Positions 1 through 64,000 of a stretch of 64,000 nucleotides of DNA are shown in pieces (position 1 is the stretch's first letter; every line of letters begins with the position of its first letter). Source of the DNA: Pseudodesulfovibrio pelocollis (GTDB lineage: Bacteria > Desulfobacterota > Desulfovibrionia > Desulfovibrionales > Desulfovibrionaceae); assembly GCF_030282845.1 (NCBI RefSeq), contig NZ_JASTWE010000011.1, positions 1-64,000 of the forward strand, in the 5' to 3' direction. A program made the position numbers and the translations under genes. Below the pieces are notes generated by a model, which did no database searches, had not been told where the DNA came from, and worked only from the letters and a program-made list of their open reading frames with translations.

Positions 1-1083
1 TTAGCTCTTCGCGCGCATGGTCAGGCCAAAATAGAGGCACACGGCCAGCCCGATGAACACGGCCAGGATGCCGTGGGGACCGACCCCTGCCGGAGAGCTG
101 GCCAGCCCGAAGTTGTGGGCGAAGGCCGCGCCCGCGATCATGCCGAAGACAAAGACCGCGGCATCGCCGTCGCCCTCGCCCGCCAGGAAGAGCTGACGGC
201 CCGGGCAGCCGCCCGCCAGGGCAAAGCACCAACCGGCCAGCAGCATGCCCGCGAAGTTCCAGACCTGCTGGGTGTGGGCCACGGGCTGGTCCTCGAAGCC
301 GATCTTGACCTGTCCGAGCAGCGCGTTGACCACCGAGGCGGCCACCAGCAGGGCGATGACGCCCAGGAGCAGGTGGGTCTGTTTGAAGAGAATCACGTCG
401 CGGAAGGCACCCATGGTGCAGAACCGGCTGCGCTGGGCGATGAAGCCCACGAACAGCCCTGCCAGCAGGGAGATGAGCAGGGGCGCGTGCATGGCCCCGG
501 GCCCCTTGACGCTGTAGAAGAGCACGCCGCTTTTGAGCTCGCCCTGCAACTGGGGCGAGGCGAGCATGAGGGCCAGCAACCCGGCCATGCACAGGGGCAG
601 GATCAGTCCCACCGAGGGATACGTCTTCTGGGCGCGGCCCAGGGTGTAGCCCTTGCGGAAGAAGATAGTGCCGATGAAGATGCCTGCGATGAGGCCGAGG
701 ATGCCGAAGATGGCGCTCAGGTCGCCGCCAGCCAGCCGCAGGATGGCCCGCCACGGGCAGCCCAGGAAGACCAGGGCCCCGATCATGGCGAATGCGCCGA
801 GCACGAACCGGGCCACGGGCGCGGACCCGGCCCGGGGCCGGAAATCGCGGAAGAGCAGCGCGGCGATCAGGGAGCCGACGACGAATCCGATGATTTCCGG
901 CCGGATGTACTGGACCACCTCGGCCCGGTGCAGACCCAGCGCGCCGGTGATGTCGCGCTCGAAGCAGGCCACGCAGATGCCCATGTTGCCTGGATTGCCC
1001 CAGTATTGCAGCAGCGGCGCGAGCACGCCGATGGCCACACCCACGGCGATGATGCCCGCCCTGGACGAAAAGAATGTCTTCAT
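1..1083 (-). CDS. YedE-family putative selenium transporter
   Basis: A polytopic inner-membrane protein of 360 aa with about ten hydrophobic segments, of the YeeE/YedE (DUF395) superfamily. The N-terminal region holds GNMGICVACFERDI followed by a conserved GLHRAEVVQYIRPEIIG stretch. From memory this is typical of the selenium-associated YedE subgroup rather than the thiosulfate TsuA subgroup. Other paired Gly/Cys motifs are FLGCPWRAI, RSRFCTMGAFRD and AGGCPGRQL. The start chosen is the ATG at 1083, which has GAGGGGG just upstream; an in-frame ATG at 1146 has no clear ribosome site. The stop codon is the first three bases of the window, so the usual sulfurtransferase partner YedF, if present, would lie outside. 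Substrate is inferred from family only; selenite or another Se/S species are alternatives. Confidence 0.85.
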   Translation of the reverse strand: MKTFFSSRAGIIAVGVAIGVLAPLLQYWGNPGNMGICVACFERDITGALGLHRAEVVQYIRPEIIGFVVGSLIAALLFRDFRPRAGSAPVARFVLGAFAMIGALVFLGCPWRAILRLAGGDLSAIFGILGLIAGIFIGTIFFRKGYTLGRAQKTYPSVGLILPLCMAGLLALMLASPQLQGELKSGVLFYSVKGPGAMHAPLLISLLAGLFVGFIAQRSRFCTMGAFRDVILFKQTHLLLGVIALLVAASVVNALLGQVKIGFEDQPVAHTQQVWNFAGMLLAGWCFALAGGCPGRQLFLAGEGDGDAAVFVFGMIAGAAFAHNFGLASSPAGVGPHGILAVFIGLAVCLYFGLTMRAKS

Positions 1084-1210
1084 GGTCCCCCTCGCACGGT
1101 TTGACGGTGGCACCGAAGCCCCCTTCGGCACACGGATTATTCTCATGATTGTGTAGGGGATGCCTCGGCCAATGACAAATCGATTTCTGCCGACCTGTAG
1201 CGGGCTTGAT

Positions 1211-1225
1211 ATAGATAATATCTAT
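1211..1225. promoter_or_regulatory. Perfect 7+1+7 palindrome between yedE and MATE gene
   Basis: ATAGATA, A, TATCTAT is a perfect inverted repeat in the AT-rich middle of the 314-bp divergent gap 1084-1397. It could be an operator for either gene; the site is seen, its role is inferred. The gap also has a short CCGAAG/CTTCGG hairpin at 1113-1128. No strong -35/-10 pair could be assigned. Confidence 0.35.
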
Positions 1226-1397
1226 TGAGTGGATTGAGAAGAGCGGCGTGCAGCTGTGCGGGCGCCCCTTCGTCCTTTTGCCCCCTTGTGGATATGTTGA
1301 GCGTGGGGTAGCACAGGCAAAAAACGGGGCCATCCATGCTGACGATGTTCCGACTGCACTTGCACCGACCAGGGGCCTTGGCCAAAGGGGAGCGCCC

Positions 1398-2762
1398 GTG
1401 AGCGCCGCGCCCATGAACATGGGCGAGGGCAGGGTGCTGTCCGTGCTGCTGCGCCTCGGCGGCCCGGCCATGGTCTCCATGTTTTTCCAGAACCTGTATT
1501 CGCTGGTGGACACGGTCTTCGTGTCCTGGCTGGGCACGGCCGAGCTGGCCGCCCTGTCCTTGTCCGTGCCGCTGTTCTATGTGGCCCTGTCGCTGTGCAA
1601 GGGGCTGGCCGTGGGGTCCACGGCCCTCATGAGCCACGCGCGCGGGGCCGGGGATCAGGCCGGGGCCGGGGTCGTGGCCCGGGCCGCGCTGCCGCTGGCC
1701 CTGCTGGTGCTGACTCCATTTTGCCTGCTGGCGCTTCCGGCCCTGAATCAGCCGCTCTTCGCCCTGTTCGGGGTGGGTGGTGACGTGCTCGAACCAGCCG
1801 GGGAATTCGTCTTCTGGCTGGCCTGGACCTTCCCGGTCATGGGCTTTGCCATGCTCTGCGAGTCCGTGTTCCTGAGCCACGGCGATGCCCGCACGCCCAT
1901 GCTGGCCATGATCGCGGGCAACGTGGTCAACATCGGGCTCGACCCGCTGCTGATCTTCACCTGCAAGATGGGCATTGCCGGGGCCTCGCTGGCCTCGCTC
2001 ATCGGCTGGGGGGTGACCGGGGCCATCCTTTTCACCGTCCTCGGCCGACGCGGCATGGACCGCCCGACCCTGACCTGCGGCCGCGAGGGCGTGGCGGCCT
2101 GGGGAGGCATGGTCCGGCTCGGGTTTCCCGTGAGCCTGACCATGCTCATCATCCCTGCGTCCACGGCCGGGCTCAACTATGTGCTGGCCGGTTTCGGCCC
2201 CGCCTTCGTGGGCGCGTGGAACCTCTCCTCGCGCATGGAGCAGATGCTCATCCTGCCCATCTACGGCCTGACCTGCGCCCTGATCCCCTTTGTGGGCTTC
2301 AACATGGGCCAGGGCAACATGGAGCGCATCCGCGAGGCCGTGCGGCTGTGCATCCGCGCCTGCTACGCGGTCCTGATCCCTGTGGCCGTGCTCATGGGCG
2401 TGTTTGTCCACGCGGTCTTCGCCGTCTTCAACCCCGGACCCGAGGTGGCCACCCTGGCCGCCCACGCCTTCCGGCTGGCCCTGATCGGCATGGCCCTGGC
2501 TCCCTTTGACCTCGTGGTCCTGGGCGTGGCCCAGGGGGCGAGACGGCCCGGCTATTCCCTGTTCCTCGGCTTTGTCCGGCTGCTGGCCCTGCGGCTGCCC
2601 CTGGCCTTTCTCTTCGGCCACCTCCTGGGCGGCGAGGGCGTCTACCTGAGCCACCCGGCCTCTCTGGTCGCCTCGGGCCTGCTCAGCCTTTATCTGCTGC
2701 GCCGCCTGCTCAGTCACGTGGACGAGACCATCGCTGCCGGAGCGCACCGGGTCGCGGCCTGA
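1398..2762 (+). CDS. MATE-family multidrug/metabolite exporter
   Basis: A 454-aa membrane protein of the MATE (MatE, NorM/DinF-like) family that exports drugs or metabolites using Na+ or H+. Twelve hydrophobic segments fall in two similar halves. The N-terminal part reads LGGPAMVSMFFQNLYSLVDT and the second half PASTAGLNYVLAGFGPAFVG with YGLTCALIPFVGFNMGQGN, both typical of the family. The start chosen is GTG at 1398, preceded by AAAGGGGAG at about 5 nt; an ATG at 1413 is the alternative, and upstream in-frame codons are poor candidates. It stands alone on its strand and the substrate cannot be read from sequence. Confidence 0.9.
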   Translation: MSAAPMNMGEGRVLSVLLRLGGPAMVSMFFQNLYSLVDTVFVSWLGTAELAALSLSVPLFYVALSLCKGLAVGSTALMSHARGAGDQAGAGVVARAALPLALLVLTPFCLLALPALNQPLFALFGVGGDVLEPAGEFVFWLAWTFPVMGFAMLCESVFLSHGDARTPMLAMIAGNVVNIGLDPLLIFTCKMGIAGASLASLIGWGVTGAILFTVLGRRGMDRPTLTCGREGVAAWGGMVRLGFPVSLTMLIIPASTAGLNYVLAGFGPAFVGAWNLSSRMEQMLILPIYGLTCALIPFVGFNMGQGNMERIREAVRLCIRACYAVLIPVAVLMGVFVHAVFAVFNPGPEVATLAAHAFRLALIGMALAPFDLVVLGVAQGARRPGYSLFLGFVRLLALRLPLAFLFGHLLGGEGVYLSHPASLVASGLLSLYLLRRLLSHVDETIAAGAHRVAA

Positions 2763-2913
2763 TATCCGGCCTAGAAATGGGCTGAGGGCGGTTTGGCATG
2801 GCGATCACTCCCTGCCGCCTTCCCGGCACATTGCGGCTGGCGCGGCGACGGGCTTTGCTGTAAGGTGGTGAGCCGTATCCCGCATCCACCACCAGCGCCG
2901 CCAAAGGGAACCC

Positions 2914-4305
2914 ATGGCCGACACCACCCGCGTACCTGAACTGCTCGCCCCGGCCGGGGACATGGAAAAACTCGAAACCGCCATCCTCTACGGCGCGGAC
3001 GCCGTGTATCTCGGTGGCGACGGCCTCAATCTGCGCAGCGGCGCGGGCGGGTTCTCCGATCAGGCCCTGGCCGAGGGGCTGGCCAAGGCGCGCGCGGCCA
3101 AGGTCAAGGCCTACTTCACCCTCAATGTCTACCCCCGCGAGAGCATGATGAACGAGGTGCGCCGCGTCATCGACAGGCTCGGCGAGTTGAGGCCCGATGG
3201 CGTCATCGCCGCCGACCCCGGGGTGGTCCGCCTGCTGCGCCGCCAGCTGCCGGAAATCCCGGTCCACATCTCCACCCAGGCCAACACCTCCAATTCCGAG
3301 GCCGTGCGCTTCTGGCGCGAGTGCGGGGCCAGACGGGTCAACGTGGCCCGGGAGCTGCGCGCCCAGGAACTGCTGGAGATGCTGGCCATCGCCCGCAAAC
3401 AGCTGCCCACCATGGAGCTTGAGGTCTTTGTGCACGGGGCCATGTGCATGGCCGTGTCCGGCCGCTGCTACCTCTCGGCCTTGCAGAGCGACCGGCCGGG
3501 CAACCTGGGCCAGTGCTCCCACCCCTGCCGCTACGAGTACCGCCCCCTGTCCATGACCTTTGAGGAGCGCACCCGGCCCGGCGAGCCCATGTGGGAGGTG
3601 CGCGAGTACGGCACCGGCGAGGACTTCACCTTTGAGCGGGCCGAGGACGACTTCGCCTTCGAGCCCTTGGGTGACGACGAGCCGCGGGCCGTGACCCCGG
3701 CCGACCCGGCCCTGTCCCTGGCCCACGACACGGGCGGCTGGTCCGCCTTTTTCGCGGCCCAGGACCTGTGTCTGATCCACTATCTGGAATGGTTCGCCCG
3801 CATGCGCGTGGCCTCCCTCAAGATCGAGGGGCGGACCAAGAGCAGCGCCTATCTCGCCCAGGTGGTGGACGCCTACAAGACCGCCCTGCGCGACATCGCC
3901 GCCGGGAAGTTCGCGCCCGAAAAATACCTCTCCGAACTGGTCAACGCCGCCTCGCGGCCCCTGACCACCGGCTTCTTCGACCCCGAGCGCCGGGCCGCCA
4001 TCGCCCTGCCGCCCGAGGAGGGCGAGAAGCGGGCCGTGCTCGCCCGCGTCCTGGAGCAGGCCGGGGACGGCCGGTGGCACGTCCAGACCAAGTCGCGCTG
4101 GCAGACCGGCCAGGACATGGAGCTGCTCATCCCCGGGCTCGTCCGGCCGCGCATCGCGGCCGAGGACTACGGCGTGGAGAACGACCTTGGGATCGGCCTG
4201 ACCGTCTCGCACCCCGGCCAGCGCGCCCTGCTCATCTGCGACCACCCCGAGATCAGACCCGGCATGTTCATCCGCCAGCCCTGGGACCTGGACGCCCTGG
4301 ACTGA
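2914..4305 (+). CDS. U32 family peptidase-like protein (YegQ/TrhP type)
   Basis: A 463-aa protein of the U32 'collagenase-like' family. It begins VPELLAPAGDMEKLETAILYGADAVYLGG, the usual N-terminal TIM-barrel opening, and contains the family signature EVFVHGAMCMAVSGRCYLS followed by the cysteines of GNLGQCSHPCRYEY, which in characterised relatives bind an Fe-S cluster. Best-known relatives (TrhP/YegQ, UbiU/V, RlhA) work in tRNA or rRNA hydroxylation or O2-independent ubiquinone hydroxylation rather than proteolysis. Length and C-terminal beta domain (DMELLIPGLVRPRI onward) suit the TrhP-like branch, so a role in 5-hydroxyuridine tRNA modification is a reasonable inference. Confidence 0.85.
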   Translation: MADTTRVPELLAPAGDMEKLETAILYGADAVYLGGDGLNLRSGAGGFSDQALAEGLAKARAAKVKAYFTLNVYPRESMMNEVRRVIDRLGELRPDGVIAADPGVVRLLRRQLPEIPVHISTQANTSNSEAVRFWRECGARRVNVARELRAQELLEMLAIARKQLPTMELEVFVHGAMCMAVSGRCYLSALQSDRPGNLGQCSHPCRYEYRPLSMTFEERTRPGEPMWEVREYGTGEDFTFERAEDDFAFEPLGDDEPRAVTPADPALSLAHDTGGWSAFFAAQDLCLIHYLEWFARMRVASLKIEGRTKSSAYLAQVVDAYKTALRDIAAGKFAPEKYLSELVNAASRPLTTGFFDPERRAAIALPPEEGEKRAVLARVLEQAGDGRWHVQTKSRWQTGQDMELLIPGLVRPRIAAEDYGVENDLGIGLTVSHPGQRALLICDHPEIRPGMFIRQPWDLDALD

Positions 4306-4451
4306 TTCCCGCCCCGTTCCGAATCCCCTTTTTTTCGCCCGGCCGTTGTCCCGAAAAGATGGCGAAGACTGTGGCGCGAGGACGCAAGGCGTGGTAATCA
4401 TGGAGTCTGGATGTATGCAATGGTGGGCGCATGAAGCGCACAGGAGGTCGC

Positions 4452-5372
4452 ATGCGGGCAGTCATCGCCGGGGGGACCGGCTTCATAGGGCAGGCACTGG
4501 TGGCCGAGCTGCGCGGCGCGGGCTGGGAGATCGTGGTCCTGTCGCGCTCTCCGGCCAAGGTGGCCGAGGTGTTCGGGCACGGGGTCATCGGCATGCGCTG
4601 GGACGGCTCCGGCTGGCTCGAGCTGCTGGGGCCGGACACGGCGGTGGTCAACCTGGCGGGCGAGAACATCGCGGCCGGGCGCTGGACCGCCGAGGTCAAA
4701 CGACGGATTCTCGAAAGCCGCGTCAACGCGGGCCGCGCCCTGGTCAAGGCCGTGGCCGAGGCCCCGGCCAAGCCGGGCGTCTTTGTCCAGGCGTCGGCCG
4801 TGGGGTATTACGGCCCGCGCGGCACCGAGCCCTTGGACGAGGGCGAGGGGGCGGGCAACGGGTATCTGGCCGAGGTCTGCCGCGCCTGGGAGGCGTCCAC
4901 GGCCGAGGTGGAGGCCATGGGCGTGCGCCGGGTCATCGTGCGCACGGGCATGGTCCTCGGCAATGGCGGCGCGCTGGCCCGGATGCTGCCGCCCTTCCGG
5001 TATTTTGTGGGCGGCCCGCCCGGCTCAGGGATGCAGGGCGTGTCGTGGATTCACCTGGACGACGAGGTGAGGGCCATCCGCTTTCTCATGGAAAACCCGG
5101 TGGCGCGCGGCGCGTACAATCTGACCGCGCCCGCGCCGGTGCGCTTTCGCAGGTTCGCGCGCATCCTGGGCCAGACCCTGGGGCGGCCCTATCGGCTCAA
5201 GGCCCCGGCCTTTGCCCTGCGCCTGCTCTTTGGCGAGATGGCCGACGAGGTGCTGCTCTCGGGCCAGCTGGCCCTGCCCACCCGCTTGGTCGAGGCGGGC
5301 TACGAGTTCCGGCACCCGGACCTTGAGGGCGCGCTGGCCGACCTGCTGGGCAAGGGTCGGGCCGCGGCCTGA
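4452..5372 (+). CDS. TIGR01777 family NAD(P)-binding epimerase-like protein
   Basis: A 306-aa SDR-fold protein. The Rossmann dinucleotide motif GGTGFIG is at residues 6-12, followed by VVNLAGENIAAGRW, the hallmark of the TIGR01777/SDR39U1 family (E. coli YfcH-like). The catalytic region shows SAVGYYGPRG (YxxxG rather than YxxxK spacing, as usual in this family). The C-terminal third reads GAYNLTAPAPVRFRRFARILG, matching the DUF1731 tail. The start is the ATG at 4452 after AGGAGG at 4442-4447; an ATG 21 bp upstream lacks a site. Substrate is not known for the family. It lies about 100 bp before the sigma-54 regulator on the same strand and may be co-transcribed. Confidence 0.85.
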   Translation: MRAVIAGGTGFIGQALVAELRGAGWEIVVLSRSPAKVAEVFGHGVIGMRWDGSGWLELLGPDTAVVNLAGENIAAGRWTAEVKRRILESRVNAGRALVKAVAEAPAKPGVFVQASAVGYYGPRGTEPLDEGEGAGNGYLAEVCRAWEASTAEVEAMGVRRVIVRTGMVLGNGGALARMLPPFRYFVGGPPGSGMQGVSWIHLDDEVRAIRFLMENPVARGAYNLTAPAPVRFRRFARILGQTLGRPYRLKAPAFALRLLFGEMADEVLLSGQLALPTRLVEAGYEFRHPDLEGALADLLGKGRAAA

Positions 5373-5471
5373 AACGGTCGAGTCACTCCTTGAAGGAAAC
5401 GGGCCGCTCCGGTATGACGGGGAAGGCCACGGCGCACGGGCCGGGCCGAATTATCACCGCGAGGAGCTGAG

Positions 5472-6884
5472 ATGGGCGGCAGGATACTGATCATCGACGA
5501 CGAGGAGGGCATCCGCTTCTCCCTGCGCGGCATCCTTGAAGACGACGGCCACGAGGTGATGGAGGCGGAGTCGGGCGAGCAGGGGCTGGAGCGGCTCGGC
5601 GCGGCCACGCCGGACATGGTCTTTCTGGACATCTGGCTGCCAGGCATGGACGGGCTGGCCGTGCTCGACGCCATCGCCCGCGACCAGGAAGGGCTGCCGG
5701 TGATCATGATCTCGGGCCACGGCACCATCGAGACTGCGGTCCGGGCCCTCAAGAAGGGGGCCTTTGACTTCATCGAGAAGCCGCTCTCGCTGGAAAAGGT
5801 CGTGGTGACCACGCGCAACGCGCTGGAGTTCTCCCGCCTGCGCCAGGAAAACCTCGCCCTCAAGACCCGCATTTCTTCCGAGCAGCCAGTGGTGCTCACG
5901 GGCCGGTCCGAGTCCATCGTTTCCCTCAACGACGTCATCTCCCGGGTGGCCCCCACCGACTCCTGGGTGCTCATCACCGGCGAGAACGGCACGGGCAAGG
6001 AGATCGTGGCCCGCTCCATCCACCATCAGTCGAGCCGCCGCCACAAGCCCCTGGTGGCCGTCAACTGCGCGGCCATTCCCGAGGAGCTCATCGAGAGCGA
6101 GCTGTTCGGGCACGAGAAGGGGGCCTTCACCGGCGCGGACAAGGCCCAGGCTGGCAAGTTCGAGCTGGCCGACGGCGGCATCCTCTTCCTCGACGAGATC
6201 GGCGACATGAGCCTGAAGACCCAGGCCAAGATATTGCGCATCCTCCAGGAGCAGTCCTTCGAGCATGTGGGCGGGCGCAAGACCATCACCGTGGACGTCC
6301 GCGTCATCGCGGCCACCAACAAGAACCTGCTGCGCGAGATCGAGGCGGGCACCTTTCGCGAGGATCTGTACTACCGGCTCAAGGTCTTTCCCCTTGAGGT
6401 GCCGCCCCTGCGCGAGCGCATCGAGGACATCCCCCTGCTCATCGACGATTTCATCGCCATGCTGGTGCGCCAACACGGGTTCAAGCCCATCGCCTTTGAC
6501 GAGGGAGCCATGGAGGCCCTCGTGGACTACCCCTGGCCCGGCAACGTTCGCGAACTCAAGAATTTCGTGGAGCGGATGTTCATCATGTTTGCTGGCGAGA
6601 CCGTGACCCGTGACAGGCTGCCCCCGGAATTCACCGGCGGCCGCCCGGCGCGGCCCCAGGCCCGGACCGGGGCGGCGGACGAGGCCGAGAGCGGCTCCCT
6701 GGACGCCCTCATCGCCGAGGGCCCGACCGACCTCAAGCAGGCCCGGGCCGAGTTCGAGGCGCGGTTTCTGGCGGCGCGGCTGCGCGAGTTCGACGGCAAC
6801 ATCTCCCAGCTGGCCAAGGCCGTGGGCCTTGAGCGCAGCTCGCTGTATCGCAAACTCAAGGCCTATCGGATTCAGATCGACTGA
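5472..6884 (+). CDS. Sigma-54 dependent response regulator, NtrX-like
   Basis: A 470-aa activator with three domains: receiver (about 1-120; acidic pair at 10-11, phospho-acceptor D53 in MVFLDIWLPGMDG, K103 in IEKP), AAA+ ATPase (about 140-380; Walker A GENGTGKE at 170-177, sigma-54 contact loop GAFTGA at 217-222, FLDEIGDM Walker B), and a C-terminal Fis-type helix-turn-helix (NISQLAKAVGLERSSLYRKL). The closest named family is NtrX/NtrC-like. No histidine kinase is adjacent; the NtrY-type kinase at 49649-51841 is a candidate partner about 44 kb away. The start has GAGGAGCTGAG just upstream. Confidence 0.92.
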   Translation: MGGRILIIDDEEGIRFSLRGILEDDGHEVMEAESGEQGLERLGAATPDMVFLDIWLPGMDGLAVLDAIARDQEGLPVIMISGHGTIETAVRALKKGAFDFIEKPLSLEKVVVTTRNALEFSRLRQENLALKTRISSEQPVVLTGRSESIVSLNDVISRVAPTDSWVLITGENGTGKEIVARSIHHQSSRRHKPLVAVNCAAIPEELIESELFGHEKGAFTGADKAQAGKFELADGGILFLDEIGDMSLKTQAKILRILQEQSFEHVGGRKTITVDVRVIAATNKNLLREIEAGTFREDLYYRLKVFPLEVPPLRERIEDIPLLIDDFIAMLVRQHGFKPIAFDEGAMEALVDYPWPGNVRELKNFVERMFIMFAGETVTRDRLPPEFTGGRPARPQARTGAADEAESGSLDALIAEGPTDLKQARAEFEARFLAARLREFDGNISQLAKAVGLERSSLYRKLKAYRIQID

Positions 6885-6985
6885 TTCGGTCCGCCCCCTG
6901 GCCCGTCCTTCGGGCCGCCGGGGTCGGGTCGTAGTGCAACAGACCGGCCCGGGTGGCTGGTCCTTCAAAGCCTGAAGGAGAGGGC

Positions 6986-7702
6986 ATGGGTTGGGACCCG
7001 GAACACTACGAGCAATGGTTCGACACGACCGAGGGTCGCTTCGCCCTCGACTGCGAGACGCGGCTGCTTCAGTCCGTGCTCGCGGGGTGGCCCCGGCGCG
7101 GCCACAAGCTGGTCGAGCTGGGCTGCGGGACCGGGCTGATGCTCGAGACCCTCTACCAGATGGGCTTTGACGTCACTGGCCTGGACAGCAGCCCGGAGAT
7201 GATCATGGCCGCCCGCAAGCGGCTGGGCAAGCGGGCCGTGCTGAACCTGGGCGACGGCGAACTGACGCCCTACGCGGACAACGAGTTCGACTATGCCATG
7301 ATCTGGTCCGCCCTGGAGTTCACCGACGAACCCGAGGCCATGCTGGCCGAGGCCGCGCGGCTGGCGGAAAAGGGCATCCTCGTGGGCTTTCTCAACAAGA
7401 ATTCCCTCTACTACGCCATGAACGTGCGCAATACCGGCTCCACCCTGGACTCGGGCACATGGCACACCTGGTGCGAAATTCAGGACATGATCCGCCGGGC
7501 CACCGGGTTCCGGCCCACCCTGGCCCGCTCGGTGCTCCCCGGCCCGACCCGCACATGGCGCGCGGGCCGCGTCTGCCGCGCCATCAACTGCGCCCTCTAC
7601 CCGCCCTTTGTGGGCGCCTTTGGCGCGGTGCGCGTGGATTTCGTCAACATGCGCCCCCTCAATCCCCTCTTTGCCTGGCGCACCGAGCCCGAGATGGGCT
7701 GA
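6986..7702 (+). CDS. Class I SAM-dependent methyltransferase
   Basis: A 238-aa methyltransferase with the SAM motif VELGCGTGLMLETL (motif I) and ALDSSPEMI-like motif II (VTGLDSSPEMIMAARKR), then FDYAMIWSALEF in the motif IV position. It resembles the Methyltransf_11/UbiE-like class. The substrate is unknown: nothing adjacent points to a pathway. The start is ATG 6986 with GAAGGAGAGGGC upstream. It ends 29 bp before the convergent nucleoside transporter operon. Confidence 0.82.
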   Translation: MGWDPEHYEQWFDTTEGRFALDCETRLLQSVLAGWPRRGHKLVELGCGTGLMLETLYQMGFDVTGLDSSPEMIMAARKRLGKRAVLNLGDGELTPYADNEFDYAMIWSALEFTDEPEAMLAEAARLAEKGILVGFLNKNSLYYAMNVRNTGSTLDSGTWHTWCEIQDMIRRATGFRPTLARSVLPGPTRTWRAGRVCRAINCALYPPFVGAFGAVRVDFVNMRPLNPLFAWRTEPEMG

Positions 7703-7731
7703 TCTCCGTCGAAAAGCCCCTCGGAAAATCC

Positions 7732-8673
7732 CTACCTTTCGCCCTTCCTGAAGGGAATCAGCAGCGCCTTGGGATAGGCGGCGCGGCGCGACATGACGAT
7801 CAGCGCGATGATGGAGAAGACGTAGGGCATCATCAGATAGAACTGGTAGGGGATGAGCATGCCCGACTGCTGCTGCACGCGCATCTGGATGGCGTCGAAG
7901 GCGGCGAAGAGCAGGCAGCCCAGCAGGGCCTTGCCCGGCTTCCAGGAGGCGAAGACCACCAGGGCGATGCAGATCCAGCCGCGGCCGTTGACCATTCCGA
8001 TGTAGTAGGCGTCAAAGGCGGACATGGTCAGAAACGCGCCGCCCACGGCCATGAGGGCGCTGCCCGCCATCACGGCCCAGGTGCGGATGGCGAAGACCGA
8101 GAGCCCCTGCGCCTCCACGGCCATGGGGTTTTCGCCCGCCATGCGCACGGCCAGCCCGGCCGGGGTGCGATAGAGGACATAGGAGACCACGGCCACGGCC
8201 GCCAGGGCGACCATGGTCAGGGCGGTCTGGCCGATGAGTATCTGGCCCAGCACCGGGATGTCGGCCAGCAGGGGCGGGGCAAGGGGCTGGAAGGGCACGA
8301 TCTTTGGCGGGGTGGTGGCGCTGGGCAGGAGCATGCGGAAGACAAAGGACGACAGGCTGGCCGCCAGCATGGTGATGCCCAGGCCGGTGACATGCTGCGA
8401 CAGGCCCAGATGCACGGTGAAGAGGGCGTGGAGCAGGCCGAAGAGCGCGCCGATGAAGGCGGCGAAGAGCACCCCGGTCCACAGGTCGCCGCCCATGTAC
8501 ACCCAGGTCCATCCGGCCATGCACCCGGCGGCCATGATCCCCTCGATGCCGAGGTTGAGCACGCCCGCGCGCTCGCAGATCAGCTCGCCCAGGGTGCCGA
8601 GGATGAGCGGGGTGGCCATGCGCAGGGTGGCCATCCAGAAGCCGGTCTCCAGGAAAAAGGAGAGGATGTCCAT
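7732..8673 (-). CDS. BMP-type nucleoside ABC transporter, permease 2
   Basis: A 313-aa inner-membrane permease of the BPD_transp_2 family, like NupQ/YufQ. It shows LGTLGELICERAGVLNLGIEGIMAAGCMAG, a signature of the simple-sugar/nucleoside permease pair, and about eight membrane segments. Last gene of the four-gene operon read leftward (binding protein, ATPase, permease 1, permease 2); the start codon follows the permease 1 stop by one base. Together the set imports purine or other nucleosides in characterised relatives; the true ligand here is inferred. Confidence 0.9.
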   Translation of the reverse strand: MDILSFFLETGFWMATLRMATPLILGTLGELICERAGVLNLGIEGIMAAGCMAGWTWVYMGGDLWTGVLFAAFIGALFGLLHALFTVHLGLSQHVTGLGITMLAASLSSFVFRMLLPSATTPPKIVPFQPLAPPLLADIPVLGQILIGQTALTMVALAAVAVVSYVLYRTPAGLAVRMAGENPMAVEAQGLSVFAIRTWAVMAGSALMAVGGAFLTMSAFDAYYIGMVNGRGWICIALVVFASWKPGKALLGCLLFAAFDAIQMRVQQQSGMLIPYQFYLMMPYVFSIIALIVMSRRAAYPKALLIPFRKGER

Positions 8674-8674
8674 G

Positions 8675-9724
8675 CTACCTCCACCTGATCCGGTAGCGGG
8701 TCAGGAACATGGCCACCAGCACGGCCAGCAGGCAGACCGCGGTGGTCACGTCCGCGATGTAGCTTGAGATGTTGATGGACCGGCTCATGGAGTCGGCCCC
8801 GATCTGGATCACGGCCACGAACAGGGCCGAGGCCACTACGCCCAGCGGGTGCAGGGCCGCCAGCATGGCCACCACGATGCCCGAGTAGCCGAAGCCGGGG
8901 GAGAGGTCCAGGGTCAGGTAGCCCTTGACTCCGCACAGCTCTGCCACGCCCGCCATGGCCGCCAGCCCGCCCGAGAGCAGGGCCGTGCGCACCGTGACGG
9001 CGGCCACGGGCATGCCCGCAAAAGCGCTGGCCCTGGGGCTCGCGCCCACGGCCCGGATCTCGAAGCCCCAGGTGGTGGCGCGCATGAACCACCACACGCC
9101 CACGGCGCAGAACAGGGCGATGAAAAAGCCGAGGTGCAGCCGGGTCTTGTCCAGCACCTGGGGGAGCAGGGCCTGGTCCACCACGGGCGCGGCCTGGGGC
9201 CAGCCCATGGCCATGGGGTCTTTCCACGGTCCGAAGACCAGCCAGTTGACAAAGAGGATGACGATGAAGTTCAGCAGCAGGGTGGTCACCACCTCGTCCA
9301 CCTGGAGCCGGGTCTTGAGCAGGGTGGGCAGGAGCAGGAGCAGCCCGCCGCCCATGGCCCCGGCCAGGAAGAGATAGGGGATCATCAGGTACGGGGGCAT
9401 GGCGAACGGCCCGGTGCCGAGCCATGTGGCCACCACTGCGCCCATGTAGAACTGTCCCTCGCCGCCGATGTTCCAGAGCTTGGCCCGGAAGGCCACGGCT
9501 GCGGCCAGTCCCGTGAGGATGAGCGGGGTGGCCCGGGTCAGGGTCTCGCTGAGGGCGAACTTGGAGCCCAGGGCGCCGCTGATCATCAAGACCCAGCCCT
9601 GGGTGGGCGAGGCCCCGGCCCAGACCAGCAGGGCCGAGCAGACGAGCATGGCCGTGCCCACCGCCATCAGCGGGGCAATGCCCTTCATGGCCAGGGACAC
9701 TGATTCGCGTGGTTCGATTCTCAT
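8675..9724 (-). CDS. BMP-type nucleoside ABC transporter, permease 1
   Basis: A 349-aa permease like NupP/YufP. It contains LRATPLILTGLAAAVAFRAK-like sequence (TRATPLILTGLAAAVAFRA) and KLWNIGGEGQFYMGAV, the conserved cytoplasmic loop of this family, plus ten or so hydrophobic stretches. The start is ATG at 9724, overlapping the ATPase stop as ATGA (9721-9724), with AGGAG upstream, so the two are translationally coupled. Upstream in-frame sequence belongs to the ATPase gene in another frame and is not coding here. Confidence 0.9.
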   Translation of the reverse strand: MRIEPRESVSLAMKGIAPLMAVGTAMLVCSALLVWAGASPTQGWVLMISGALGSKFALSETLTRATPLILTGLAAAVAFRAKLWNIGGEGQFYMGAVVATWLGTGPFAMPPYLMIPYLFLAGAMGGGLLLLLPTLLKTRLQVDEVVTTLLLNFIVILFVNWLVFGPWKDPMAMGWPQAAPVVDQALLPQVLDKTRLHLGFFIALFCAVGVWWFMRATTWGFEIRAVGASPRASAFAGMPVAAVTVRTALLSGGLAAMAGVAELCGVKGYLTLDLSPGFGYSGIVVAMLAALHPLGVVASALFVAVIQIGADSMSRSINISSYIADVTTAVCLLAVLVAMFLTRYRIRWR

Positions 9725-11271
9725 GCGGCGCTCCTGGCAGTGGTGCCGGTTGCGGCGTTGGGCGAGGCGTGGGAGCCGGACATGAGCAGGCCCAGTCCGG
9801 CCCGGTCCACCCCGGCTGCGGGCACGGGCGCGGACAGGGAGCCCTGGTACATGACCTGGATGCGGTCCGCCACCTGAAGCAGTTCGTCCAGGTCCTCGGA
9901 GATGAGGACCACGCCCGCGCCCCGGGCGGCCGCGTCCAGCAGCTGCTGGTGGACATAGGCCGTGGCGCCCACGTCGAGGCCCCATGTGGGCTGGTTGACC
10001 AGGATGACCGAGGGCGCGCCCGAGAGGACCCGGGCCAGGATGAGCTTTTGCATGTTGCCGCCCGAGAGGGTGCGCACCGGCGTGTCCACGGACGGGCAGC
10101 GGATGTCGAAGGCTTGGACCAGCTGGCGCGCCCGGGAGGCCAGGGCCTTGAAATTCATGATGCCGCGCCGGGCAAAGGCGGGCAGCCGATAGACTTCTGT
10201 GGACAGGTTTTCGAGCACGGTCATGTCGGCCACCAGTCCGGTGCCGGTGCGGTCGTCGGGCACCCGGCCTACGCCGTGGGCGAGCATGGCCGCCGGGCTG
10301 GGCGCGTGGACCCGCTTGCCGTGGATGACCATCTGGCCGTCGTCCGGCACGATCAGGCCCGAGAGCAGGTCGGCCAGCTGGGCCTGTCCGTTGCCCGAGA
10401 CCCCGGCGATGCCGAGGATTTCGTGGCTGCGCAGGTTCAGGTTCAGCCCGTCGAGCAGGGGGGTCGCGCCCCGGCCGCGCACGGTGATGGCGTCGAGATA
10501 CAGGATTTCCTTGCCCTGCCTCGGTTCCGGTCGGCTGGTTCTGGGGATGTCGCTGCCCACCATGGCCCGGGCCAGCTCGCCCGCCGAGGTCTCGGCCGTG
10601 GCTGCCTCGAAGACCACCCGGCCGTGGCGCAGGACCACGCAGCGGTCGGACGCGGCCATGACCTCGCGCAGCTTGTGGGTGATGAAGATGACCGACAGCC
10701 CCTGGTCCACCATCTGGTGCAGGGTGGCGAAGAGGTGCTGTGCCTCCTGGGGCGTGAGCACGGCCGTGGGCTCGTCCAGGATGAGGATGCGCGCGTCGCG
10801 GTACAGGGCCTTGAGAATCTCCACGCGCTGGCGCTCGCCCACGGACAGGCTCCTGATCATGGCCCGGGGATTGACGCGCAGGCCGAAGCGTTCCATGAGC
10901 CCGGTCAGCCGCGTGAGGGCCGCCCCGGTGTCGCGGGTGGGGGAGAGGAGCGATTCGGTGCCGAGCATGACATTGTCGAGCACGGTCATGTTGTCGGCCA
11001 GGGTGAAGTGCTGGTGGACCATGCCCACCCCGGCGGCCAGGGCGGCGCGGGGCGAGCCAGCGGGCAGGGCGCGGCCAAAGACCTCCACCTCGCCGCTGTC
11101 GGCCACATAGTGGCCAAAGAGGATGGACATGAGAGTGGTCTTGCCCGCGCCGTTTTCGCCGAGCAGGGCGAGCATCTCGCCGGGGCGCAGTTCAAGGGTC
11201 ACGTTCTCGTTGGCCATCACCGGGCCAAAGGCCTTGGTGACGCCCGAGAGCTTGAGCACTGGTTCGGTCAT
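9721..11271 (-). CDS. BMP-type nucleoside ABC transporter, double ATPase
   Basis: A 516-aa protein with two ABC domains in tandem, like NupO/YufO and RbsA. Domain 1: Walker A GENGAGKTTL, signature LSVGERQRVEI, Walker B ILILDEPTAVLTPQE. Domain 2: degenerate Walker A region GVSGNGQAQL, signature LSGGNMQKLILAR, and NQPTWGLDVGA in place of a normal Walker B, as is usual for this subfamily where the second site is weak. It powers import through the two permeases. The start (ATG 11271, giving MTEPVLKLSG) has only a weak GGGA upstream; ATGs at 11304 and 11325 are in frame but would add an unconserved tail. Confidence 0.9.
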   Translation of the reverse strand: MTEPVLKLSGVTKAFGPVMANENVTLELRPGEMLALLGENGAGKTTLMSILFGHYVADSGEVEVFGRALPAGSPRAALAAGVGMVHQHFTLADNMTVLDNVMLGTESLLSPTRDTGAALTRLTGLMERFGLRVNPRAMIRSLSVGERQRVEILKALYRDARILILDEPTAVLTPQEAQHLFATLHQMVDQGLSVIFITHKLREVMAASDRCVVLRHGRVVFEAATAETSAGELARAMVGSDIPRTSRPEPRQGKEILYLDAITVRGRGATPLLDGLNLNLRSHEILGIAGVSGNGQAQLADLLSGLIVPDDGQMVIHGKRVHAPSPAAMLAHGVGRVPDDRTGTGLVADMTVLENLSTEVYRLPAFARRGIMNFKALASRARQLVQAFDIRCPSVDTPVRTLSGGNMQKLILARVLSGAPSVILVNQPTWGLDVGATAYVHQQLLDAAARGAGVVLISEDLDELLQVADRIQVMYQGSLSAPVPAAGVDRAGLGLLMSGSHASPNAATGTTARSAA

Positions 11272-11331
11272 GGAGTCCCGGTCGCAGGACGGGCCGCCCC
11301 GCATGGCGCGCGGCGGCCCGGTCATGGAATG

Positions 11332-12324
11332 CTAGAAGGTGGACTTGGGCTCGTCGTCGTTGATCTCCACCACGAAGGAACCGTCGAGGATGGCGGCCTG
11401 GGTCTCGGCCACCTTGGCCTTGATCCCGGCCGGGATGATCTCCTCGAACTCGTAGTACGGGGCCAGGGACGCTCCGCCCTTGGCCATCATGGTCCACTCG
11501 CGGTAGTCCTCGGCCTTGAACCCGCCCTTCTTGACCAGGGCGATGGCGTGGTTGATGGCGGGCTCCATGTGCCACAGGGCGGAGGTAACGACCACACCCG
11601 TGCCGTTCTCCTCCTTGTTCATGTCGTTGACGTTGCCAAAGGCGATGATGCCCTTGTCGCGGGCCGCGTCCACCACGCCGCCGCGCTCGGCGTAGAGCAC
11701 GTCCACCCCGGTCTCGATCTGGGCAAAGGCGAATTCCTTGGCCTTGGGCGGGTCGTACCAGGAGCCGATGAAGGAGACCTTGAACTCCACGGCCGGATTC
11801 ACGGCCCTGGCCCCGGCCATGAAGGCGTGGAAGAGGCGGTTGACCTCGCCGATGGGATAGCCGCCGACCATGCCGATTCGGTTGGTCTTGGTCATGGTCC
11901 CGGCGATCATGCCCATGAGGTAGCAGGGCTCGTGGATGTAGTTGTCAAAGACGGCCACATTGGTGCCGCGCGGGCCAAAGGAGTCGCCCATCAGGTAGGC
12001 CACGTTGGGGTAGTCGGCCGCGGCCTTGGTCACGTCGCGGGAGATGCCGAAGGCCTCGCCCACCACAAGTTGGACGCCCTTTTCCGAATACTCGCGCATG
12101 ACGCGCACGTAGTCGGTGTTGGAGACCTTTTCGGAATAGACGTACTCGATCTCGCCCGCGTCGGCGGCCTTTTGCAGGGCCTTGTGCAGGCAGGCGTCCC
12201 ATTTCTGCTGGATGGGCTGGGTGTAGATGCCCGCCACCTTGATCTTGCCGGAGGCCATGGCGGCCCCGCCCATGGCGGTGATGGCCAGACACAGGGCGGC
12301 GGCCAAAGTCAGAAAACGTTTCAT
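11332..12324 (-). CDS. BMP family ABC transporter substrate-binding protein
   Basis: A 330-aa periplasmic binding protein of the Bmp/Med (PF02608) family. It has a Sec signal peptide (MKRFLTLAAALCLAITAMGG, cut near AMA-SGK), then the family pattern of IKVAGIYTQPIQQKWDACLH, VVGEAFGISRDVTKAAADYP and NRIGMVGGYPIGEVNRL. Relatives bind purine nucleosides or, in a few cases, thiamine-like or basic-membrane-protein ligands. It is the first gene of the operon; GGAGAGGG lies upstream of the ATG and a sigma-54 promoter lies about 70 bp upstream. Being first and most abundant in such operons is normal. Confidence 0.9.
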   Translation of the reverse strand: MKRFLTLAAALCLAITAMGGAAMASGKIKVAGIYTQPIQQKWDACLHKALQKAADAGEIEYVYSEKVSNTDYVRVMREYSEKGVQLVVGEAFGISRDVTKAAADYPNVAYLMGDSFGPRGTNVAVFDNYIHEPCYLMGMIAGTMTKTNRIGMVGGYPIGEVNRLFHAFMAGARAVNPAVEFKVSFIGSWYDPPKAKEFAFAQIETGVDVLYAERGGVVDAARDKGIIAFGNVNDMNKEENGTGVVVTSALWHMEPAINHAIALVKKGGFKAEDYREWTMMAKGGASLAPYYEFEEIIPAGIKAKVAETQAAILDGSFVVEINDDEPKSTF

Positions 12325-12394
12325 GCGGATTCCCTCTCCTCGGTTGGGGTAAGCGTATGGGCCGCATCAGTGTCGATTGCGCGGCGTCACAGGA

Positions 12395-12412
12395 CTGCAA
12401 CGCTAATGCCAG
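12395..12412 (-). promoter_or_regulatory. Sigma-54 (-24/-12) promoter for the BMP transporter operon
   Basis: Read on the minus strand the sequence is CTGGCATTAGCGTTGCAG. It matches the sigma-54 consensus TGGCAC-N5-TTGCW with one change and has the invariant GG-N10-GC spacing. It points at the binding-protein gene whose ATG is at 12324, leaving a leader of roughly 60 nt. The surrounding gap 12325-12711 (387 bp) otherwise shows an imperfect AAAACC/GGTTTT inverted repeat near 12537-12551, which might be an activator site, and nothing coding. Confidence 0.7.
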
Positions 12413-12711
12413 AAACGCGCACCGGAGTAAATGGCCTGAAAGCCCCGCCGGTTGCGGAATCGCCCGGGGCCGACCGCGGGCCGGGACGCCTCCCGGCACC
12501 AGGCGATTGTGACAAAATAAGGAAAACCGAACTGCGAAAACCGCGGGTTTTGACAAGCCTGTGCACAATGAACCGCCCCGGCTGCCGGGAGCGGCCCCCG
12601 GAAGACAGGAAGAATCACCGAAAACAAACGGTGTTGCACGGCGTCGTCGTGAGCTTGTCGATAAGTCGTCGGCAATGACGAAAGGCTTGTCGGCAGGTGG
12701 TTGGCTGCGGT

Positions 12712-13569
12712 TCAGACCGGCAGGCCACGCTCGCGGCGATGGCGCTTCATGGTGTCGAGCAGGGCGGTGGGCACATGCAGGCCGCCCTTGCCCCGGCCCA
12801 GGGCAATCCTCGGTTTGACAGCCCCGTGAAAGTCGGAACCGCCGCTGATGAGCAGGCCCAACCGCTCGGCCATGGCTTTGAAGGCGCGGGTGGCCGCGTC
12901 GTCGTGCTCGGGGTAGTAGACCTCCATGCCGTCCAGGCCCTGGGCTTGCAACTCGCGGACCAGGGTCTCGGTGCCGGGCAGGTCCAGGCCGAGGATGAAG
13001 GGATGGGCCAGGACGCTGGTGGCCCCGGCCCGGCCGAGGATGGCCAGGGCGTGGTCGGGCTTGAGCTTGCGCTTGGGCACGTAGGCGCGGCCGTTGTCGC
13101 CCAGCCAGACCTTGAAGGCCTCGTCCATGGACGAGACCACGCCAAGGGCGAGCATCTCCTGGGCAAAGTGGGGGCGGCCAATGGTGCCGCCAGCCCGGGC
13201 GGCCACGGCCTCGTAGGTGATGTTCACCCCCAGGGTGCGCAGCTTGGCCACGATCTCGTGGTTGCGGATGCGCCGCCCCTCGATGACCCAGTCAAAGGCG
13301 GCCTGCAACTCGTCGGCCTGCCTGGGCACCCACAGGGCCACCATGTGCAGCCAGCCCGCGCCGCGCGGCGATTCCAGGCTCAGTTCGCATCCCCGGATGA
13401 CCTCGATGCCCAGGGCGCGGCCCGCCTCCTCGGCCTCGTCGAGTCCGGCCAGGGTGTCGTGGTCGGTCAGGGCGATGGCGTCCAGGCCGATGTCCTTGGC
13501 CAGCGTGACCAGCTGGGTGGGGGTCAGGGTGCCGTCCGAGGCGGTGGAGTGGGTGTGCAGGTCTATCAT
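12712..13569 (-). CDS. PHP-domain phosphoesterase (RNase AM / 3',5'-nucleotide phosphatase type)
   Basis: A 285-aa PHP-family metal-dependent phosphoesterase. It starts MIDLHTHSTASDGTLTP (HxH metal motif), continues IALTDHDTLAGLDEA, and ends with GSDFHGAVKP, all metal-ligand motifs of the family that includes E. coli YciV (RNase AM) and 3',5'-nucleoside bisphosphate phosphatases. The start is the ATG at 13569 with GGAAG upstream; longer in-frame starts add a Pro/Arg-rich non-conserved tail. Isolated gene. Chemical substrate is inferred from family. Confidence 0.85.
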   Translation of the reverse strand: MIDLHTHSTASDGTLTPTQLVTLAKDIGLDAIALTDHDTLAGLDEAEEAGRALGIEVIRGCELSLESPRGAGWLHMVALWVPRQADELQAAFDWVIEGRRIRNHEIVAKLRTLGVNITYEAVAARAGGTIGRPHFAQEMLALGVVSSMDEAFKVWLGDNGRAYVPKRKLKPDHALAILGRAGATSVLAHPFILGLDLPGTETLVRELQAQGLDGMEVYYPEHDDAATRAFKAMAERLGLLISGGSDFHGAVKPRIALGRGKGGLHVPTALLDTMKRHRRERGLPV

Positions 13570-13775
13570 GCGGGGCTTCCGTGGTCTGAGTGGGGCGGCA
13601 GGATGGCCGTGGGGAACAGTAGCAGGCAGGGACGGGGCAGGTAAAGGGCGGGAAGCCGTCCGGCCGGGATTTTGGGGTGCATGACGCGGGAGGGCGCATG
13701 CACGGCCCACTGCCAGCCCGGCCGTTGCCAGCCCGGCCCGATGGGTGTAGGTTCGGCAGATCGCAAGGAGGAACC

Positions 13776-13979
13776 ATGACCCTGGACAAGGAACTCATCG
13801 ACATGCTCGCCTGCCCCCGCTGCCGGGGCGCGGTGGCCCCGCTTCCGGCCGACGACGGCCTGGCCTGCCCGGCCTGTGCCGTGGTCTATCCGGTCAGGGA
13901 CGGCATCCCGGTCATGCTCGCGGATCAGGCCGTGCCCGAGGCGCAATGGTCCGAAGGCAAGGCCAACGCTCAAGACTAG
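13776..13979 (+). CDS. Trm112-like zinc-ribbon protein
   Basis: A 67-aa protein with LIDMLACPRCRGAV and LACPACAVVYPVRDGIPVML, two CxxC pairs and the YPVRDGIPVML ending that define the Trm112/YcaR family. Trm112 in eukaryotes and archaea activates methyltransferases; bacterial versions are less defined and often sit by lipid A or lipoprotein genes. AAGGAGG precedes the ATG at 13776. The 13570-13775 gap has a tandem 15-bp imperfect repeat of TGCCAGCCCGGCC near 13710-13740 and nothing else clear. Confidence 0.85.
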   Translation: MTLDKELIDMLACPRCRGAVAPLPADDGLACPACAVVYPVRDGIPVMLADQAVPEAQWSEGKANAQD

Positions 13980-14010
13980 CCCCCTCGCCAACGCCGCATA
14001 GCTTCCGCCC

Positions 14011-14057
14011 GACCGGGCCGGACCTGTCGAGGTCCGGCCCGGTCGGCGTGTTTTTTT
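14011..14057 (+). terminator. Rho-independent terminator after the Trm112-like gene
   Basis: A perfect 14-bp stem (GACCGGGCCGGACC with GGTCCGGCCCGGTC), a 6-nt loop and, after GGCGTG, a run of seven T at 14051-14057. Confidence 0.85.
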
Positions 14058-14069
14058 CCACAGGGAAAC

Positions 14070-14097
14070 TTGACGCAATGAAAACCGTGCCTATTTT
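14070..14097 (+). promoter_or_regulatory. Candidate sigma-70 type promoter for the hsp20 pair
   Basis: TTGACG at 14070-14075 and TATTTT at 14092-14097 are separated by 16 bp, 31 bp before the first hsp20 start codon. It does not match the sigma-32 CCCCAT-type -10, so heat-shock control, if any, is not evident here. An in-frame ATG at 14078 lies within it and is therefore unlikely to be the start. Confidence 0.4.
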
Positions 14098-14128
14098 CGG
14101 GAAAACAACGACAAAGGAGGTGTCTCCC

Positions 14129-14542
14129 ATGGTTATCGACTTCAACACCCTGTATCATTTCCCGTCCCGGCTCGACCGCGTGTTCGAGGAGTTCTTCAAA
14201 TCCCCGATGGGGGATGACCGCCGTCTGGCCTATCCCCCGCTCAATCTGAGCAACGACGACGAGAACATCTATGTGCGCGCGGAGCTGCCCGGCGTGGAGC
14301 TGGCCGACGTGGAGCTGACCCTGTCGGACAAGACCCTGGTGCTCAAGGGCGAGCGCGCCGCACCCCAGGGAAAATACTATCGCCAGGAGCGGCAGAGCGG
14401 TGTTTTCCACAGGGTTGTCAACATTGCCGTCCCGGTGGACAGGGACAAGGTCAAGGCGGTCATGACCGACGGCATCCTGACCGTGACCCTGCCCAAGGCC
14501 GAGGACGTCAAGCCCCGTTCCATCAACATCGAAATTGCCTAA
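14129..14542 (+). CDS. Hsp20/alpha-crystallin small heat-shock protein 1
   Basis: A 137-aa small heat-shock protein: ATP-independent holdase that binds unfolding proteins in the cytoplasm. The alpha-crystallin domain runs from about residue 40 (NLSNDDENIYVRAELPGVE) through VELTLSDKTLVLKGER to the conserved DGILTVTLPKAED near the C-terminus. The start is ATG 14129 with AGGAGG at 14115-14120; the ATG at 14078 has no such site. It is followed after 13 bp by a second Hsp20 gene, an arrangement common in deltaproteobacteria, and the two probably form mixed oligomers. Confidence 0.92.
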   Translation: MVIDFNTLYHFPSRLDRVFEEFFKSPMGDDRRLAYPPLNLSNDDENIYVRAELPGVELADVELTLSDKTLVLKGERAAPQGKYYRQERQSGVFHRVVNIAVPVDRDKVKAVMTDGILTVTLPKAEDVKPRSINIEIA

Positions 14543-14555
14543 GGGAGGTGCGGAC

Positions 14556-14921
14556 ATGAGCGAGATCGTGAAAAACGAGGAGAGGAGCCCGGCCCGCTAC
14601 CGGCCCGCAACGGACATTCTGGAGCGCGAGGACGGCTTCCACATCTACATGGACATGCCCGGCGTCAGGCGGGAGGATCTGAATATCGACCTACAGGACG
14701 ACGAGCTGACCGTCCGGGGCCGCACCAGCCTGACCCCGGGCCAGGACGAGCGCTTCGCCGAGATGCAGTTCGGCGAGTGCGAATACGTGCGCTCCATCTC
14801 CATCACCGACATCGTGGACCGCGACAGGATCAAAGCCAACCTCGCCAGCGGGGTGCTGGAACTCCACCTGCCCAAGGTGGAGAAGGTCCTGCCCCGCAAG
14901 ATCGAGATCACGGCCGGATAG
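14556..14921 (+). CDS. Hsp20/alpha-crystallin small heat-shock protein 2
   Basis: A 121-aa Hsp20. The N-terminus is short; the domain reads REDGFHIYMDMPGVRREDL, DLQDDELTVRGRTSL and ends SGVLELHLPKVEKVLPRKIEI, with the usual alpha-crystallin A-x-x-x-G-V-L-type motif (LASGVLELHLPK). The start is ATG 14556 with GGGAGGTG upstream. Second gene of the small heat-shock pair. Confidence 0.92.
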   Translation: MSEIVKNEERSPARYRPATDILEREDGFHIYMDMPGVRREDLNIDLQDDELTVRGRTSLTPGQDERFAEMQFGECEYVRSISITDIVDRDRIKANLASGVLELHLPKVEKVLPRKIEITAG

Positions 14922-14965
14922 CCCGGACAGGCGCGGCAGCAAGCCGCGAGCCGACACAACGAAAA

Positions 14966-14994
14966 CAGCCCCTTCGCATCTGGCGAGGGGGCTG
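14966..14994. terminator. Hairpin after the hsp20 pair
   Basis: CAGCCCCTTCGC and GCGAGGGGGCTG form a 12-bp stem with one wobble, loop ATCTG. It lies between the convergent hsp20 and hydroxylase operons. The T tract is weak (CTTGCGTTTCG), so it may act with Rho or on both strands. Confidence 0.55.
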
Positions 14995-15031
14995 CTTGCG
15001 TTTCGTCGGTGCCGGAACTCGGCCGGTCCGA

Positions 15032-15895
15032 TCAGCTTCCCGGCTTCCGGCCCGGGAGATCGGCCAGGCGCAGGAGCAGGTTGCCCGCCACCTGTCGGCG
15101 GTAGTCGGCAGTGGCCCGCACGTCCGAGATGGGGGCCACGGCGCGGCGGGCGGCCCGGGCCGCCTCGGTCAGGGCGGTCAGGGTCAGGCGGCTGCCCCTG
15201 AGGATTGCTTCGGCCTCGGGGCAGCGGACGATGGTCGGTCCCACGCTGCCCCAGGCGAGGCGGGCGTCCCTGATCCGGCCGTCTTCCACGGCCAGCATGG
15301 CGGTCAGGCTGACCACGGCGATGGCCATGGCCTGGCGCTGCCCGACCTTCTCGAAATGATGGATGGTGAATATCCGGGGTACGGGCACGACCACGCCCGT
15401 GAGCACCTCGTCCGGCTCCAGGGCGGTGCGGCCCGGGCCGGTGACGAAGTGGGGCATGGGCAGGATGCGCGCCCCGCGCCGCGAGGCCAGCTCCACCGAG
15501 GCGTTCATGACGTGCAGGGCGGGCAGGGTGTCGGCCGCTGGCGAGGCGGTGCAGATATTGCCGCCGATGGTGGCCGCGTTGCGCACCGTGGGCGCGGCAA
15601 AGGCCGAGGCCGCGCGGTGGAGCAGGGGCAGGCGCTGGCGCACGGTGTCGCTGCGCAGCAGGTCGGTGATGGTGGCGGCCGCGCCGATGCGCACGGCCGG
15701 GCCTGTGGCGGTCTCAAGGGCTTCGATGCGCCCCAGTTCGGCCACCCGCTCCAGGCAGACGAGGGTGCCCGGTGTTCGGCCCGCAGCGCGCAGACGCACC
15801 AGCAGGTCCGTGCCTCCTGCCATGATGCGCGCCTCGGGATGGTCGGCCAACAGGGCCAGGGTTTCGCTCAGGTCGGTGGGCAGGAAAAGTGGCAT
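15032..15895 (-). CDS. Molybdenum hydroxylase FAD-binding subunit (XdhB/CoxM-like)
   Basis: A 287-aa FAD subunit of the xanthine dehydrogenase/CO dehydrogenase family. FAD motifs: IMAGGTDLLVRLR (about residues 24-36) and ATIGGNICTASPAADTLPAL (about 107-126), and a C-terminal CO_deh_flav_C domain (VSLTAMLAVEDGRIRDARLAWGSVGPT). It passes electrons from the Fe-S subunit to NAD+ or another acceptor. Last gene of the hydroxylase operon; its ATG overlaps the stop of the Fe-S subunit by one base (TGATG). Confidence 0.88.
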   Translation of the reverse strand: MPLFLPTDLSETLALLADHPEARIMAGGTDLLVRLRAAGRTPGTLVCLERVAELGRIEALETATGPAVRIGAAATITDLLRSDTVRQRLPLLHRAASAFAAPTVRNAATIGGNICTASPAADTLPALHVMNASVELASRRGARILPMPHFVTGPGRTALEPDEVLTGVVVPVPRIFTIHHFEKVGQRQAMAIAVVSLTAMLAVEDGRIRDARLAWGSVGPTIVRCPEAEAILRGSRLTLTALTEAARAARRAVAPISDVRATADYRRQVAGNLLLRLADLPGRKPGS

Positions 15896-16398
15896 CAGCG
15901 TTTCTTCCGCATGGTTTCAGCCGCGTCCTCGATGGAGTCCACGATCTTGTGGTAGCCGGTGCAGCGGCAGAGGTTGCCGGATACGGCCTCGCGGATGGCG
16001 GCCCGGTCGGGATTCGGCTCGCGGCGCAGCAGCTCGGCCGCGACCATGGTCATGCCGGGCGTGCAGTAGCCGCACTGGACCCCGCCGCGCTCGGCCAGGG
16101 CTGTCTGGACCGGGTGCAAGGGGGGCTGGTCGGTGGTGTCCGTTGCCTCATTCTCATCCCAGCTGTCGGCCAATCCCTCGATGGTCGTCACTGCCCGGCC
16201 ATGGAGCTGGCCCGCCAGGGTCAGGCAGGAGAGGCGGGTCACGCCGTCCATCCAGATGGCGCAGGCCCCGCATTCGCCGGTGCCGCAGCCCTCCTTGGGG
16301 CCGGTCAGGCCGCAGTGCTCGCGCAGCACGTCCAGGGCGCGCAGGGTGGGGTCCACGTCGAGGCGCTGTCCGATGCCGTTGAGGGTGAAGACGATCAT
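15895..16398 (-). CDS. Molybdenum hydroxylase (2Fe-2S) subunit
   Basis: A 167-aa subunit with two [2Fe-2S] clusters. The plant-ferredoxin-like cluster is bound by [15 protein letters not shown] and an upstream Cys ([15 protein letters not shown]) plus SCLTLAG; the C-terminal four-helix cluster by [17 protein letters not shown] and [16 protein letters not shown]. All ligand cysteines are present. Start overlaps the molybdopterin subunit stop as ATGA (16395-16398). Confidence 0.92.
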
Positions 16399-18695
16399 GA
16401 TGCGGCCTCGCTTCCGGTTCCGGGTTGGTCGTCCTCAAGGGCAGCCAGCACGCGCCCAAAGGTGAAGGGGGCGCGGGTCATGGGCAGCCCGGCGCTGTAC
16501 AGGGCCGAGGCCACGGCCGGGAGCGGGCCGTTGAGCCCCACCTCGCCGATGCCCTTCATGCCGAAGGGGCCGGTGTGCTCGATGGTCTCCACGGCGTGGG
16601 ATTCGATGTCCGGCAGGTCCAGGGACGTGGGGATGACGTAGGTACACAGGTCCGTGGAGCGCAGCACGCCCGCCTCGGTCAGGACATCCTCGGTCAGGGC
16701 GTAGCCCAGCCCCTGGGCCACGGAGCCGTGCACCTGCTGCTCGAAATTCTGCGGGTTGAGGACCCGGCCGCCGTCGGTGAAGGCCACGTAGTCGAGCACG
16801 GCCACCCGGCCGGTCAGCTCGTCCACCTCGATGCGGGCCAGATGGGCGGCGTAGGGAAAGAGGAGGTGCGGAAAGCCCAGGGTGAAGGCCTCGCCGCCGC
16901 GCACCGGCTCGGGCGTGACCGGCATGAGGTGCTCGGCCATGCTGATGCGGTCGTCCGGGTGCATCATGGCGGCCAGGGCGGCCAGAGGCAGATCGCGGCC
17001 CGTGGGCAGGTGGCGCACCCCGCCGGGGATCATGGCAAAGCCCGAGCCGTCGTCCACGAAGAGCATCAGGGCGGCCCGGTTGAAGAGCTTGTCGCGCAGG
17101 GTTTCGCACGCCTTGATCAGGGCCTTGCCGTAGGTGTAGGTGGTCCGTCCGGCTGCGGCCGAGCCCGAGGGGTGGGTGCGGTCTGTGTCCGGCTGGACCA
17201 GCTCCATCACGGACTCGGGCTGGCAGAGGATCTCGCCCGCCATCTGGACAAAGGTGGAGGCGTTGCCCTGGCCCATGTCGCTGACTCCGTTGTAGACGCG
17301 GATGCGGCCCGACCCGGTCAGGCGCACCTTGGCCACGGCGTAGTCGGCCAGCCCCCGGCCATAGCCCATGCCGTTGAAGACAGCGGCCACGCCCACGGCC
17401 CGGCGGGTGAAGGGGGGCGCGTCGGCCCGCCACGCCTCGCGGCTCTTCCAGTGCGGATGGTCGCGCAGGCGCAGCAGACATTCCTCCATGCCCGTGGAGG
17501 TGGTCATGGTCACGCCCGCGCAGTTGCGCTCGCCCCGGGTGATGGCGTTCCTGAGGCGAAATTTCAGGGGGTCCATGCCCAGGGCGTGGGCCAACCGGTC
17601 CATCATGCCTTCAAAGGCGAAGCTGACCTGGGCCACGCCAAAGCCGCGAAAGGCTCCGGCCACGGGATTGTTGGTGTAGACGCAGCGTCCCTTGGCCTCC
17701 AGGTGGGGCAGCCGGTACGGCCCGCCCGAGTGTTCCATGCCCAGGGCCATGATCTCCACGCCCAGGTGGGCGTAGGCCCCGGTGTCGTAGTCCAGCTCGC
17801 AGCGCACCGCGTGCAGGGTTCCGTCGCGCTTGGCCCCGGCAGTGAAGCGCATGCGCGCGGCGTGGCGCTTGTATCCGGCCAGCATGCTCTCCTCGCGGTT
17901 CCACCACATCTTGACCGGGCGTCCCTTGGCGTGCATGGCCGCCAGGGCCAGCAGACACTGGACCGTGGCCCCGTCCTTGCCGCCGAAGCCGCCGCCCAGA
18001 TAGGGGCCGGTGACATGGATGCGCGAGGGATCGAGCCCCAGGGCGCGGCCGATCTCGAAGCGGTCGCGGAACGGGGCCTGGGTGGACACGGTCATGTGCA
18101 GGGTGCCGTCATCGTCAATGCGGGCCACGCCGTTCTCGGTCTCGATGAAGGCGTGTTCCTGGGCCGGGGTGTAAAAGGTCTCCTCCACCACCACGTCGCA
18201 CTCGGCAAGCCCGGCTTCCGCGTCGCCCTTGGCGATGGTGGCCGCCTTGAGCACGTTGCCAGTGTCCAGGCCGTGGATGTTGGGGGCGTCGTCGGCCAGG
18301 GCCGCGTCCAGAGTGTCCACCACGGGCAGCGGCTCGATCTCCATCTCGATGGCCCGCAGCGCCTCGGCGAGCGCCCGGCGCGACTCGGCCAGCACCAGGG
18401 CCACGGCATCGCCCGCGTGGCGCACCCGGGTGCCGCAGAGCACGGGCATGTCCCAGTAGACAAAGCCCTGGCGGTTGGTGCCGGGCACGTCCTTGCGGGT
18501 CAGCACCGCCACCACGCCCTCCACCTTCTCGGCCCGGGCGGTCTCGATGCGCCGGATGATGCCGTGGGGCACGCCAGCGCGCAGGGCACCGGCCCAGAGC
18601 ATGTCCGGGGGGTAGATGTCCGTGGCGAACTGTTCCGTGCCGCGTGCCTTGTCCAGGGCGTCGAAGCGGCGCGAGCGGCGGCCTATGTCCTGCAT
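16395..18695 (-). CDS. Molybdenum hydroxylase molybdopterin-binding subunit (xanthine dehydrogenase family)
   Basis: A 766-aa catalytic subunit of the aldehyde oxidase/xanthine dehydrogenase family. N-terminal Ald_Xan_dh_C domain (KARGTEQFATDIYPPDMLW) is followed by the Mo-cofactor region with GPYLGGGFGGKDG, GAFRGFGVAQVSFAFE, DMGQGNASTFVQMAGE and, near the C-terminus, MKGIGEVGLNGP whose Glu is the expected catalytic base. The start chosen is ATG 18695 with GAGGAAC upstream; an in-frame GTG at 18734 is an alternative. Substrate cannot be fixed from sequence: purines, nicotinate or aldehydes are possible. The nearby nucleoside importer and a selenium-type YedE make a purine hydroxylase, perhaps selenium-dependent, an attractive guess only. 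Confidence 0.88.
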   Translation of the reverse strand: MQDIGRRSRRFDALDKARGTEQFATDIYPPDMLWAGALRAGVPHGIIRRIETARAEKVEGVVAVLTRKDVPGTNRQGFVYWDMPVLCGTRVRHAGDAVALVLAESRRALAEALRAIEMEIEPLPVVDTLDAALADDAPNIHGLDTGNVLKAATIAKGDAEAGLAECDVVVEETFYTPAQEHAFIETENGVARIDDDGTLHMTVSTQAPFRDRFEIGRALGLDPSRIHVTGPYLGGGFGGKDGATVQCLLALAAMHAKGRPVKMWWNREESMLAGYKRHAARMRFTAGAKRDGTLHAVRCELDYDTGAYAHLGVEIMALGMEHSGGPYRLPHLEAKGRCVYTNNPVAGAFRGFGVAQVSFAFEGMMDRLAHALGMDPLKFRLRNAITRGERNCAGVTMTTSTGMEECLLRLRDHPHWKSREAWRADAPPFTRRAVGVAAVFNGMGYGRGLADYAVAKVRLTGSGRIRVYNGVSDMGQGNASTFVQMAGEILCQPESVMELVQPDTDRTHPSGSAAAGRTTYTYGKALIKACETLRDKLFNRAALMLFVDDGSGFAMIPGGVRHLPTGRDLPLAALAAMMHPDDRISMAEHLMPVTPEPVRGGEAFTLGFPHLLFPYAAHLARIEVDELTGRVAVLDYVAFTDGGRVLNPQNFEQQVHGSVAQGLGYALTEDVLTEAGVLRSTDLCTYVIPTSLDLPDIESHAVETIEHTGPFGMKGIGEVGLNGPLPAVASALYSAGLPMTRAPFTFGRVLAALEDDQPGTGSEAAS

Positions 18696-18871
18696 GGTGG
18701 CGGGTTCCTCGCATGGAGTTTGATGATGGATCACTGTGCGGCAAAGGGGTTAGCGTGTCAACGAGGCCATGAGGCGGGGCGTGGGCCAAAAAGGCATCTT
18801 TGTTTTTCATGCCGGGCCTTTCGCAGTGGGCCGGGGTATGCTATCAGGGAATCGAAACCAAGGAGGCAGCC

Positions 18872-19399
18872 ATGCGACAAGAGGACAGGGGCATGAACCC
18901 CTATGTGGCCGGAGCGCTGGCCGGACTGGTGCTGATTCTTTCGGTGCTGGTGGCCGGGCAGTTCTTTGGCGCGTCCACCTCGTTCGTGCGCTCGGCCGGG
19001 CTGGTGGAGCAGATCGTGGCCCCGGGCCATGTGGAAGAGTCGAGCTATTTCATGAAATATCTGGCCAGGGACCCGGGCATCGACTGGCAGTGGATGTTCG
19101 TGCTGGGCATCTTCTTTGGCGCGTTCCTCGCGTCCAACGCCACGGGCTCCTTCCGCTGGACCGATCTGCCCGACAGCTGGCGCGACCGCTTCGGGCCGAG
19201 CCGGGTCAGGCGGTTCGCCACCGCCTTTCTCGGCGGGACTCTTGCCCTGTTCGGCGCACGGCTGGCCGATGGCTGCCCGAGCGGCCACGGGCTTTCGGGC
19301 GTGGCCCAGCTCTCTGTGAGCGGGCTTGTGGCCATGGCCTGCTTTTTCGCGGGCGGGTTGATCACGGCCCGCCTGCTCTACCCCGGGAGGCGATCATGA
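18872..19399 (+). CDS. YeeE/YedE family transporter, N-terminal half
   Basis: A 175-aa membrane protein with about four hydrophobic segments. The motif LADGCPSGHGLSGVAQLSVSG is the conserved Cys-containing loop of YeeE/YedE (DUF395) proteins, as found in thiosulfate/sulfur permeases of the TsuA/PmpA type. AAGGAGG precedes the ATG at 18872. Its stop overlaps the next gene's start as ATGA, and the two half-size proteins probably pair to make one transporter. Ligand probably a sulfur species; inferred. Confidence 0.85.
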   Translation: MRQEDRGMNPYVAGALAGLVLILSVLVAGQFFGASTSFVRSAGLVEQIVAPGHVEESSYFMKYLARDPGIDWQWMFVLGIFFGAFLASNATGSFRWTDLPDSWRDRFGPSRVRRFATAFLGGTLALFGARLADGCPSGHGLSGVAQLSVSGLVAMACFFAGGLITARLLYPGRRS

Positions 19400-19920
19400 C
19401 CCTGATGTTCGGACTGTTCACCGGCGTGCTCTTCGGCTGGCTGCTCCAGCGGGCCAGGGTGCTGCGCTACGACAAGCAGCTCGGGGCGCTGCGCCTCAAG
19501 GACATGACCATCCTCAAGTTCATGCTCTCGGCCATCCTGGTGGCCTCGGTCGGGGTCCACCTGCTGGCGGACCTGGGCTTGGCCGAGTTGTCCATCAAGG
19601 GGACCACCCTTGGCGCGCAGATTCTGGGCGGCCTGATCTTCGGCGTTGGCTGGGCCCTGCTCGGCTATTGCCCGGGCACCTCCTGGGGCGCGCTGGGCGA
19701 GGGGCGATTCGACGGGTTGTGGGGCATTCTGGGGGGCTGGTTCGGGGCCGCCCTGTATGCCGAGGCCTACCCGGCCATGGAGGCCAGCGTGCTCACCTGG
19801 GGCAACCTCGGCAAGCTCACCCTGCCCGGCCTGCTGGGCGTCAGCCACTGGGTGGTCATCGCGCTTCTGGCCCTAGGCTGCGTCGCCCTGTTCCGTTTCT
19901 TCGAGCGCAGGGGGCTTTGA
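19396..19920 (+). CDS. YeeE/YedE family transporter, C-terminal half
   Basis: A 174-aa partner of the preceding protein with four to five hydrophobic segments. It carries FGVGWALLGYCPGTSWGALGEG, the second Cys loop of the fold, and begins LFGLFTGVLFGWLLQRARV. CGGGAGGCGATC lies before the ATG at 19396. Two half-size subunits in tandem are common for the PmpA/PmpB arrangement. Confidence 0.87.
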   Translation: MTLMFGLFTGVLFGWLLQRARVLRYDKQLGALRLKDMTILKFMLSAILVASVGVHLLADLGLAELSIKGTTLGAQILGGLIFGVGWALLGYCPGTSWGALGEGRFDGLWGILGGWFGAALYAEAYPAMEASVLTWGNLGKLTLPGLLGVSHWVVIALLALGCVALFRFFERRGL

Positions 19921-20004
19921 TCTCGGCACGAGGCAAAAACCGCTGGTGATTCGCAATGTCCCGGCGTAAATGATGGAGAGAAACCGTCTTGCGTCGGAGG
20001 TGAC

Positions 20005-21096
20005 ATGGGACTGGTCAAACGGCTCGGGGCGTGGCGGCTGCGTCAACGGACGCGGCACGCCGTTTCCTGGTCCCTCGGGGTGGGAAGTGCCATCTTCGCC
20101 TGCATCATCGTCTCGGGCGTCATCGGGTACATGACCATTGAGGGCTGGGGCTTCATCGACAGCTTCTACATGGTGGTCATCACCCTTTCCACGGTGGGCT
20201 TCATGGAGGTGCAGCCGCTTTCAAAAGCGGGCAGGATAATGACGGCGGCGATGATTCTGGGCGGTGTGGGCAGCTTTGCCTACCTCATGGGCACCATGTC
20301 TCAGGTGATCATCGAGGGCCGCCTGCAACACATCTGGGGGAAAAGAAGAGTGAGCAAGCTCATCAAGGGGTTGCGCGACCACTTCATCATATGCGGCTAT
20401 GGCCGTATCGGCAGCGTGGTCGTGGAGGAGATAGAGAAGGCGGGGCACCCCATGGTGGTCATCGAGAAGGACCCCGAGGCGCTCATGGCCCTGGAGAACA
20501 GGGGCGTGCTTGTCGTCAGCGGCGACGCGACCATGGACGAGGTGCTGCTTTCGGCCGGGCTGGAGCGGGCACGCTGCCTGATCACCGCCCTGAGCCAGGA
20601 CGCGGCCAACGTCTTCGTCACCCTCACGGCACGCCAGCTCAATCCGGGCCTGACCATCGTGGCCCGTACCGACACCGAGTCGCATATTTCCCGCCTTGAG
20701 CGGGCCGGGGCCGACCGGGTGGTCATGCCCTACAACATAGGCGGGCTGCGCATGGCCCAGAGCGTGTTGCGGCCCACGGTGACCAACCTGCTCGATCTGG
20801 CCGGCCGGGGCGACATCGACCTGCAAATGGAAGAACTGCCCGTGGCCCCCGACTCCGAACTGGTGGGCAAGCTGGTCAGGGACTCGGGCATCCGGGCCAA
20901 CTTCGACGTGATCATCGTCTGCATCAAGTCCACGGACGGGAAGATGCTCTTCAACCCCGGCCCCGGGATTGAAATCAAGGCAGGGGACCTGCTCGTGGCA
21001 CTGGGCAAGCCGGAGAACATGCCCGGACTCCAGGCGGTCTGCTCGCCGGGGCGCGATTTGGCGTCCGACAACACAAAACGGGAAATCGAAACATGA
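20005..21096 (+). CDS. Potassium channel with TrkA-N/TrkA-C (RCK) domains
   Basis: A 363-aa two-TM potassium channel subunit. TM1 is around residues 25-45, then the pore helix and filter in VVITLSTVGFMEVQPLS, TM2 GRIMTAAMILGGVGSFAYLMG, then an RCK NAD-binding domain (FIICGYGRIGSVVVEEIEKAG, GDATMDEVLL) and a TrkA-C domain at the C-terminus. The filter is TVGFM, not TVGYG, so ion selectivity may be relaxed. TCGGAGGTGAC precedes the ATG. The last codon overlaps a 54-aa zinc-ribbon gene. Confidence 0.9.
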   Translation: MGLVKRLGAWRLRQRTRHAVSWSLGVGSAIFACIIVSGVIGYMTIEGWGFIDSFYMVVITLSTVGFMEVQPLSKAGRIMTAAMILGGVGSFAYLMGTMSQVIIEGRLQHIWGKRRVSKLIKGLRDHFIICGYGRIGSVVVEEIEKAGHPMVVIEKDPEALMALENRGVLVVSGDATMDEVLLSAGLERARCLITALSQDAANVFVTLTARQLNPGLTIVARTDTESHISRLERAGADRVVMPYNIGGLRMAQSVLRPTVTNLLDLAGRGDIDLQMEELPVAPDSELVGKLVRDSGIRANFDVIIVCIKSTDGKMLFNPGPGIEIKAGDLLVALGKPENMPGLQAVCSPGRDLASDNTKREIET

Positions 21097-21257
21097 ACCT
21101 GTTCGGCCTGCTGAGCATATTCCAGAGAGTGCGCGCCCGGGCGCGCGTCTGCCCTGTGTGCGGGCATCGACAGGTGGTGTCGGAAGAAAGGCGCGCCCAG
21201 GCGGTTCGCTGCGACAAGTGCGGCGCGGCCATCCCGCCCGGCGCGAAACAAACATGA
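21093..21257 (+). CDS. 54-aa zinc-ribbon protein coupled to the potassium channel
   Basis: A small gene starting as ATGA on the channel's stop codon. The translation begins MNLFGLLSIFQRVRARARV and has two CxxC knuckles, CPVCGHRQ and CDKCGAA, about 15 residues apart, so it should bind one zinc ion. The N-terminal hydrophobic-basic stretch could lie at the membrane. Not a family I can name. The overlap suggests it is made with the channel. It ends at a TGA that itself overlaps a further in-frame ATG (21254) reading into the DUF3124 gene. Confidence 0.65.
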   Translation: MNLFGLLSIFQRVRARARVCPVCGHRQVVSEERRAQAVRCDKCGAAIPPGAKQT

Positions 21258-21313
21258 GCCCGCCCCGGCCCGGCCCGGCCGCGCGGGCTCGCAATACGCC
21301 ACGGAGAGTCGTG

Positions 21314-21772
21314 ATGGTCAGAAGATGGTTGTGCCCGGCCCTGCTCATGTGCCTGTTCCTGCTGCCGACCGAGGCACTGGCCCAGCGTTCCCTGGGTCAG
21401 ACCCTGTATGTTCCCTGCTATTCCCATATTTATCATGGTCCCAGGAACCGCACGTTGGACCTGACCGTGACCTTGAGCATACGCAACATTGATCAGCGCC
21501 TGCCCCTGACCCTGACCGTGGTGGACTACTACGACACTGACGGTCGCCTCATCCGCCACGAGCTGGACGAACCCCGTATCCTCGCCCCGCTGATGACCCT
21601 TGAATTCATGGTCCATCAACGCGACAGCGCGGGAGGATCCGGGGCCAACTTCATCGTGGTCTGGAAGGCGGACACCCCGGTCAACGCTCCGGTGGTGGAG
21701 ACGGTGATGATCAGCACCGAGTCGAGCCTTGGGGTCTCCTTCACGAGCCCGGCACGGGTGATCGAGGAATAG
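21314..21772 (+). CDS. DUF3124 domain exported protein
   Basis: A 152-aa protein with an N-terminal signal peptide (VRRWLCPALLMCLFLLPTEALA). The body matches DUF3124: LYVPCYSHIYHGPRNRTLDL, VTLSIRNIDQRLPLTL, VVDYYDTDGRLIRHEL and SGGSGANFIVVWKA. The fold is probably a beta sandwich; function is unknown. The start chosen is ATG 21314 with GGAG at 21303-21306; an ATG at 21254 would overlap the zinc-ribbon stop but puts a basic Pro-rich stretch before the signal. It lies in the channel to antiporter run. Confidence 0.82.
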   Translation: MVRRWLCPALLMCLFLLPTEALAQRSLGQTLYVPCYSHIYHGPRNRTLDLTVTLSIRNIDQRLPLTLTVVDYYDTDGRLIRHELDEPRILAPLMTLEFMVHQRDSAGGSGANFIVVWKADTPVNAPVVETVMISTESSLGVSFTSPARVIEE

Positions 21773-21818
21773 TCCTGGTCTGACCGGAACCCGAGGCTCT
21801 TCCACGGAGGCTTTCGCC

Positions 21819-23645
21819 GTGCATCAAATGACGAGCATCACCATCGCCCTGATTCTGGTGGCGGGCATCCTGTGCCAGTGGCTGGCCTGGAGGGTCAAGC
21901 TGCCGGCCATCATCTTCCTGCTCTCCTGCGGCGTGCTGGCCGGGCCGGTGCTGGGCTGGCTCGACCCGGACCTGCTCATGGGCGAGCTGCTCTTTCCCTT
22001 TGTCTCCCTGTCGGTTGCGGTCATTCTCTTCGAGGGCAGCCTGACCCTCAAGCTGCGCGAGATACCCGGCCTTGAGAAGGTGATCCGCAACATGATCACC
22101 CTGGGCGCGCTCATCACCTGGGCGATCACGGCCACTGCCACGGCCCTGCTCCTGGGCTTCGCCTGGGAGATCGCCTGCCTGTTCGGGGCCATCATGGTGG
22201 TCACCGGCCCCACGGTGGTCATGCCCATGCTGCGTACGGTGCGGCCCCGGGAGAGCGTGGCCAACATCCTGCAATGGGAGAGCATCCTCATCGACCCCAT
22301 CGGTGCCATCCTGGCGGTGCTGGTCTATCAGTTCATCGTGGCCGGGGGTGCGCAGGGCGGGGTGGCGGCCGGGGCCCTGGTCTTCGGCAAGATCGTGCTC
22401 ATCGGCGTGGGGCTGGGCGCGGGTGGCGGGTATCTCTTCGGCCTGCTGCTCAGGAAATACTGGGTGCCCCAGTTTCTGCACAACATCATTGCCCTGGCCC
22501 TGGTCTGCGGCGTGTTCGCCCTCTCCAACCTGCTGGAGGCGGAGTCCGGCCTGCTCACGGTCACGGTCATGGGCGTGTGGCTGGCCAACATGAAGGGCGT
22601 TGACCTCGACGAGATCATGGATTTCAAGGAGAGCTTGAGCCTGCTGCTCATCTCGGTCCTCTTCATCCTGCTGGCCGCGCGCATGGACCTCTCGGCCTTC
22701 CTGGCCCTGGGCTGGCCCGCCCTGGGGGTGTTCCTGGTCATCCAGTTCCTGGCCCGGCCCCTGAGCGTGCAGGCCAGCGCCCTGGGCTCGGGTCTGAGCA
22801 TGGCCGAGCGCCACCTGCTGTCCTGGATCGCGCCGCGCGGCATCGTGGCTGCGGCCATCACCGCGGTCTTTGCCATGAAGCTCGGCGCGCTGGGGTACGA
22901 GGACGCGCCGCAGCTGGTGCCCCTGACCTTCATGGTCATCATCGGCACGGTGCTGCTCCAGAGCACCACGGCCCGGTTCATTGCCAGCAGGCTCGGTGTG
23001 GCCGAGCCCGAGCCCCGGGGATTTCTCATCGTGGGGGCCAATCCCGTGGCCCAGGCCGTGGGGCTGGCCTTGCAGGAGAACGGCTACCGGGTGCTGCTGG
23101 CGGACCAGAACTGGTCGGCCGTGCGCGACGCCAAGCTCGCGGGCCTGCCCGCCTACTGGGGCAACCCGGTCTCCGAGCATGCGGAGCGCAACCTGAATCT
23201 GGTGGGCATCGGCCATCTGCTGGCCCTGTCTGCCAACGTGGAGCTCAACGCCCTGGCCGCGCAGTATTACCGGCTGGAATTCGAGCCGATGCGGATATTC
23301 TCGGTGCGCAACTGGCCCAGGAAGGACGGGGTGGCCGTGGAAAAATCAGCCTTTCGCTACGGCGGCCGCGTGCTCTTCGACGACGAGGTGGCCTACCGCG
23401 ACCTCAAGCGCATGTTTCGCCAGGGCGGGGAGATTCGGCGCACGGCCCTGACCCGCGAGTTCACCTTTGCCGACTATCTGGCCGACGCCTCGACGCACCG
23501 GCTGCCCCTCTTCGCCATTGACGGCGACGAGGGCATCCACGTCTTCACGCCTGACGCGGACTTCACACCCAGGGAAGGGTGGAGCATCCTGGCCCTGACC
23601 CGCGAGGCGGACAGGGCGGACTCCGATGGAGAAGAGAAAACCTAG
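21819..23645 (+). CDS. CPA1-type cation:proton antiporter with RCK-like tail
   Basis: A 608-aa protein. The first 400 residues form a Na+(K+)/H+ antiporter of the CPA1/CPA2 fold with about 12 TM segments (LPAIIFLLSCGVLAGP; AVILFEGSLTLK; VTGPTVVMPML; SILIDPIGAILAVLVYQF with the conserved Asp). The C-terminal 200 residues begin RGFLIVGANPVAQAVGLALQENGYRVLLADQN, a TrkA-N-like Rossmann domain, so nucleotide or NADH control is likely. The start is GTG 21819, with CGGAGG at 21805-21810; an ATG at 21828 is the alternative. It fits with the upstream potassium channel as an ion-homeostasis group. Confidence 0.88.
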   Translation: MHQMTSITIALILVAGILCQWLAWRVKLPAIIFLLSCGVLAGPVLGWLDPDLLMGELLFPFVSLSVAVILFEGSLTLKLREIPGLEKVIRNMITLGALITWAITATATALLLGFAWEIACLFGAIMVVTGPTVVMPMLRTVRPRESVANILQWESILIDPIGAILAVLVYQFIVAGGAQGGVAAGALVFGKIVLIGVGLGAGGGYLFGLLLRKYWVPQFLHNIIALALVCGVFALSNLLEAESGLLTVTVMGVWLANMKGVDLDEIMDFKESLSLLLISVLFILLAARMDLSAFLALGWPALGVFLVIQFLARPLSVQASALGSGLSMAERHLLSWIAPRGIVAAAITAVFAMKLGALGYEDAPQLVPLTFMVIIGTVLLQSTTARFIASRLGVAEPEPRGFLIVGANPVAQAVGLALQENGYRVLLADQNWSAVRDAKLAGLPAYWGNPVSEHAERNLNLVGIGHLLALSANVELNALAAQYYRLEFEPMRIFSVRNWPRKDGVAVEKSAFRYGGRVLFDDEVAYRDLKRMFRQGGEIRRTALTREFTFADYLADASTHRLPLFAIDGDEGIHVFTPDADFTPREGWSILALTREADRADSDGEEKT

Positions 23646-23655
23646 TGGAGCGGCG

Positions 23656-25035
23656 CTACTTCGCCCTGCCCATCAGGTCGTATTTCTTGAGCTTGTATTG
23701 CAGGTTGCTCTTGGAGAGGCCGAGCATGTCGGCGGCCTTGACTTGGACGAAGTCCGACTTGACCAGGGCGCGCCTGACCAGGGCGCCCTCTATCTTGTCC
23801 ATGGTCTCGGCCAGGTTCAGCTGCGAGGGCAGCAGGTCCACCGCGCTCTTGAACTGGGCCTCCTCGTCCTTGATCTCGGGCGGCAGGTCGTCGGCGTCGA
23901 TGACCTCGGTGCGGGCCAGCACCGTGCACCGCTCCACCACGTTCTCCAGCTGGCGCACGTTGCCCGGCCACTCGTAGGCGGTCAGGTAGTCCATGGCCGC
24001 GCCGGTGAACCCGGTGATCTCCACCTGATTCTCCTTGGTGTACTTGTCGAGAAAGTGGGCGGCCAGCAGCGGGATGTCCTCGCGCCGTTCGCGCAGGGGG
24101 GGCAGGAAGATGGAGACCACATTGAGGCGGTAAAAGAGATCCTCGCGGAACTCGCCGCGCGTCACGGCCTCCTGGAGGTTCTTGTTGGTGGCGGCCACGA
24201 TGCGGATGTCCACGTCAAAGGTGTCGGTGCCGCCCACGCGCTCTATCTGGTGCTCCTGGAGCACCCTGAGCAGTTTGACCTGAAGCTCTGGCGTCAGCTC
24301 GCCGATTTCGTCCAGGAACAGGGTGCCCTTGTTGGCCATTTCGAAGCGGCCCTTGCGCATGGCCGTGGCCCCGGTGAAGGAGCCCTTTTCGTGGCCGAAG
24401 AGCTCGCTTTCGAGCACGCCGGGGCTCAGCGCCATGCAGTTGACCGTGATGAAGGGCTCGTCGCGGCGCGGGGACGAGGCGTGGATGGCCCGGGCCACCA
24501 GCTCCTTGCCCGTGCCCGACTCGCCGAGGATGAGCACGGTGGAGCGGCTGGGCGCGGCCCGGTCGACCATGTCCATGACCTGCTGCATGCCCTTGCCCCG
24601 GGCGATGATGTTGCCCTTGCCGAAGCGGTCGAGAATCTCGCGCTTGAGGCGGATGTTCTCGCGCTGGGTGGCGGCGTATTGCACGGCCTTGGAGACCGAC
24701 AGGAGCATCTCCTCGTTGGCAAAGGGCTTGGTGATGTAGTCAAAGGCCCCGATGCGCATGGCCTCCACCGCGGCCTCGATGGAGCCAAACGCGGTCATGA
24801 TCAGCACCGGGATGTGCGGGTAGGCCTTCTTGCAGCGCTCAAGCACGTCCTGGCCCGTGAGCTTGGGCATCTTCATGTCCGTCAGGATGATGTCCACCTC
24901 GGATTCTTCGAGATAGGCCAGCCCCATTTCCGGGTCGGACAGGGCTGTCACGCCGTATCCCTCGTCCTCCAGGATGGATTCGAGGATGAGCAGGTAGTTT
25001 TTTTCGTCGTCAAGGACCAGGATGTTGGCGGGCAT
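23656..25035 (-). CDS. Sigma-54 dependent response regulator (AtoC/ZraR-like)
   Basis: A 459-aa regulator: receiver (phospho-acceptor D53 in [10 protein letters not shown]103 in ITKPF), AAA+ domain (Walker A GESGTGKE at 171-178, contact loop GSFTGA at 218-223 in place of GAFTGA, Walker B FLDEIGEL), and a Fis-type helix-turn-helix ([21 protein letters not shown]). Ser in the GAFTGA loop occurs in natural activators. No kinase gene is adjacent. The start is ATG 25035 with CCGGAGAG upstream. It faces the antiporter gene tail to tail with 10 bp between. Confidence 0.92.
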
Positions 25036-25176
25036 GTGCTCTCCGGCTTGTTTCAGGGGATGTGCGGCAGGATAAATCAAGACGGCCCGAAAACCAAGGG
25101 GGCATTTGGCGCGTCGGGATTCGCATTGATTCCATCACCGCTGGATTGTGCCCCTGGCCCGTGGTATCGTCCGCGC

Positions 25177-25764
25177 ATGAACACCATGGACAAGAAGCGG
25201 CTGCGCGGCGAGATGCTGGCCCGGCGCGGTCAATTGCAACAGGACGAGGCGGCCGTGAGCCGGGCAAGCGAAGGGGTTCAGGAGCTGATCCGCACCCTGG
25301 CCGAATGGCGTGCGGCGCGCGAGGTGCTGGTCTACTGGCCCAAGGGGGGCGAGGTGGATGTGCGCCCGCTGGTCAGCGAGCTGTGGGAGCGCGGCTGCCG
25401 GGTGCTCCTGCCCCGGTGCCGCCCCGACGCCCCGGGCGAGATGGACCTGGCCTGCGCCGCCTGCGAATCCGACCTGACGCCCGGTCCCTACAGTCTTCTT
25501 GAGCCGGACGCGCACCGCTGCCCGGCTGTGGCGTCGTGCAATCCCGATCTGGCCCTGATTCCGGGCGTGAGCTTTGACCGGCGCGGCTTTCGGTTGGGCT
25601 TTGGCGGCGGCTACTACGACCGGCTCCTGGCCTCGGGCACCATGGGCCGCCCCCTGCTCGTCGGCATCGCCTATGCCTTCCAACTGGTGGACGAGCTGCC
25701 GGTGCAGCCCTGGGACATGCCGGTGGACATTGTCTGCACCGAGGAGGAACTGTGGCGGCCATAG
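25177..25764 (+). CDS. 5-formyltetrahydrofolate cyclo-ligase
   Basis: A 195-aa enzyme that converts 5-formyl-THF to 5,10-methenyl-THF using ATP. N-terminal DKKRLRGEMLARR, the middle VLVYWPKGGEVDVRPL, and the hallmark PGVSFDRRGFRLGFGGGYYDRLL place it in the 5-FTHF_cyc-lig family. The start is ATG 25177 (or 25186); neither has a good Shine-Dalgarno site, so the exact start is uncertain. Overlaps the PgeF-like gene by 13 bp. Confidence 0.92.
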   Translation: MNTMDKKRLRGEMLARRGQLQQDEAAVSRASEGVQELIRTLAEWRAAREVLVYWPKGGEVDVRPLVSELWERGCRVLLPRCRPDAPGEMDLACAACESDLTPGPYSLLEPDAHRCPAVASCNPDLALIPGVSFDRRGFRLGFGGGYYDRLLASGTMGRPLLVGIAYAFQLVDELPVQPWDMPVDIVCTEEELWRP

Positions 25765-26516
25765 CGTTTTTCCCCTTCCTGTTCCCGAACATTCCCGGCG
25801 TGGGCTGCGTCTTCACCTCGCGCCGGGGCGGAGTGAGCGAGCCGCCCCATGACACGGCCAACCTCTCCTTCGAGGTGGGCGACGACCCGGCCGCAGTGCG
25901 CCAAAACCGCCGCCTGCTCCACGACCGCCTGGGCCTGAGCGGCTGGTGCGAGTGCCGTCAGGTGCATGGCGACGCCATCCACTTCGATCCCTCGCCCGCA
26001 GAGCCCGAGACCGAGCCGACCCTTGAGGGCGACGGCCTGGCCACGGCCACTCCCGGCATGGGGCTGATCGTCAAGACCGCCGACTGCCAGCCCCTGATCT
26101 TGGCCCATCGCGCGGGCCGCCACGTGGCTGCCCTGCACGTGGGCTGGCGCGGCAACAAGCTCGATTTCCCCGGCTCCGGCGTGGCCCGCTTCTGCGAGCG
26201 CTATTCCCTCTCGCCCGCCGACATCCTGGCCGTGCGCGGCCCGAGCCTCGGCCCGTCTGCCTCCCAGTTCGTCAACTTTGACACGGATTTCGGCCCCGGC
26301 TTCGAGGCCTACCGCGACCGCGTCACCCAGACGGCCGACCTCTGGCGCATGACCCGAGACCAGCTCCGGGCCGCAGGCATCCCGGCCCACCAGATATACG
26401 GCCTGGACCTCTGCACCCTGACCCACGCCGACACCTTCTTCTCCTACCGCAGGGCGTGCGCCTCTCCGGTCAAGGCCACAGGCAGGCAGGTGGGGGTGGT
26501 GTGGATCAAGGGGTAG
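25752..26516 (+). CDS. pgeF: PgeF/YfiH-type polyphenol-oxidase fold protein
   Basis: A 254-aa protein of the Cu-oxidase_4 (laccase domain) family. Metal/active-site residues: HGDAIHF, VKTADCQPLILAH (Cys) and ALHVGWRGNKLDF (His). Family members described as PgeF remove wrongly inserted L-Ser from peptidoglycan precursors, or act as purine nucleoside phosphorylase/adenosine deaminases. The start is GTG 25752, with GAGGAGGAACT upstream, overlapping the cyclo-ligase. The C-terminus reads LCTLTHADTFFSYRRA as usual. Confidence 0.85.
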   Translation: MAAIAFFPFLFPNIPGVGCVFTSRRGGVSEPPHDTANLSFEVGDDPAAVRQNRRLLHDRLGLSGWCECRQVHGDAIHFDPSPAEPETEPTLEGDGLATATPGMGLIVKTADCQPLILAHRAGRHVAALHVGWRGNKLDFPGSGVARFCERYSLSPADILAVRGPSLGPSASQFVNFDTDFGPGFEAYRDRVTQTADLWRMTRDQLRAAGIPAHQIYGLDLCTLTHADTFFSYRRACASPVKATGRQVGVVWIKG

Positions 26517-26533
26517 GTGGGTGGAGTCTCCAG

Positions 26534-28315
26534 CTACTCAACTGTTTCTGACTGAGACAACGCTTTGATTTTTTTCAGCAAAGGATAGACTGACTGGAAG
26601 GCCTTGGGTGGCTGCTTACAAAGCCAATCTGCAAAAGTAATTTTTGATGCGCTGTCGATGTCATAGGCAAGGAATTTGTAGTCTGGGTGGATGTGCGGAG
26701 AAATTTTTTCGGTGAAATTGATACTTAACTTTGATTCCCTATCTCTTATGTCTTTAACAATTTGCCGAAGGACAAGAGCTTTTTCTTTGATTGCGCGAGC
26801 AATGACGTCTCTGGGGAATAAAAATTCTATAGGGATCGAGACAGAAAAACTTCCATCAATTTTCTTGTTTACCTTATTTTGTATCTCTTTTGCTTCGTCA
26901 GGCATAGGAATAAGCATGGCATACACTTTTTTGACTTTATTGATGACCTTTATGTCACCTCCAGACACTGTTTTTGCATATTTTAGTTTGTCGTACGCTT
27001 GTCTTCCTTCATTGTCATTGTCAAATATCCCAATTGTAGGAATATTGTTTGATTTTGTTATGTGGTCACATGCCTGAAGATATGAAAGGAGTTTTGTAGC
27101 GCAATTTGCCGGAACAAACTCACAAAAATGGTCTCTAGGAAAGAGGGCGGCTAATGCTTTGTCAAGAATTATTTTATCAGTCGGCCCTTCAACAACGACT
27201 TGTGTAAGAGTTGAGTCGCGAAGCTGCTGAGCCAGTTTTGCATTTGATTCTTTTAGTTCTGCATGTTCATTGACAAGGGATTTCGTCCTTGCGGCAATAA
27301 AAGCAGCAGTGCCGACAAAGCTATCCGCTTCATTTCTGGATGAGATAGGAGCCACGTGAGAAGACTTGTCTGTCATGCCTCCTCTGTCATGTTGGTAAAC
27401 ATGAAACCGCTTGGCTTTCTCTCCAGAGATGTCATAAAATGCTGGCGAGTGTGTTGTGATAAATATTTGATTCTCTTGTGAAAACTCATCCTTGAGTTGG
27501 AGGGCAAGGTCGTAAGCCTTGCTAATTTCTAAGGAGTTCTCTGGCTCCTCATATGCCCAGATGTGATGAACTTTTGATCTGCGAGCGACGAAGTCAAGGA
27601 TGTATGGTATGTGCCGCGTCTGAAGGCCATCCCCTCTTTTTTGCAGCGGGATAAAGAAGTCGTTATGTTTAGTAGTAAAATCTAATGCGCTAAACAGAAT
27701 CCGCAAGTCTTTAGGTACATCAATAGTGCTTTCAATCCCCAAAGCTGTTTGGATTTTTTCCGCCATACTTTCTGTGCTTTCATTGATTTTCCCCATCAGT
27801 GCCCCGGAGGAATCGGATATGCCAGCTTTTTCATCATCAATTAAAGCATCGTGAAGTAAATTTAGGTAACAGCTAAATATCTCTCTGCTTCTGACAGGCG
27901 GGATATAATGAAAACGGATCGAGTTTAAAAATTTACCAATTGTCGTCCTTGAGATCTCATCAGTATGCTTCATGTCCGGGGTTTGAGAGTATCTTGTCCA
28001 AACTTTTTTTACATAGAATGAATCTGGAAGAGATCTCCACTCTTTGAAGTTGTTGAAAGTAATTTTTACCCAAACAGTCATTCGCCCTTTCTGTTTCTTC
28101 GCTTCTTTTTCCCTTGTCCTCGAAATGTCATTCGTGAAGTTGAAAGCTGTGCCCAATTCCGTTTCGTTGTTGAAAAAAAGATTAAGCGCTTTGAGTATAT
28201 TTGATTTTCCTGAATCGTTTTCGCCAATCAGTGTTGTTATGTCGCTAAGGTCTGTAAGCGTGATCGAATATGCAGACCTGAAGTAGTTAATTTCAATTTT
28301 GTTAATGACTTTCAT
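26534..28315 (-). CDS. OLD-family ATP-dependent nuclease (ABC ATPase + TOPRIM)
   Basis: A 593-aa protein. The N-terminal SMC-like ATPase has Walker A GENDSGKS at 31-38, Walker B WAYEEPE around 253-259 and H-loop ITTHSP at 286-291. The C-terminal TOPRIM domain has VVVEGPTDK (Glu376) and FDNDNEG (Asp432/Asp434). This domain pair defines OLD-family endonucleases, many of which serve phage defence. Start ATG 28315 with AGAGGAATGC. The gene is clearly AT-richer than its neighbours, with rare-for-host codons (AAA, TTT, ATA), a sign of acquisition. No UvrD-like helicase is next to it, so it is not a Gabija pair; its neighbour is RhuM. A convergent PgeF-like gene ends 17 bp away. Confidence 0.85.
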   Translation of the reverse strand: MKVINKIEINYFRSAYSITLTDLSDITTLIGENDSGKSNILKALNLFFNNETELGTAFNFTNDISRTREKEAKKQKGRMTVWVKITFNNFKEWRSLPDSFYVKKVWTRYSQTPDMKHTDEISRTTIGKFLNSIRFHYIPPVRSREIFSCYLNLLHDALIDDEKAGISDSSGALMGKINESTESMAEKIQTALGIESTIDVPKDLRILFSALDFTTKHNDFFIPLQKRGDGLQTRHIPYILDFVARRSKVHHIWAYEEPENSLEISKAYDLALQLKDEFSQENQIFITTHSPAFYDISGEKAKRFHVYQHDRGGMTDKSSHVAPISSRNEADSFVGTAAFIAARTKSLVNEHAELKESNAKLAQQLRDSTLTQVVVEGPTDKIILDKALAALFPRDHFCEFVPANCATKLLSYLQACDHITKSNNIPTIGIFDNDNEGRQAYDKLKYAKTVSGGDIKVINKVKKVYAMLIPMPDEAKEIQNKVNKKIDGSFSVSIPIEFLFPRDVIARAIKEKALVLRQIVKDIRDRESKLSINFTEKISPHIHPDYKFLAYDIDSASKITFADWLCKQPPKAFQSVYPLLKKIKALSQSETVE

Positions 28316-28351
28316 GCATTCCTCTGTGTATTTGCGTTGATATATGTGTTG

Positions 28352-28380
28352 GCTATACGCTGATGCCTTGTCGTTGCCAA
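28352..28380 (-). promoter_or_regulatory. Promoter for the OLD-family gene
   Basis: On the minus strand, TTGGCA (28380-28375), 17-bp spacer, TATAGC (28357-28352). The expected leader to ATG 28315 is about 30 nt. The OLD gene thus has its own promoter, downstream of the RhuM terminator. Confidence 0.55.
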
Positions 28381-28427
28381 GATTATGTCGTAATTTATTA
28401 CAGGAATTAGAGTGAGAGTCTTCACCC

Positions 28428-28467
28428 AAACACCGCCGCGCCCCAGTCCGGGAGCGCAGCGGTGTTT
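28428..28467 (-). terminator. Hairpin after rhuM
   Basis: AAACACCGCCGCG and the matching CGCAGCGGTGTTT form a long stem with one mismatch around a loop of about 14 nt. It lies 28 bp past the RhuM stop and before the OLD promoter. T run short, as the outer stem ends in TTT. Confidence 0.55.
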
Positions 28468-28494
28468 GAATGACCCAACTGTCCACGCTCGTGA

Positions 28495-29529
28495 TCAGGG
28501 CTTCCGTCCCTCAATCCCCTTCACCAGTTCCTCAAAATCCCGTTCGGCTTCGATTTCGGCCTGCTCCAGTTCCCGCTGTCTGCGAGCATGGTCAAACGCC
28601 GTGTACTGGCGGTGGGCGTGCTCCTCTGCCTGCTTGTGGGAGACGGTGCCCGCGTCGGTCAGCACTCTCCATTCATTGAACGCAAGGAAGCGGTCGGCGA
28701 TTTCGATCCATTCCTGCATGGTGATGCGCTGGCGTTTTTCGGCGCGATCCTCGGCATGGTCCAGAAACATGGTCACGAGCCGGTCCAGCCTGGAGAGTTC
28801 GTCCTGGTGCAGGTAGTTCTTGGAGGTAATCACATCGCCCTTGCGGACCACGTCGCCCTTGAAGCTGGTCAGCCCCATGTTGGGCGCAGAGGCATTGGCG
28901 CGTTCAACCACGATGGCTGCGGCTGTCTTGCCGGTGATGGCGTAGAGCATCTTGTTCTGGATGGTCTTGAAGAAAGTGCGCGCGGTTTCCGACGTGCCGT
29001 CATAGTCGGCGCTGGTCTGGGTAAACAGGTCCTTGATCTTCTGGTAGAAGCGCTTTTCCGAGGCCCGGATTGCCCGGATGCGTTCAAGCAGTTCGTCGAA
29101 ATGGTCCCAGCCGCCGGGGTTCATCAACCGCTCGTCGTCCATGGTGAAACCCTTGACCATGTACTCCCGCAGGCGCTGCGTGGCCCAGCGCCGGAACTGG
29201 ACACCCACGGACGAGCGGACGCGGTAGCCCACCGCGATGATGGCCTCCAGGCTGTAGTGCTTCAAAGTACGATTTATCTCACGATTCCCCTCACTTCGAA
29301 CTTGTAAGTAATCCTTACACGTTGCCGGTTCATCCAGTTCCCCATCCTCATAAATCGTTTTGAGGTGCATTCCGATGTTCTGCGGGGTGGTCTGGTACAG
29401 GTCGGCCATGGAACGCTGCGTCAGCCAGACGGTCTGATCTTCGACATGGACCTTGACGGAAACGCCGCCGTTAGGGGCGTTGAATATCTCTATTCGAGAG
29501 TCTGGCGCGGGGTTGATCTCGCTCATCAT
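28495..29529 (-). CDS. rhuM: RhuM-family protein
   Basis: A 344-aa protein of the virulence RhuM family (PF13310). Signature stretches: VWLTQRSMADLYQTTPQNIGMHLKTIY near the N-terminus, EINRTLKHYSLEAIIAVGYRVRS, then RFRRWATQRLREYMVKGF-like sequence. A FiC/DOC-related Death-on-curing segment is often found in this family. RhuM genes are typical cargo of genomic and defence islands; function unknown. Start ATG 29529 (or 29526, two adjacent ATGs) with AAAAGGA upstream. Base composition is closer to the host than the OLD gene, so the two may have come separately. Confidence 0.85.
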   Translation of the reverse strand: MMSEINPAPDSRIEIFNAPNGGVSVKVHVEDQTVWLTQRSMADLYQTTPQNIGMHLKTIYEDGELDEPATCKDYLQVRSEGNREINRTLKHYSLEAIIAVGYRVRSSVGVQFRRWATQRLREYMVKGFTMDDERLMNPGGWDHFDELLERIRAIRASEKRFYQKIKDLFTQTSADYDGTSETARTFFKTIQNKMLYAITGKTAAAIVVERANASAPNMGLTSFKGDVVRKGDVITSKNYLHQDELSRLDRLVTMFLDHAEDRAEKRQRITMQEWIEIADRFLAFNEWRVLTDAGTVSHKQAEEHAHRQYTAFDHARRQRELEQAEIEAERDFEELVKGIEGRKP

Positions 29530-29602
29530 GTGTCCTTTTCAAGATGGGTTGCCCGAGCATAATACAGCCCGCCCCTCACAACAAGCCCGCACGGACACAA
29601 GG

Positions 29603-29633
29603 AAAACCCCGAAGGCGCGAGCCTCCGGGGTTT
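29603..29633 (-). terminator. Terminator after malate synthase G
   Basis: AACCCCGAAGGC and GCCTCCGGGGTT form a stem with one mismatch, loop GCGA, followed on the minus strand by TTTT. Located about 50 bp past the glcB stop, which it probably serves; it could also insulate the island. Confidence 0.7.
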
Positions 29634-29681
29634 GTATGGGGACAGTCGGCGTTCTTTCTTCCGCTCCTTCTCCGCCCCCGG

Positions 29682-31844
29682 CTACCCCCCGTAGCGCGCC
29701 TTGGCCTCCAGGCGTTTGGCGTGGAGGATGGGCTCGGTGTAGCCGCTGGGCTGGGCCGCGCCCTTGAAGATCAGGTCGCGGGCGGCCTGGAAGGCGATGC
29801 TGGTGTCGAAGTCCGCGGCCATGGGGCGGTAGGCCGGGTCGGCCTCGTTCTGGCGGTCCACCACCGCGGCCATGCGCTTGAGGGCGGCCAGGACCTGATC
29901 GGGGGTGCAGATCTTGTGGCGCAGCCAGTTGGCGATGTGCTGGCTTGAGATGCGCAGGGTGGCGCGGTCTTCCATCAGGCCTACGTCGTTGATGTCCGGC
30001 ACCTTGGAGCAGCCGATGCCCTGGTCGATCCAGCGCACCACATAGCCCAGGATGGACTGGCAGTTGTTGGCCAGTTCAAGCTCCACCTCGCCCGCCGAGG
30101 GCCGGTCGGTCATCAGCGGCAGGGTCAGGAGCTGGTCGCGACTGGCCCGGCCCTTGCCGATCAGCGCGTGCTGCCGGGCAAAAACATCCACCTCGTGGTA
30201 ATGCATGGCGTGCAGGGTGGCGGCCGTGGGCGAGGGCACCCAGGCGCAGTTGGCTCCGGCCTCGGGGTGCGCGCCCTTGGCGGCCACCATCTCGGCCAGT
30301 CGGTCCGGCCGGGCCCACATGCCCTTGCCGATCTGCGCCCGGCCGCTGAAGCCGCAGGCCAGACCCACGTCCACGTTCCAGTCTTCGTAGGCGAGAATCC
30401 AAGGCTGGCCCTTCATGGCCTCCTTGGGCACCACAGGCCCGGCCTCCATGCAGGTGTGTATCTCGTCGCCGGTCCGGTCCAGGAACCCGGTGTTGATGAA
30501 GATGACCCGGTCGGCCGCCCGGCGGATGCACTCCTTGAGGTTGAGGGTGGTGCGCCGCTCCTCGTCCATGATGCCGATCTTCATGCACCCGGCGGGCAGG
30601 CCCAGGGCCTGCTCGGTGCGGGCGAACAGCTCCACGGCAAAGGAGACCTCGGCAGGCCCGTGCATCTTTGGCTTGACGATGTGTATGGACCCGGCGCGGC
30701 TGTTGGTCAGCGGGCCGCGCCCCTTGAGATCGTGGGAAAAGATGAGACCCGTGGCCATGGCGTCGAGCATGCCCTCGGGGATTTCCCTGCCCTCGGCGTC
30801 GAGCACGGCGGGCGTGGTCATGAGATGGCCCACGTTGCGCACCAGCAGCAGGCTGCGGCCGGGCAGGGTCAGCTCGGTGCCGTCGGGCGCGATGTAGTGC
30901 CGGTCCGGGTTCAGGGTCCGGGTCACGATCCGGTCCCCCTTGGGGAACGACGCCTCCAGGGTTCCCAGCGCCAGCCCGAGCATGTTGGCGTAGGCCAGGG
31001 CCTTGTCCTCGCCGTCCACCACGGCCACCGAGTCCTCGCAGTCGAGGATGGTGGTCAGGGCGGATTCGAGGACCACGTCCCTGACCCCGGCGGGATGATC
31101 CTTGCCCACCGGGTGGGCGCGGTCGATGCATAGTTCGATGTGCAGGGCGTTGTTGACGAAGAGCAGGCGGCTGCACTGGTCCGCGCTGCCAGCGAACCGG
31201 TCGGGGTGGCGCAGGGGGGTGGCGTCGCCCCTGGCCAGCCGCGCCCGCAGGCCGCTTTCGCCAAGGACGTATTCGGTCACGTCGGCGTGGGAGCCCGAGG
31301 CCAGCGGCAGGGCGCGGTCCAAAAACCGGGCGCAGAAGGCAAAGACCTTGCTGCCGCGCACCGGGTTGTAGGCCCCGCCGCGCTCCGCACCGTCGGCCTC
31401 GTCGATGACGTCGCTGCCGTAGAGGGCGTCGTAGAGGCTGCCCCAGCGGGCGTTGGCCGCGTTCAGGGCGTAGCGGGCGATGGTGATGGGCACCACCAGC
31501 TGCGGCCCGGCAATGGTGGCGATCTCCGGGTCCACGCCCCGGGAGGTGATGGCAAAGTCCTCGCCCTCGGGCCGCAGGTAGCCGATCTCCTCCAGGAATG
31601 TCCGGTAGGCGGTGCGGTCGTGCGGCTGCCCGGCCCGCTCGCGATGCCAGTTGTCGATGGCCTGTTGCAGGGCCTCGCGCCGTTCGAGCAGGGCGCGGTT
31701 TTCCGGGCCAAGGTCGGCCACGATGCGCTCAAGGCCGCCCCAGAAAGCCGGGGCGTCGAGGCCCGAACCGGCCAGGGCGGTTTCCATCATTTCGTACAGG
31801 GGGGCAGCCACGGAAAGGCCGCCGACCTGGATTCTTTTTGTCAT
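29682..31844 (-). CDS. glcB: Malate synthase G
   Basis: A 720-aa single-chain malate synthase (isoform G), joining glyoxylate and acetyl-CoA to malate. Conserved stretches: [40 protein letters not shown] (metal-binding Glu/Asp), [39 protein letters not shown] and [14 protein letters not shown]. Length is normal for GlcB. Start ATG 31844 with AAAGGAG. No isocitrate lyase or glycolate oxidase gene is in view, so its source of glyoxylate is not shown. Confidence 0.95.
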
Positions 31845-31941
31845 GCAAAGGGCTCCTTTGGGCTAATGGTCCGTCAGCCGAGCGGCACCGGCGGGCCGCG
31901 TCCCCCCGTCCAGCGCGAGGGCGGCGCAACTACAGGCTAGC

Positions 31942-31957
31942 CTTCCCGGCCGGGAAG
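31942..31957. promoter_or_regulatory. 16-bp perfect palindrome upstream of glcB
   Basis: CTTCCCGGCCGGGAAG is self-complementary, about 100 bp upstream of the glcB start within the 371-bp gap 31845-32215. It could be an operator. No clear promoter hexamers were assigned near it. Confidence 0.35.
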
Positions 31958-32000
31958 CGCAATGCCCGATCACTGCGCGCAAGTCCGACACCGCCGCCTT

Positions 32001-32175
32001 CGCTCCCCGCCCAGCCCTGTCAATCCGTTTTCTTGCCCCTGCACGGGTCTTTTATCGCCCCCTGGCCCGGCTCCCTGGGGTGGTTGCCGACCAGCGCGGC
32101 GACCAGCGCGGCGACAAGGGCGGCGACCCGGACAGGTACCGGTCTTGTCTGGACGACCCAGTGAACGGGGTGGAG
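32001..32175 (+). pseudogene. RHS-core tail relic, copy A
   Basis: The segment 32119-32172 translates GGDPDRYRSCLDDPVNGV, the end of an RHS repeat-associated core (consensus GGDxDWYGYCxDDPVNG). It differs from copy B (57401-57454) at 4 of 54 bases. The segment 32001-32063 matches the leader of copy B (57056-57113): both contain CCCTGTCAAT, TTGCCCCTGC and a CGGG-CTTTT-TCGCCC stretch. The leader here runs straight into the tail with a short repetitive GACCAGCGCG region between. No open frame of normal RHS length remains; it is a deletion derivative. Confidence 0.6.
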
Positions 32176-32215
32176 CCGACAGGTGTGCTGCGGCAGGCGG
32201 CGCAGTGTGCCGGGG

Positions 32216-32872
32216 TTACTTCACCCGGCGGAGGGTCGCGCCGTGTTCGCGGTCGGGGCGCAGTTCGAGGATGCGGTGGGCCGTGTCGGAAAAAAGGTCG
32301 ATGGGGTGGTGGCTGATGACCAGCAGTTGCAGGCCGAGGCGGTCGGCTATCTCGGCGATGAGTTTCATGAGCTTGGGGACAAGGGCGGGCCTGATCCAGC
32401 AGTCCTGTTCATCGAGCACCAGGAAGGGGCGGTGCGCCTCGGGCGCAAGCTGGGACAGGGCGATGAGCCGAAGCCCCACGGACAGGATGTTGCAGACTGA
32501 TCCGCCCTGGCCCGACAGGATGTCCTCCACCCGGTCGCCATCGCCCTGATTGTGGATTTCGAAGCGGATCTGGAGCCGGTTGTTGCGCACCTCGCGCCGG
32601 GTGGCCACCACCCGGTCCTGGCCGAGGATTTCGCGCACGGCATGGGTCAGGTTCAGTTCCACCTCGTCAAGCACCTGGCCGAACAGGGCTGTGGAAAGCT
32701 CCTCCAGCGTGTCCCGGGCGCGCGGGGCCAGGGCCAGGAAGTCGCGCACCCCGGCCAGTTCGTCGCGGACCCGGCCGTGTTCGGCGTGGGCCGCCTCGGC
32801 CAGGGCCGAGAGCCGGTCGAGCCGCCGCCGGACCTCGGTCGGATCAGGCATTGATTCGGCTCCGGATACCAT
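32216..32872 (-). CDS. SbcC/Rad50-like C-terminal ATPase lobe (split)
   Basis: A 218-aa protein that looks like only the C-terminal lobe of an SMC/Rad50-type ATPase. Residues 10-90 are predicted coiled coil (VRRRLDRLSALAEAAHAEHG). The ABC signature is LSGQGGSVCNILSVGL (119-134), Walker B PFLVLDEQDCW (149-159) and the H-loop VISHHP (186-191). There is no Walker A; that lies in the gene at 34137-35483. The start is ATG 32872, overlapping the preceding stop by one base (TGATG); an ATG at 32851 with its own GGAG is an alternative. It is the last gene of the four-gene operon. Annotators may call it an AAA or RecN-like protein. Confidence 0.8.
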   Translation of the reverse strand: MVSGAESMPDPTEVRRRLDRLSALAEAAHAEHGRVRDELAGVRDFLALAPRARDTLEELSTALFGQVLDEVELNLTHAVREILGQDRVVATRREVRNNRLQIRFEIHNQGDGDRVEDILSGQGGSVCNILSVGLRLIALSQLAPEAHRPFLVLDEQDCWIRPALVPKLMKLIAEIADRLGLQLLVISHHPIDLFSDTAHRILELRPDREHGATLRRVK

Positions 32873-33198
32873 CAATCCGCCTGCTCCAGGCTGTTTTCCA
32901 CAGCGGAAAGGTCTGCCTGAATTTGTTGGACATGCTTACGGTATGTGGCGACAAGTCTTTCGTTTTCCTTGCGTTTTTCATCAAGAAGCAGTTGCAGTTC
33001 CTCGGGGTCGCTGGTGCCGTACTCGGCCAGGGCCTGGGCCTTGAGCCCTTCGAGCTGTCCGGTGAGGTGGGTGATGTCTTGCTCGGTGCGCACCCGCTGC
33101 TCGCGCAGGCGTTCATAATCCTGTCGCAGTTCGGCGAGTTCCCGCTCCAGCTGGACGTCCCGGGTCGTCCCGGTGTTGTTGGGGTTGCTATGGGTCAA
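32872..33198 (-). CDS. Small coiled-coil protein in split SbcCD operon (TTG start)
   Basis: A 108-aa protein that is almost all charged coiled coil: VQLERELAELRQDYERLREQ, then RTEQDITHLTGQLEGLKAQ and EELQLLLDEKRKENERLVAT. The start is TTG at 33198, preceded by GAGGAGG at a good distance and overlapping the nuclease gene by 11 bp, the same overlap length seen one gene upstream. There is no ATG option. It ends where the C-lobe gene begins. It may supply the missing part of the returning coiled-coil arm of the split ATPase; not a known family to me. Confidence 0.72.
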   Translation of the reverse strand: MTHSNPNNTGTTRDVQLERELAELRQDYERLREQRVRTEQDITHLTGQLEGLKAQALAEYGTSDPEELQLLLDEKRKENERLVATYRKHVQQIQADLSAVENSLEQAD

Positions 33199-34147
33199 GG
33201 GTGACCTCCTCGTAGAGTTCCCAGATGAGCGCCCCTTCGGGCGTCTCCCTGGACAGGTTTTCTTGCAGGAACTGGCGCAGGCCCATGCCCTCGCGGGTGC
33301 GTTTCCAGGCCAGCCGCTCAAGGCCGCTGATGAAGTCCGACTGCCCCCCGGCCTCCTGCGCCTGGGGCGGAAAATCCTGGTCCGGGAAGACCTGGTCAAA
33401 GGGCAGGAACGGCACGGGCCAGGACTCAAGCTCCTGGCAGCCGGGCGTCCAGATGGCGGCGGCGGGCTGCCGCTCCAGGGAGCGGCGCGAAAAGGTGAGC
33501 CGCGTGATGTTGCCGGGGTTGGCCCAGGTGGTCTGCCCGGCCCGTACCGTGGGCTGGGGCCGGTGGATGTGGCCGTTGATGAGCCAGTCGATGCCGGGCA
33601 GCTCGCGGATGGCGTAGGCCAGGTCCTCGAACTCCGGAAAACGGATGTTGTGATGGGTGAGCCAGACCACGGCTGACGGGCCGTCCGGTGCGCGCTCATA
33701 TCCCCTGGGCAGGGGCGAGCCGTCCGGGCTGGCCCCGACCAGCACGGCCCCTGTGTCGGTCTCGAGGATGAACTGGGGCCCTTCCTCCTTCATCAACCGG
33801 AGGGCCCCGGCCGCCTCCAACACCGCAATGGTCAGGTCCTCGGTGAAGCGCGACTGGTACTTGTCGTGGTTGCCCACCAGCGCCCAGACCCTGTCCGACC
33901 CGGTGCGCGAGCCAAAGAGGCGGATCAGTTCCACAAGCATCTTGTTGGAGTTGTCACGGGGGCGGTGGAAGAGGTCGCCCAGCACGACCGGGACCATGCC
34001 AAGGTCGCGGGCGCGGTCCAGGCAGGCGCCCAGCTTGCTCATGATCTGCTCAAGATAGCCGTCGAGCCGCTGGCCCGGCGGAAGGTCCGCCAGATGCGGG
34101 TCCGCCACCAGAAAAAGCCCATTGGCCCGGATGGTCTCAACACTCAT
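33188..34147 (-). CDS. Mre11/SbcD-like metallophosphoesterase
   Basis: A 319-aa calcineurin-type nuclease. All five motifs are present: VADPHLADL (DxH, D16/H18), VVLGDLFHRP (D58), VGNHDKYQ (N93/H94), WLTHHNIRF and INGHIHRPQP. This matches Mre11/SbcD catalytic domains, though it is shorter and its C-terminal part (DFISGLERLAWKRTREGMGL) is not recognisable. The start is ATG 34147 with CGGAGG 7 bp before, overlapping the Walker A lobe gene by 11 bp. Expected to act as Mn2+-dependent DNA nuclease with the ATPase proteins on either side. Confidence 0.85.
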   Translation of the reverse strand: MSVETIRANGLFLVADPHLADLPPGQRLDGYLEQIMSKLGACLDRARDLGMVPVVLGDLFHRPRDNSNKMLVELIRLFGSRTGSDRVWALVGNHDKYQSRFTEDLTIAVLEAAGALRLMKEEGPQFILETDTGAVLVGASPDGSPLPRGYERAPDGPSAVVWLTHHNIRFPEFEDLAYAIRELPGIDWLINGHIHRPQPTVRAGQTTWANPGNITRLTFSRRSLERQPAAAIWTPGCQELESWPVPFLPFDQVFPDQDFPPQAQEAGGQSDFISGLERLAWKRTREGMGLRQFLQENLSRETPEGALIWELYEEVTLDP

Positions 34148-35483
34148 GGGCATGCCTCCGATCAAGGAAGGAGTCGGCATCGACCCGCGCCCCGCACAGG
34201 GGGCAGCCGCCGATGCCGGCCAGGGCTTCGGCCAGGGTTTCCCTGACCTCCTGCAACCGTGTCTCCAACCCGGCCAGTTCCGACTCAAGGGCCAGCTTGC
34301 GCACGCTCAGTCCGCGAAGGTCGGCAACCAGCTCGGCTAGGCGCGCGTCTGCCTCGACCCGGGGCGGCTCCGCAAGGCTCCGCAACACGTCCTCGCGGCG
34401 GGCCACCCGCCCGATGCGGTAGCGGGCCGCGATCATTTCATCCATAAGTTCGGAGAGTTGTTTCGTTTCGATGGCCTGCGGCGGCGCTGCCAACCCGGAC
34501 ACGGCCCGGCTTCTGACCTCAGCCTTCCGCAAGGCGCGGGAGGTGGCTTGCAGACGGTCGCAGATTTCGGCCAGTCGGCCGGTGTTTTCCACCATCGGCG
34601 GCGCGGCCAGGAGGGCCAGGGCACCACCTGTCCGCCCGGCGGCGGCCAGTCGCGTCGCGGTGCGGCCCATATCCGCCAACAGGGTGCGCAACCTATTGAT
34701 CGGGCTGGGTTCCGGCACCGGCTCAAGGGTATTGAGGAGGGTTGCGGATCGGCGCAGGGCATCAAGTCCTGCGGCCAGTTGGCGCAGGGTCGAGCAGCGG
34801 CCTTCCAGGACCGGCATGGCGGCTTGGAGTTCCTTTGCGGAGGTTTCCAGTCGGCTGACCTCGTCCATGCGCAGGGCGATGTCCGGCATGGGGGCCAGGA
34901 CGTTCAGCCGCGCCTCGATGCGCTCCCGGCGGGTCTCAAGTTCCCGCTCGCTCCGCTTGGCCTCGGTGGTGCGCGCCTTGAGGGCGTTCTGCATGGCCAG
35001 CAGATGGGCGCTCTCGGTGGAGGCGGCAAAGAAGGCGGCGATGTTGGACTCGGGCCGGTTGAGGAGGAAGACGGGCTCGCGCTGGTTGCCCAGGTGCACG
35101 TCCACGGGATCGCCGGTCTCAAGGTCCACCAGATCGAGCCGGAGCAGGGCGCGCACCTCGTCGGGCACCTTGCCCTGGAGCTTCCAGAAGGGCTCCTCGG
35201 GCTCGTTGCGGCCCGGCAGGGTGATCTCGTAGCCCGCGCTGCGCTTCTTGCGAATCCAGACGACCTTTGCCCCGTCACCCAGCACCACCGTGACCCGGGC
35301 CTCCCTGGCGCCATGGCGGATGCAGTGGCTGAAGGACGGGTTGGTGGTCACACAGCGCAGCGCCTCGACAACGGCGGACTTGCCGGTGTTGTTGGCCCCT
35401 GTCAGCGCGGTGATCCCCGGCCCCAGTTCCAGCTCGGTCCGCTCGTGGGCCATGAAATTTTCGAGGATGATGCTGCGTATCAT
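34137..35483 (-). CDS. SbcC/Rad50-like N-terminal lobe with zinc hook (split)
   Basis: A 448-aa protein with an SMC/Rad50 N-lobe: MIRSIILENFMAHERTELEL, Walker A GANNTGKS at 29-36 and a Q-loop-like region, then a long coiled coil (about 170-420), ending in CPLCGARV, a zinc-hook CxxC at 427-430, only 18 residues before the stop. In normal SbcC/Rad50 the hook is in the middle and a second arm and C-lobe follow. Here the chain ends just past the hook, and signature and Walker B are in the gene at 32216-32872. First gene of the operon. The gap upstream (35484-35707) contains the cruciform element. Confidence 0.85.
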   Translation of the reverse strand: MIRSIILENFMAHERTELELGPGITALTGANNTGKSAVVEALRCVTTNPSFSHCIRHGAREARVTVVLGDGAKVVWIRKKRSAGYEITLPGRNEPEEPFWKLQGKVPDEVRALLRLDLVDLETGDPVDVHLGNQREPVFLLNRPESNIAAFFAASTESAHLLAMQNALKARTTEAKRSERELETRRERIEARLNVLAPMPDIALRMDEVSRLETSAKELQAAMPVLEGRCSTLRQLAAGLDALRRSATLLNTLEPVPEPSPINRLRTLLADMGRTATRLAAAGRTGGALALLAAPPMVENTGRLAEICDRLQATSRALRKAEVRSRAVSGLAAPPQAIETKQLSELMDEMIAARYRIGRVARREDVLRSLAEPPRVEADARLAELVADLRGLSVRKLALESELAGLETRLQEVRETLAEALAGIGGCPLCGARVDADSFLDRRHAHEC

Positions 35484-35584
35484 GCTGTCCGGCGTGTTTG
35501 GTTCAATACTTCAAATCTGTTCACAAAAAGCATCACTTCTGTTTACTGCGTCCGGCACCTCCCGTCCCCATCGCCAACCTGCGA

Positions 35585-35709
35585 AGCAGGTGGCGGAAAT
35601 GGTTCGAGTGCTAGGCGCAAGAGCCATGCAGGGCCGAAGCGTACTCCGGTACGCGAGGGTCTGCATGGGTCGCAGCAACGACGCAATCGGGCCATTTACG
35701 CCACCTGCT
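35585..35709. repeat. 125-bp cruciform-forming element
   Basis: Nested inverted repeats with a common centre. Outer arms AGCAGGTGGCGGAAATGG (35585-35602) and CCATTTACGCCACCTGCT (35692-35709), 17 of 18 paired. Next TTCGA/TCGGG. Then TGCT/AGCA. Then CCATGCAG (35624-35631) with CTGCATGG (35661-35668), perfect. The tip is GCGTAC-TCCG-GTACGC (35639-35654), perfect. A transcript of either strand would fold into one long rod. The right arm covers two of three bases of the stop codon of the 35708-36610 gene. Could be a MITE-like or REP-type mobile repeat or a structured RNA. Confidence 0.8.
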
Positions 35710-36610
35710 ACGGGTAGCGCGGTTTGGGGTGGCGTGTAAAGAACCAGGGGGCCGGGCCGAGATGGCGCATGGCCTCGTTGTTGGCCTGCCAGCGCTCGGC
35801 CAGGGGGGCGGGCATCCCGTGGCGGTCGCAGGGGAAGTCGGCGCACTGGAAACAGTAGTTCACCCCGCGCTCGCGGGCGCAGGCGGGCACGGCGCAGCTT
35901 TTGAAGAGGCACCCGGCCTCGCGGCATCCGGTGCAGGAGCCCGAGGCGAGGTAGTCGAGCAGCTCGCGAAACGCGGCAAAGTTGCCAAAGGCCGGGTTCA
36001 TGGCCGCGAAGCGCTCGGCATAGGGGGTGAAGTTGTCGCCAAGGGCCGCCTTGAGGGCGCTGGCCGACTGCTGGATGGGCCCGCCGTCAAAGGCGAGGCA
36101 GGTGGCGCAGAGCAGGCCGCAGGGCGCGAGCCGGGAGCGGACAAAGGCGGCCTCGTCGGGCAGATGGCCGGTATCGCGCAGCAGGTTCAGGGCGATGTCC
36201 ACGGCCCGGACCACGTACTCGATGCAGCGGGCCTTGATGTTCTCGTCCCTGAACCTGGCCTGACCCTCGGGCGTGGCAAAGTCGCAGCCGGTCAGGTCGA
36301 AACAGTTGATGGAGCCGAAGGCATCGCGGAATTTGTCCTGGAATTCCTGGACCAGTCCGTAGGCCGGGTCGTACTCCCCGCCGGGCTCGGTGCGGCCCGC
36401 ATGCAGGCCGATGCCCATGACCGCCCCGGACACCGCGCCGCACTGGCCGCAGGTGCGCGCCATGCCGCTGCAAAATCCGGTGGCCAGGGGCGTCAGGGGC
36501 CGGGGATCGCGCCCTCCGGCCTCGGCGATGAGCTTGAGCACGATCTCTGCACAGTAGAGGTCGCCGGAGTTGAAGAGATCGGCGGCTGCGGTGTGGAGGT
36601 GGTCATGCAT
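35708..36610 (-). CDS. C_GCAxxG_C_C family protein fused to DUF3795 domain
   Basis: A 300-aa two-part protein. Residues 1-150 match the C_GCAxxG_C_C redox family (DLYCAEIVL; ATGFCSGMARTCGQCGAVSGAVMGIG; NCFDLTGCDFATPEG). Residues 160-290 match DUF3795, a Cys-rich zinc- or Fe-S-binding domain (LAPCGLLCATCLAFDGG; SCTGCREAGCLFKSC; NYCFQCADFPC). Both occur in anaerobes and are probably redox or metal proteins; no function is known. The final codon lies inside the cruciform element, so the C-terminus may have been changed by it. Overlaps the next gene by 8 bp. Confidence 0.8.
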   Translation of the reverse strand: MHDHLHTAAADLFNSGDLYCAEIVLKLIAEAGGRDPRPLTPLATGFCSGMARTCGQCGAVSGAVMGIGLHAGRTEPGGEYDPAYGLVQEFQDKFRDAFGSINCFDLTGCDFATPEGQARFRDENIKARCIEYVVRAVDIALNLLRDTGHLPDEAAFVRSRLAPCGLLCATCLAFDGGPIQQSASALKAALGDNFTPYAERFAAMNPAFGNFAAFRELLDYLASGSCTGCREAGCLFKSCAVPACARERGVNYCFQCADFPCDRHGMPAPLAERWQANNEAMRHLGPAPWFFTRHPKPRYP

Positions 36611-37427
36611 GGGAATCCTCGCTTGGGGTGTGGGTGGTGCCTGGGGGGTCGCTGGCCCGCTCCCCCCGGCGGCAGGAGAGAAATGGACAGAAGGCGATGG
36701 CCTCGTCCGTCAGCCGCGTGTCGCGGCCAGAGCCGGAATGGAGTATCAGGGGCGGCTCCACGTGCAGGCCGGGTCTGCCCGCCTTGACTGCTTCCATCAG
36801 TACGGTGCGAGCCTCCTGACCGGCGCGGCTGTGGACCAGCCGCATGCGCTTGGGCGCGAGCCCGGCCCGGGTCAGTCCGTCCAGGAGTTCGGGCAGGCGC
36901 TCGGGCAGGTGGACAAAGGTGAACCGGCCGCGGGTCTTGAGGGCCACGGCCGCGCATCTGGCAAAGCGGGCGAAGTCGCCCCGGCTCTCGAAGCGGGCGG
37001 CGGCGCGGCCCTCGTCCTGGCTGACCCGGCCGCAGCCAAGGGGCCGATACGGAGGGTTGGCCACTACGAAATTCACCACGCGGTCGGCCCGCCACACAGC
37101 CACGTCGCCCTGGACCGGGGCATAGCGGTCCGCGAGATGGAGGGCGGCGGCATTGGCCTCGGCAGCCTCCACGCTCGGGCGGTCGATGTCCAGGCCGGTC
37201 AGGCGCAGATCGGGCTGACGCAGGAGCAGGGCAAGGCCGATCACGCCGCAGCCGCAGCCCAGGTCGAGGCCCTCCTGCCCGCGCCCGGGCCGGGCAAAAC
37301 AGGCCAGGAGCAGCGAATCGAGGGAAAAACGGTAGCCGCCTTCGGGCTGGGCCATGCCCCGGGGAAAGGCGGCCCGCCGGTCGAGCACGGCCCGGGTGTC
37401 CACTGCGCCAGCGCGGCCCTCGCTCAT
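36603..37427 (-). CDS. tRNA1(Val) adenine-N6 methyltransferase-like protein
   Basis: A 274-aa SAM methyltransferase of the TrmN6/YfiC type. It has GYRFSLDSLLLACFA, motif I LDLGCGCGVIGLALLL, motif II LTGLDIDRPSVEAAEANAA and the catalytic NPPY in VVANPPYRPLG, which marks N6-adenine or N5-glutamine methylation. The C-terminal KTRGRFTFVHLPERLPELL is also family-typical. Start ATG 37427 overlaps the murJ stop as ATGA. tRNA is the expected substrate; protein or 16S rRNA are possible. Confidence 0.82.
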   Translation of the reverse strand: MSEGRAGAVDTRAVLDRRAAFPRGMAQPEGGYRFSLDSLLLACFARPGRGQEGLDLGCGCGVIGLALLLRQPDLRLTGLDIDRPSVEAAEANAAALHLADRYAPVQGDVAVWRADRVVNFVVANPPYRPLGCGRVSQDEGRAAARFESRGDFARFARCAAVALKTRGRFTFVHLPERLPELLDGLTRAGLAPKRMRLVHSRAGQEARTVLMEAVKAGRPGLHVEPPLILHSGSGRDTRLTDEAIAFCPFLSCRRGERASDPPGTTHTPSEDSHA

Positions 37428-38971
37428 GCCTTGTCCCGCTTTCTCCCGCGCCTGATACGGGAGCGGACCATGTCCATGAACAGGCGCGCCTCGGCCATGT
37501 CCAGGACCAGGGCCATGAACAGGTAGGCCACGACCCATGCGGGCAGCAGAGCCAACCACCACAGCCCCCAGGAGGCGGTGACGTGGGCGCCCAGGCCCAC
37601 GCCGAGGCTGAGGATCAGGATCTTGATGGACGCGGCCAGTGGCACCAGGGTGGCCTCGCGTTTGCGGGCCAGACAGATGTGCAGGAGCACGCAATTGAGC
37701 ATGGACGAGAGGCTGACGGCCAGGGCCAGCCCCACATGGGCCATGGGACGCATGAGCAGCAAGCCCAGGATCACGTTGGCCGCGAGGCAGAGCACGGCGA
37801 TCCTGACCGGGGTGCGGGTGTCCTCCAGGGCGTAGAACCCGGCCACCAGCGGGCGCGCCAGGGCAATGAAGGGCAGGCCCACGGAGTAGGCGATGAGGGC
37901 GTGGGCCGTGGCGGTCACGGCCTCGGCCGTGAACTCGCCGCGCTCGAAGAGCAGGGAGACCATGGGCCCGGCCAGCCCGACGAGCCCGGCCGCGGCGGGC
38001 AGGGCGATGAACAGGGTCAGGCCCAGGGAGAGGGTCATGGCCCCGTCGTATTCCTCCATCTCGCCCTTGGCGGCCAGCCGGGCGAGGCTCGGCAGGGCTG
38101 CGGTGCTGATGGCCAGCCCGAAGACGCCAAGGGGAAACTGGACCAACCTGTCCGCATAGTAGAGGTAGGAGACCGAGCCCACGGGCAGGAACGAGGCCAG
38201 GAGCGTGCCGAGCAGGATGTTCAGCTGGTAGACGGCCGCGCCAAAGACCGTGGGCAACATGAGCAACCCCATGCGGGCCACCCCCTTGTTGCGCCACGAC
38301 CACGGCCCGCGCCAGGAAAACCCGGCCCTGCGCAGATAGGGTTGCTGGAGCAGCCATTGGCCCAGGCCGCCGAGGAGCACGCCCCAGGCCATGGCATAGG
38401 CCACGTTGTAGCCGAAATAATAGCCGAACAGGGCCGAGCCGATGAGGGCCAGGTTGAGCACCGATGGGGACAGGGCCGGGGCCAGGAAGTGGTTGCCCGC
38501 ATTGAGCACGCCCATGCACAGGGCCACCCCGCAGATGAAGATGACATAGGGGAAGCAGATGCGCACCAGATCCACGGTGGTGGCAAAGAGTTCCGGATTG
38601 CGCAGGAATCCCGGGGCGATGGCCAGGGTCAGCGGCCATGCCAGCACCTGGGCGGCCAGGGTGATGCCACCCAGGATGACGGCCAGCCAGATCATGGCCG
38701 AGCGGGCCATGGCCTGGGCCGCTTCCTCGCCCTCTTCCTCGCGCACCCGGGAGTAGACCGGGATGAAGGCCATGGTCAGCGACCCCTCGCCAAAGAGCCT
38801 GCGCAGGAGATTGGGGATGCGGAAGGCCACGAAGAAGGCGTCGGCAAACACCCCGGCCCCCAGGGCAAAGGCCACGATCATGTCTCTAACAAACCCCAAT
38901 ACCCGGGAAACAAGGGTCGCGCCCGCCACGACGGCCGCGTTTCTGGCTATGTCCCTGCCGTGTCTGCTCAC
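37424..38971 (-). CDS. murJ: Lipid II flippase MurJ
   Basis: A 515-aa MATE/MVF-superfamily protein with 14 expected TM segments. It begins ARNAAVVAGATLVSRVLGFVRDMIVAFALG, then ADAFFVAFRIPNLLRRLFGEGSLTMAFIPV, the MviN signature. It flips lipid II across the inner membrane for peptidoglycan synthesis. The start is GTG 38971 with GGAG 8 bp before. First in a short chain with the methyltransferase. The 350-bp gap 38972-39321 on its upstream side is AT-rich around 39045-39075 and 39155-39180, with no gene visible. Confidence 0.93.
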   Translation of the reverse strand: MSRHGRDIARNAAVVAGATLVSRVLGFVRDMIVAFALGAGVFADAFFVAFRIPNLLRRLFGEGSLTMAFIPVYSRVREEEGEEAAQAMARSAMIWLAVILGGITLAAQVLAWPLTLAIAPGFLRNPELFATTVDLVRICFPYVIFICGVALCMGVLNAGNHFLAPALSPSVLNLALIGSALFGYYFGYNVAYAMAWGVLLGGLGQWLLQQPYLRRAGFSWRGPWSWRNKGVARMGLLMLPTVFGAAVYQLNILLGTLLASFLPVGSVSYLYYADRLVQFPLGVFGLAISTAALPSLARLAAKGEMEEYDGAMTLSLGLTLFIALPAAAGLVGLAGPMVSLLFERGEFTAEAVTATAHALIAYSVGLPFIALARPLVAGFYALEDTRTPVRIAVLCLAANVILGLLLMRPMAHVGLALAVSLSSMLNCVLLHICLARKREATLVPLAASIKILILSLGVGLGAHVTASWGLWWLALLPAWVVAYLFMALVLDMAEARLFMDMVRSRIRRGRKRDKA

Positions 38972-39321
38972 CTTTTTGCTCCGCCCGAAGGCCGATTCGC
39001 CAACACCTTGAAATCTCGATGCGCCACTTTTCTCGAGTTTTTCTAGATAAAATTTAATATGCCGTCACGACATTATTTTATTCCGTAAGGACTTGTTAAC
39101 CGTCTCCGGCGGGGGTGCCGTGGTCAAAGAAGCAGGGTTTGCAAAACAACATCCCGTAATAAAATAGTTTTTGACAAAAGAGACCATGTTCGCGTCAGGC
39201 CCTGCTTCTGGAGGGAAATGCCCGGGCCAACGCGTTTTGCGAGGCGGCATTTCCGGGCAGTCCGGCCGTGTCGCCAGCGGGCCAACCACAACGGACTTTT
39301 GCAGATGGTTGCGGTTCATGG

Positions 39322-40140
39322 TCAGCGCCTCTGCTGGCAGCGCGGGCAGAAGGTGGAGGTGCGCCCGGCCACCTTGGTTGATGCCAGGGTCGTGCCGCAG
39401 GCCGCGCACGGCAAGCCCTGCCTGCCATACACGGCAAAGCTGTTCTGGAAGGCCCCGGCATCGCCGCTGGCATTGACATAGTCGCGGATGGAACTGCCGT
39501 TTTCCGCGATGGCCTGGCGCAGCACGTCCTGAAGGTGTGCGAAGAGGCGCTCCGCCAGGGCCGGGCCCAGCCTGTTGCCGCGCGCCTGGGGGTGGATGCC
39601 TGCACGAAACAGGGATTCGTCCGCATAGATGTTGCCAACGCCCGCCACCACCGCCTGATCGAGCAGCAGCGCCTTGATCCGCCCGGCGCGCGTGAGCACC
39701 TGCCCGGCAAGCATCGCGGCATCGGTCTCCAGCGGCTCCGGCCCGACCCGGTGCAGGAAATCCCAGTGCGCCAGTTCGCCCGGCCCAAAGGCGCGCACAT
39801 ACCCGAAGCGGCGCATGTCGGCAAAGCACAGCAGCGAGCCGTCGTCCAGGATGAACCGGGTCCGGTCGTGCCGCTCCACCGGCCGCATGGGGCCATGCAC
39901 CACCCGGCCGGTCATCTTCAGATGAAAGGCCAGGGCCGCGCCGTCCGACAAGTCCACCAGCAGCACCTTGGCCCGGCGGCGCACGCCAACCACCACGCCT
40001 CCGAGCACCTTGGGCACCAGCGTGTCCGCCGCCTCGCTCAACCGCGTGGAATCCACGGGCTCCACATCCGAGACGACACGCCCCACCAACGTGGCACCCA
40101 GACCCCGGGCAATGACCTCAACCTCTGGCAACTCAGGCAT
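39322..40140 (-). CDS. mutM: Formamidopyrimidine-DNA glycosylase
   Basis: A 272-aa DNA repair glycosylase/lyase removing 8-oxoguanine and FapyG. The mature N-terminus is PELPEVEVIARGL (catalytic Pro and Glu). Conserved NIYADESLFRAGIHPQ and the zinc finger at the C-terminus, CAACGTTL...STFCPRCQ, are intact, and the length is normal. Start ATG 40140 has only a weak GGG upstream. Diverges from the flavoredoxin gene across 115 bp. Confidence 0.95.
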   Translation of the reverse strand: MPELPEVEVIARGLGATLVGRVVSDVEPVDSTRLSEAADTLVPKVLGGVVVGVRRRAKVLLVDLSDGAALAFHLKMTGRVVHGPMRPVERHDRTRFILDDGSLLCFADMRRFGYVRAFGPGELAHWDFLHRVGPEPLETDAAMLAGQVLTRAGRIKALLLDQAVVAGVGNIYADESLFRAGIHPQARGNRLGPALAERLFAHLQDVLRQAIAENGSSIRDYVNASGDAGAFQNSFAVYGRQGLPCAACGTTLASTKVAGRTSTFCPRCQQRR

Positions 40141-40255
40141 GGCACCCTACGTACCCGAATTCCGATGCAGAGAAAAGCGCGGAGGCATCCCCCCTGTTTT
40201 CATTTGGGGCGGGTTGGCGTAGGCTGGGCGATATTCGCGACACAAGGAGCATGTG

Positions 40256-40828
40256 ATGAAGAAATCTCTCGGACCGGCCACGCTGGCCTTTCCCACGCCT
40301 GTCTGGGCCGTGGGTTCCTATGACGAGGACGGGCGGCCCAACGCCATGATCGCGGCCTGGGGCGGCATTTGCTGTTCGCAGCCGCCCTGTCTGACCGTGT
40401 CGGTGCGGCCCGGTCGCCACACCTTTGCGGGCATCATGCTGCGCAAGGCGTTCACGGTCAGCGTCTGCCCGCAGTCCCTGGCCGCCGAGGCGGATTTCCT
40501 GGGCCTTGTCTCGGGCCGCAAGACGGACAAGTTCGCGGCCACGGGGTTGACCCCGGTGCGCGGCGAGCATGTGGACGCTCCCTATATCGACGAATTCCCG
40601 CTGGTGGTGGAGTGCGCGCTGATCCATTCCTATGACCTGGGCGCGCACACCATGATGGTGGGCGAGATCAAGGACGTGAAGTGCGACGCTGACAAGCTGC
40701 TGGACGACAAGCACCCGGACCCGGCCAGGGTCCTGCCCCTGGTCTACGCCCCGGGTGTTGGCACCTATCACGGCCTGGGCCCGGTGGTGGCCAAGGGCTT
40801 CCATGCGGGCAAGACGTTCATGAAGTGA
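40256..40828 (+). CDS. Flavoredoxin-type flavin reductase family protein
   Basis: A 190-aa FMN-binding split-barrel protein. It opens MKKSLGPATLAFPTPVWAVGSYDEDGRPNAM and has AAWGGICCSQPPCLTVSV and SGRKTDKFAATGLTPVRG, closely like Desulfovibrio flavoredoxin (Flr), an electron carrier linked to thiosulfate reduction. The start is ATG 40256 (after AAGGAGC); an adjacent in-frame GTG at 40253 is not needed. Single gene with its own promoter region. Confidence 0.88.
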   Translation: MKKSLGPATLAFPTPVWAVGSYDEDGRPNAMIAAWGGICCSQPPCLTVSVRPGRHTFAGIMLRKAFTVSVCPQSLAAEADFLGLVSGRKTDKFAATGLTPVRGEHVDAPYIDEFPLVVECALIHSYDLGAHTMMVGEIKDVKCDADKLLDDKHPDPARVLPLVYAPGVGTYHGLGPVVAKGFHAGKTFMK

Positions 40829-40891
40829 TCTGGCCCGGCTTGGGCGGGGCAGGGTGTTGACTTTTCAGGCCAAACCGGGTCGAGTGCGAAC

Positions 40892-42304
40892 ATGAAGAAC
40901 CCTCTGCGCCCCTGTGGCCGATTTTGGCGGGCCGTTGCGCGCACACTGTCCGTGCCGCTGGCCCTGTCAGTGGTCTGGTGTCTGGTCCTGGCCGGTTGCA
41001 CGTCGCGCACGCCCGAGGGGCCGGTGGCCGATCTGGTCGTTCTGCCGCAGGACGCCGGGGTGTATCACACGCTGGACCCGGACCGGCCCCTGGTTCCGGC
41101 CGGGAGACAGGCCGAGGCGTATGCCGAATTTCTCAAGGCCCATTTTGCGCCATGGGAACCCGGGCGAACACCCATTGCGGCCGACACCGTCTACTGGGGG
41201 CTGGCCCAGTACGCCAGGGCGCAGCTCTACGGCGAAAACACCCTGCCGCGCGATGCGGACTGGATGGAGCGGCTGCGCCAGTATTCGCGGGCGGACCAGT
41301 ATCCGTCCATGAGCCGCCGGGCCATTGCCGTGACCAATGCCAACATGCGCGTGCTGCCCACCATGGTGCCCACGTTTTTCGATCCCTCCCGGGCCGGGGA
41401 GGGCTTTCCCTTTGACGTCATGCAGAACTCACTGGTGCCTGCGGGCACGCCGCTGCTGGCCACCCACACCAGCGCGGACCGGGCCTGGATGCTGGTGGAG
41501 TCGCGCTTCGCCTTTGGCTGGGTCCGGTCCACGGACATCGCCTGGGTGGACGACGGGTTCGAGAGCTTCTACCGCACCGGGATCTACGCGGCCATCGTCC
41601 GCGACGACGTGCCCGTGGTGGACGGTGATGGCGTGTTCCGCTTCGACGCCCACATCGGCTGGATTCTGCCCGTGCTCGAAGGCGGGTTCGGCGACAACGG
41701 CATGGCCCTGGTCATCCCGGTGCGCGACCGGCGCGGCGATGCCGTGGCCCAGGTGGCCTTTCTGCCCGAGTCCGTGGTCCGGCCCGCGCCCCTTGCGGCC
41801 ACGCCAGCCAACTTCACCCTGCTGATCAACGCCATGCTCGGCCGACCCTACGGCTGGGGCGGCCTGTACGAGGGGCGCGACTGTTCCATGGCGGTCATGG
41901 ATCTGATGGCCTCCTTCGGCATCCTCCTGCCGCGCAACTCGCGGCCCCAGGCGGCCACCGGCGAGGTGGCGACCGTGGCCGGGCTCGACCGGCAGGCCAA
42001 GAAGCGGTTCATCCTGGCCCGGGCCACACCGTTTCTGACCCTGGTGGGCAAGCCGGGCCACATCATGCTCTACCTCGGCCAGCGCGACGGCGATCCCGTG
42101 GTCTTTCACGCGGTCTGGGGCCTCAAGACCATGCACGGCGACACGCCCGGCCGCGAGGTCATAGGCAGCTCGGTCATCACCACTCTGGAGCCGGGCCTGG
42201 AGATGCGCGCCCTGTCCCGGCCCGACGGCATCATCCTGGAGACCGTGACCTCCATCAACACCCTCTGTCCGCCCCCGGATTCGGCCCCGGCCTCGGACCA
42301 ATAG
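40892..42304 (+). CDS. SH3 and NlpC/P60 domain lipoprotein (muropeptidase)
   Basis: A 470-aa predicted lipoprotein: signal with lipobox LVLAGC (Cys36). A stabilising N-terminal domain and SH3b1-like domain (AIAVTNANMRVLPTMVPTFF) precede an NlpC/P60 domain with GWGGLYEGRDCSMAVMDLM (catalytic Cys), GKPGHIMLYLGQ (His) and VFHAVWGL. Such proteins cut gamma-D-Glu-mDAP or neighbouring bonds in muropeptides. Start ATG 40892. Located at the periplasmic face. Confidence 0.88.
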   Translation: MKNPLRPCGRFWRAVARTLSVPLALSVVWCLVLAGCTSRTPEGPVADLVVLPQDAGVYHTLDPDRPLVPAGRQAEAYAEFLKAHFAPWEPGRTPIAADTVYWGLAQYARAQLYGENTLPRDADWMERLRQYSRADQYPSMSRRAIAVTNANMRVLPTMVPTFFDPSRAGEGFPFDVMQNSLVPAGTPLLATHTSADRAWMLVESRFAFGWVRSTDIAWVDDGFESFYRTGIYAAIVRDDVPVVDGDGVFRFDAHIGWILPVLEGGFGDNGMALVIPVRDRRGDAVAQVAFLPESVVRPAPLAATPANFTLLINAMLGRPYGWGGLYEGRDCSMAVMDLMASFGILLPRNSRPQAATGEVATVAGLDRQAKKRFILARATPFLTLVGKPGHIMLYLGQRDGDPVVFHAVWGLKTMHGDTPGREVIGSSVITTLEPGLEMRALSRPDGIILETVTSINTLCPPPDSAPASDQ

Positions 42305-42424
42305 CCCGGTCCGGCCGGGCGGCGGATTTTCGACACCCGGCGGCAAAGCGGCCGGGCCACCGCATCCAACCGGGCCATGGCCCTGGCAAATTTTCTGCCG
42401 GTACGGCTCATGCAACGCCCGGGC

Positions 42425-43267
42425 ATGTCACGATCTTCGCGCCCTGCCTGGATGGCGGCCGCCCTGCTGGCCTTCCTGCCCACGTCCCTGGCGGGCTGTC
42501 TGGCCATCAACGCCATGTTCGGCGTGCTCGGGCTGGTCGGCCCGGCCCCGATCCAGTATGCGGGCACTGCCTATTCCGTGGGCGAATACACCTACCAGTT
42601 CGCGGTCAACGACAAGACCCCGGACGAGGTGCTGGGCGAGAAGTTCGCCTGGCTCATCGGCCCGGACGCATCGTCGACACCGCAAACCTTTCCGTCTGCG
42701 CCGACATTGGGCAAACCGACATTGATGCTCGCCGATGCCGGAGCCGCGCCAATGGCCGCCACGGAGCCGGTCGTCATGGTGCCGGTCTCCATGCCTTTGG
42801 GCCCTGCGACATCCGAGGAGAGCGAAGCCGCGATTTCGCGGGAGCCGACCCCGGACCCGGACCTGATCCCGATCCCGATGCGCCGGGCCTGGACCGATCA
42901 GCCAGACGCCGGGCCAGTCCCTGCCGCCGGGCCAGTCCCTGCCGCCGGGCCAGTCCCTGCCGCCGGGCCAGCCCGCGCCGTGGTCGCTGCCCGCGCCGGG
43001 GCCATCGGGCCGGACCTGCTGGCCCAGCGGCTCAACAGGCTCGAATCCTCGCTGGCCCAGGCCGAGCGCATGTACCTGCGCGGAATCGGCCAGGGCGTGC
43101 GGTGCACGGCCTCCACACCTGATGGACAGGGCGGAGTCAGCGGGACCGGCTCGGTCCGGCATCCGGTGATGCAGGCCGCCCCAGCCGGGCCATGGCGCGT
43201 GGCCCGGCCGGACTCTGCCCCGGAAGTCCTGTCGGGCGCGGGGGCCGGTCTACCCGCCCGGTCGTGA
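42425..43267 (+). CDS. Uncharacterised Pro/Ala-rich lipoprotein with internal tandem repeat
   Basis: A 280-aa protein with a lipoprotein signal (WMAAALLAFLPTSLAGC). An N-terminal part around VGPAPIQYAGTAYSVGEYTYQF is followed by a low-complexity Pro/Ala linker and a short helical segment (LLAQRLNRLESSLAQAERM) before another disordered tail. Not a family I recognise. The start is uncertain: ATG 42425, 42410 or 42377, none with a good ribosome site; the signal fits 42425 best. It ends overlapping, tail to tail, the 43250-43501 gene by 18 bp. Confidence 0.6.
   Translation: MSRSSRPAWMAAALLAFLPTSLAGCLAINAMFGVLGLVGPAPIQYAGTAYSVGEYTYQFAVNDKTPDEVLGEKFAWLIGPDASSTPQTFPSAPTLGKPTLMLADAGAAPMAATEPVVMVPVSMPLGPATSEESEAAISREPTPDPDLIPIPMRRAWTDQPDAGPVPAAGPVPAAGPVPAAGPARAVVAARAGAIGPDLLAQRLNRLESSLAQAERMYLRGIGQGVRCTASTPDGQGGVSGTGSVRHPVMQAAPAGPWRVARPDSAPEVLSGAGAGLPARS
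42908..42974 (+). repeat. 18-bp tandem repeat (3.6 copies) in lipoprotein gene
   Basis: GCCGGGCCAGTCCCTGCC repeats at 42908, 42926 and 42944, with a partial fourth copy at 42962. Units are identical and encode AGPVPA, so copy number could change without a frameshift. Confidence 0.85.
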
Positions 43268-43501
43268 TTCCCTTGGCCTGGGCTGGCACAAATCACCGGT
43301 CGGGGCGGGCCGCTCCATGTGCTGATTGCGCTGCTCGCGCAGCCAGGCGCGCAGGTCTTCGGGCAGGGCGCGCCATGTGCCCTTGACCCCCCGCTTCCAG
43401 GCGGGCAGGCCGTGCATCCTCACCAGTTGGTGCATGTTCTTGGGATTCTCACCCACGGCCAGGCAGATGTCCTTGGCCCCCTTCAGGCAGATGGAGTCCA
43501 T
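43250..43501 (-). CDS. Small HTH-like protein in phage-type cluster
   Basis: An 83-aa protein beginning MDSICLKGAKDICLAVGENP, with AVGENPKNMHQLVRMHGLPAWKRG, which resembles a winged or excisionase-type helix-turn-helix, and LPEDLRAWLREQRNQHME. A phage-terminase-small-subunit- or excisionase-like DNA-binding role is possible. GGGAGGGGAC precedes the ATG at 43501, overlapping the DUF5675 gene by 19 bp. Part of the phage-like switch. Confidence 0.6.
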   Translation of the reverse strand: MDSICLKGAKDICLAVGENPKNMHQLVRMHGLPAWKRGVKGTWRALPEDLRAWLREQRNQHMERPAPTGDLCQPRPRESRPGG

Positions 43502-43914
43502 GTCCCCTCCCCGTAGGCCTTGCGGATGGTCAGGTCGAAGCGGTCCTGCCCGGCGCAGCGCTCCAGGAAGGCGGCAAAGGCGTGGCCGGAATCGAGCACG
43601 GCCCGGCTGCGGCCCACCACGCCGAAGCGCGAGCCCAGCAGCACGCACCCGCTGGTGTCGGCCGCCACATTGCCCCGGTGGAACAGGATGTGCGTGCGCC
43701 CGGGCACACCTGCCACCTCAAAGGTGTTGCCGAACCGGGGCGAGTTGACCCGGCGGCATTGATAGCGCCCTGCCGGGACGCAGGACTCGCCCACCGCGTT
43801 GCCGCGATCCGGCGGCTCCAGGGTCAGGCAAAAAACCTGCCCGTCCAGGCTGAGCACGCCAAAGGTCCCGGCCTCGCCGCTCTCTATTCGTACTAGTTCC
43901 ATGTTTTCAAGCAT
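43483..43914 (-). CDS. DUF5675 family protein
   Basis: A 143-aa protein with the DUF5675 pattern: GTFGVLSLDGQVFCLTLEPPDRGN, CVPAGRYQCRRVNSPRFG, GRTHILFHRGNVAADTSGCVLLG. The family is frequent in phage and prophage lysis regions; function unknown, perhaps a peptidase-like or cell-wall enzyme. The start chosen is ATG 43914 after GGAGGAGCAG; an ATG at 43926 is in frame. Diverges from the repressor gene. Confidence 0.82.
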   Translation of the reverse strand: MLENMELVRIESGEAGTFGVLSLDGQVFCLTLEPPDRGNAVGESCVPAGRYQCRRVNSPRFGNTFEVAGVPGRTHILFHRGNVAADTSGCVLLGSRFGVVGRSRAVLDSGHAFAAFLERCAGQDRFDLTIRKAYGEGTWTPSA

Positions 43915-43970
43915 CTGCTCCTCCATTTGCGGGTCGCCCCCACAGGCATGAACAGGGAGAAGGTAGACGT

Positions 43971-44037
43971 TTGACTATACAATAGTCAACAAATTTTGTC
44001 ATTCAACTTTAGACATTCATCAAATTCCGTGTATATG
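43971..44037. promoter_or_regulatory. Divergent promoters and palindromic operator of the S24 repressor
   Basis: A perfect palindrome TTGACTAT-ACA-ATAGTCAA lies at 43971-43989. A minus-strand promoter (-35 ATGACA at 44002-43997, 17 bp, -10 TATAGT at 43979-43974) has its -10 inside the palindrome, so a bound repressor would block DUF5675 transcription. A plus-strand pair TAGACA (44010-44015), 16 bp, TATATG (44032-44037) may drive the repressor. Confidence 0.65.
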
Positions 44038-44073
44038 TATGCGTAACTTCGTATCATTCACAAGGGGATGATC

Positions 44074-44820
44074 ATGGGATTCACTGAAGACGTGCGCCAG
44101 GCCCTGCTGAGCCGGGTGGGCCGGGGCAAACGGTATCCGAACAACAAGCGCATGGCCGACGAGCTGGGCATCGACCCCTCGCAGCTCAACCGCTTCCTCA
44201 AGCGTGAGCGCGGGCTCAACGCCGATTCCCTGGGGCACATCCTCGACCGCGTCGGCGTCTCGCTGGTCTTTGGCGACGAGCCTGCGGACGCGGCCCGGGA
44301 GGTGTGCTTCCGCCTGCCGGACAAGACCCAGGCCGTGCCCGGGGCTCCTGATCCGCAGCCGGATGACTATCTGGCCGTGCCCCTGGCCAGCTCGCCCGTG
44401 GCCGCCGGGCCGGGCCTGATTCCCGAGGACAAGGTCGAGGGCTGGGTGCTGGTCTGGCGGCATCAGGAGTCCATCCGCTTCCGGTCCAACCTGGTGGCCG
44501 TGGAGGTCGGCAAGAACGAACTCTCCATGATCCCCACCCTGCACCCCGGCGACATCGTGCTGGTGGACCGCAACGACCGCGATCCGAGCCCGGCGGGCAA
44601 GATCATGCTCGTCAGCGAGCCTGGCCCGGACGGGGGCGCCATGGTCAAGCGCGTCAACACCAAGCGGCTCGACGGCGACCTGGAGCTGATCTTCTACTCC
44701 GACAACAGCCGCCAGTTCCCGCCCGTCACCTACCGCCTGGAGCGCGACTACGACGGCGACATCAGTCGCGCCATCGGCGGCAATGTGGTCTGGGCGTGGA
44801 GCGACATGACCAGAAAATAG
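44074..44820 (+). CDS. CI/LexA-like repressor (HTH + S24 peptidase)
   Basis: A 248-aa regulator. The N-terminal HTH reads KRMADELGIDPSQLNRFLKRERGLNADSLGHIL. The C-terminal S24 domain has NELSMIPTLHPGDIVLVDRN (nucleophilic Ser) and GAMVKRVNTKRL (catalytic Lys), so RecA-stimulated self-cleavage is possible. Start ATG 44074 after AAGGGG. Probably binds the palindrome at 43971-43989 and controls the divergent DUF5675 and small HTH genes. Confidence 0.87.
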   Translation: MGFTEDVRQALLSRVGRGKRYPNNKRMADELGIDPSQLNRFLKRERGLNADSLGHILDRVGVSLVFGDEPADAAREVCFRLPDKTQAVPGAPDPQPDDYLAVPLASSPVAAGPGLIPEDKVEGWVLVWRHQESIRFRSNLVAVEVGKNELSMIPTLHPGDIVLVDRNDRDPSPAGKIMLVSEPGPDGGAMVKRVNTKRLDGDLELIFYSDNSRQFPPVTYRLERDYDGDISRAIGGNVVWAWSDMTRK

Positions 44821-44842
44821 CCCTTGGGCGCTGGAGATCAAC

Positions 44843-45862
44843 ATGAAATTTGCCATTCGACTCTTTGTCCGGTTCCTGCCTGTGCTGTGCTTCCTGCTCA
44901 CGGCCGGTATGGGCCTGGCCAGTCCGGGCGTGACCAGTTCCGGCATGACTGATCCGGGCGAGACTGGTCCGGGCGTGAACCCGGAAATCCCGGCCCTGGC
45001 CGACATCCTGGGCGGAACCGATCCCGAGGCACGTGCCCGGGCCGTCGTCCGTCTGAAGGCCATGGGCCAGCCTGCCATGCCCGGCCTCGTGGCCGCCCTG
45101 GCCGAGGGCGATGCCGTGCGGCGGCGCGGCGCGGCCCTGGGCCTTGGCCTGTTGCCCGCGCCCGGGTTGGCGGACAAGGCCATTGTCGCGGCCCTGGCCG
45201 ACCCGGACACCACAGTGCGGAGCATGGCCGCCCATGCGTCGGCCGCAGCCGGGCCAGACATGGCTCCCGGGCTGGTGGGCCTGCTGGCCGACCCCGACCC
45301 GTCGAGGCGCGACGCTGCGGCCTATGGATTGAGCCTCATGGGGCGCAAGGCCGTGCCCGCCCTGGCCGCCGGACTGGCCGCGCCCGATGCCTTTGCCCGG
45401 GCCAAGGCGGCGTGGCTGCTGGGCCATCTGGGCCAGGATGCCGCGCCAGCAATCCCGGCCCTGATCCGCGCCCTGGACACCGACGACCAGCGCGTGGTCC
45501 ATGTGCTGGCCGAGGCCATCGACACCATCAGCCCGCCCCCGGCCCTGGTCTGGCACCACCTCATGCTGCTGGGCGCGCCTTGTTCCGGGCTCTATCCCCA
45601 GGCCCGGCTGGGCAGGGCGGCGGCCCCCATCCTGGTGCGCCTGCTCGACAGGCCCGGCACGCCCCTGGCCCAGACCGCTTTCCGCGCCCTGCTGGGCATC
45701 GGCAACGACGCCATCCCGGCCCTGTCCCGGGCCGTGGCCACGGGCACCCCGAGCCAGCGCACCGGAGCCGCCCTGCTGCTCTCGGACATCGACCCGGCCT
45801 CGGTGCTCTCGCTGCCCGAAGACCTTCGCCAGTCCCTGTCCGGACTCAGGCACCAACCCTAG
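44843..45862 (+). CDS. Exported HEAT-repeat protein
   Basis: A 339-aa protein with a signal peptide (FVRFLPVLCFLLTAGMGLA) and at least six HEAT/PBS-lyase-like repeats (PEARARAVVRLKAMGQPAMPGL; DTTVRSMAAHASAAAG; DPSRRDAAAYGLSLMGRKAVPAL). A protein-binding solenoid in the periplasm; partner unknown. GGAGATCAAC precedes the ATG. It lies 22 bp past the repressor on the same strand. Confidence 0.8.
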   Translation: MKFAIRLFVRFLPVLCFLLTAGMGLASPGVTSSGMTDPGETGPGVNPEIPALADILGGTDPEARARAVVRLKAMGQPAMPGLVAALAEGDAVRRRGAALGLGLLPAPGLADKAIVAALADPDTTVRSMAAHASAAAGPDMAPGLVGLLADPDPSRRDAAAYGLSLMGRKAVPALAAGLAAPDAFARAKAAWLLGHLGQDAAPAIPALIRALDTDDQRVVHVLAEAIDTISPPPALVWHHLMLLGAPCSGLYPQARLGRAAAPILVRLLDRPGTPLAQTAFRALLGIGNDAIPALSRAVATGTPSQRTGAALLLSDIDPASVLSLPEDLRQSLSGLRHQP

Positions 45863-45878
45863 CCGACAGGAGGCACCC

Positions 45879-46283
45879 ATGCCGAAACTGATCTATGCAC
45901 TCATCTGCGCCGACCTGATCATTGACAGAGACTCAAGCAGCACCTCCTTCATCCGCACCGTGGAACACGCAGTGGTCCCGGCGCTCCCGGCCACGCTCCC
46001 TCCGGTGTTCTTCGCCAGCCTGTGGGAGCTTGGCGACACGGGCGGCCAGCCCTTCACCGTGTCCCTGACCCTGACCCCGCCCCGGGGCGAGGGGGCCATG
46101 CTCGGCGCCCAGGAGGTCACTCCCGGCGCGACCATGCTCCACAAGATGAACTTCCAGCTGCCCGGCCTCACGGTGTCGGACGAGGGCCGCCACGTCCTCT
46201 CTGCCGCCATCAGGACCGACTCCGGCTGGAAGACCGTGGCCGAGCTGCCCCTGTTCGTGTTCAAGGGGTCTGACAAGGCCTGA
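45879..46283 (+). CDS. DUF6941-like beta-sandwich protein
   Basis: A 134-aa protein: MPKLIYALICADLIIDRDSS, then PPVFFASLWELGDTGGQPF and LPGLTVSDEGRHVLSAAIRT, and VAELPLFVF at the end. The pattern resembles DUF6941, small immunoglobulin-like proteins of unknown function. ACAGGAGG precedes the ATG. Third gene after the repressor. Confidence 0.7.
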   Translation: MPKLIYALICADLIIDRDSSSTSFIRTVEHAVVPALPATLPPVFFASLWELGDTGGQPFTVSLTLTPPRGEGAMLGAQEVTPGATMLHKMNFQLPGLTVSDEGRHVLSAAIRTDSGWKTVAELPLFVFKGSDKA

Positions 46284-47154
46284 CGCAACGCATTCCGCCC
46301 ATTCGCCCGCGCCATGGCGGGTGGTGAATCGGCGGCGAGCCAGTCCGCGCCATCGGGCACGCGATGGCCCAAAGGCGTAAGGGCCGGTCTCGACCTGAGG
46401 TGTCGAGACCGGCCCTTGTGTTCGCGCCCGAGATCGCGCCCGAGTTCGCGCACAGGGTCGCGCCCTGGTTGCGGCAGAGGCCGATCCCGATGCATTGCTC
46501 AATGCAGTGACCTGAAATGCCGATGCATTATCAACGCAACACCGCCCCGCCCCATGGGTTCGAAACACCACGCTCGTGCGATTCGCCGCCCTCCCCCTTG
46601 CAGCAGGCAAAACCTACAATGTTATTTTAGCTTTTTTTCAAAGTAAAATAGGCAATTACGTACAATTTTGGTCAGTTTTTGCTGGACATTCAACCATGTT
46701 CGAACTAGCCTCTCGGCGAACTCTCTATATAAATACGGCTTACAATATCTAGCCTGCGATCACCTTGTGGCGGTCGCCATTTCGTGAGGTTGGGGATGCG
46801 GACTGCGCTCTTGATACGTGCCGGGGAGGGAAGGGGGCTGCCCACGAGCGGGGATTTCCTTCGGGCCGGATTTGTGGTGTCCACCGCCGTGGCTCGGGCC
46901 GACCGGCCCGGACAGGGCCAGGGCGCGCTCCAGGAACCGAGGGAGCCCGGGGACGAGCCGGATGGCGGGTGCTGTGGCGGACCAGCCGACGAAGGGGCCG
47001 GGGATGTGGAGGGGATGGCCGGGGAGATAGCGCCGACACTGGTGGCCAAGGCGTCGGCGGTCAAAAAAGAGGACAGCGCGCAGGTTTTCCCGCGCCTTCC
47101 TGAGGCATGCAGCGTAGGGGCGCGATGCCTGCGGGCGACCCGGCCGGAAGACGG
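46284..47154. other. 871-bp intergenic region with hairpin and AT-rich tract
   Basis: No gene I can support. It has the strong hairpin at 46379-46417, a TCGCGCCCGAG direct-repeat tract at about 46422-46450, an AT-rich part at about 46610-46760 with TATTTTA/TAAAATA dyads, and a GC-rich stretch from 46760 to 47154. Long GC-rich frames exist on both strands there but show low-complexity sequence typical of noise. Confidence 0.5.
46379..46417 (+). terminator. Strong hairpin after the phage-like cluster
   Basis: AAGGGCCGGTCTCGAC and GTCGAGACCGGCCCTT form a perfect 16-bp stem with a 7-nt loop, about 95 bp past the DUF6941-like stop. It lacks a T run, so it may be Rho-assisted or have another role. 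Confidence 0.6.
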
Positions 47155-47958
47155 CTACAGCACGTCTTCGTAACCGTCCAGGGCATCGTCCACGGCCATG
47201 CCATCGTGAACGACGCGGCCCAGCACCTGCACCAGCCGGGTGGGGTCGCGGTGCTGGAACACGTTGCGCCCCACCGAGAGTCCGGCTCCGCCCGCGTCGA
47301 TGGACACCCGGACCATGTCCAGGAAAGCCCGGGTGGAATCGAGCTTGGGCCCGCCCGCAATGACCACGGGCACGCAGGCGCATTCCACCACATGGGCAAA
47401 GGTATCGGCGTCGCCGGTATAGTTGACCTTGACCACGTCCGCGCCCAGCTCCGCGCCCACCCTGGCGCAGTGGGCCACCACGTCCGGGGCATATTCGTCA
47501 GCCACCTTGGGGCCGCGCGCATAGACCATGGCCAGCAGCGGCATGCCCCATTCGGCGGCCGTGGCAGCCACCGCGCCCAGATCGGCCAGCATCTGTCCCT
47601 CGGTCTCGTCGCCCAGGTTGACATGGACGCTCACGCCGTCCGCGCCCAGGCGGATAGCCTCCTCCACCGTGGTCACCAGCCGCTTGACATTGGGATAGGG
47701 CGAGAGCACGGTGCCGGCAGACAGGTGGACGATGAGCCCGAAATCCCGACCCTGCATGCGGTGGCCGAGCTTGACCTGCCCCTTGTGAACCAGGCCGGCG
47801 TTGGCACCGCCCGCCACCAGGCTGGTCACGGTGTCGCGCATCTTCTCAAGGCCGGGGATGGGGCCCACGGTCACGCCGTGGTCCATGGGCACGATGATGG
47901 TGCGCCGGGTGTCGCGATTGAAAATCCTCTCCAGACGAATGGCCTTTCCTATATGCAT
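47155..47958 (-). CDS. 2-amino-3,7-dideoxy-D-threo-hept-6-ulosonate synthase
   Basis: A 267-aa class I (Schiff-base) aldolase of the FbaB/DhnA family. It has [58 protein letters not shown] (Lys) and [16 protein letters not shown]. The MDHG and GGPK motifs match ADH synthase (MJ0400), which begins aromatic amino acid synthesis in methanogens and Desulfovibrio by making 3-dehydroquinate's precursor without DAHP synthase. Start ATG 47958 with AAGAGGTG upstream. A type I fructose-bisphosphate aldolase is the alternative reading. Confidence 0.85.
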
Positions 47959-48101
47959 CCTGCACCTCTTGCATGGTGGTTTGGTGTCGTGCCGCCGGAT
48001 TTCTCGACAATGCAGTTGACATAATACACTCCCTGGCCGGAGGAAAGGACAATGATCGCTCCGGGCAGCGCCGGAATCCTGTTTTGGGCGCATTCCCCGT
48101 A

Positions 48102-48130
48102 TTGACTCCGCCGGGAATTGTGACCACAAT
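48102..48130 (+). promoter_or_regulatory. Candidate promoter for the EAL/HDOD gene
   Basis: TTGACT (48102-48107), 17 bp, CACAAT (48125-48130), 32 bp before the ATG at 48163. The 204-bp divergent gap 47959-48162 also holds TTGACATAATAC near 48011-48025. Confidence 0.4.
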
Positions 48131-48162
48131 CCCTCAAGTACACGGCCCCAAAGAGAGGGACA

Positions 48163-49419
48163 ATGGACGAGACAACCTACCAGACCATATTCGTCGCCCG
48201 GCAGCCCATTTTCACGGCCCACAACGACACCTGGGGCTACCTGATGCTCTTTCGGGACAGCCAGGACGCGGATCGGGCCGTGATCTCGGACAACTCCGAG
48301 GCGACCATGAACCTGGTGGCCAACCTGCCCCTGTGCCGGGGGCTGGCGGGCAACCGCTCGCGCCTGCTCATCCACTTCACCCCCGAGGACGTGGTGGCTG
48401 GCACGCCCCTGGCCGTGCCATCAGGCAACACGGTCATCACCCTTGAGGAGCAGGCCGATCCTCCGGGCGGCCTCCTGAAGGCCCTGCGCGACCTCAAGGG
48501 CGATGGCTACGAGGTGGCCGTCAACAACTTCGAGGGGCGCCCCGGCTGCGAGCCACTGGTCGAGCTGGCCGATGTGCTCGTGGTGAACATTGCCGACAGG
48601 GGGCCCTCCGAACTGGCCGCCATCGTTGCCAGGGGCCAGAAATTCGGCGTCTCCCGGATGATCGCCAAGTGCGTGGAGAACGCCGACGACCTGGAGCGGG
48701 CCAGGGAGGCGGGGTTTTCCCTCTTCCATGGCTTCTTCTTCAAGCACCCCCTGACCGAATCGGGACGCAAGATCACCTCCTCGGAGATCACCCGGCTCAA
48801 GCTCTTCGAGATCATCGAGAAGGACGAGCCCGACTTCGACGCCCTGGCCCCGGCCATCGAGGCAGACGTGGCCATCAGCTACCGGCTGCTGAATTTTCTC
48901 AACTCGGCCAGCTTCAGCTTTGCCACCACCATCACCTCCATCAGGCAGGCCGTGGTCCTGGCCGGTTGGAAGCCCATCCGCAACTGGCTGCGGCTGATCA
49001 TCCTGACCGACATGGCCCCCTCGCAGAAGAGCCTCGAACTCTCCTACCTCTCGGCCCACCGGGCCAAGCTCTTCGAGACCGCGGCCCTGGGCGGCGGGTA
49101 CGAGGATGAATCGGACAAGCTCTTCATGCTCGGCCTCTTCTCCCTGCTCGACGCCCTGCTCGACATGCGCATGGAAACCATCGTCAGGCACCTGCCCGTG
49201 GACGACGACATCAAGAACGCCCTGTGCGGCGAGGACAACCGCTACGCCCCGTGGCTCGCCCTGGCCAAGGCCATCGAGCAGTCGGACTGGGACGCGGTGG
49301 GGGCCACGGCCAAGACCCTGGACCTGCTCCCCGGCACCGTGGCCGTCAGCTACCAGCACGCCTTTACCTGGGCCGACTCTTTCTTTGTATCGGAAAGCCA
49401 GGAACATCCCAAACAATAA
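48163..49419 (+). CDS. EAL-like/HDOD domain regulatory protein (YuxH type)
   Basis: A 418-aa protein. Residues 1-200 form a degenerate EAL domain ([51 protein letters not shown]) without the catalytic EAL or metal residues. Residues 210-400 form an HDOD domain ([40 protein letters not shown]). YuxH-type proteins of this plan act in signalling, sometimes motility or c-di-GMP circuits, but this one should not cut c-di-GMP. GAGAGGG precedes the ATG. Confidence 0.85.
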
Positions 49420-49469
49420 GAGTTTTCAGCAAACGATAGCGTATCGACAGCGCGCGTTTCACCCTTTCT

Positions 49470-49507
49470 CGACACCCCTTTCGGCCGCCTTGCCGGAAGG
49501 GGTGTCG
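49470..49507. terminator. Hairpin between HDOD and ntrY genes
   Basis: CGACACCCCTT and AAGGGGTGTCG make an 11-bp perfect stem with inner CGG/CCG pairing. It lies between the convergent genes and has no T run, so it may work for both. Confidence 0.5.
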
Positions 49508-49648
49508 CGCTTGTTGCGGCCTCTGATTCGGACACGGCCGCGGGTGGCTTCGCTGGCAAGGTCACGGACAAGGCCAAAGAGGGTTGAAGGCGAAAGGGGC
49601 GGGGAGGAGGGCTGCGGCAGGAAGAGGGGGCTGGCCGCTGCGGCCCGG

Positions 49649-51841
49649 TCAGGCGTCAGGAAGTTCGACGATGAACACCGTGCCCCTGGGGGAGTTGGGC
49701 GTGGCGCGCACCTGCCCGCCGTGGTCGGCCACGATGGAGCGGACAATGGTCAGCCCGAGCCCGGTGCCGCCCTTCTTCTCGGTATAGTAGGGCTCGAACA
49801 TGCGCGAGGAGTCCTTGGGCAGGCCCGGGCCGTTGTCGGCCACGGTGATGCTGACCAGCCCGGCGTTGGTGTCGTGGGTGGCCCGGATCTCCACCCGGCC
49901 ACCGCGATGGCCGCGCAGTGCCTCGGCCGCGTTGGTGAAAAGATTGATGAGCACGCGCCGGATGGCCTCGCGGTCAAAGGCGAAGGTGTTGATGGGCGTG
50001 ACAAACTCCAGCTTCCAGTCGATCTTGCGGTAGGTGTTCTCGAACATGGCCGCCACCTCTTCCAGCACCGGGGCCAGGAAGTCCGGCCGGGGCTGGATCT
50101 CGGGCAGCTTGGCGTAGGAGGAGAACTCCGTGACCATGTTCTGCAACCGCTCCACCTGCTTGACGATCAGCTCGGTGCAGTCGTCAAAGACCTTCTCGTC
50201 CACGCGCTCGCCGTACTTGCGTTGCAGCCGCTGGGCCGAGAGCTTGATGGGCGTGAGGGGGTTCTTGATCTCGTGGGCGATGCGCCGGGCCACCTCGCGC
50301 CAGGCGGCCAGCCGCTGGATCTTCTCGAGCTCGGTGATGTCCTCGATCACCACAACGTGTCCGGCCTCGCGCCCGCCCACGTTGCGCAGGGAGACCACGT
50401 TGACCAGGGTCTTGATGTTGCGGCCGCGCACGGGAAGGTCGATCTGCCGCGACCACAGGGTGCCGGGATTGGCGCTGACCGAGGAGAGGGCTTCGTTCAT
50501 CATGTCCGCGAAGTCGCCCGAGAGCAGCGACTGCGGCTTGCGGCCGATGATCATGGACCCGGGCACGCCCAGGATGTGTTCGGCCGCGGTGTTGACCGTG
50601 CCGATGCGGCCCTCCGCGTTCATGGAGATGACGCCCGAGGTGATGTTGTTGAGCACGGCCTCGATGTACTGGCCGCGCCGTTCAAGCTCCTGGTTCTGCT
50701 GGGCCAGACGCACATTGGCCTGTTGCACGGACTTCTGGCTCTGCTCCAGGTCCTCGGCCATGCGGTTGAAGGACTGGACCAGAAAGCCGAGTTCGTCGTC
50801 GGAGCGGTCCTCCAGGCGCACCGAGAGATCGCCGCGCGCGATGCGCTCGGTACCGGCGGCCAGGGCCTGGACCGGGGCGGACAATTCCTTGGCCAGTCGA
50901 AAGCCGAACCAGATGGCCCCCAGGATGATGAGCATGGCCATGACCCCCATGGTCAGGTACAGGTTCATCTTCCAGGGATATTTGCGTGTCTTGAGCTTCT
51001 TGTACTCGTCCAGGCCGCGCACGATCTGGTCCAGGCGGTGCATCAGGCCGTGGCCCACGGTCTCGCCGATGACCAGATAGCCGGAGCGGCCCTCGTCCAC
51101 CGGAGTGACCCCCAGCACCAGGTCGCTGCCCGGCTTGGGGATGATGGTGGTCCAGGAGCGCGGGTCGGCCCTCAGGCTCTGCCAGTCCACCTTTTCCTTG
51201 ATCTCGGGCCACGCCTGCTCCCACTGGGCCGTGGCGTGGGTGTTCTGCTCCGTGCCCTCGGGGGTGATGACGCCGATCAGGCTGAAGTCGTATTCCGTGA
51301 ATTTCTCGCCCAGATAGTCGTCCATGGCCTTGCCGCCCCAGGCGAATTCGCTGCGCTTGATCACGGCGATCATGGCCTCGCCGCGCCGCTCGATCCGCTC
51401 CTGGGCCGAGCCGTAGAAGGCGCGGCCCAGTTCCAGGGCCTGCTCCATGGACTCCTCCACCTGCCCCTTGAACCAGTAGTCCACCGAGGCCTGCACGAAC
51501 TTGACCGAGACGAGATAGATGAGGGCCGTGGGGATGAGGGAGAGGGAGATGAAGGCCAGCACCAGCCGCGTGCGCAGCTTGGAGCCGAGCACCCGGCGGC
51601 GGCGCTCCAGCATCAGGCGCACGGCGTTGCGCGCCACATAGAAGATCATGCCCAGCAGCAGGACCACGTTGAGGATGAGCAGGTTGAGGATGAGGTAGTA
51701 GTCGCCGCTCAAGTATTTCAACTCGGCCCAGGTCAGGCCGACGATGAGCAGCAGGAAGATCACGGCGACAACATACTCCCGCTTGCGCCGCTTCCGCTCG
51801 GTTCTGGTGGTCGGGTTGATGCGGATGGGATCAGGAGTCAT
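49649..51841 (-). CDS. ntrY: NtrY-type sensor histidine kinase
   Basis: A 730-aa membrane kinase. Three hydrophobic segments near the N-terminus (about residues 20-80) and one at about 290-315, a sensor region between, HAMP (LAKELSAPVQALAAGTERIARGDLSVRL), PAS (LERRGQYIEAVLNNITSGVISMNAEGRIG), HisKA with AWREVARRIAHEIKNPLTPIKLS (His523) and HATPase (NLFTNAAEAL, DNGPGLP, GGTGLGLTIV). The H-box with KNPLTPIKLSAQRLQRKY is the NtrY hallmark. DUF4390 precedes it by 7 bp, as in other bacteria, but NtrX is not next to it. Start ATG 51841. Confidence 0.92.
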   Translation of the reverse strand: MTPDPIRINPTTRTERKRRKREYVVAVIFLLLIVGLTWAELKYLSGDYYLILNLLILNVVLLLGMIFYVARNAVRLMLERRRRVLGSKLRTRLVLAFISLSLIPTALIYLVSVKFVQASVDYWFKGQVEESMEQALELGRAFYGSAQERIERRGEAMIAVIKRSEFAWGGKAMDDYLGEKFTEYDFSLIGVITPEGTEQNTHATAQWEQAWPEIKEKVDWQSLRADPRSWTTIIPKPGSDLVLGVTPVDEGRSGYLVIGETVGHGLMHRLDQIVRGLDEYKKLKTRKYPWKMNLYLTMGVMAMLIILGAIWFGFRLAKELSAPVQALAAGTERIARGDLSVRLEDRSDDELGFLVQSFNRMAEDLEQSQKSVQQANVRLAQQNQELERRGQYIEAVLNNITSGVISMNAEGRIGTVNTAAEHILGVPGSMIIGRKPQSLLSGDFADMMNEALSSVSANPGTLWSRQIDLPVRGRNIKTLVNVVSLRNVGGREAGHVVVIEDITELEKIQRLAAWREVARRIAHEIKNPLTPIKLSAQRLQRKYGERVDEKVFDDCTELIVKQVERLQNMVTEFSSYAKLPEIQPRPDFLAPVLEEVAAMFENTYRKIDWKLEFVTPINTFAFDREAIRRVLINLFTNAAEALRGHRGGRVEIRATHDTNAGLVSITVADNGPGLPKDSSRMFEPYYTEKKGGTGLGLTIVRSIVADHGGQVRATPNSPRGTVFIVELPDA

Positions 51842-51848
51842 GTCCGCC

Positions 51849-52439
51849 TCAGTAGGTGAAATCCAGTTGGAAGGAGGTGCCTGCCCCGGCGTCCCATGAC
51901 CAGAAATAGATGAAGCGCGACAGCCCCTCGGGCGCGTCGGCATCGGTCATGAAGGCGTCGAGGGAGAGGCGGTATTTGCGGCCGCGCTCCAGCATGTCCC
52001 ACGGCCCGAGGCCCACCTCCAGGGCTCCCCATCCTTCGACGAGCAGAGCCTGGATGTCCTTGCCGCGCAGGGGGGTGGTCCGGCCCGGCAGGGTCATGAC
52101 GAACTCGCCGCTCAAGGCGTCGCGCGAGAGCGTGCTGACAAAGGAGGCCGAGGCCAGATGGCCGTCGAACCAGTAGTCGCGGGCCGCGCGCAGGCTGACC
52201 GAGCAGCGCAGGGCCAGCTGCGCCCCGTCCTCCAACTCGCCCTTGAGCACCACCGGCTCCACCACGCCGACGCCGAAACGGGCCGTGAGCACGCCCGAGA
52301 CATTGGCCAGCGAGGGCGCCCGAAGGCTGATGGACTGGGCCAGGGCCGGGGCCGCGACCAAGAGCGCGCCCAAGGCCAGGGTCAGGGCGAGGGTGAGCCG
52401 GAATCGGGCCGGTGCCGGATCGACGTGGGTGTGTATCAT
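51849..52439 (-). CDS. DUF4390 domain exported protein upstream of ntrY
   Basis: A 196-aa protein with signal peptide (LALTLALGALLVAAPALA) and a DUF4390 body: SLANVSGVLTARFGVGVVEPVVL, then DYWFDGHLASASFVSTLSRD and WGALEVGLGPWDMLERGRKYRLSLDAFM, WSWDAG. This family is nearly always before NtrY and may help sense or modulate it. The start ATG 52439 lacks a clear ribosome site. Confidence 0.85.
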   Translation of the reverse strand: MIHTHVDPAPARFRLTLALTLALGALLVAAPALAQSISLRAPSLANVSGVLTARFGVGVVEPVVLKGELEDGAQLALRCSVSLRAARDYWFDGHLASASFVSTLSRDALSGEFVMTLPGRTTPLRGKDIQALLVEGWGALEVGLGPWDMLERGRKYRLSLDAFMTDADAPEGLSRFIYFWSWDAGAGTSFQLDFTY

Positions 52440-52508
52440 GTATGCCAGCTGTGTATCAGCAGCGCCTGCAAAGGACAAGCGGCGCGGATCGCCGGGGGTG
52501 CCTCGCCG

Positions 52509-52961
52509 CTAGTCGTCCCGGGGCAGGATCTCGACGCGCCCCTGGTTGTAGGTCAGCCGCCAGGGTTCGGTGCGGACCACGGCGTCGAGCAGCGGGGTGA
52601 GCGGCGTCAGGCTGGTGATGGCCCCGTCGTTGGACGAGACCGTGACAAAGACCTTCTGCCCCTGCTTGGGGTTGAAGTAGACCGTGCCGGGCGAACGCTT
52701 CTGCCACGCGTTTTCCATGGTGTTGCAGCCGCCCACGAAGGTGTCCGGGGTAAAGGAGGTTAGGGCGTAGTCGGTCTTGAAGGTCACGCGCAGGAAGGTG
52801 CCCTCGGCCCCGGCCCCCATGCGCTGCACCCGGGTGATGACCGCGATGCTCTTGATCTCGGACTCAAAGGCCATCCGGTCCAGGTAACGGGTGTCCGTGG
52901 CCCGGGCCGGGAGGCTGGTGAGGGCCAGGGTCAGGAGTGAGATAAGTGCAACAATTCTCAT
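52509..52961 (-). CDS. Uncharacterised exported protein
   Basis: A 150-aa protein with signal peptide (MRIVALISLLTLALTSLPARA). The mature part includes AFESEIKSIAVITRVQRMGAG, TPDTFVGGCNTMENAWQKR and SPGTVYFNPKQGQKVFVTVSSNDG. A beta-rich fold is likely. No family recognised. Start at 52961; an ATG at 52976 is in frame. Upstream of DUF4390, same strand, 69-bp gap. Confidence 0.7.
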   Translation of the reverse strand: MRIVALISLLTLALTSLPARATDTRYLDRMAFESEIKSIAVITRVQRMGAGAEGTFLRVTFKTDYALTSFTPDTFVGGCNTMENAWQKRSPGTVYFNPKQGQKVFVTVSSNDGAITSLTPLTPLLDAVVRTEPWRLTYNQGRVEILPRDD

Positions 52962-53069
52962 GTGTTTCAATGGCATTTCCAGCTCGGTTCTTGTCAGGAA
53001 GAAGGCAGCCTAGCCCAACCCCCGGACATTGACAACTGTTATCAACATCAAGCGCGACCGGGCAGGCCG

Positions 53070-55301
53070 CTATCGGTCGCTGATCGCCGGGTCGCCCTTC
53101 ATGCTCAGGGTGATGCGGCCGCGCGCATGATCCACGGCCATGACCGTGACCAGCACCTCGCGGCCGACGGCCACCACCTCGGCCGGGTCGCGCACAAAGC
53201 GGTCGGCCAGCTGGCTGATGTGGACCAGTCCGTCGCGGTGCACGCCCACATCCACGAAGGCGCCGAATTTGGTCACGTTAGTGACGATGCCGGGCAAACG
53301 CATGCCCTCGCGCAGGTCCTTGATGTCGCTGACGTTCTCGTCAAAGGCAAAGGCGCTGAACCCGGCGCGCGGGTCGCGGCCCGGTCGGGCCAGCTCGGCC
53401 AGGATGTCCTTGAGGGTGGGCAACCCCACCTCGTCGGACACGTAGGCCTCGGGCCGGATGCGCGCCCTGGCCGTTTCGTCGCGCAGCAGGTCGGCCACCG
53501 GGCATCCGGCGTCGCGGGCCATGCGCCGGACCAGTTCATAGCGCTCGGGATGGACCGCGCTGGCGTCCAGTGGGTCATGGCCCGGCCCCTGGCCGCGCAC
53601 GCGCAGGAACCCGGCCGCCTGCTCAAAGGCCTTGGGCCCCAGCCGCTTGACCTTGAGCAGGGCGCGGCGGGAGGCAAAGGGTCCGTTCCCGTCGCGATGG
53701 GCCACGATGTTGGCGGCCAGGACCGGGCCAAGGCCCGAGACATGGGCGAGCAGCTCGGCGCTGGCCGTGTTCAGGTCCACGCCCACGGAATTGACGCAGC
53801 TGGCCACCACGTCGTCCAGGGCGCGTTTGAGGGGTGCCTGATCCACGTCGTGCTGGTATTGGCCCACGCCGATGGACCGGGGGTCGATCTTGACCAGCTC
53901 GGCCAGGGGGTCCATCAGCCTGCGGCCGATGGAGACCGCGCCGCGCACGGTCAGGTCCAGGTCCGGGAACTCCTGCCGGGCCACCTCGGAAGCGGAATAG
54001 ATGGAGGCCCCGGATTCGTTGACCAGGACCACGGCCACGCCTTCAAGCCCCAGGCCGCGCACAAAGGATTCGGTCTCCCGGCCCCCGGTGCCGTTGCCCA
54101 CGGCCACGGCCTCGACGGAGTGCCGGGCGCACAGCGTGCGCAGGGTGGCCCCGGCCTCGTCGCGCTGCCGGTTGGAGCCGGTGGGAAAGATGGTGGTGTG
54201 TTCCAGGAGCGCGCCCTGGGCGTCGAGCACGGCCAGCTTGGCCCCGGTGCGAAAGCCGGGGTCCAGGGCCAGGACCCGTTTCTGCCCCAGCGGCGGGACC
54301 AGCAGCAGTTGGCGCAGGTTGGCGGCGAACACGCGGATGGCCTCGGCATCCGCCCTGGCCTTGACCTCGGCCCGAACCTCGGTCTCGATGGACGGGCCGA
54401 GGAGCCGCTTGTAGCAGTCGTCCAGGGCCGCGCCTACCTGACGGGCGGCCGGGCCTTGGCCGCGCACCGCCGGGCGGCGCAGCAGCCCCAGGGCCTCGTC
54501 CTCGGGCGGACGCAGGGAGAGCTTGAGCATCCCCTCGCGCTCGCCCCGGAACATGGCCAGGGCGCGATGGCTCGGGATCGAGGCAAGGGGCTCGTCCCAG
54601 GAAAACCAGTCGCGATAGGTGGCCCCGGCCTCTTCCTGCCCCTTGACCGCACGCGAGACGAACCGGCCGCGCCGGACAAACAGGGCGCGCATTGCCCGCC
54701 GCGCCTCGGGATTTTCGCTGACGCGCTCGGCGATGATGTCGCGCGCCCCGGCCAGGGCCGCGTCCGTATCGGGCACGAGCCTGTCCGGTGCAATCTCGGG
54801 CGAGCCATCGGCGGGGGTGACGAATTTGCGCGCCTCGGCCACGGGGTCCATGTCCGGCCGCGAGAGTAGGGCTTCGGCCAGCGGGGCCAGGCCGCGCTCC
54901 CGGGCCATGGTCCCCCGGGTGCGCCGCTTTGGCCGGTGCGGCAGATAGATGTCTTCGAGCCGCGCCTTGTCTGCGGCCGCTTCCAGTTCGCGGCGCAGAC
55001 CATCGGTGAGCAGGTCGCGCTCGGCCAGGGAGGCGAGGATGGCCTCGCGCCGCTTGTCCAGCGCGGCCAGCTCCTCCAGCCGGTCGCGCACAGCGGCCAC
55101 GGCCACCTCGTCCAGGGAGCCGGTGGCCTCCTTGCGGTAGCGGGCGATGAAGGGGACTGTGCCGCCTTCGGCCAGGAGCCGGGCCACGGCCTCCACCCGG
55201 GCGGGCGGGATCGACAATTCGCCCGCGATCAGGCGGACATGCTCGGCCCGGGGGCCGGAATCGGGAGCCAGGTCAGGGCGGGCAGGGTCGGTGTGTGTCA
55301 T
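53070..55301 (-). CDS. tex: Tex family RNA-binding transcription accessory protein
   Basis: A 743-aa protein of the Tex/Spt6-like family that binds RNA polymerase and RNA. The N-terminal part (TVPFIARYRKEATGSLDEV), YqgF domain (RVLALDPGFRTGAKLAVLD; AVAVGNGTGGRETESFV), the HhH region (NTASAELLAHVSGLGPVLAANIVAHRD) and the C-terminal S1 domain (GIVTNVTKFGAFVDVGVHRDGLVHISQLAD) are all present. Start ATG 55301 has a weak site. Diverges from ftsE. Confidence 0.93.
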   Translation of the reverse strand: MTHTDPARPDLAPDSGPRAEHVRLIAGELSIPPARVEAVARLLAEGGTVPFIARYRKEATGSLDEVAVAAVRDRLEELAALDKRREAILASLAERDLLTDGLRRELEAAADKARLEDIYLPHRPKRRTRGTMARERGLAPLAEALLSRPDMDPVAEARKFVTPADGSPEIAPDRLVPDTDAALAGARDIIAERVSENPEARRAMRALFVRRGRFVSRAVKGQEEAGATYRDWFSWDEPLASIPSHRALAMFRGEREGMLKLSLRPPEDEALGLLRRPAVRGQGPAARQVGAALDDCYKRLLGPSIETEVRAEVKARADAEAIRVFAANLRQLLLVPPLGQKRVLALDPGFRTGAKLAVLDAQGALLEHTTIFPTGSNRQRDEAGATLRTLCARHSVEAVAVGNGTGGRETESFVRGLGLEGVAVVLVNESGASIYSASEVARQEFPDLDLTVRGAVSIGRRLMDPLAELVKIDPRSIGVGQYQHDVDQAPLKRALDDVVASCVNSVGVDLNTASAELLAHVSGLGPVLAANIVAHRDGNGPFASRRALLKVKRLGPKAFEQAAGFLRVRGQGPGHDPLDASAVHPERYELVRRMARDAGCPVADLLRDETARARIRPEAYVSDEVGLPTLKDILAELARPGRDPRAGFSAFAFDENVSDIKDLREGMRLPGIVTNVTKFGAFVDVGVHRDGLVHISQLADRFVRDPAEVVAVGREVLVTVMAVDHARGRITLSMKGDPAISDR

Positions 55302-55402
55302 GGAGCCGGTGTGCCCCCCTGCGCGGGCCGCGTCAAGGCATGGTTTCGTTTCGAGGGGCGCAGCTCTGTACAATTGCGGCATGGCCGGGTACATTGCCGG
55401 GC

Positions 55403-56173
55403 ATGATGGTCAATGTGGAGCGGTTGTCATACAGCTTCGGAACGCACTGGGCGCTCAAGGACATTTCCTTCACCCTCGCCAAGGGGGAGTTCCTGTTCCT
55501 CACGGGCCACTCCGGCGCGGGCAAGTCCACCCTGCTCAAGATGCTCTACGGGGCGCTGCCCGTGACCCGTGGCCGCGCCTCGGTGGCCGGGATGTCCCTC
55601 AACACCCTCAAGAAACGACACATCCCGGGCCTGCGGCGCAAGGTGGGCGTGGTCTTCCAGGATTTCAAGATCCTGCCCCACCGCACGGTGTTCGACAATG
55701 TGGCCATGGCCCTTGAGGTGCGCGGCATGCCCCGGGCGCACCTGGAGCGCCGCGTGCGCGCCGTGGTCCGCGCCCTGGGGCTCGACACCAAGAGCTACTC
55801 GCCCTGCGAACACCTCTCGGGCGGCGAGCAGCAGCGGGTGGCCATCGCCCGATCCATGGTGGCCAACCCGGAACTCATCCTGGCCGACGAGCCCACGGGC
55901 AATCTCGACTTTGACCTGACCATGCACCTGATGGACATCTTCAAGCAATTCAATACCTACGGTACGTCTATCATCATGGCCACCCACAGCCGCGAGGTGC
56001 TCGACTGCGTGCCCGAGGCGCGCATCCTCCACCTGCAGGACGGCCGGGTGGTGGCCGAGGGCGAGCAGCCCCCGGGCAGCGACACCTGCTCCTGCCCCCC
56101 TGCGCCGGATGCCGATATGGCCGGGAGCGGAGACGACACCGATGCGCTCCTGCCCGAGGGAGGCCGGTCGTGA
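55403..56173 (+). CDS. ftsE: Cell division ATP-binding protein FtsE
   Basis: A 256-aa ABC ATPase: Walker A GHSGAGKS, signature [13 protein letters not shown], Walker [14 protein letters not shown]. Partner of FtsX in controlling peptidoglycan hydrolases at the septum. A C-terminal tail after residue 225 with [13 protein letters not shown] is longer than usual and may be disordered. ATG 55403 or 55406 can be the start, neither with a strong ribosome site. Ends overlapping ftsX (GTGA). Confidence 0.92.
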
Positions 56174-57045
56174 TCGGCCGTTTCCTGCGCCTGACCCTGC
56201 GCGGGCTGGCCGATTTCCGGCTCCATCCCGTGGCCCAGCTGCTGACCATGGTGGCCGTGGCCATGGTCACCCTGCTCACCGGTCTGATCCTCACCGGCTT
56301 TCACACCGTCAACCTCGAACTGCTCAAGAGCCGGGGCCAGGTGGAATTCCAGGCCTACTGGAAGCAGGACCAGTCGCGCGACGCGGTCCGTGCCGACTGG
56401 GACGCCATCGGAGCCATGCCGCATCTGACCGATTTTGCCACCTTCACCCCGGAGGACGCCCTGACCGAGCTGGCCTCCACCCTGGGCGAGAGCGGCGATT
56501 TCTCCTGGCTGGCCGGGGACAACCCCCTGCCCCATTCGGCCCTGGTGCGTTTTGCCGTGCCGCCCGAGGCCCAGGAAGAGGGGTGGGCCGCCCGGCTGCT
56601 CACGGCCCTCAAGGAACTGCCCGGCGTGGACACGGTCAACTACACCCCCTTCCAGACCGACCTCGCCCAGGGCTGGATGACCCTGTCGCAAGTGGTCATC
56701 TGGCCGGTGCTGGGCTTTCTCGGGCTGGTCATATCCCTGGTGGTCCACAACACCATCAAGCTCTCCCTGCTCACGCGCATGGACGAGATCGAAATCCTCT
56801 CCCTTGTGGGCGCGAGCCCTTCCTACATCCGCTGGCCGCTGCTCACCTCCGGTTTTCTCCAGGGATTCGTGGGCGCGTCGGCCGGGCTGGGCCTGCTGGC
56901 CGGGGTCCACTCCCTGGCCGCCGATGCCCTCGACTTCGCGCCCTTTTTCATCCGCATCCCCTTCCTGCCCCTTGAGCAGATGCTCATGCTCGCCGGTGGC
57001 GTGACCCTGGTGGCCATGGCCAGTAGCTGGGTGGCGGTCAAGTAG
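56170..57045 (+). CDS. ftsX: Cell division protein FtsX
   Basis: A 291-aa inner-membrane protein with four TM segments (about 20-45, 170-195, 222-250, 265-290) and an extracytoplasmic domain between the first two. RMDEIEILSLVGASPSYIRWP is the conserved loop after TM2. Start GTG 56170 overlaps the ftsE stop. Works with FtsE. Confidence 0.92.
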   Translation: MIGRFLRLTLRGLADFRLHPVAQLLTMVAVAMVTLLTGLILTGFHTVNLELLKSRGQVEFQAYWKQDQSRDAVRADWDAIGAMPHLTDFATFTPEDALTELASTLGESGDFSWLAGDNPLPHSALVRFAVPPEAQEEGWAARLLTALKELPGVDTVNYTPFQTDLAQGWMTLSQVVIWPVLGFLGLVISLVVHNTIKLSLLTRMDEIEILSLVGASPSYIRWPLLTSGFLQGFVGASAGLGLLAGVHSLAADALDFAPFFIRIPFLPLEQMLMLAGGVTLVAMASSWVAVK

Positions 57046-57055
57046 CGCCCGCCAC

Positions 57056-57475
57056 CGCTTCCCGCCCAACCCCTGTCAATGCTCTCTTTTGCCCCTGCCC
57101 GGGCCTTTTGTCGCCCTGTCGCGCCCGATCTCGGCCGGGCCGGAAAACCCGTACCATGCTCTCCGGGATTCCCGGCAATGACGCCGGAATCAAAACCCCG
57201 GGAGCAAGCATGCAATCCATTTATTCCTGCCAATTGAAGCACGACGACCAAGGCCGCATCGTCGAGAGGCCAGCCTCCGTGTCCCTATCGGCTTCGCGGG
57301 CGGCCTGCACGACCGGGATTTGGGCTTTGTCCGTTTCGGCTGGCGTGATTACGATACCTTCACCGGCCGCTGGACCGCCCCCGATCCGCTTGGCGACGCA
57401 GGCGGCGACCCGGACTGGTACGGGTATTGTCTGGACGACCCGGTGAACGGGGTGGTCAGACGCTTTGGATATCCG
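57056..57475 (+). pseudogene. RHS-core tail relic, copy B, with conserved leader
   Basis: The leader 57056-57113 matches copy A at 32001-32063. An ATG at 57210 with GGGAGCAAGC upstream begins QSIYSCQLKHDDQGRIVER, an RHS/YD-like start, in frame 3. At 57284 a different frame carries PIGFAGGLHDRDLGFVRFGW and WTAPDPLGDAGGDPDWYGY, CLDDPVNGV, the RHS repeat-associated core. Start and core are out of frame and too close, so an internal deletion has removed most of the gene. The reading frame runs on to about 57647 without similarity. The rest of the gap to 57591 shows nothing else. Confidence 0.7.
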
Positions 57476-57591
57476 TGTGTCTGCAAACGCTCCAGCCCCA
57501 ATCCTCATGGGCATTGCCGAAGAAACGGCCCGGCACTCCGTGCTGTTCGGCCGTGCTGCACAAAGGGGGGCTGGGGGAGGCTATGGGATGG

Positions 57592-60189
57592 CTATTGCCT
57601 GGATTTGGCGATCATGGACGCCAGGTCCCGGCGCAGGCGCTGCTCGTAGACGATGGCCATGTCCCGGTTCTTCATGACCATGTCCAGCTGCTTGGTGTGG
57701 ATCATGACAAAGCCCAGTATCCTGAGCTTTTCTTCAAGCTCGACCCGGGGGAGTGCCTCGGCCCGGGCCAGCAGGGCGTCCTGGCGCAGTTCGGTGCGGA
57801 AGCCGTGCTCTTCGAGCAGGTCGGCCACCAGCTCGGCCCGCAGGATGCGCCGGTCCAGGTCGGCCGCGCCGCCCTTGAAGCGGAAGCTGGCGTAGTTCTC
57901 GTCCGTGACATCCCCGATCAGGGCCTCAAGGGTGCAGAAGTGGAACCCGAACCGCGACTGGAGCGAGAGGAACGTGTCGGTGATCATGAAGTAGTTCTTG
58001 ACCTCGAAGCTGGAGGCCATGGCCGGTTCGATGTCCCTGTTGGAGGCAGCCTGATTGATGATCGAGGCGAAGCCCTTGACGTCGAGCACGGGCGGTCCGC
58101 CCCATTCCTGGGCGGTCATGCCTTCCCAGAGCACGTGCAGGGGGCGCGAGGCGATGTTCTCGAAGTCGATGTAGCGGTCCTGGGGCGGATTGGTGAATCC
58201 GTTGCCAAGGTCGATGAGCCAGTATTTGAGGGGGCGGCCATTGTAGCGCAGCTGCTTGGCCAGCCGTTTGCGCACCGGGCCGCTGTCTGCGGCAAAGAGT
58301 TCGCCCACGGATTTTTCGTGGCAGAACCGGGTGATGTCGTGGAGGGTGCGGCAAAAATCCGGGCGGAAATCCGGGGACTCCGGGTCGAGCAGGGTCAGGG
58401 GCACGATGTGGCGCGCCACGCTGGTCAGGGTGTTCATGACCGGGCTGCCAAGCATGAAATCCGGCCCCTTTCCGGCCTGGCTGGCCAGGAGTTCCTCGGC
58501 GCAGCCGGAAAAGATGCGGCCGTGGGTGCCGTCAACCGTGATCATCTGGTTGCCGTCCAGGACCGAGACCGCGTTTTCGAGCCCGAACACGGCGGGCACG
58601 TCGAACTCGCGGGCCACATTGGCCAGATGCCCGGCGGCGCTGCCTGTCTCGGCCACCACGGCCGAGGCCCGGGGCAGCAGCGGTGCCCAGCGGGGCAGGG
58701 CCTGGGCCGCCACCAGCACGGCTCCTTCGGGGAATGAGAAGGCATCCGCGTTCTTGCGGACCACGAAGACCGGCCCGCAGGCCGCGCCGGGGGAGGCGGG
58801 CTCGCCACCTTCGAGCAGCAGGGGGAGGCCCGGGTCGTCCTGCGGCTCGGGCACCACCGGCATGTGGCCGGTCATGGGCCGCGCCTGTAGAAAGATCAGG
58901 GTTCCCTGGCGGTCCACGACCCACTCCACATCCTGGGGCTGACCGAAGTGGCGCTCCACGGCCAGGGTCTTTTCGGCAAGGTCGATGATGACTTGGGGAG
59001 CGAGGGCCGGGGCCTCGGCTTCGGAATCCTGCAATGGGACATGGACAACGCCTTCCATGGCGTCCAGCTGGGCCATGGTCTGCTTCCTGGGGACGTGGGA
59101 TTCCTCGATGCGCATGGGCTCGTCGCGCGAGACCAGATAGCGGTCGGCCTGGACGTTGCCGTCCACCACGGCTGTGGGCAGGCCCGGCACGGCGTGGATG
59201 ACCAGCCTGCGGTCAGAGGGATGGACGGGATCGCGGGTGTAGACCACGCCCCCGGACGAGGCGTCCACCATGGGCAGGCAGCCGACGCATACGGCCATGC
59301 CCTCGTCGGGAATGCCCCGGTTCCAGCGGTAGGTCATGGCGGCCACGCCGTACTTGCTGGCCACCACCTCCTTGTAGGAGCGGGTGACCTGATCGAGCCG
59401 GACGCCAAGCTCGGTGCGGTACTGCCCGGCAAAGGAGGCGTCGGGCAGATCCTCGCCCAGGGCTGACGAGCGCACGGCCAGCCGGACCTCGTCGCCGTAG
59501 GTTTCGGCCAGGGCCTGACACTGCGCCTCGATGGCCTGCACGAGGTCGTCGGGCAGTGGCGCGGCCACGATCAGTTCCTGAATGGTCGAAGACAGGGCGT
59601 AGCGGGCGTCGAGGCGGTCCACCTGGCGGTCGCGGATGATGCCTTCGATCTCGGCGCTCAGGCTCGCGTGCTCGAAGAACCGGCGAAATCCGCTGGCCGT
59701 GATCACGAATCCGCTCGGCACGTCAAGGCCGATGCGGCCAAGCTCGCCCAGGTTGGCCATCTTGGGGCCGACCTCGCCCGCGTCGGCCGCGCCGATGGCA
59801 TCCAGGCCGAGCACAAGCGGCCCGGGCACCGGGTCCCTGCCGCCTTCCACATGGCGGCCTATCTCCTGCTGCACGGCGCGCAACCGGTCGTACAGGGCGT
59901 TGTAGCGGCCGTCGGTCATGCCTTCCAGGCAGCGGATCATCTTGAAAACATTGGCAGTGGCCTGGGCGCACATGCCGCGAACCTGGGGCAGGCCAAAGGG
60001 CTTGCCGCCGCGCAGCATCTCCTCCATGTCGCTCATGACCTCAAGGGCGCGGTTGTTGGAGTTGACCAACTGGCGAAACAGGGCGCAGCGGCGGCGGAAG
60101 TCGAGCCGGAGCGCTCGCTCCAGGGCCTCGTCCTCTTCGGGCGAGCTGAGTCCGATCAGCCGTGAAAGCCTGTTCCAGAACGTTGCCAT
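57592..60189 (-). CDS. PEP/pyruvate-binding phosphotransferase (PEP synthase-like), unusual C-terminus
   Basis: An 865-aa protein. Residues 1-115 are helical. About 130-455 is a PPDK_N ATP-grasp domain (GEVGPKMANLGELGRIGLDVPSGFVI; VRLAVRSSALGEDLPDASFAGQY; ERHFGQPQDVEWVVDRQGTLIFLQARP). About 465-580 is the phosphohistidine domain (VVAETGSAAGHLANVAREFDVPAV, His521). The C-terminal 285 residues lack the PEP/pyruvate-binding TIM barrel and do not match any domain I know. So it may move the ATP beta-phosphate through His521 to an unknown acceptor. Last gene of the TauE cluster. Start ATG 60189; a GTG at 60195 is an alternative. Confidence 0.8.
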   Translation of the reverse strand: MATFWNRLSRLIGLSSPEEDEALERALRLDFRRRCALFRQLVNSNNRALEVMSDMEEMLRGGKPFGLPQVRGMCAQATANVFKMIRCLEGMTDGRYNALYDRLRAVQQEIGRHVEGGRDPVPGPLVLGLDAIGAADAGEVGPKMANLGELGRIGLDVPSGFVITASGFRRFFEHASLSAEIEGIIRDRQVDRLDARYALSSTIQELIVAAPLPDDLVQAIEAQCQALAETYGDEVRLAVRSSALGEDLPDASFAGQYRTELGVRLDQVTRSYKEVVASKYGVAAMTYRWNRGIPDEGMAVCVGCLPMVDASSGGVVYTRDPVHPSDRRLVIHAVPGLPTAVVDGNVQADRYLVSRDEPMRIEESHVPRKQTMAQLDAMEGVVHVPLQDSEAEAPALAPQVIIDLAEKTLAVERHFGQPQDVEWVVDRQGTLIFLQARPMTGHMPVVPEPQDDPGLPLLLEGGEPASPGAACGPVFVVRKNADAFSFPEGAVLVAAQALPRWAPLLPRASAVVAETGSAAGHLANVAREFDVPAVFGLENAVSVLDGNQMITVDGTHGRIFSGCAEELLASQAGKGPDFMLGSPVMNTLTSVARHIVPLTLLDPESPDFRPDFCRTLHDITRFCHEKSVGELFAADSGPVRKRLAKQLRYNGRPLKYWLIDLGNGFTNPPQDRYIDFENIASRPLHVLWEGMTAQEWGGPPVLDVKGFASIINQAASNRDIEPAMASSFEVKNYFMITDTFLSLQSRFGFHFCTLEALIGDVTDENYASFRFKGGAADLDRRILRAELVADLLEEHGFRTELRQDALLARAEALPRVELEEKLRILGFVMIHTKQLDMVMKNRDMAIVYEQRLRRDLASMIAKSRQ

Positions 60190-60219
60190 GAGCACTTCTT
60201 GCAGGTCAGCGTTGGTGAG

Positions 60220-60639
60220 TCAGGCGTCGTACCGGTTGCCTGTCCTTGTGCCACTGGTCATGGGGCCGCGCGCCCCGGATGCCTCTTCTATCTTGAGAAC
60301 CAGTTCTCCGATGGCCACGGGCTTGACCATGTAGTCGTACGCCCCGAGTTCCATGCCGCGCAGGGCGGCCTCCGTGGAGGCGTGGGCCGTGAGCAGGACA
60401 ACTTCCAGGTGCGGGAACAGACGGCGGATTTCCCCGAGGGTGGCCAATCCGTCCATGCCGCCGGGCATGAGCATGTCCAGTATCACGACATCGGGCTTGC
60501 TGGCGCTGATGGCGGCCAGCGCCTGCCTGCCATTGTTCGCAGTCTGGACCAGAAAGCCGCGCCGCGCAAGCCGTTTGGACAAGAAGTCCAGCAGGTCGAC
60601 CTCGTCATCGACCAAAAGAACGGAAATGGGTTTCACCAT
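60220..60639 (-). CDS. Single-domain response regulator
   Basis: A 139-aa CheY-like receiver: VLLVDDEVDLLDFL, phospho-acceptor Asp in VVILDMLMPGGMDG, Thr in VLLTAHAS and Lys in YMVKPV. A tail of about 20 residues (SGARGPMTSGTRTGN) has no output domain. Within the TauE cluster, 30 bp before the PEP-synthase-like gene, so the two may be linked. Confidence 0.9.
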   Translation of the reverse strand: MVKPISVLLVDDEVDLLDFLSKRLARRGFLVQTANNGRQALAAISASKPDVVILDMLMPGGMDGLATLGEIRRLFPHLEVVLLTAHASTEAALRGMELGAYDYMVKPVAIGELVLKIEEASGARGPMTSGTRTGNRYDA

Positions 60640-60668
60640 GTGTGTTGCTTTCCTCGTCGCAATCAGGA

Positions 60669-61472
60669 TCAGTTCTGCCTGGGGATCACGGCCCCTGGCA
60701 GGGCCACGTAATAGCCGGACTTGATGTTGGCATCCAGGGGGAGCAGGCCGCCGCTGGCTTCGGGGCTGACTGTCTCCACCTTCAGTTCGCCCACCTCGTG
60801 CATCTTGCGGTCAAGGATGCGCAGGGTGTCGCCGGAGTTGACGCCGTGGGCGCTGCCCAGGCCCACCATCACGTCCCAGCCTATCTTGCTCTTGGCCAGC
60901 TTGTAGACCGAGCCGATGCCCTGCCTGGTGAGCCGGGCCTCGTCCTTGCCCGATTGGCGGAACGAGAGATAGAGCAGAATCATGGTCAGCGGCATGGCCA
61001 TGAAGAAAATGAGCACCGGCTTGATGTCGAGATAGCGCTCCGAAATGGAAGGCATGTCGGCGCGCAGGGCTTCCTGGTTGGCAAACACTCGTACCGTAAA
61101 GCGCGTCTCCACCTCCGGCTCCTTTGAGGCGGTGTTGAAGACCTGGAAGGTATACTCGCCCGGGGTGGCGGAATCAAGCTGCAAATACCCGCGCCACAGG
61201 CGGCCGCGCAGTTCGATGAAGTCGATGTGGAGCCCGGGGGTTTCCCGGGTGTAATCGACGTGGCTGCGAATGGTCTCCAGGCTGGGTTCTTCGAGCCATC
61301 TGTTGGGGATGGCCGGCGTGTCGAGCAGGTCGCCGCTGACGAGGACGGTGTCGCCCGGAGTCATTCGGAACACATAGGGCGTGCTGAAGGCGGCGGTGCA
61401 GGAATCGACCACCGAGAAGACCAGCAGGGCGATGCCGATCAGGGCGATGCGGTTGAATGTCCGTGTGGTCAT
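60669..61472 (-). CDS. Membrane-anchored periplasmic protein of TauE cluster
   Basis: A 267-aa protein with an N-terminal TM/signal (NRIALIGIALLVFSVVDS), a periplasmic part (YVFRMTPGDTVLVSGDLLDTP; GEYTFQVFNTAS), a second TM around 150-170 (VLIFFMAMPLTMILLYLSF) and a cytoplasmic tail (KIGWDVMVGLGSAHGVNSGDTLRILDRKM). The tail resembles a small beta-barrel. Unknown family. Start ATG 61472 with AAAGGAC; one base separates it from the previous stop. Confidence 0.75.
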   Translation of the reverse strand: MTTRTFNRIALIGIALLVFSVVDSCTAAFSTPYVFRMTPGDTVLVSGDLLDTPAIPNRWLEEPSLETIRSHVDYTRETPGLHIDFIELRGRLWRGYLQLDSATPGEYTFQVFNTASKEPEVETRFTVRVFANQEALRADMPSISERYLDIKPVLIFFMAMPLTMILLYLSFRQSGKDEARLTRQGIGSVYKLAKSKIGWDVMVGLGSAHGVNSGDTLRILDRKMHEVGELKVETVSPEASGGLLPLDANIKSGYYVALPGAVIPRQN

Positions 61473-61473
61473 G

Positions 61474-61593
61474 CTATGACTTGTCCTTTGATGATGACCA
61501 GGATTGACGCTTGTTTCTGGAGCGGCGGGCCAGGGCCACGCCCACGACCAGCCCCAGGCCCAGGGAGAGGATGAGAACCAGCAGCTGGCTCAC
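61474..61593 (-). CDS. 39-aa single-TM protein
   Basis: GTG start at 61593 one base past the previous stop, with AGGAAGGGGCG upstream. It translates (V/M)SQLLVLILSLGLGLVVGVAL then ARRSRNKRQ and a Ser/Lys tail. One TM helix with positive-inside tail. The start of the next gene follows its TAG by one base. Tight coupling on both sides supports it as a real small subunit of the cluster. Confidence 0.6.
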   Translation of the reverse strand: MSQLLVLILSLGLGLVVGVALARRSRNKRQSWSSSKDKS

Positions 61594-61594
61594 G

Positions 61595-61834
61595 TCACGC
61601 CCCTTCCTGAAGGGCCGTTTCTTCGCTGACAGGGGCCAGGCGCTTGATGGTGTACCACGAGGCCAAAAGGGTGATGGCCGCGACAGGCACGAAGGTCTTC
61701 ATGAAGGTAATGGTCATGGTCTCCGGATTGGCGCTGCTCCAGTACATGCACAGGGACAGCTCCACGAGCAGGAGGATGTCCATGATGACGACTACGGCGC
61801 GCTGGGCATTGGTCAGTGGCTGTCTGCCTTGCAT
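61595..61834 (-). CDS. 79-aa two-TM protein of TauE cluster
   Basis: Short N-terminal segment (MQGRQPLTNAQR), TM1 AVVVIMDILLLVELSLCMYW, TM2 VPVAAITLLASWYTI, then a short tail. Unknown family. Start ATG 61834 with GGACAGGAG; the in-frame ATG at 61870 is less likely. Confidence 0.72.
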   Translation of the reverse strand: MQGRQPLTNAQRAVVVIMDILLLVELSLCMYWSSANPETMTITFMKTFVPVAAITLLASWYTIKRLAPVSEETALQEGA

Positions 61835-61913
61835 ATTCACTCCTGTCCCTCCGTGGCCCGCCCGCACCAATGGGGCTGAGACGGGCGGGCCGCGAAGGGG
61901 TGGTAGGGTCGTG

Positions 61914-62249
61914 TTACTTGCCCATCAGGTCTTGCTTGGACACGTTCATGATCTTCAGGGCGACGTTCTTGTCGCCCACGGGATTGTAGGAGAGGCGGAT
62001 CACGTCGCCCACCTCGATCCGCATTCCGATCTTGGCCGTGCTCGTGTCGAACTCGGTCAGCACGCCGGTGGGCTGTCCGAACCTGAATTCCTTGGAGAAA
62101 TTCAGGTCATATTCGTCGAGGACGAGGATTTTGGTGTTTTCGTCATAGGATACACAGGCTCCCTGGGCCACGCTCGCCGCCCAGGCCGAGGCGCTGGCCA
62201 GAAGCACCAGCAGCGCAGCGGTCAGGAGTATGGTCTTGATGTTTCGCAT
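61914..62249 (-). CDS. Exported protein of TauE cluster
   Basis: A 111-aa protein with signal peptide (ILLTAALLVLLASASAWA) and a beta-rich mature part: ACVSYDENTKILVLDEYDLNF, FDTSTAKIGMRIEVGDVIRL. A single Cys (residue 32) follows the cleavage. Unknown family; AAGGAAT upstream. 34-bp gap after TauE. Confidence 0.75.
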   Translation of the reverse strand: MRNIKTILLTAALLVLLASASAWAASVAQGACVSYDENTKILVLDEYDLNFSKEFRFGQPTGVLTEFDTSTAKIGMRIEVGDVIRLSYNPVGDKNVALKIMNVSKQDLMGK

Positions 62250-62282
62250 GGGCTTTATTCCTTGTTGGTAGTGTCTAGGTTG

Positions 62283-63320
62283 TTATCCCCGGGCCTTCTT
62301 CTCGCGAAGCTCCTGGGCCGCGCCAACGAACATGATCTTCATGATGTAGATGCAGATCAGCGAGATGGTGCCCAGGATGAGCGCCGCGGACATCATCGCG
62401 AAGCCGTATTCCTTGAGGATGATGGAGACCATGCAGCAGAGCACGGCGATGCCGAAGGCGATGCGAATGCCGTAGCCCTTGGCGTACTTGGTGGCCACGG
62501 TGCCGATCTGGGCGCCGATGGCGGCACCGGTCAGCATGACGAACACGGCCACCAGCTCGATGCGACCCTTCAGGGTGTAGGTGAAGGCGCCGTACAGGCC
62601 GGAGATCATGACCTCGAAGAGGTCGGTGCCAACCGCGATGTGGGTCGGGCAGCCGATGAGGTAGATCAGGGCGGGCATGCGCAGCAGGCCGCCGCCGATG
62701 CCCAGGAAGCCGGCCAGGATGCCGGTCACGAAGCTGACGATGATGGGCAGCCAGGCCGAGCAGGTGAAGCCGGCCTTCTCGAAGTGCATCATGGGGGGAA
62801 TGCGGATCTTGTGCAGGGTCTTGTACCAGGTGATGCCCTCGGTGCCGCGCTCGCCGTCCGCCTCGCCGTGCTTCTTCTTGTTGACCGCCTTGTAGTAGTC
62901 GTAGAAGACCATGAAGGAGATCAGCGCCAGGAAGACGACGTAGACCCAGCGCACCACGGTTCCGACAGTGCCCAGGCGCTCAAGGTACATGATGAGCTGG
63001 GCGCCGATTTCGATGCCGAACATGGTTCCTATGATCATGACTATGCCAAGTTTGTAGTCCACGTTGCCGAACTTGGAATGGCGCATGGTGGAGACCATGG
63101 ACTTGCCCGCGATGTGGGCGATGTCGGTGCCGATGGCAAAGGCCATGGGAAAGCCGAGAATGTTGAGGCCGGGGGTGACCATCCAGGCCCCGCCCATGCC
63201 GAAGAACCCGCCGATGACGCCCACCGAGAAGCCGATGAGCACCAGGCCGGGCCAGAAAATGGTCACGCCCGCAATGGGCATGTACATGTACAGCCAGCTG
63301 GAATCGCCAAACATTTCCAT
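62283..63320 (-). CDS. TauE/SafE family sulfite or organosulfur exporter
   Basis: A 345-aa membrane protein with eight or nine TM segments and the duplicated TauE motif: GVIGGFFGMGGAWMVTPGLNILG in the first half and GILAGFLGIGGGLLRMPALIYLIG in the second, with AVGTDLFEV. Expected to export sulfite or sulfonate-related anions. Start ATG 63320 after AGGAGG. The central gene of the minus-strand cluster. Confidence 0.9.
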   Translation of the reverse strand: MEMFGDSSWLYMYMPIAGVTIFWPGLVLIGFSVGVIGGFFGMGGAWMVTPGLNILGFPMAFAIGTDIAHIAGKSMVSTMRHSKFGNVDYKLGIVMIIGTMFGIEIGAQLIMYLERLGTVGTVVRWVYVVFLALISFMVFYDYYKAVNKKKHGEADGERGTEGITWYKTLHKIRIPPMMHFEKAGFTCSAWLPIIVSFVTGILAGFLGIGGGLLRMPALIYLIGCPTHIAVGTDLFEVMISGLYGAFTYTLKGRIELVAVFVMLTGAAIGAQIGTVATKYAKGYGIRIAFGIAVLCCMVSIILKEYGFAMMSAALILGTISLICIYIMKIMFVGAAQELREKKARG

Positions 63321-63333
63321 AACTCAATACCTC

Positions 63334-63630
63334 CTAGTGCTCGACGATCTTGCGCTTTGAAAGGTCCAGGCCGGTCCTGGCCATGATGAAGTCCATCGTG
63401 ACACCCAGGAAGACGCCGTAGAGAGCGGTGAGCACCACCGCCCAGATGGCGAAGAGCAGGATGTTGGTGTTGTAAAGGTCGGCGAAGTACAGCATGACGC
63501 TGTTGTTCAGGACCCGCGTGTCGGCCACGACGATGAGTTCATCGGCCTTTTCGCCTGCGGCGAGGGCCAACTGGGGAATCAGAGCCAGCAAGCCCGAAAG
63601 CATCGCTCCAATCTTCAGCAGTTTGCGCAT
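63334..63630 (-). CDS. 98-aa exported or membrane protein of TauE cluster
   Basis: Signal-like N-terminus (MLSGLLALIPQLALAAGEKADEL) then TM at about 58-78 (ILLFAIWAVVLTALYGVFLG) and a C-terminal KRKIVEH. Unknown family. GGAGGAAACCTC upstream. It lies 13 bp before TauE and probably partners it. Confidence 0.78.
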   Translation of the reverse strand: MRKLLKIGAMLSGLLALIPQLALAAGEKADELIVVADTRVLNNSVMLYFADLYNTNILLFAIWAVVLTALYGVFLGVTMDFIMARTGLDLSKRKIVEH

Positions 63631-63653
63631 GAGGTTTCCTCCATTGTGTGTTG

Positions 63654-64000
63654 TTACTTGACCACCAGAACCGAGCAGGGAGCATACGTCACCAGCGCGT
63701 TGGTCACGCTGCCGATGAGAAATTTTTCCAGATTGCTCTTGCCCCGATGTCCTACGACGATGAGGTCGGCCTTGATCTCCTTGGCCACGTCGATGATGGT
63801 GTTGGCGGGAGAAACACCGCTCGCCACCCTCGTCCTGACCGTCACCCCCTGCTTGCTTCCGGTGGTGCTCGCCTCGTCCATCAGGCTCGCCGCCTCACGC
63901 TCGAGGCGCGCTACCATGGTGTCCTGCATCCCCTCCACCACGCCGACGTTGGGGACCACGCTGAGCGCCACCACCTCGGCCTTGACCGGAGCGGCCATTT
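63654..64000 (-). CDS. Universal stress protein (partial at window end)
   Basis: The visible 114 residues begin in the middle of a UspA domain (EVVALSVVPNVGVVEG) and end with the ATP-binding motif DLIVVGHRGKSNLEKFLIGSVTNALVTYAPCSVLVVK (G-2x-G-9x-G(S/T)). The start of the usual MxxKILVATDGS strand lies beyond 64000, so the gene is 5' truncated by the window. First visible gene of the cluster. Confidence 0.88.
   Translation of the reverse strand, partial: MAAPVKAEVVALSVVPNVGVVEGMQDTMVARLEREAASLMDEASTTGSKQGVTVRTRVASGVSPANTIIDVAKEIKADLIVVGHRGKSNLEKFLIGSVTNALVTYAPCSVLVVK

Follow-up and report, generated by a model that had tools for sequence, protein, structure and literature searches.

The SbcC/Rad50 machine is normally one long two-armed protein, and in Rad50 and SMC proteins two antiparallel arms meet at a hook or hinge. 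In the stretch of DNA analysed here (64,000 nucleotides of Pseudodesulfovibrio pelocollis, contig NZ_JASTWE010000011.1; hereafter the window), Rad50-like parts are carried by separate genes of one operon, which raises the question of whether the ATPase is really divided and what then serves as the second arm. For Mre11/Rad50, two antiparallel arms meeting at the hook are described in PMC6969161. A description of such a split Rad50 was not found in a literature search covering sources other than the ABC ATPase classification PMC7544218. Based on sequence and structure comparison, we propose that the operon encodes a Rad50 with a single arm and a hook at its end, which would act in DNA-end processing.

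Organization of the operon and the divided ATPase

All four genes lie on the minus strand, with successive overlaps of 11, 11 and 1 bp, exactly as given in the original prediction. Gene 1 (34137..35483, 448 aa) encodes a Rad50-type N-lobe ATPase with a modular arm and a C-terminal zinc-hook half; gene 2 (33188..34147, 319 aa) an Mre11-like metallophosphoesterase; gene 3 (32872..33198, 108 aa, TTG start) a small two-helix coiled-coil protein; and gene 4 (32216..32872, 218 aa, ATG start) a Rad50-type C-lobe ATPase with a long N-terminal helix at residues 11-83.

The Walker A motif GANNTGKS of gene 1 is found at residues 29-36 (35376..35399, minus strand), and G29, G34 and K35 are invariant in the 67 sequences of alignment A5, which omits L141, L163, L164, partial rows and some near-duplicates. 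Among the matches listed in a structure comparison, residues 1-142 aligned with 1f2u chain C (Z 11.9, 131 residues, rmsd 2.8) and were equally close to SMC N-lobes (3kta_A, Z 13.3); the profile matches of this lobe included SMC6 (E 4e-12) and Rad50 (E 8e-11). Gene 1 reached 14.9 bits against PF13514 (AAA_27), below the cut-off of 22, and TIGR00618 was not among the families listed for it at E up to 1; the same holds for TIGR00619 and gene 2.

The zinc-hook motif CPLC occupies residues 427-430 of gene 1 (34194..34205, minus strand) and is followed by 18 residues; the Walker A motif and the hook are both in gene 1, as had been noted. The best two PDB matches of the gene 1 tails are the zinc-hook crystals 1l8d and 6zff (E 5e-6 and 7e-6; the next is 1.7e-3), with an alignment that spans only the first half of these crystals. 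A CxxC starting 9-40 residues before the C-terminus was found in 85/87 gene 1 homologues and is absent from the other two (L141 and L163); gp155 of Microbacterium phage Magritte lacks it as well. CPxCG is present close to the gene 1 C-terminus in 37/37 loci (35 same-genus genomes and 2 others of the family). The C-terminal CxxC qualifies as a zinc-hook sequence and as a putative zinc site.

Gene 4 was originally read as lacking a Walker A motif while holding the signature, Walker B and H-loop, and its motifs bear this out: the signature position GQGGSVCN at residues 121-128 (32489..32512), the Walker B FLVLDE at residues 150-155 (32408..32425) and the H-loop SHH at residues 187-189 (32306..32314), all on the minus strand, with no Walker A present. 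The best listed match of model residues 61-218 is 1f2u chain B (Z 12.6, 142 residues, rmsd 3.0), 1f2u being a Rad50 head crystal that holds the N- and C-lobes as separate chains. The gene 4 profile matched Rad50 C-lobe chains at E 2.6e-5 and weaker, and its N-terminal helix comprises 73 residues in the predicted model. No Pfam match was found for gene 4, and the Rad50 signature SGGE is replaced by QGGS here and by GGG in the phage rows; hence, the sandwiching of ATP may differ. Genes 1 and 4 together match a Rad50-type ABC head with a changed signature. As far as can be judged from the sequences, the ATPase is truly divided between these two genes, and the lobe-specific matches, the natural fusions and the occurrence of unlinked gene 4 agree with the split as it was first described.

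The nuclease and the small coiled-coil gene

An Mre11-type nuclease with five metal motifs is present in the same operon as gene 1. The metal ligands of gene 2 are D16, H18, D58, N93-H94-D95, H165, H193 and H195, and the metal-binding residues are identical in 51/51 split-system and 15/15 canonical aligned nucleases, in keeping with the five motifs that had been claimed. The 51 split-system nucleases cluster apart from the 15 canonical ones (support 0.98), and the similarity of gene 2 to solved Mre11/SbcD structures is weak (E about 1e-3). The gene 2 relative carried by some gammaproteobacterial plasmids has a degenerate appearance.

Gene 3 adjoins gene 4 on chromosomes, and small coil genes also adjoin gene 4 in phages and plasmids. 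When the phage coil of 77-78 aa was compared with gene 3 by hhalign, 73% and E 3e-5 were obtained, against 34% and E 4e-4 for the control comparison with the gene 1 tail coil.

The modular arm of gene 1

The coiled coil that had been ascribed to gene 1 holds in so far as a helical arm is predicted, but its helices are broken: the middle of the protein consists of predicted helices interrupted by Pro-Pro motifs with a period of 39 residues. This spacing was counted in 113 unit pairs, and in the window the units cover 34278..34730 on the minus strand (about residues 252-402). In phage gene 1, the 39-residue units were not seen (0-4 weak matches). The predicted structure of gene 1 has a pTM of 0.41, so the shape of the arm is not readable from that model.

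Lengths were compared in 55 loci, a set that excludes L141, L163, phage loci, loci from which genes 1, 3 and 4 were not all extracted and gene 1 proteins no longer than 380 aa. Gene 1 lengths span 399 to 681 aa, against 97 to 124 aa for gene 3 and 97 to 130 residues for the part of gene 4 before the signature. The gene 1 arm varies in 39-residue steps; genes 3 and 4 are nearly constant and almost uncoupled from it.

Occurrence in chromosomes, phages and megaplasmids

The original prediction called for a search for the same gene order in other genomes. All four genes were found in this order in 35/36 same-genus genomes, in 2/10 other genomes of the family and in 67/80 related chromosomal loci, some of them from Planctomycetota, Bacillota and Chlamydiota. 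The chromosomal set, with metagenomes outside it, was retrieved with two conserved gene 4 peptides; the best 80 among 123 relatives were retained, and fused or divergent forms are therefore under-counted. The operon is partly syntenic within the genus, with neighbours shared in up to 33 loci; genes that we take to be accD and murJ are among the neighbours. A comparison of neighbours far outside Desulfovibrionales yielded little: among the 12 largest clusters, one extends to Desulfacinum.

Genes 1, 2 and 4 are present in 27/27 phage loci found. In proteobacterial megaplasmids, gene 4 is fused ahead of gene 1, giving a circularly permuted Rad50 whose hook is still terminal. In the megaplasmid proteins fetched, the Walker B and H-loop precede the Walker A in 9/9, the signature was matched ahead of the Walker B in 8/9, and a CxxC lies 10-61 residues from the end in 9/9; a gene 3 match was found upstream in 8/9 and a gene 2 match downstream in 7/9. 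Gene 3 stays separate from these fused proteins, which have only about 100-140 residues before the signature. No match of the Bosea permuted ATPase was found in the phage collection, and the A1 search in viral contigs gave none among 14 candidate stretches.

Relation to known Mre11-Rad50 systems

With SbcCD / Mre11-Rad50 (TIGR00618, TIGR00619; 1F2U, 1L8D, 6ZFF), the operon has in common the N- and C-lobes, the CPxC hook, the helical arm and a neighbouring Mre11-like nuclease whose metal ligands are the same. It differs in having a Rad50 made of two proteins (or of one permuted chain), a C-terminal hook, a changed signature, a modular arm and an extra small coil gene, and in lacking a long returning arm. 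The canonical layout of one chain with a hook in the middle of two antiparallel arms does not apply, since the hook is terminal in 85/87 homologues and the lobes are separate or reversed.

Many sister genomes carry a PF13514 pair that, from its sequence, we take to be of the YhaO-YhaN type; it likewise places an Mre11-like nuclease beside a Rad50-like ATPase and is apparently the counterpart of the split operon in relatives. The YhaN type, however, has its ATPase in a single chain, mostly about 1170-1420 aa long, whereas gene 1 of the operon falls under the PF13514 cut-off. Among phage families, phrog_16465 ('exonuclease') and phrog_15167 ('ATPase') likewise comprise a separate N-lobe protein with a terminal CPxC and a separate C-lobe protein, but they are annotated as unlinked single families, the hook and the split are not described there, and the 39-residue units were not seen. 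Mre11/Rad50 fusion proteins were reported in PMC3175470 as non-canonical, mobile and present in phages and megaplasmids, two of them being noted there without one P-loop segment. The reported fusions join the nuclease to Rad50, whereas here the nuclease is a protein of its own and it is the lobes of Rad50 that are split or permuted.

Among relatives, 1/38 carriers of the operon were found to have canonical Mre11-Rad50-type genes, as against 36/40 non-carriers, a count that ignores shared ancestry. Carriers were defined by a full-length gene 4 match (weakest E 6e-71) and canonical genes by PF13514 at E<1e-15, TIGR00618 at E<1e-30 or TIGR00619 at E<1e-8, the categories being our own; strong PF13514 matches (E<1e-15) occur in 0/38 carriers. 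The original prediction had also asked whether a normal SbcC accompanies the operon: in family-model searches of the window's own genome, no normal SbcC/SbcD or YhaN-type gene was found, the best TIGR00618 match having E 2e-5. As candidates for a residual SbcC in that genome, the stronger AAA_23 matches were set aside, since they look OLD-type (L001, L004), RecN-type (L002) or AAA_21-like (L005); these readings were made from translations, and matches at C42, C18, C1, C37 and C31 lie outside the comparison. To judge from these family matches, the operon stands where relatives carry Mre11-Rad50-type genes, in a complementary distribution.

Alternative explanations

It is practically inconceivable that the operon is a decayed or misread single SbcC gene, broken by a base error, a frameshift or a programmed frameshift. 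The short gene overlaps are all that favours such an origin; against it, gene 2 sits between the two lobes, the split is retained in 67/80 chromosomal loci, several genomes and phages have gene 4 at a distance from genes 1-3, and the natural fusion runs in the opposite lobe order. A base error near 34137 or 32872, on which the split had been said to hinge, did not come to light, the division being conserved among relatives. Base error or chance was dismissed because the four-gene order and the CPxCG recur throughout the same-genus and other family genomes, and frameshifting counts as already refuted by the conserved split and the unlinked gene 4. The first reading of the locus also held that genes 3 and 4 replace the missing returning arm, three chains rebuilding the antiparallel two-stranded arm of Rad50. 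The 73-residue helix opening gene 4, the gene 3 coil next to it (with small coils likewise placed in phages and plasmids) and weak positive rank correlations with gene 1 length (0.40 for gene 3, 0.33 for gene 4) are in its favour, yet it is unlikely. A matching antiparallel arm needs a slope of about 1 on gene 1 length, whereas the sum of gene 3 and the pre-signature part of gene 4 moves by 0.047 residue per residue, and in the 4-1 fusions gene 3 remains apart and no long return arm appears. Since gene 1 varies over its whole range while genes 3 and 4 hardly change, this part of the original prediction was not supported, and genes 3 and 4 as a full returning arm were rejected on the length data of the 55 loci.

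It had further been suggested that the operon is an undescribed repair or defence variant. The literature search agrees with its being undescribed, but defence has little support, and an anti-phage or anti-plasmid system of the Rad50/Lamassu kind is very improbable. The weak PADLOC matches of gene 1 (best LmuB, E 2.7e-10, residues 2-437), the occurrence on phages and megaplasmids and an unrelated defence-like island 3 kb off might point that way. Gene 2, however, has no PADLOC match and genes 3 and 4 weak ones only; Lamassu combines a single-chain LmuB with LmuA or LmuC, whereas gene 1 lacks the C-lobe, and genes 2-4 had no LmuA or LmuC match among those listed up to E 1. Moreover, a role in defence fits poorly because nearly every genome of the genus (35/36) carries the operon, in partly syntenic surroundings with neighbours common to up to 33 loci, and because it occupies, in complementary fashion, the place of the relatives' Mre11-Rad50-type genes.

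Proposed mechanism and implications

The operon probably encodes a chromosomal complex of the Mre11-Rad50 type that processes DNA ends; its Rad50 would be two proteins with one long arm rather than two. Sequence and structure comparison show which lobe each of genes 1 and 4 encodes, that the hook is terminal, that the operon is conserved and distributed in a manner complementary to canonical Mre11-Rad50-type genes, and that a permuted fusion exists in nature. In the proposed complex, gene 1 would provide the Walker A lobe and then a single arm of 39-residue helical units ending in the C-terminal zinc hook, and gene 4 the signature/Walker B lobe and a short helix; the two chains would assemble one ATPase head in the cell. 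Gene 2 would be the Mre11-like nuclease of the complex and gene 3 a small coiled-coil subunit. Two gene 1 arms may be joined tip to tip by a zinc ion held between two CPxC motifs, and the binding of ATP may close and open the heads and so control when gene 2 cuts DNA ends and hairpins, by analogy with SbcCD. As was first suggested, the hook may also open or exchange. Being of equal length, the gene 1 arms of a dimer could lie alongside each other in parallel; this would account for the 39-residue length steps without any change in genes 3 and 4.

More tentatively, and at somewhat less than even probability, the operon may represent a further class of the SMC/Rad50 superfamily, with a head of separate or swapped lobes, one parallel-pairing arm per head, its length depending on how many 39-residue units it contains, and a C-terminal hook half. 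It would be an old mobile family of bacteria, phages and megaplasmids, able to displace canonical Mre11-Rad50. With one arm per head and the hook half at the C-terminus, the arms in such a class could open without an antiparallel coil within one chain having to be unzipped.

A standing question in the Rad50/SMC field is how the hook senses ATP at the head. With a free-ended hook, a single long arm and separable lobes, the need for a return arm, the role of arm length and the meeting of the lobes become directly testable. Phage genes labelled only 'exonuclease' and 'ATPase' are tied to one machine, and the distribution suggests that the whole genus depends on the split form rather than on the SbcCD or YhaON type.

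Organization of the operon

The four overlapping genes of the operon all lie on the minus strand, and the motifs assigned to them in the original prediction were confirmed in the window. Gene 1 (34137-35483) encodes the Walker A lobe, matches Pfam AAA_23 above the cut-off and carries the motif CPLC, after which only 18 residues remain. Gene 2 (33188-34147) encodes a metallophosphoesterase in which the metal ligands of Mre11 are present (Pfam Metallophos, above the cut-off). Gene 3 (32872-33198) encodes a short coil with only sub-threshold Pfam coil matches, and gene 4 (32216-32872), for which the Pfam scan gave no match, contains the signature region, Walker B and H-loop without a Walker A. 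The upstream neighbour of the operon (35708-36610, minus strand) combines a C_GCAxxG_C_C redox-type domain and DUF3795 in a single protein. Elsewhere in the window, a low-GC stretch (26534-29529, minus strand; 0.49-0.56 against about 0.67 in its surroundings) holds a 650-aa OLD/GajA/AriA-like AAA ATPase adjoining a RhuM-family protein, the latter being PADLOC candidate PDC-S05 (E 7e-143); this stretch is likely an acquired defence island.

Conservation and distribution

In a search of 78 relatives, full-length gene 4 was found in 35 of 36 same-genus genomes, the exception (G029) being 82% complete, and in 3 of the 10 other genomes of the family. The same four-gene order, whose recurrence had been suggested as a check, was found in 37 loci among the relatives. 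The gene 1-2 and 2-3 overlaps in these loci are mostly 8-14 bp, and all 37 loci carry CPxCG close to the end of gene 1; the four-gene split is no accident. Flanking genes are common to up to 33 of 98 compared loci, every such locus being within Desulfovibrionales. One relative (G003, locus L074) has a broken duplicate, a second copy of the gene 4 end with two in-frame stops, separated from the intact operon by about 36 kb.

The split system is far wider than one genus. A genome-collection scan with gene 4 gave 123 relatives, of which the best 80 were retained; these comprise Pseudodesulfovibrio, Salidesulfovibrio, Solidesulfovibrio, Fundidesulfovibrio, Desulfacinum, Desulfobacca, Syntrophobacteraceae, Desulfobacterales and many Planctomycetota (Rhodopirellula rubra and Gimesia among them), together with two assemblies from Bacillota and one from Parachlamydiaceae. 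All four genes occur on one strand and in the same order in 67 of these 80 loci; the remaining 13 comprise six cut by contig ends, six with gene 4 alone and space around it, and one (L167) without gene 1. Even sampling gave gene 4 (E up to 1e-15) in only 20/395 genomes of the window's phylum and 11/294 of that of the planctomycete G081, so at phylum level this is a minority system.

Relation to canonical Mre11-Rad50

Carriers were defined by a full-length gene 4 match (weakest E 6e-71) and canonical genes by PF13514 (E<1e-15), TIGR00618 (E<1e-30) or TIGR00619 (E<1e-8). Among the 78 relatives, Mre11-Rad50-type genes were found in 36 of the 40 genomes without the split system as against 1 of the 38 with it (Fisher p 1.4e-16, uncorrected for shared ancestry). 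The single carrier with canonical genes, G012, has SbcCD too; no other genome of the genus combines SbcCD matches with the split operon (locus L218). The C-terminal part of the G012 SbcC is encoded in a different frame, at a distance of about 1.3 kb from the remainder. Beside the Mre11-like gene, most sister genomes encode an ATPase that is a single PF13514-type chain, which we take to be of the YhaN type, with a YhaO-type nuclease as its partner. A tree of 66 nucleases placed the 51 split-system sequences (37 chromosomal, 14 phage) apart from 12 YhaO-type and 3 SbcD sequences with a support of 0.98; nine checked metal-site residues were identical in all 66.

Head lobes and hook

AlphaFold models of gene 1 (alignment of 67 sequences; mean pLDDT 83.8, pTM 0.41) and gene 4 (70 sequences; 89.4, 0.70) were compared with known structures. 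The top match of gene 4 was the Rad50 head 1F2U chain B (Z 12.6, 142 residues, 3.0 A). The first 140-160 residues of gene 1 matched SMC (3kta_A; Z 13.3, 136 residues, 3.0 A) and Rad50 N chains (1f2u_C; Z 11.9, 131 residues, 2.8 A) about equally well. Since the 1F2U head itself consists of separate N and C chains, two chains are able to form a Rad50 head. The gene 4 profile reached Rad50 C-lobe chains (3qkr_B, E 2.6e-5), ranked below the cohesin chain 6qpw_E (E 6e-6). For the gene 1 tail, the best two PDB matches were the zinc-hook crystals 1l8d (E 5e-6) and 6zff (E 7e-6), limited to the first helix and hook, the next match being at 1.7e-3. Of 87 homologues of gene 1, 85 have a CxxC that starts 9-40 residues before the C-terminus; the other two (L141 and L163, Planctomycetota) lack it and have a different C-terminal end. 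Whereas the Rad50 signature is SGGE, it is QGGS in the window, GGG in phage sequences and GGA or GGS on plasmids, and the ATP cycle may therefore differ.

Gene 4 is a truly separate gene. In four genomes (G039, G080, G081, G083), genes 1-2-3 are on a different contig and gene 4 sits amid other genes; gene 1 of G039 is a contig-edge fragment only, gene 3 of G081 is at a contig edge, and the downstream neighbours of gene 4 in G081 match those in G080. Gene 4 is also unlinked from gene 1 in the deposited phages Tunturi_5, Magritte and LR745208. In a further genome, G078, the apparent separation is a contig break, and no gene 1 was found in G079 or G082.

PHROGs keeps the two halves as distinct families (gene 1, phrog_16465 'exonuclease', E 3e-24; gene 4, phrog_15167 'ATPase', E 8e-6). 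When viral contigs were scanned with gp35 of Bacillus phage vB_BboS-125, 27 loci were obtained, all with gene 1 and gene 2 matches. By pattern search, 24 of them contain a 77-78 aa two-helix gene, and in the other three (L187, L193 and L194) the translations reveal it between genes 1 and 4; it is at most a candidate gene 3 homologue. The gene 1 relative of Magritte, gp155, lacks the terminal CxxC.

Permuted fusions on plasmids

The decisive comparison for the partnership of genes 1 and 4 was with their fusion on plasmids. A Bosea ATPase query gave 21 matches among 72,556 plasmid records, 9 of them covering at least 80% of its length; the hosts are Bosea, Rhizobium, Methylorubrum, Acidiphilium and Variovorax, with more distant matches in Pseudomonas, Vibrio, Alteromonas and Aeromonas. 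Each of nine records examined encodes one ATPase of 573-772 aa in which the gene 4 part precedes the gene 1 part, as in Variovorax (residues 7-185, gene 4 profile, E 7e-33; 227-654, gene 1 profile, E 4e-65). Walker B and the H-loop precede Walker A, and CxxC lies 10-61 residues from the end, in all nine; the signature was matched ahead of Walker B in eight, the exception being Acidiphilium, where it is altered. Upstream of the ATPase, 8/9 records have a small gene matching gene 3, and downstream of it 7/9 have a gene 2 match. Genes 1 and 4 are thus the two halves of a single machine.

In the Pseudomonas and Alteromonas megaplasmids (L230, 5254-6156; L231, 5141-5917), the translated gene after the permuted ATPase resembles a gene 2 relative whose Mre11 metal motifs have been lost; the nuclease of these complexes may therefore be dead. 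No split, permuted or terminal-hook Rad50 was found described in the literature searched. The nearest published hint is PMC3175470, which reports Mre11-Rad50 fusions from Bacillus phage 0305phi8-36 and Anaerostipes that are devoid of one P-loop segment.

The arm and proposed function

Residues 158-424 or so of gene 1 are predicted by AlphaFold to form helices in a row, interrupted at Pro-Pro motifs. The modal unit spacing is 39 residues (113 unit pairs), followed by 38 and 40 (16 pairs each); such units occur in chromosomal but not phage sequences. Across 55 loci, gene 1 falls into length clusters of 399-412 (12 loci), 428-455 (19), 480-499 (6), 507-533 (13) and 542-681 aa (5), with little change in the length of gene 3 (97-124 aa) or of the pre-signature part of gene 4 (97-130 aa). 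It had been proposed that genes 3 and 4 together replace the returning arm. A returning arm must keep pace with gene 1, and they are thus not simply its other half: over the 55 loci, the slope of their combined length (gene 3 plus pre-signature part) on gene 1 length is 0.047, despite weak rank correlations (gene 3, 0.40; gene 4 length, 0.33; pre-signature part, 0.26), and the return arm is missing from the plasmid fusion as well. We infer that the split system is a one-armed Rad50, in which the two gene 1 arms of a dimer would pair in parallel with their tips joined by the hook. This is the simplest arrangement tolerating length variation, as both arms are equal at any unit number; possibly, the units instead fold as hairpins within a single arm.

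In SbcCD, ATP is held by the heads, the arms tether or zip, and the nuclease cuts blocked ends and hairpins. By analogy, the one-armed complex would bind ATP between the gene 1 Walker A and the gene 4 signature of the opposite head, its arms would tether or zip, and gene 2 would cut blocked ends and hairpins. A role in defence is less likely, since PADLOC gave weak matches, of which the strongest (LmuB, E 2.7e-10) covers gene 1 alone, and the housekeeping-like distribution and synteny speak against it. The occurrence of the system on phages and megaplasmids would suit a role in the replication and repair of large replicons.
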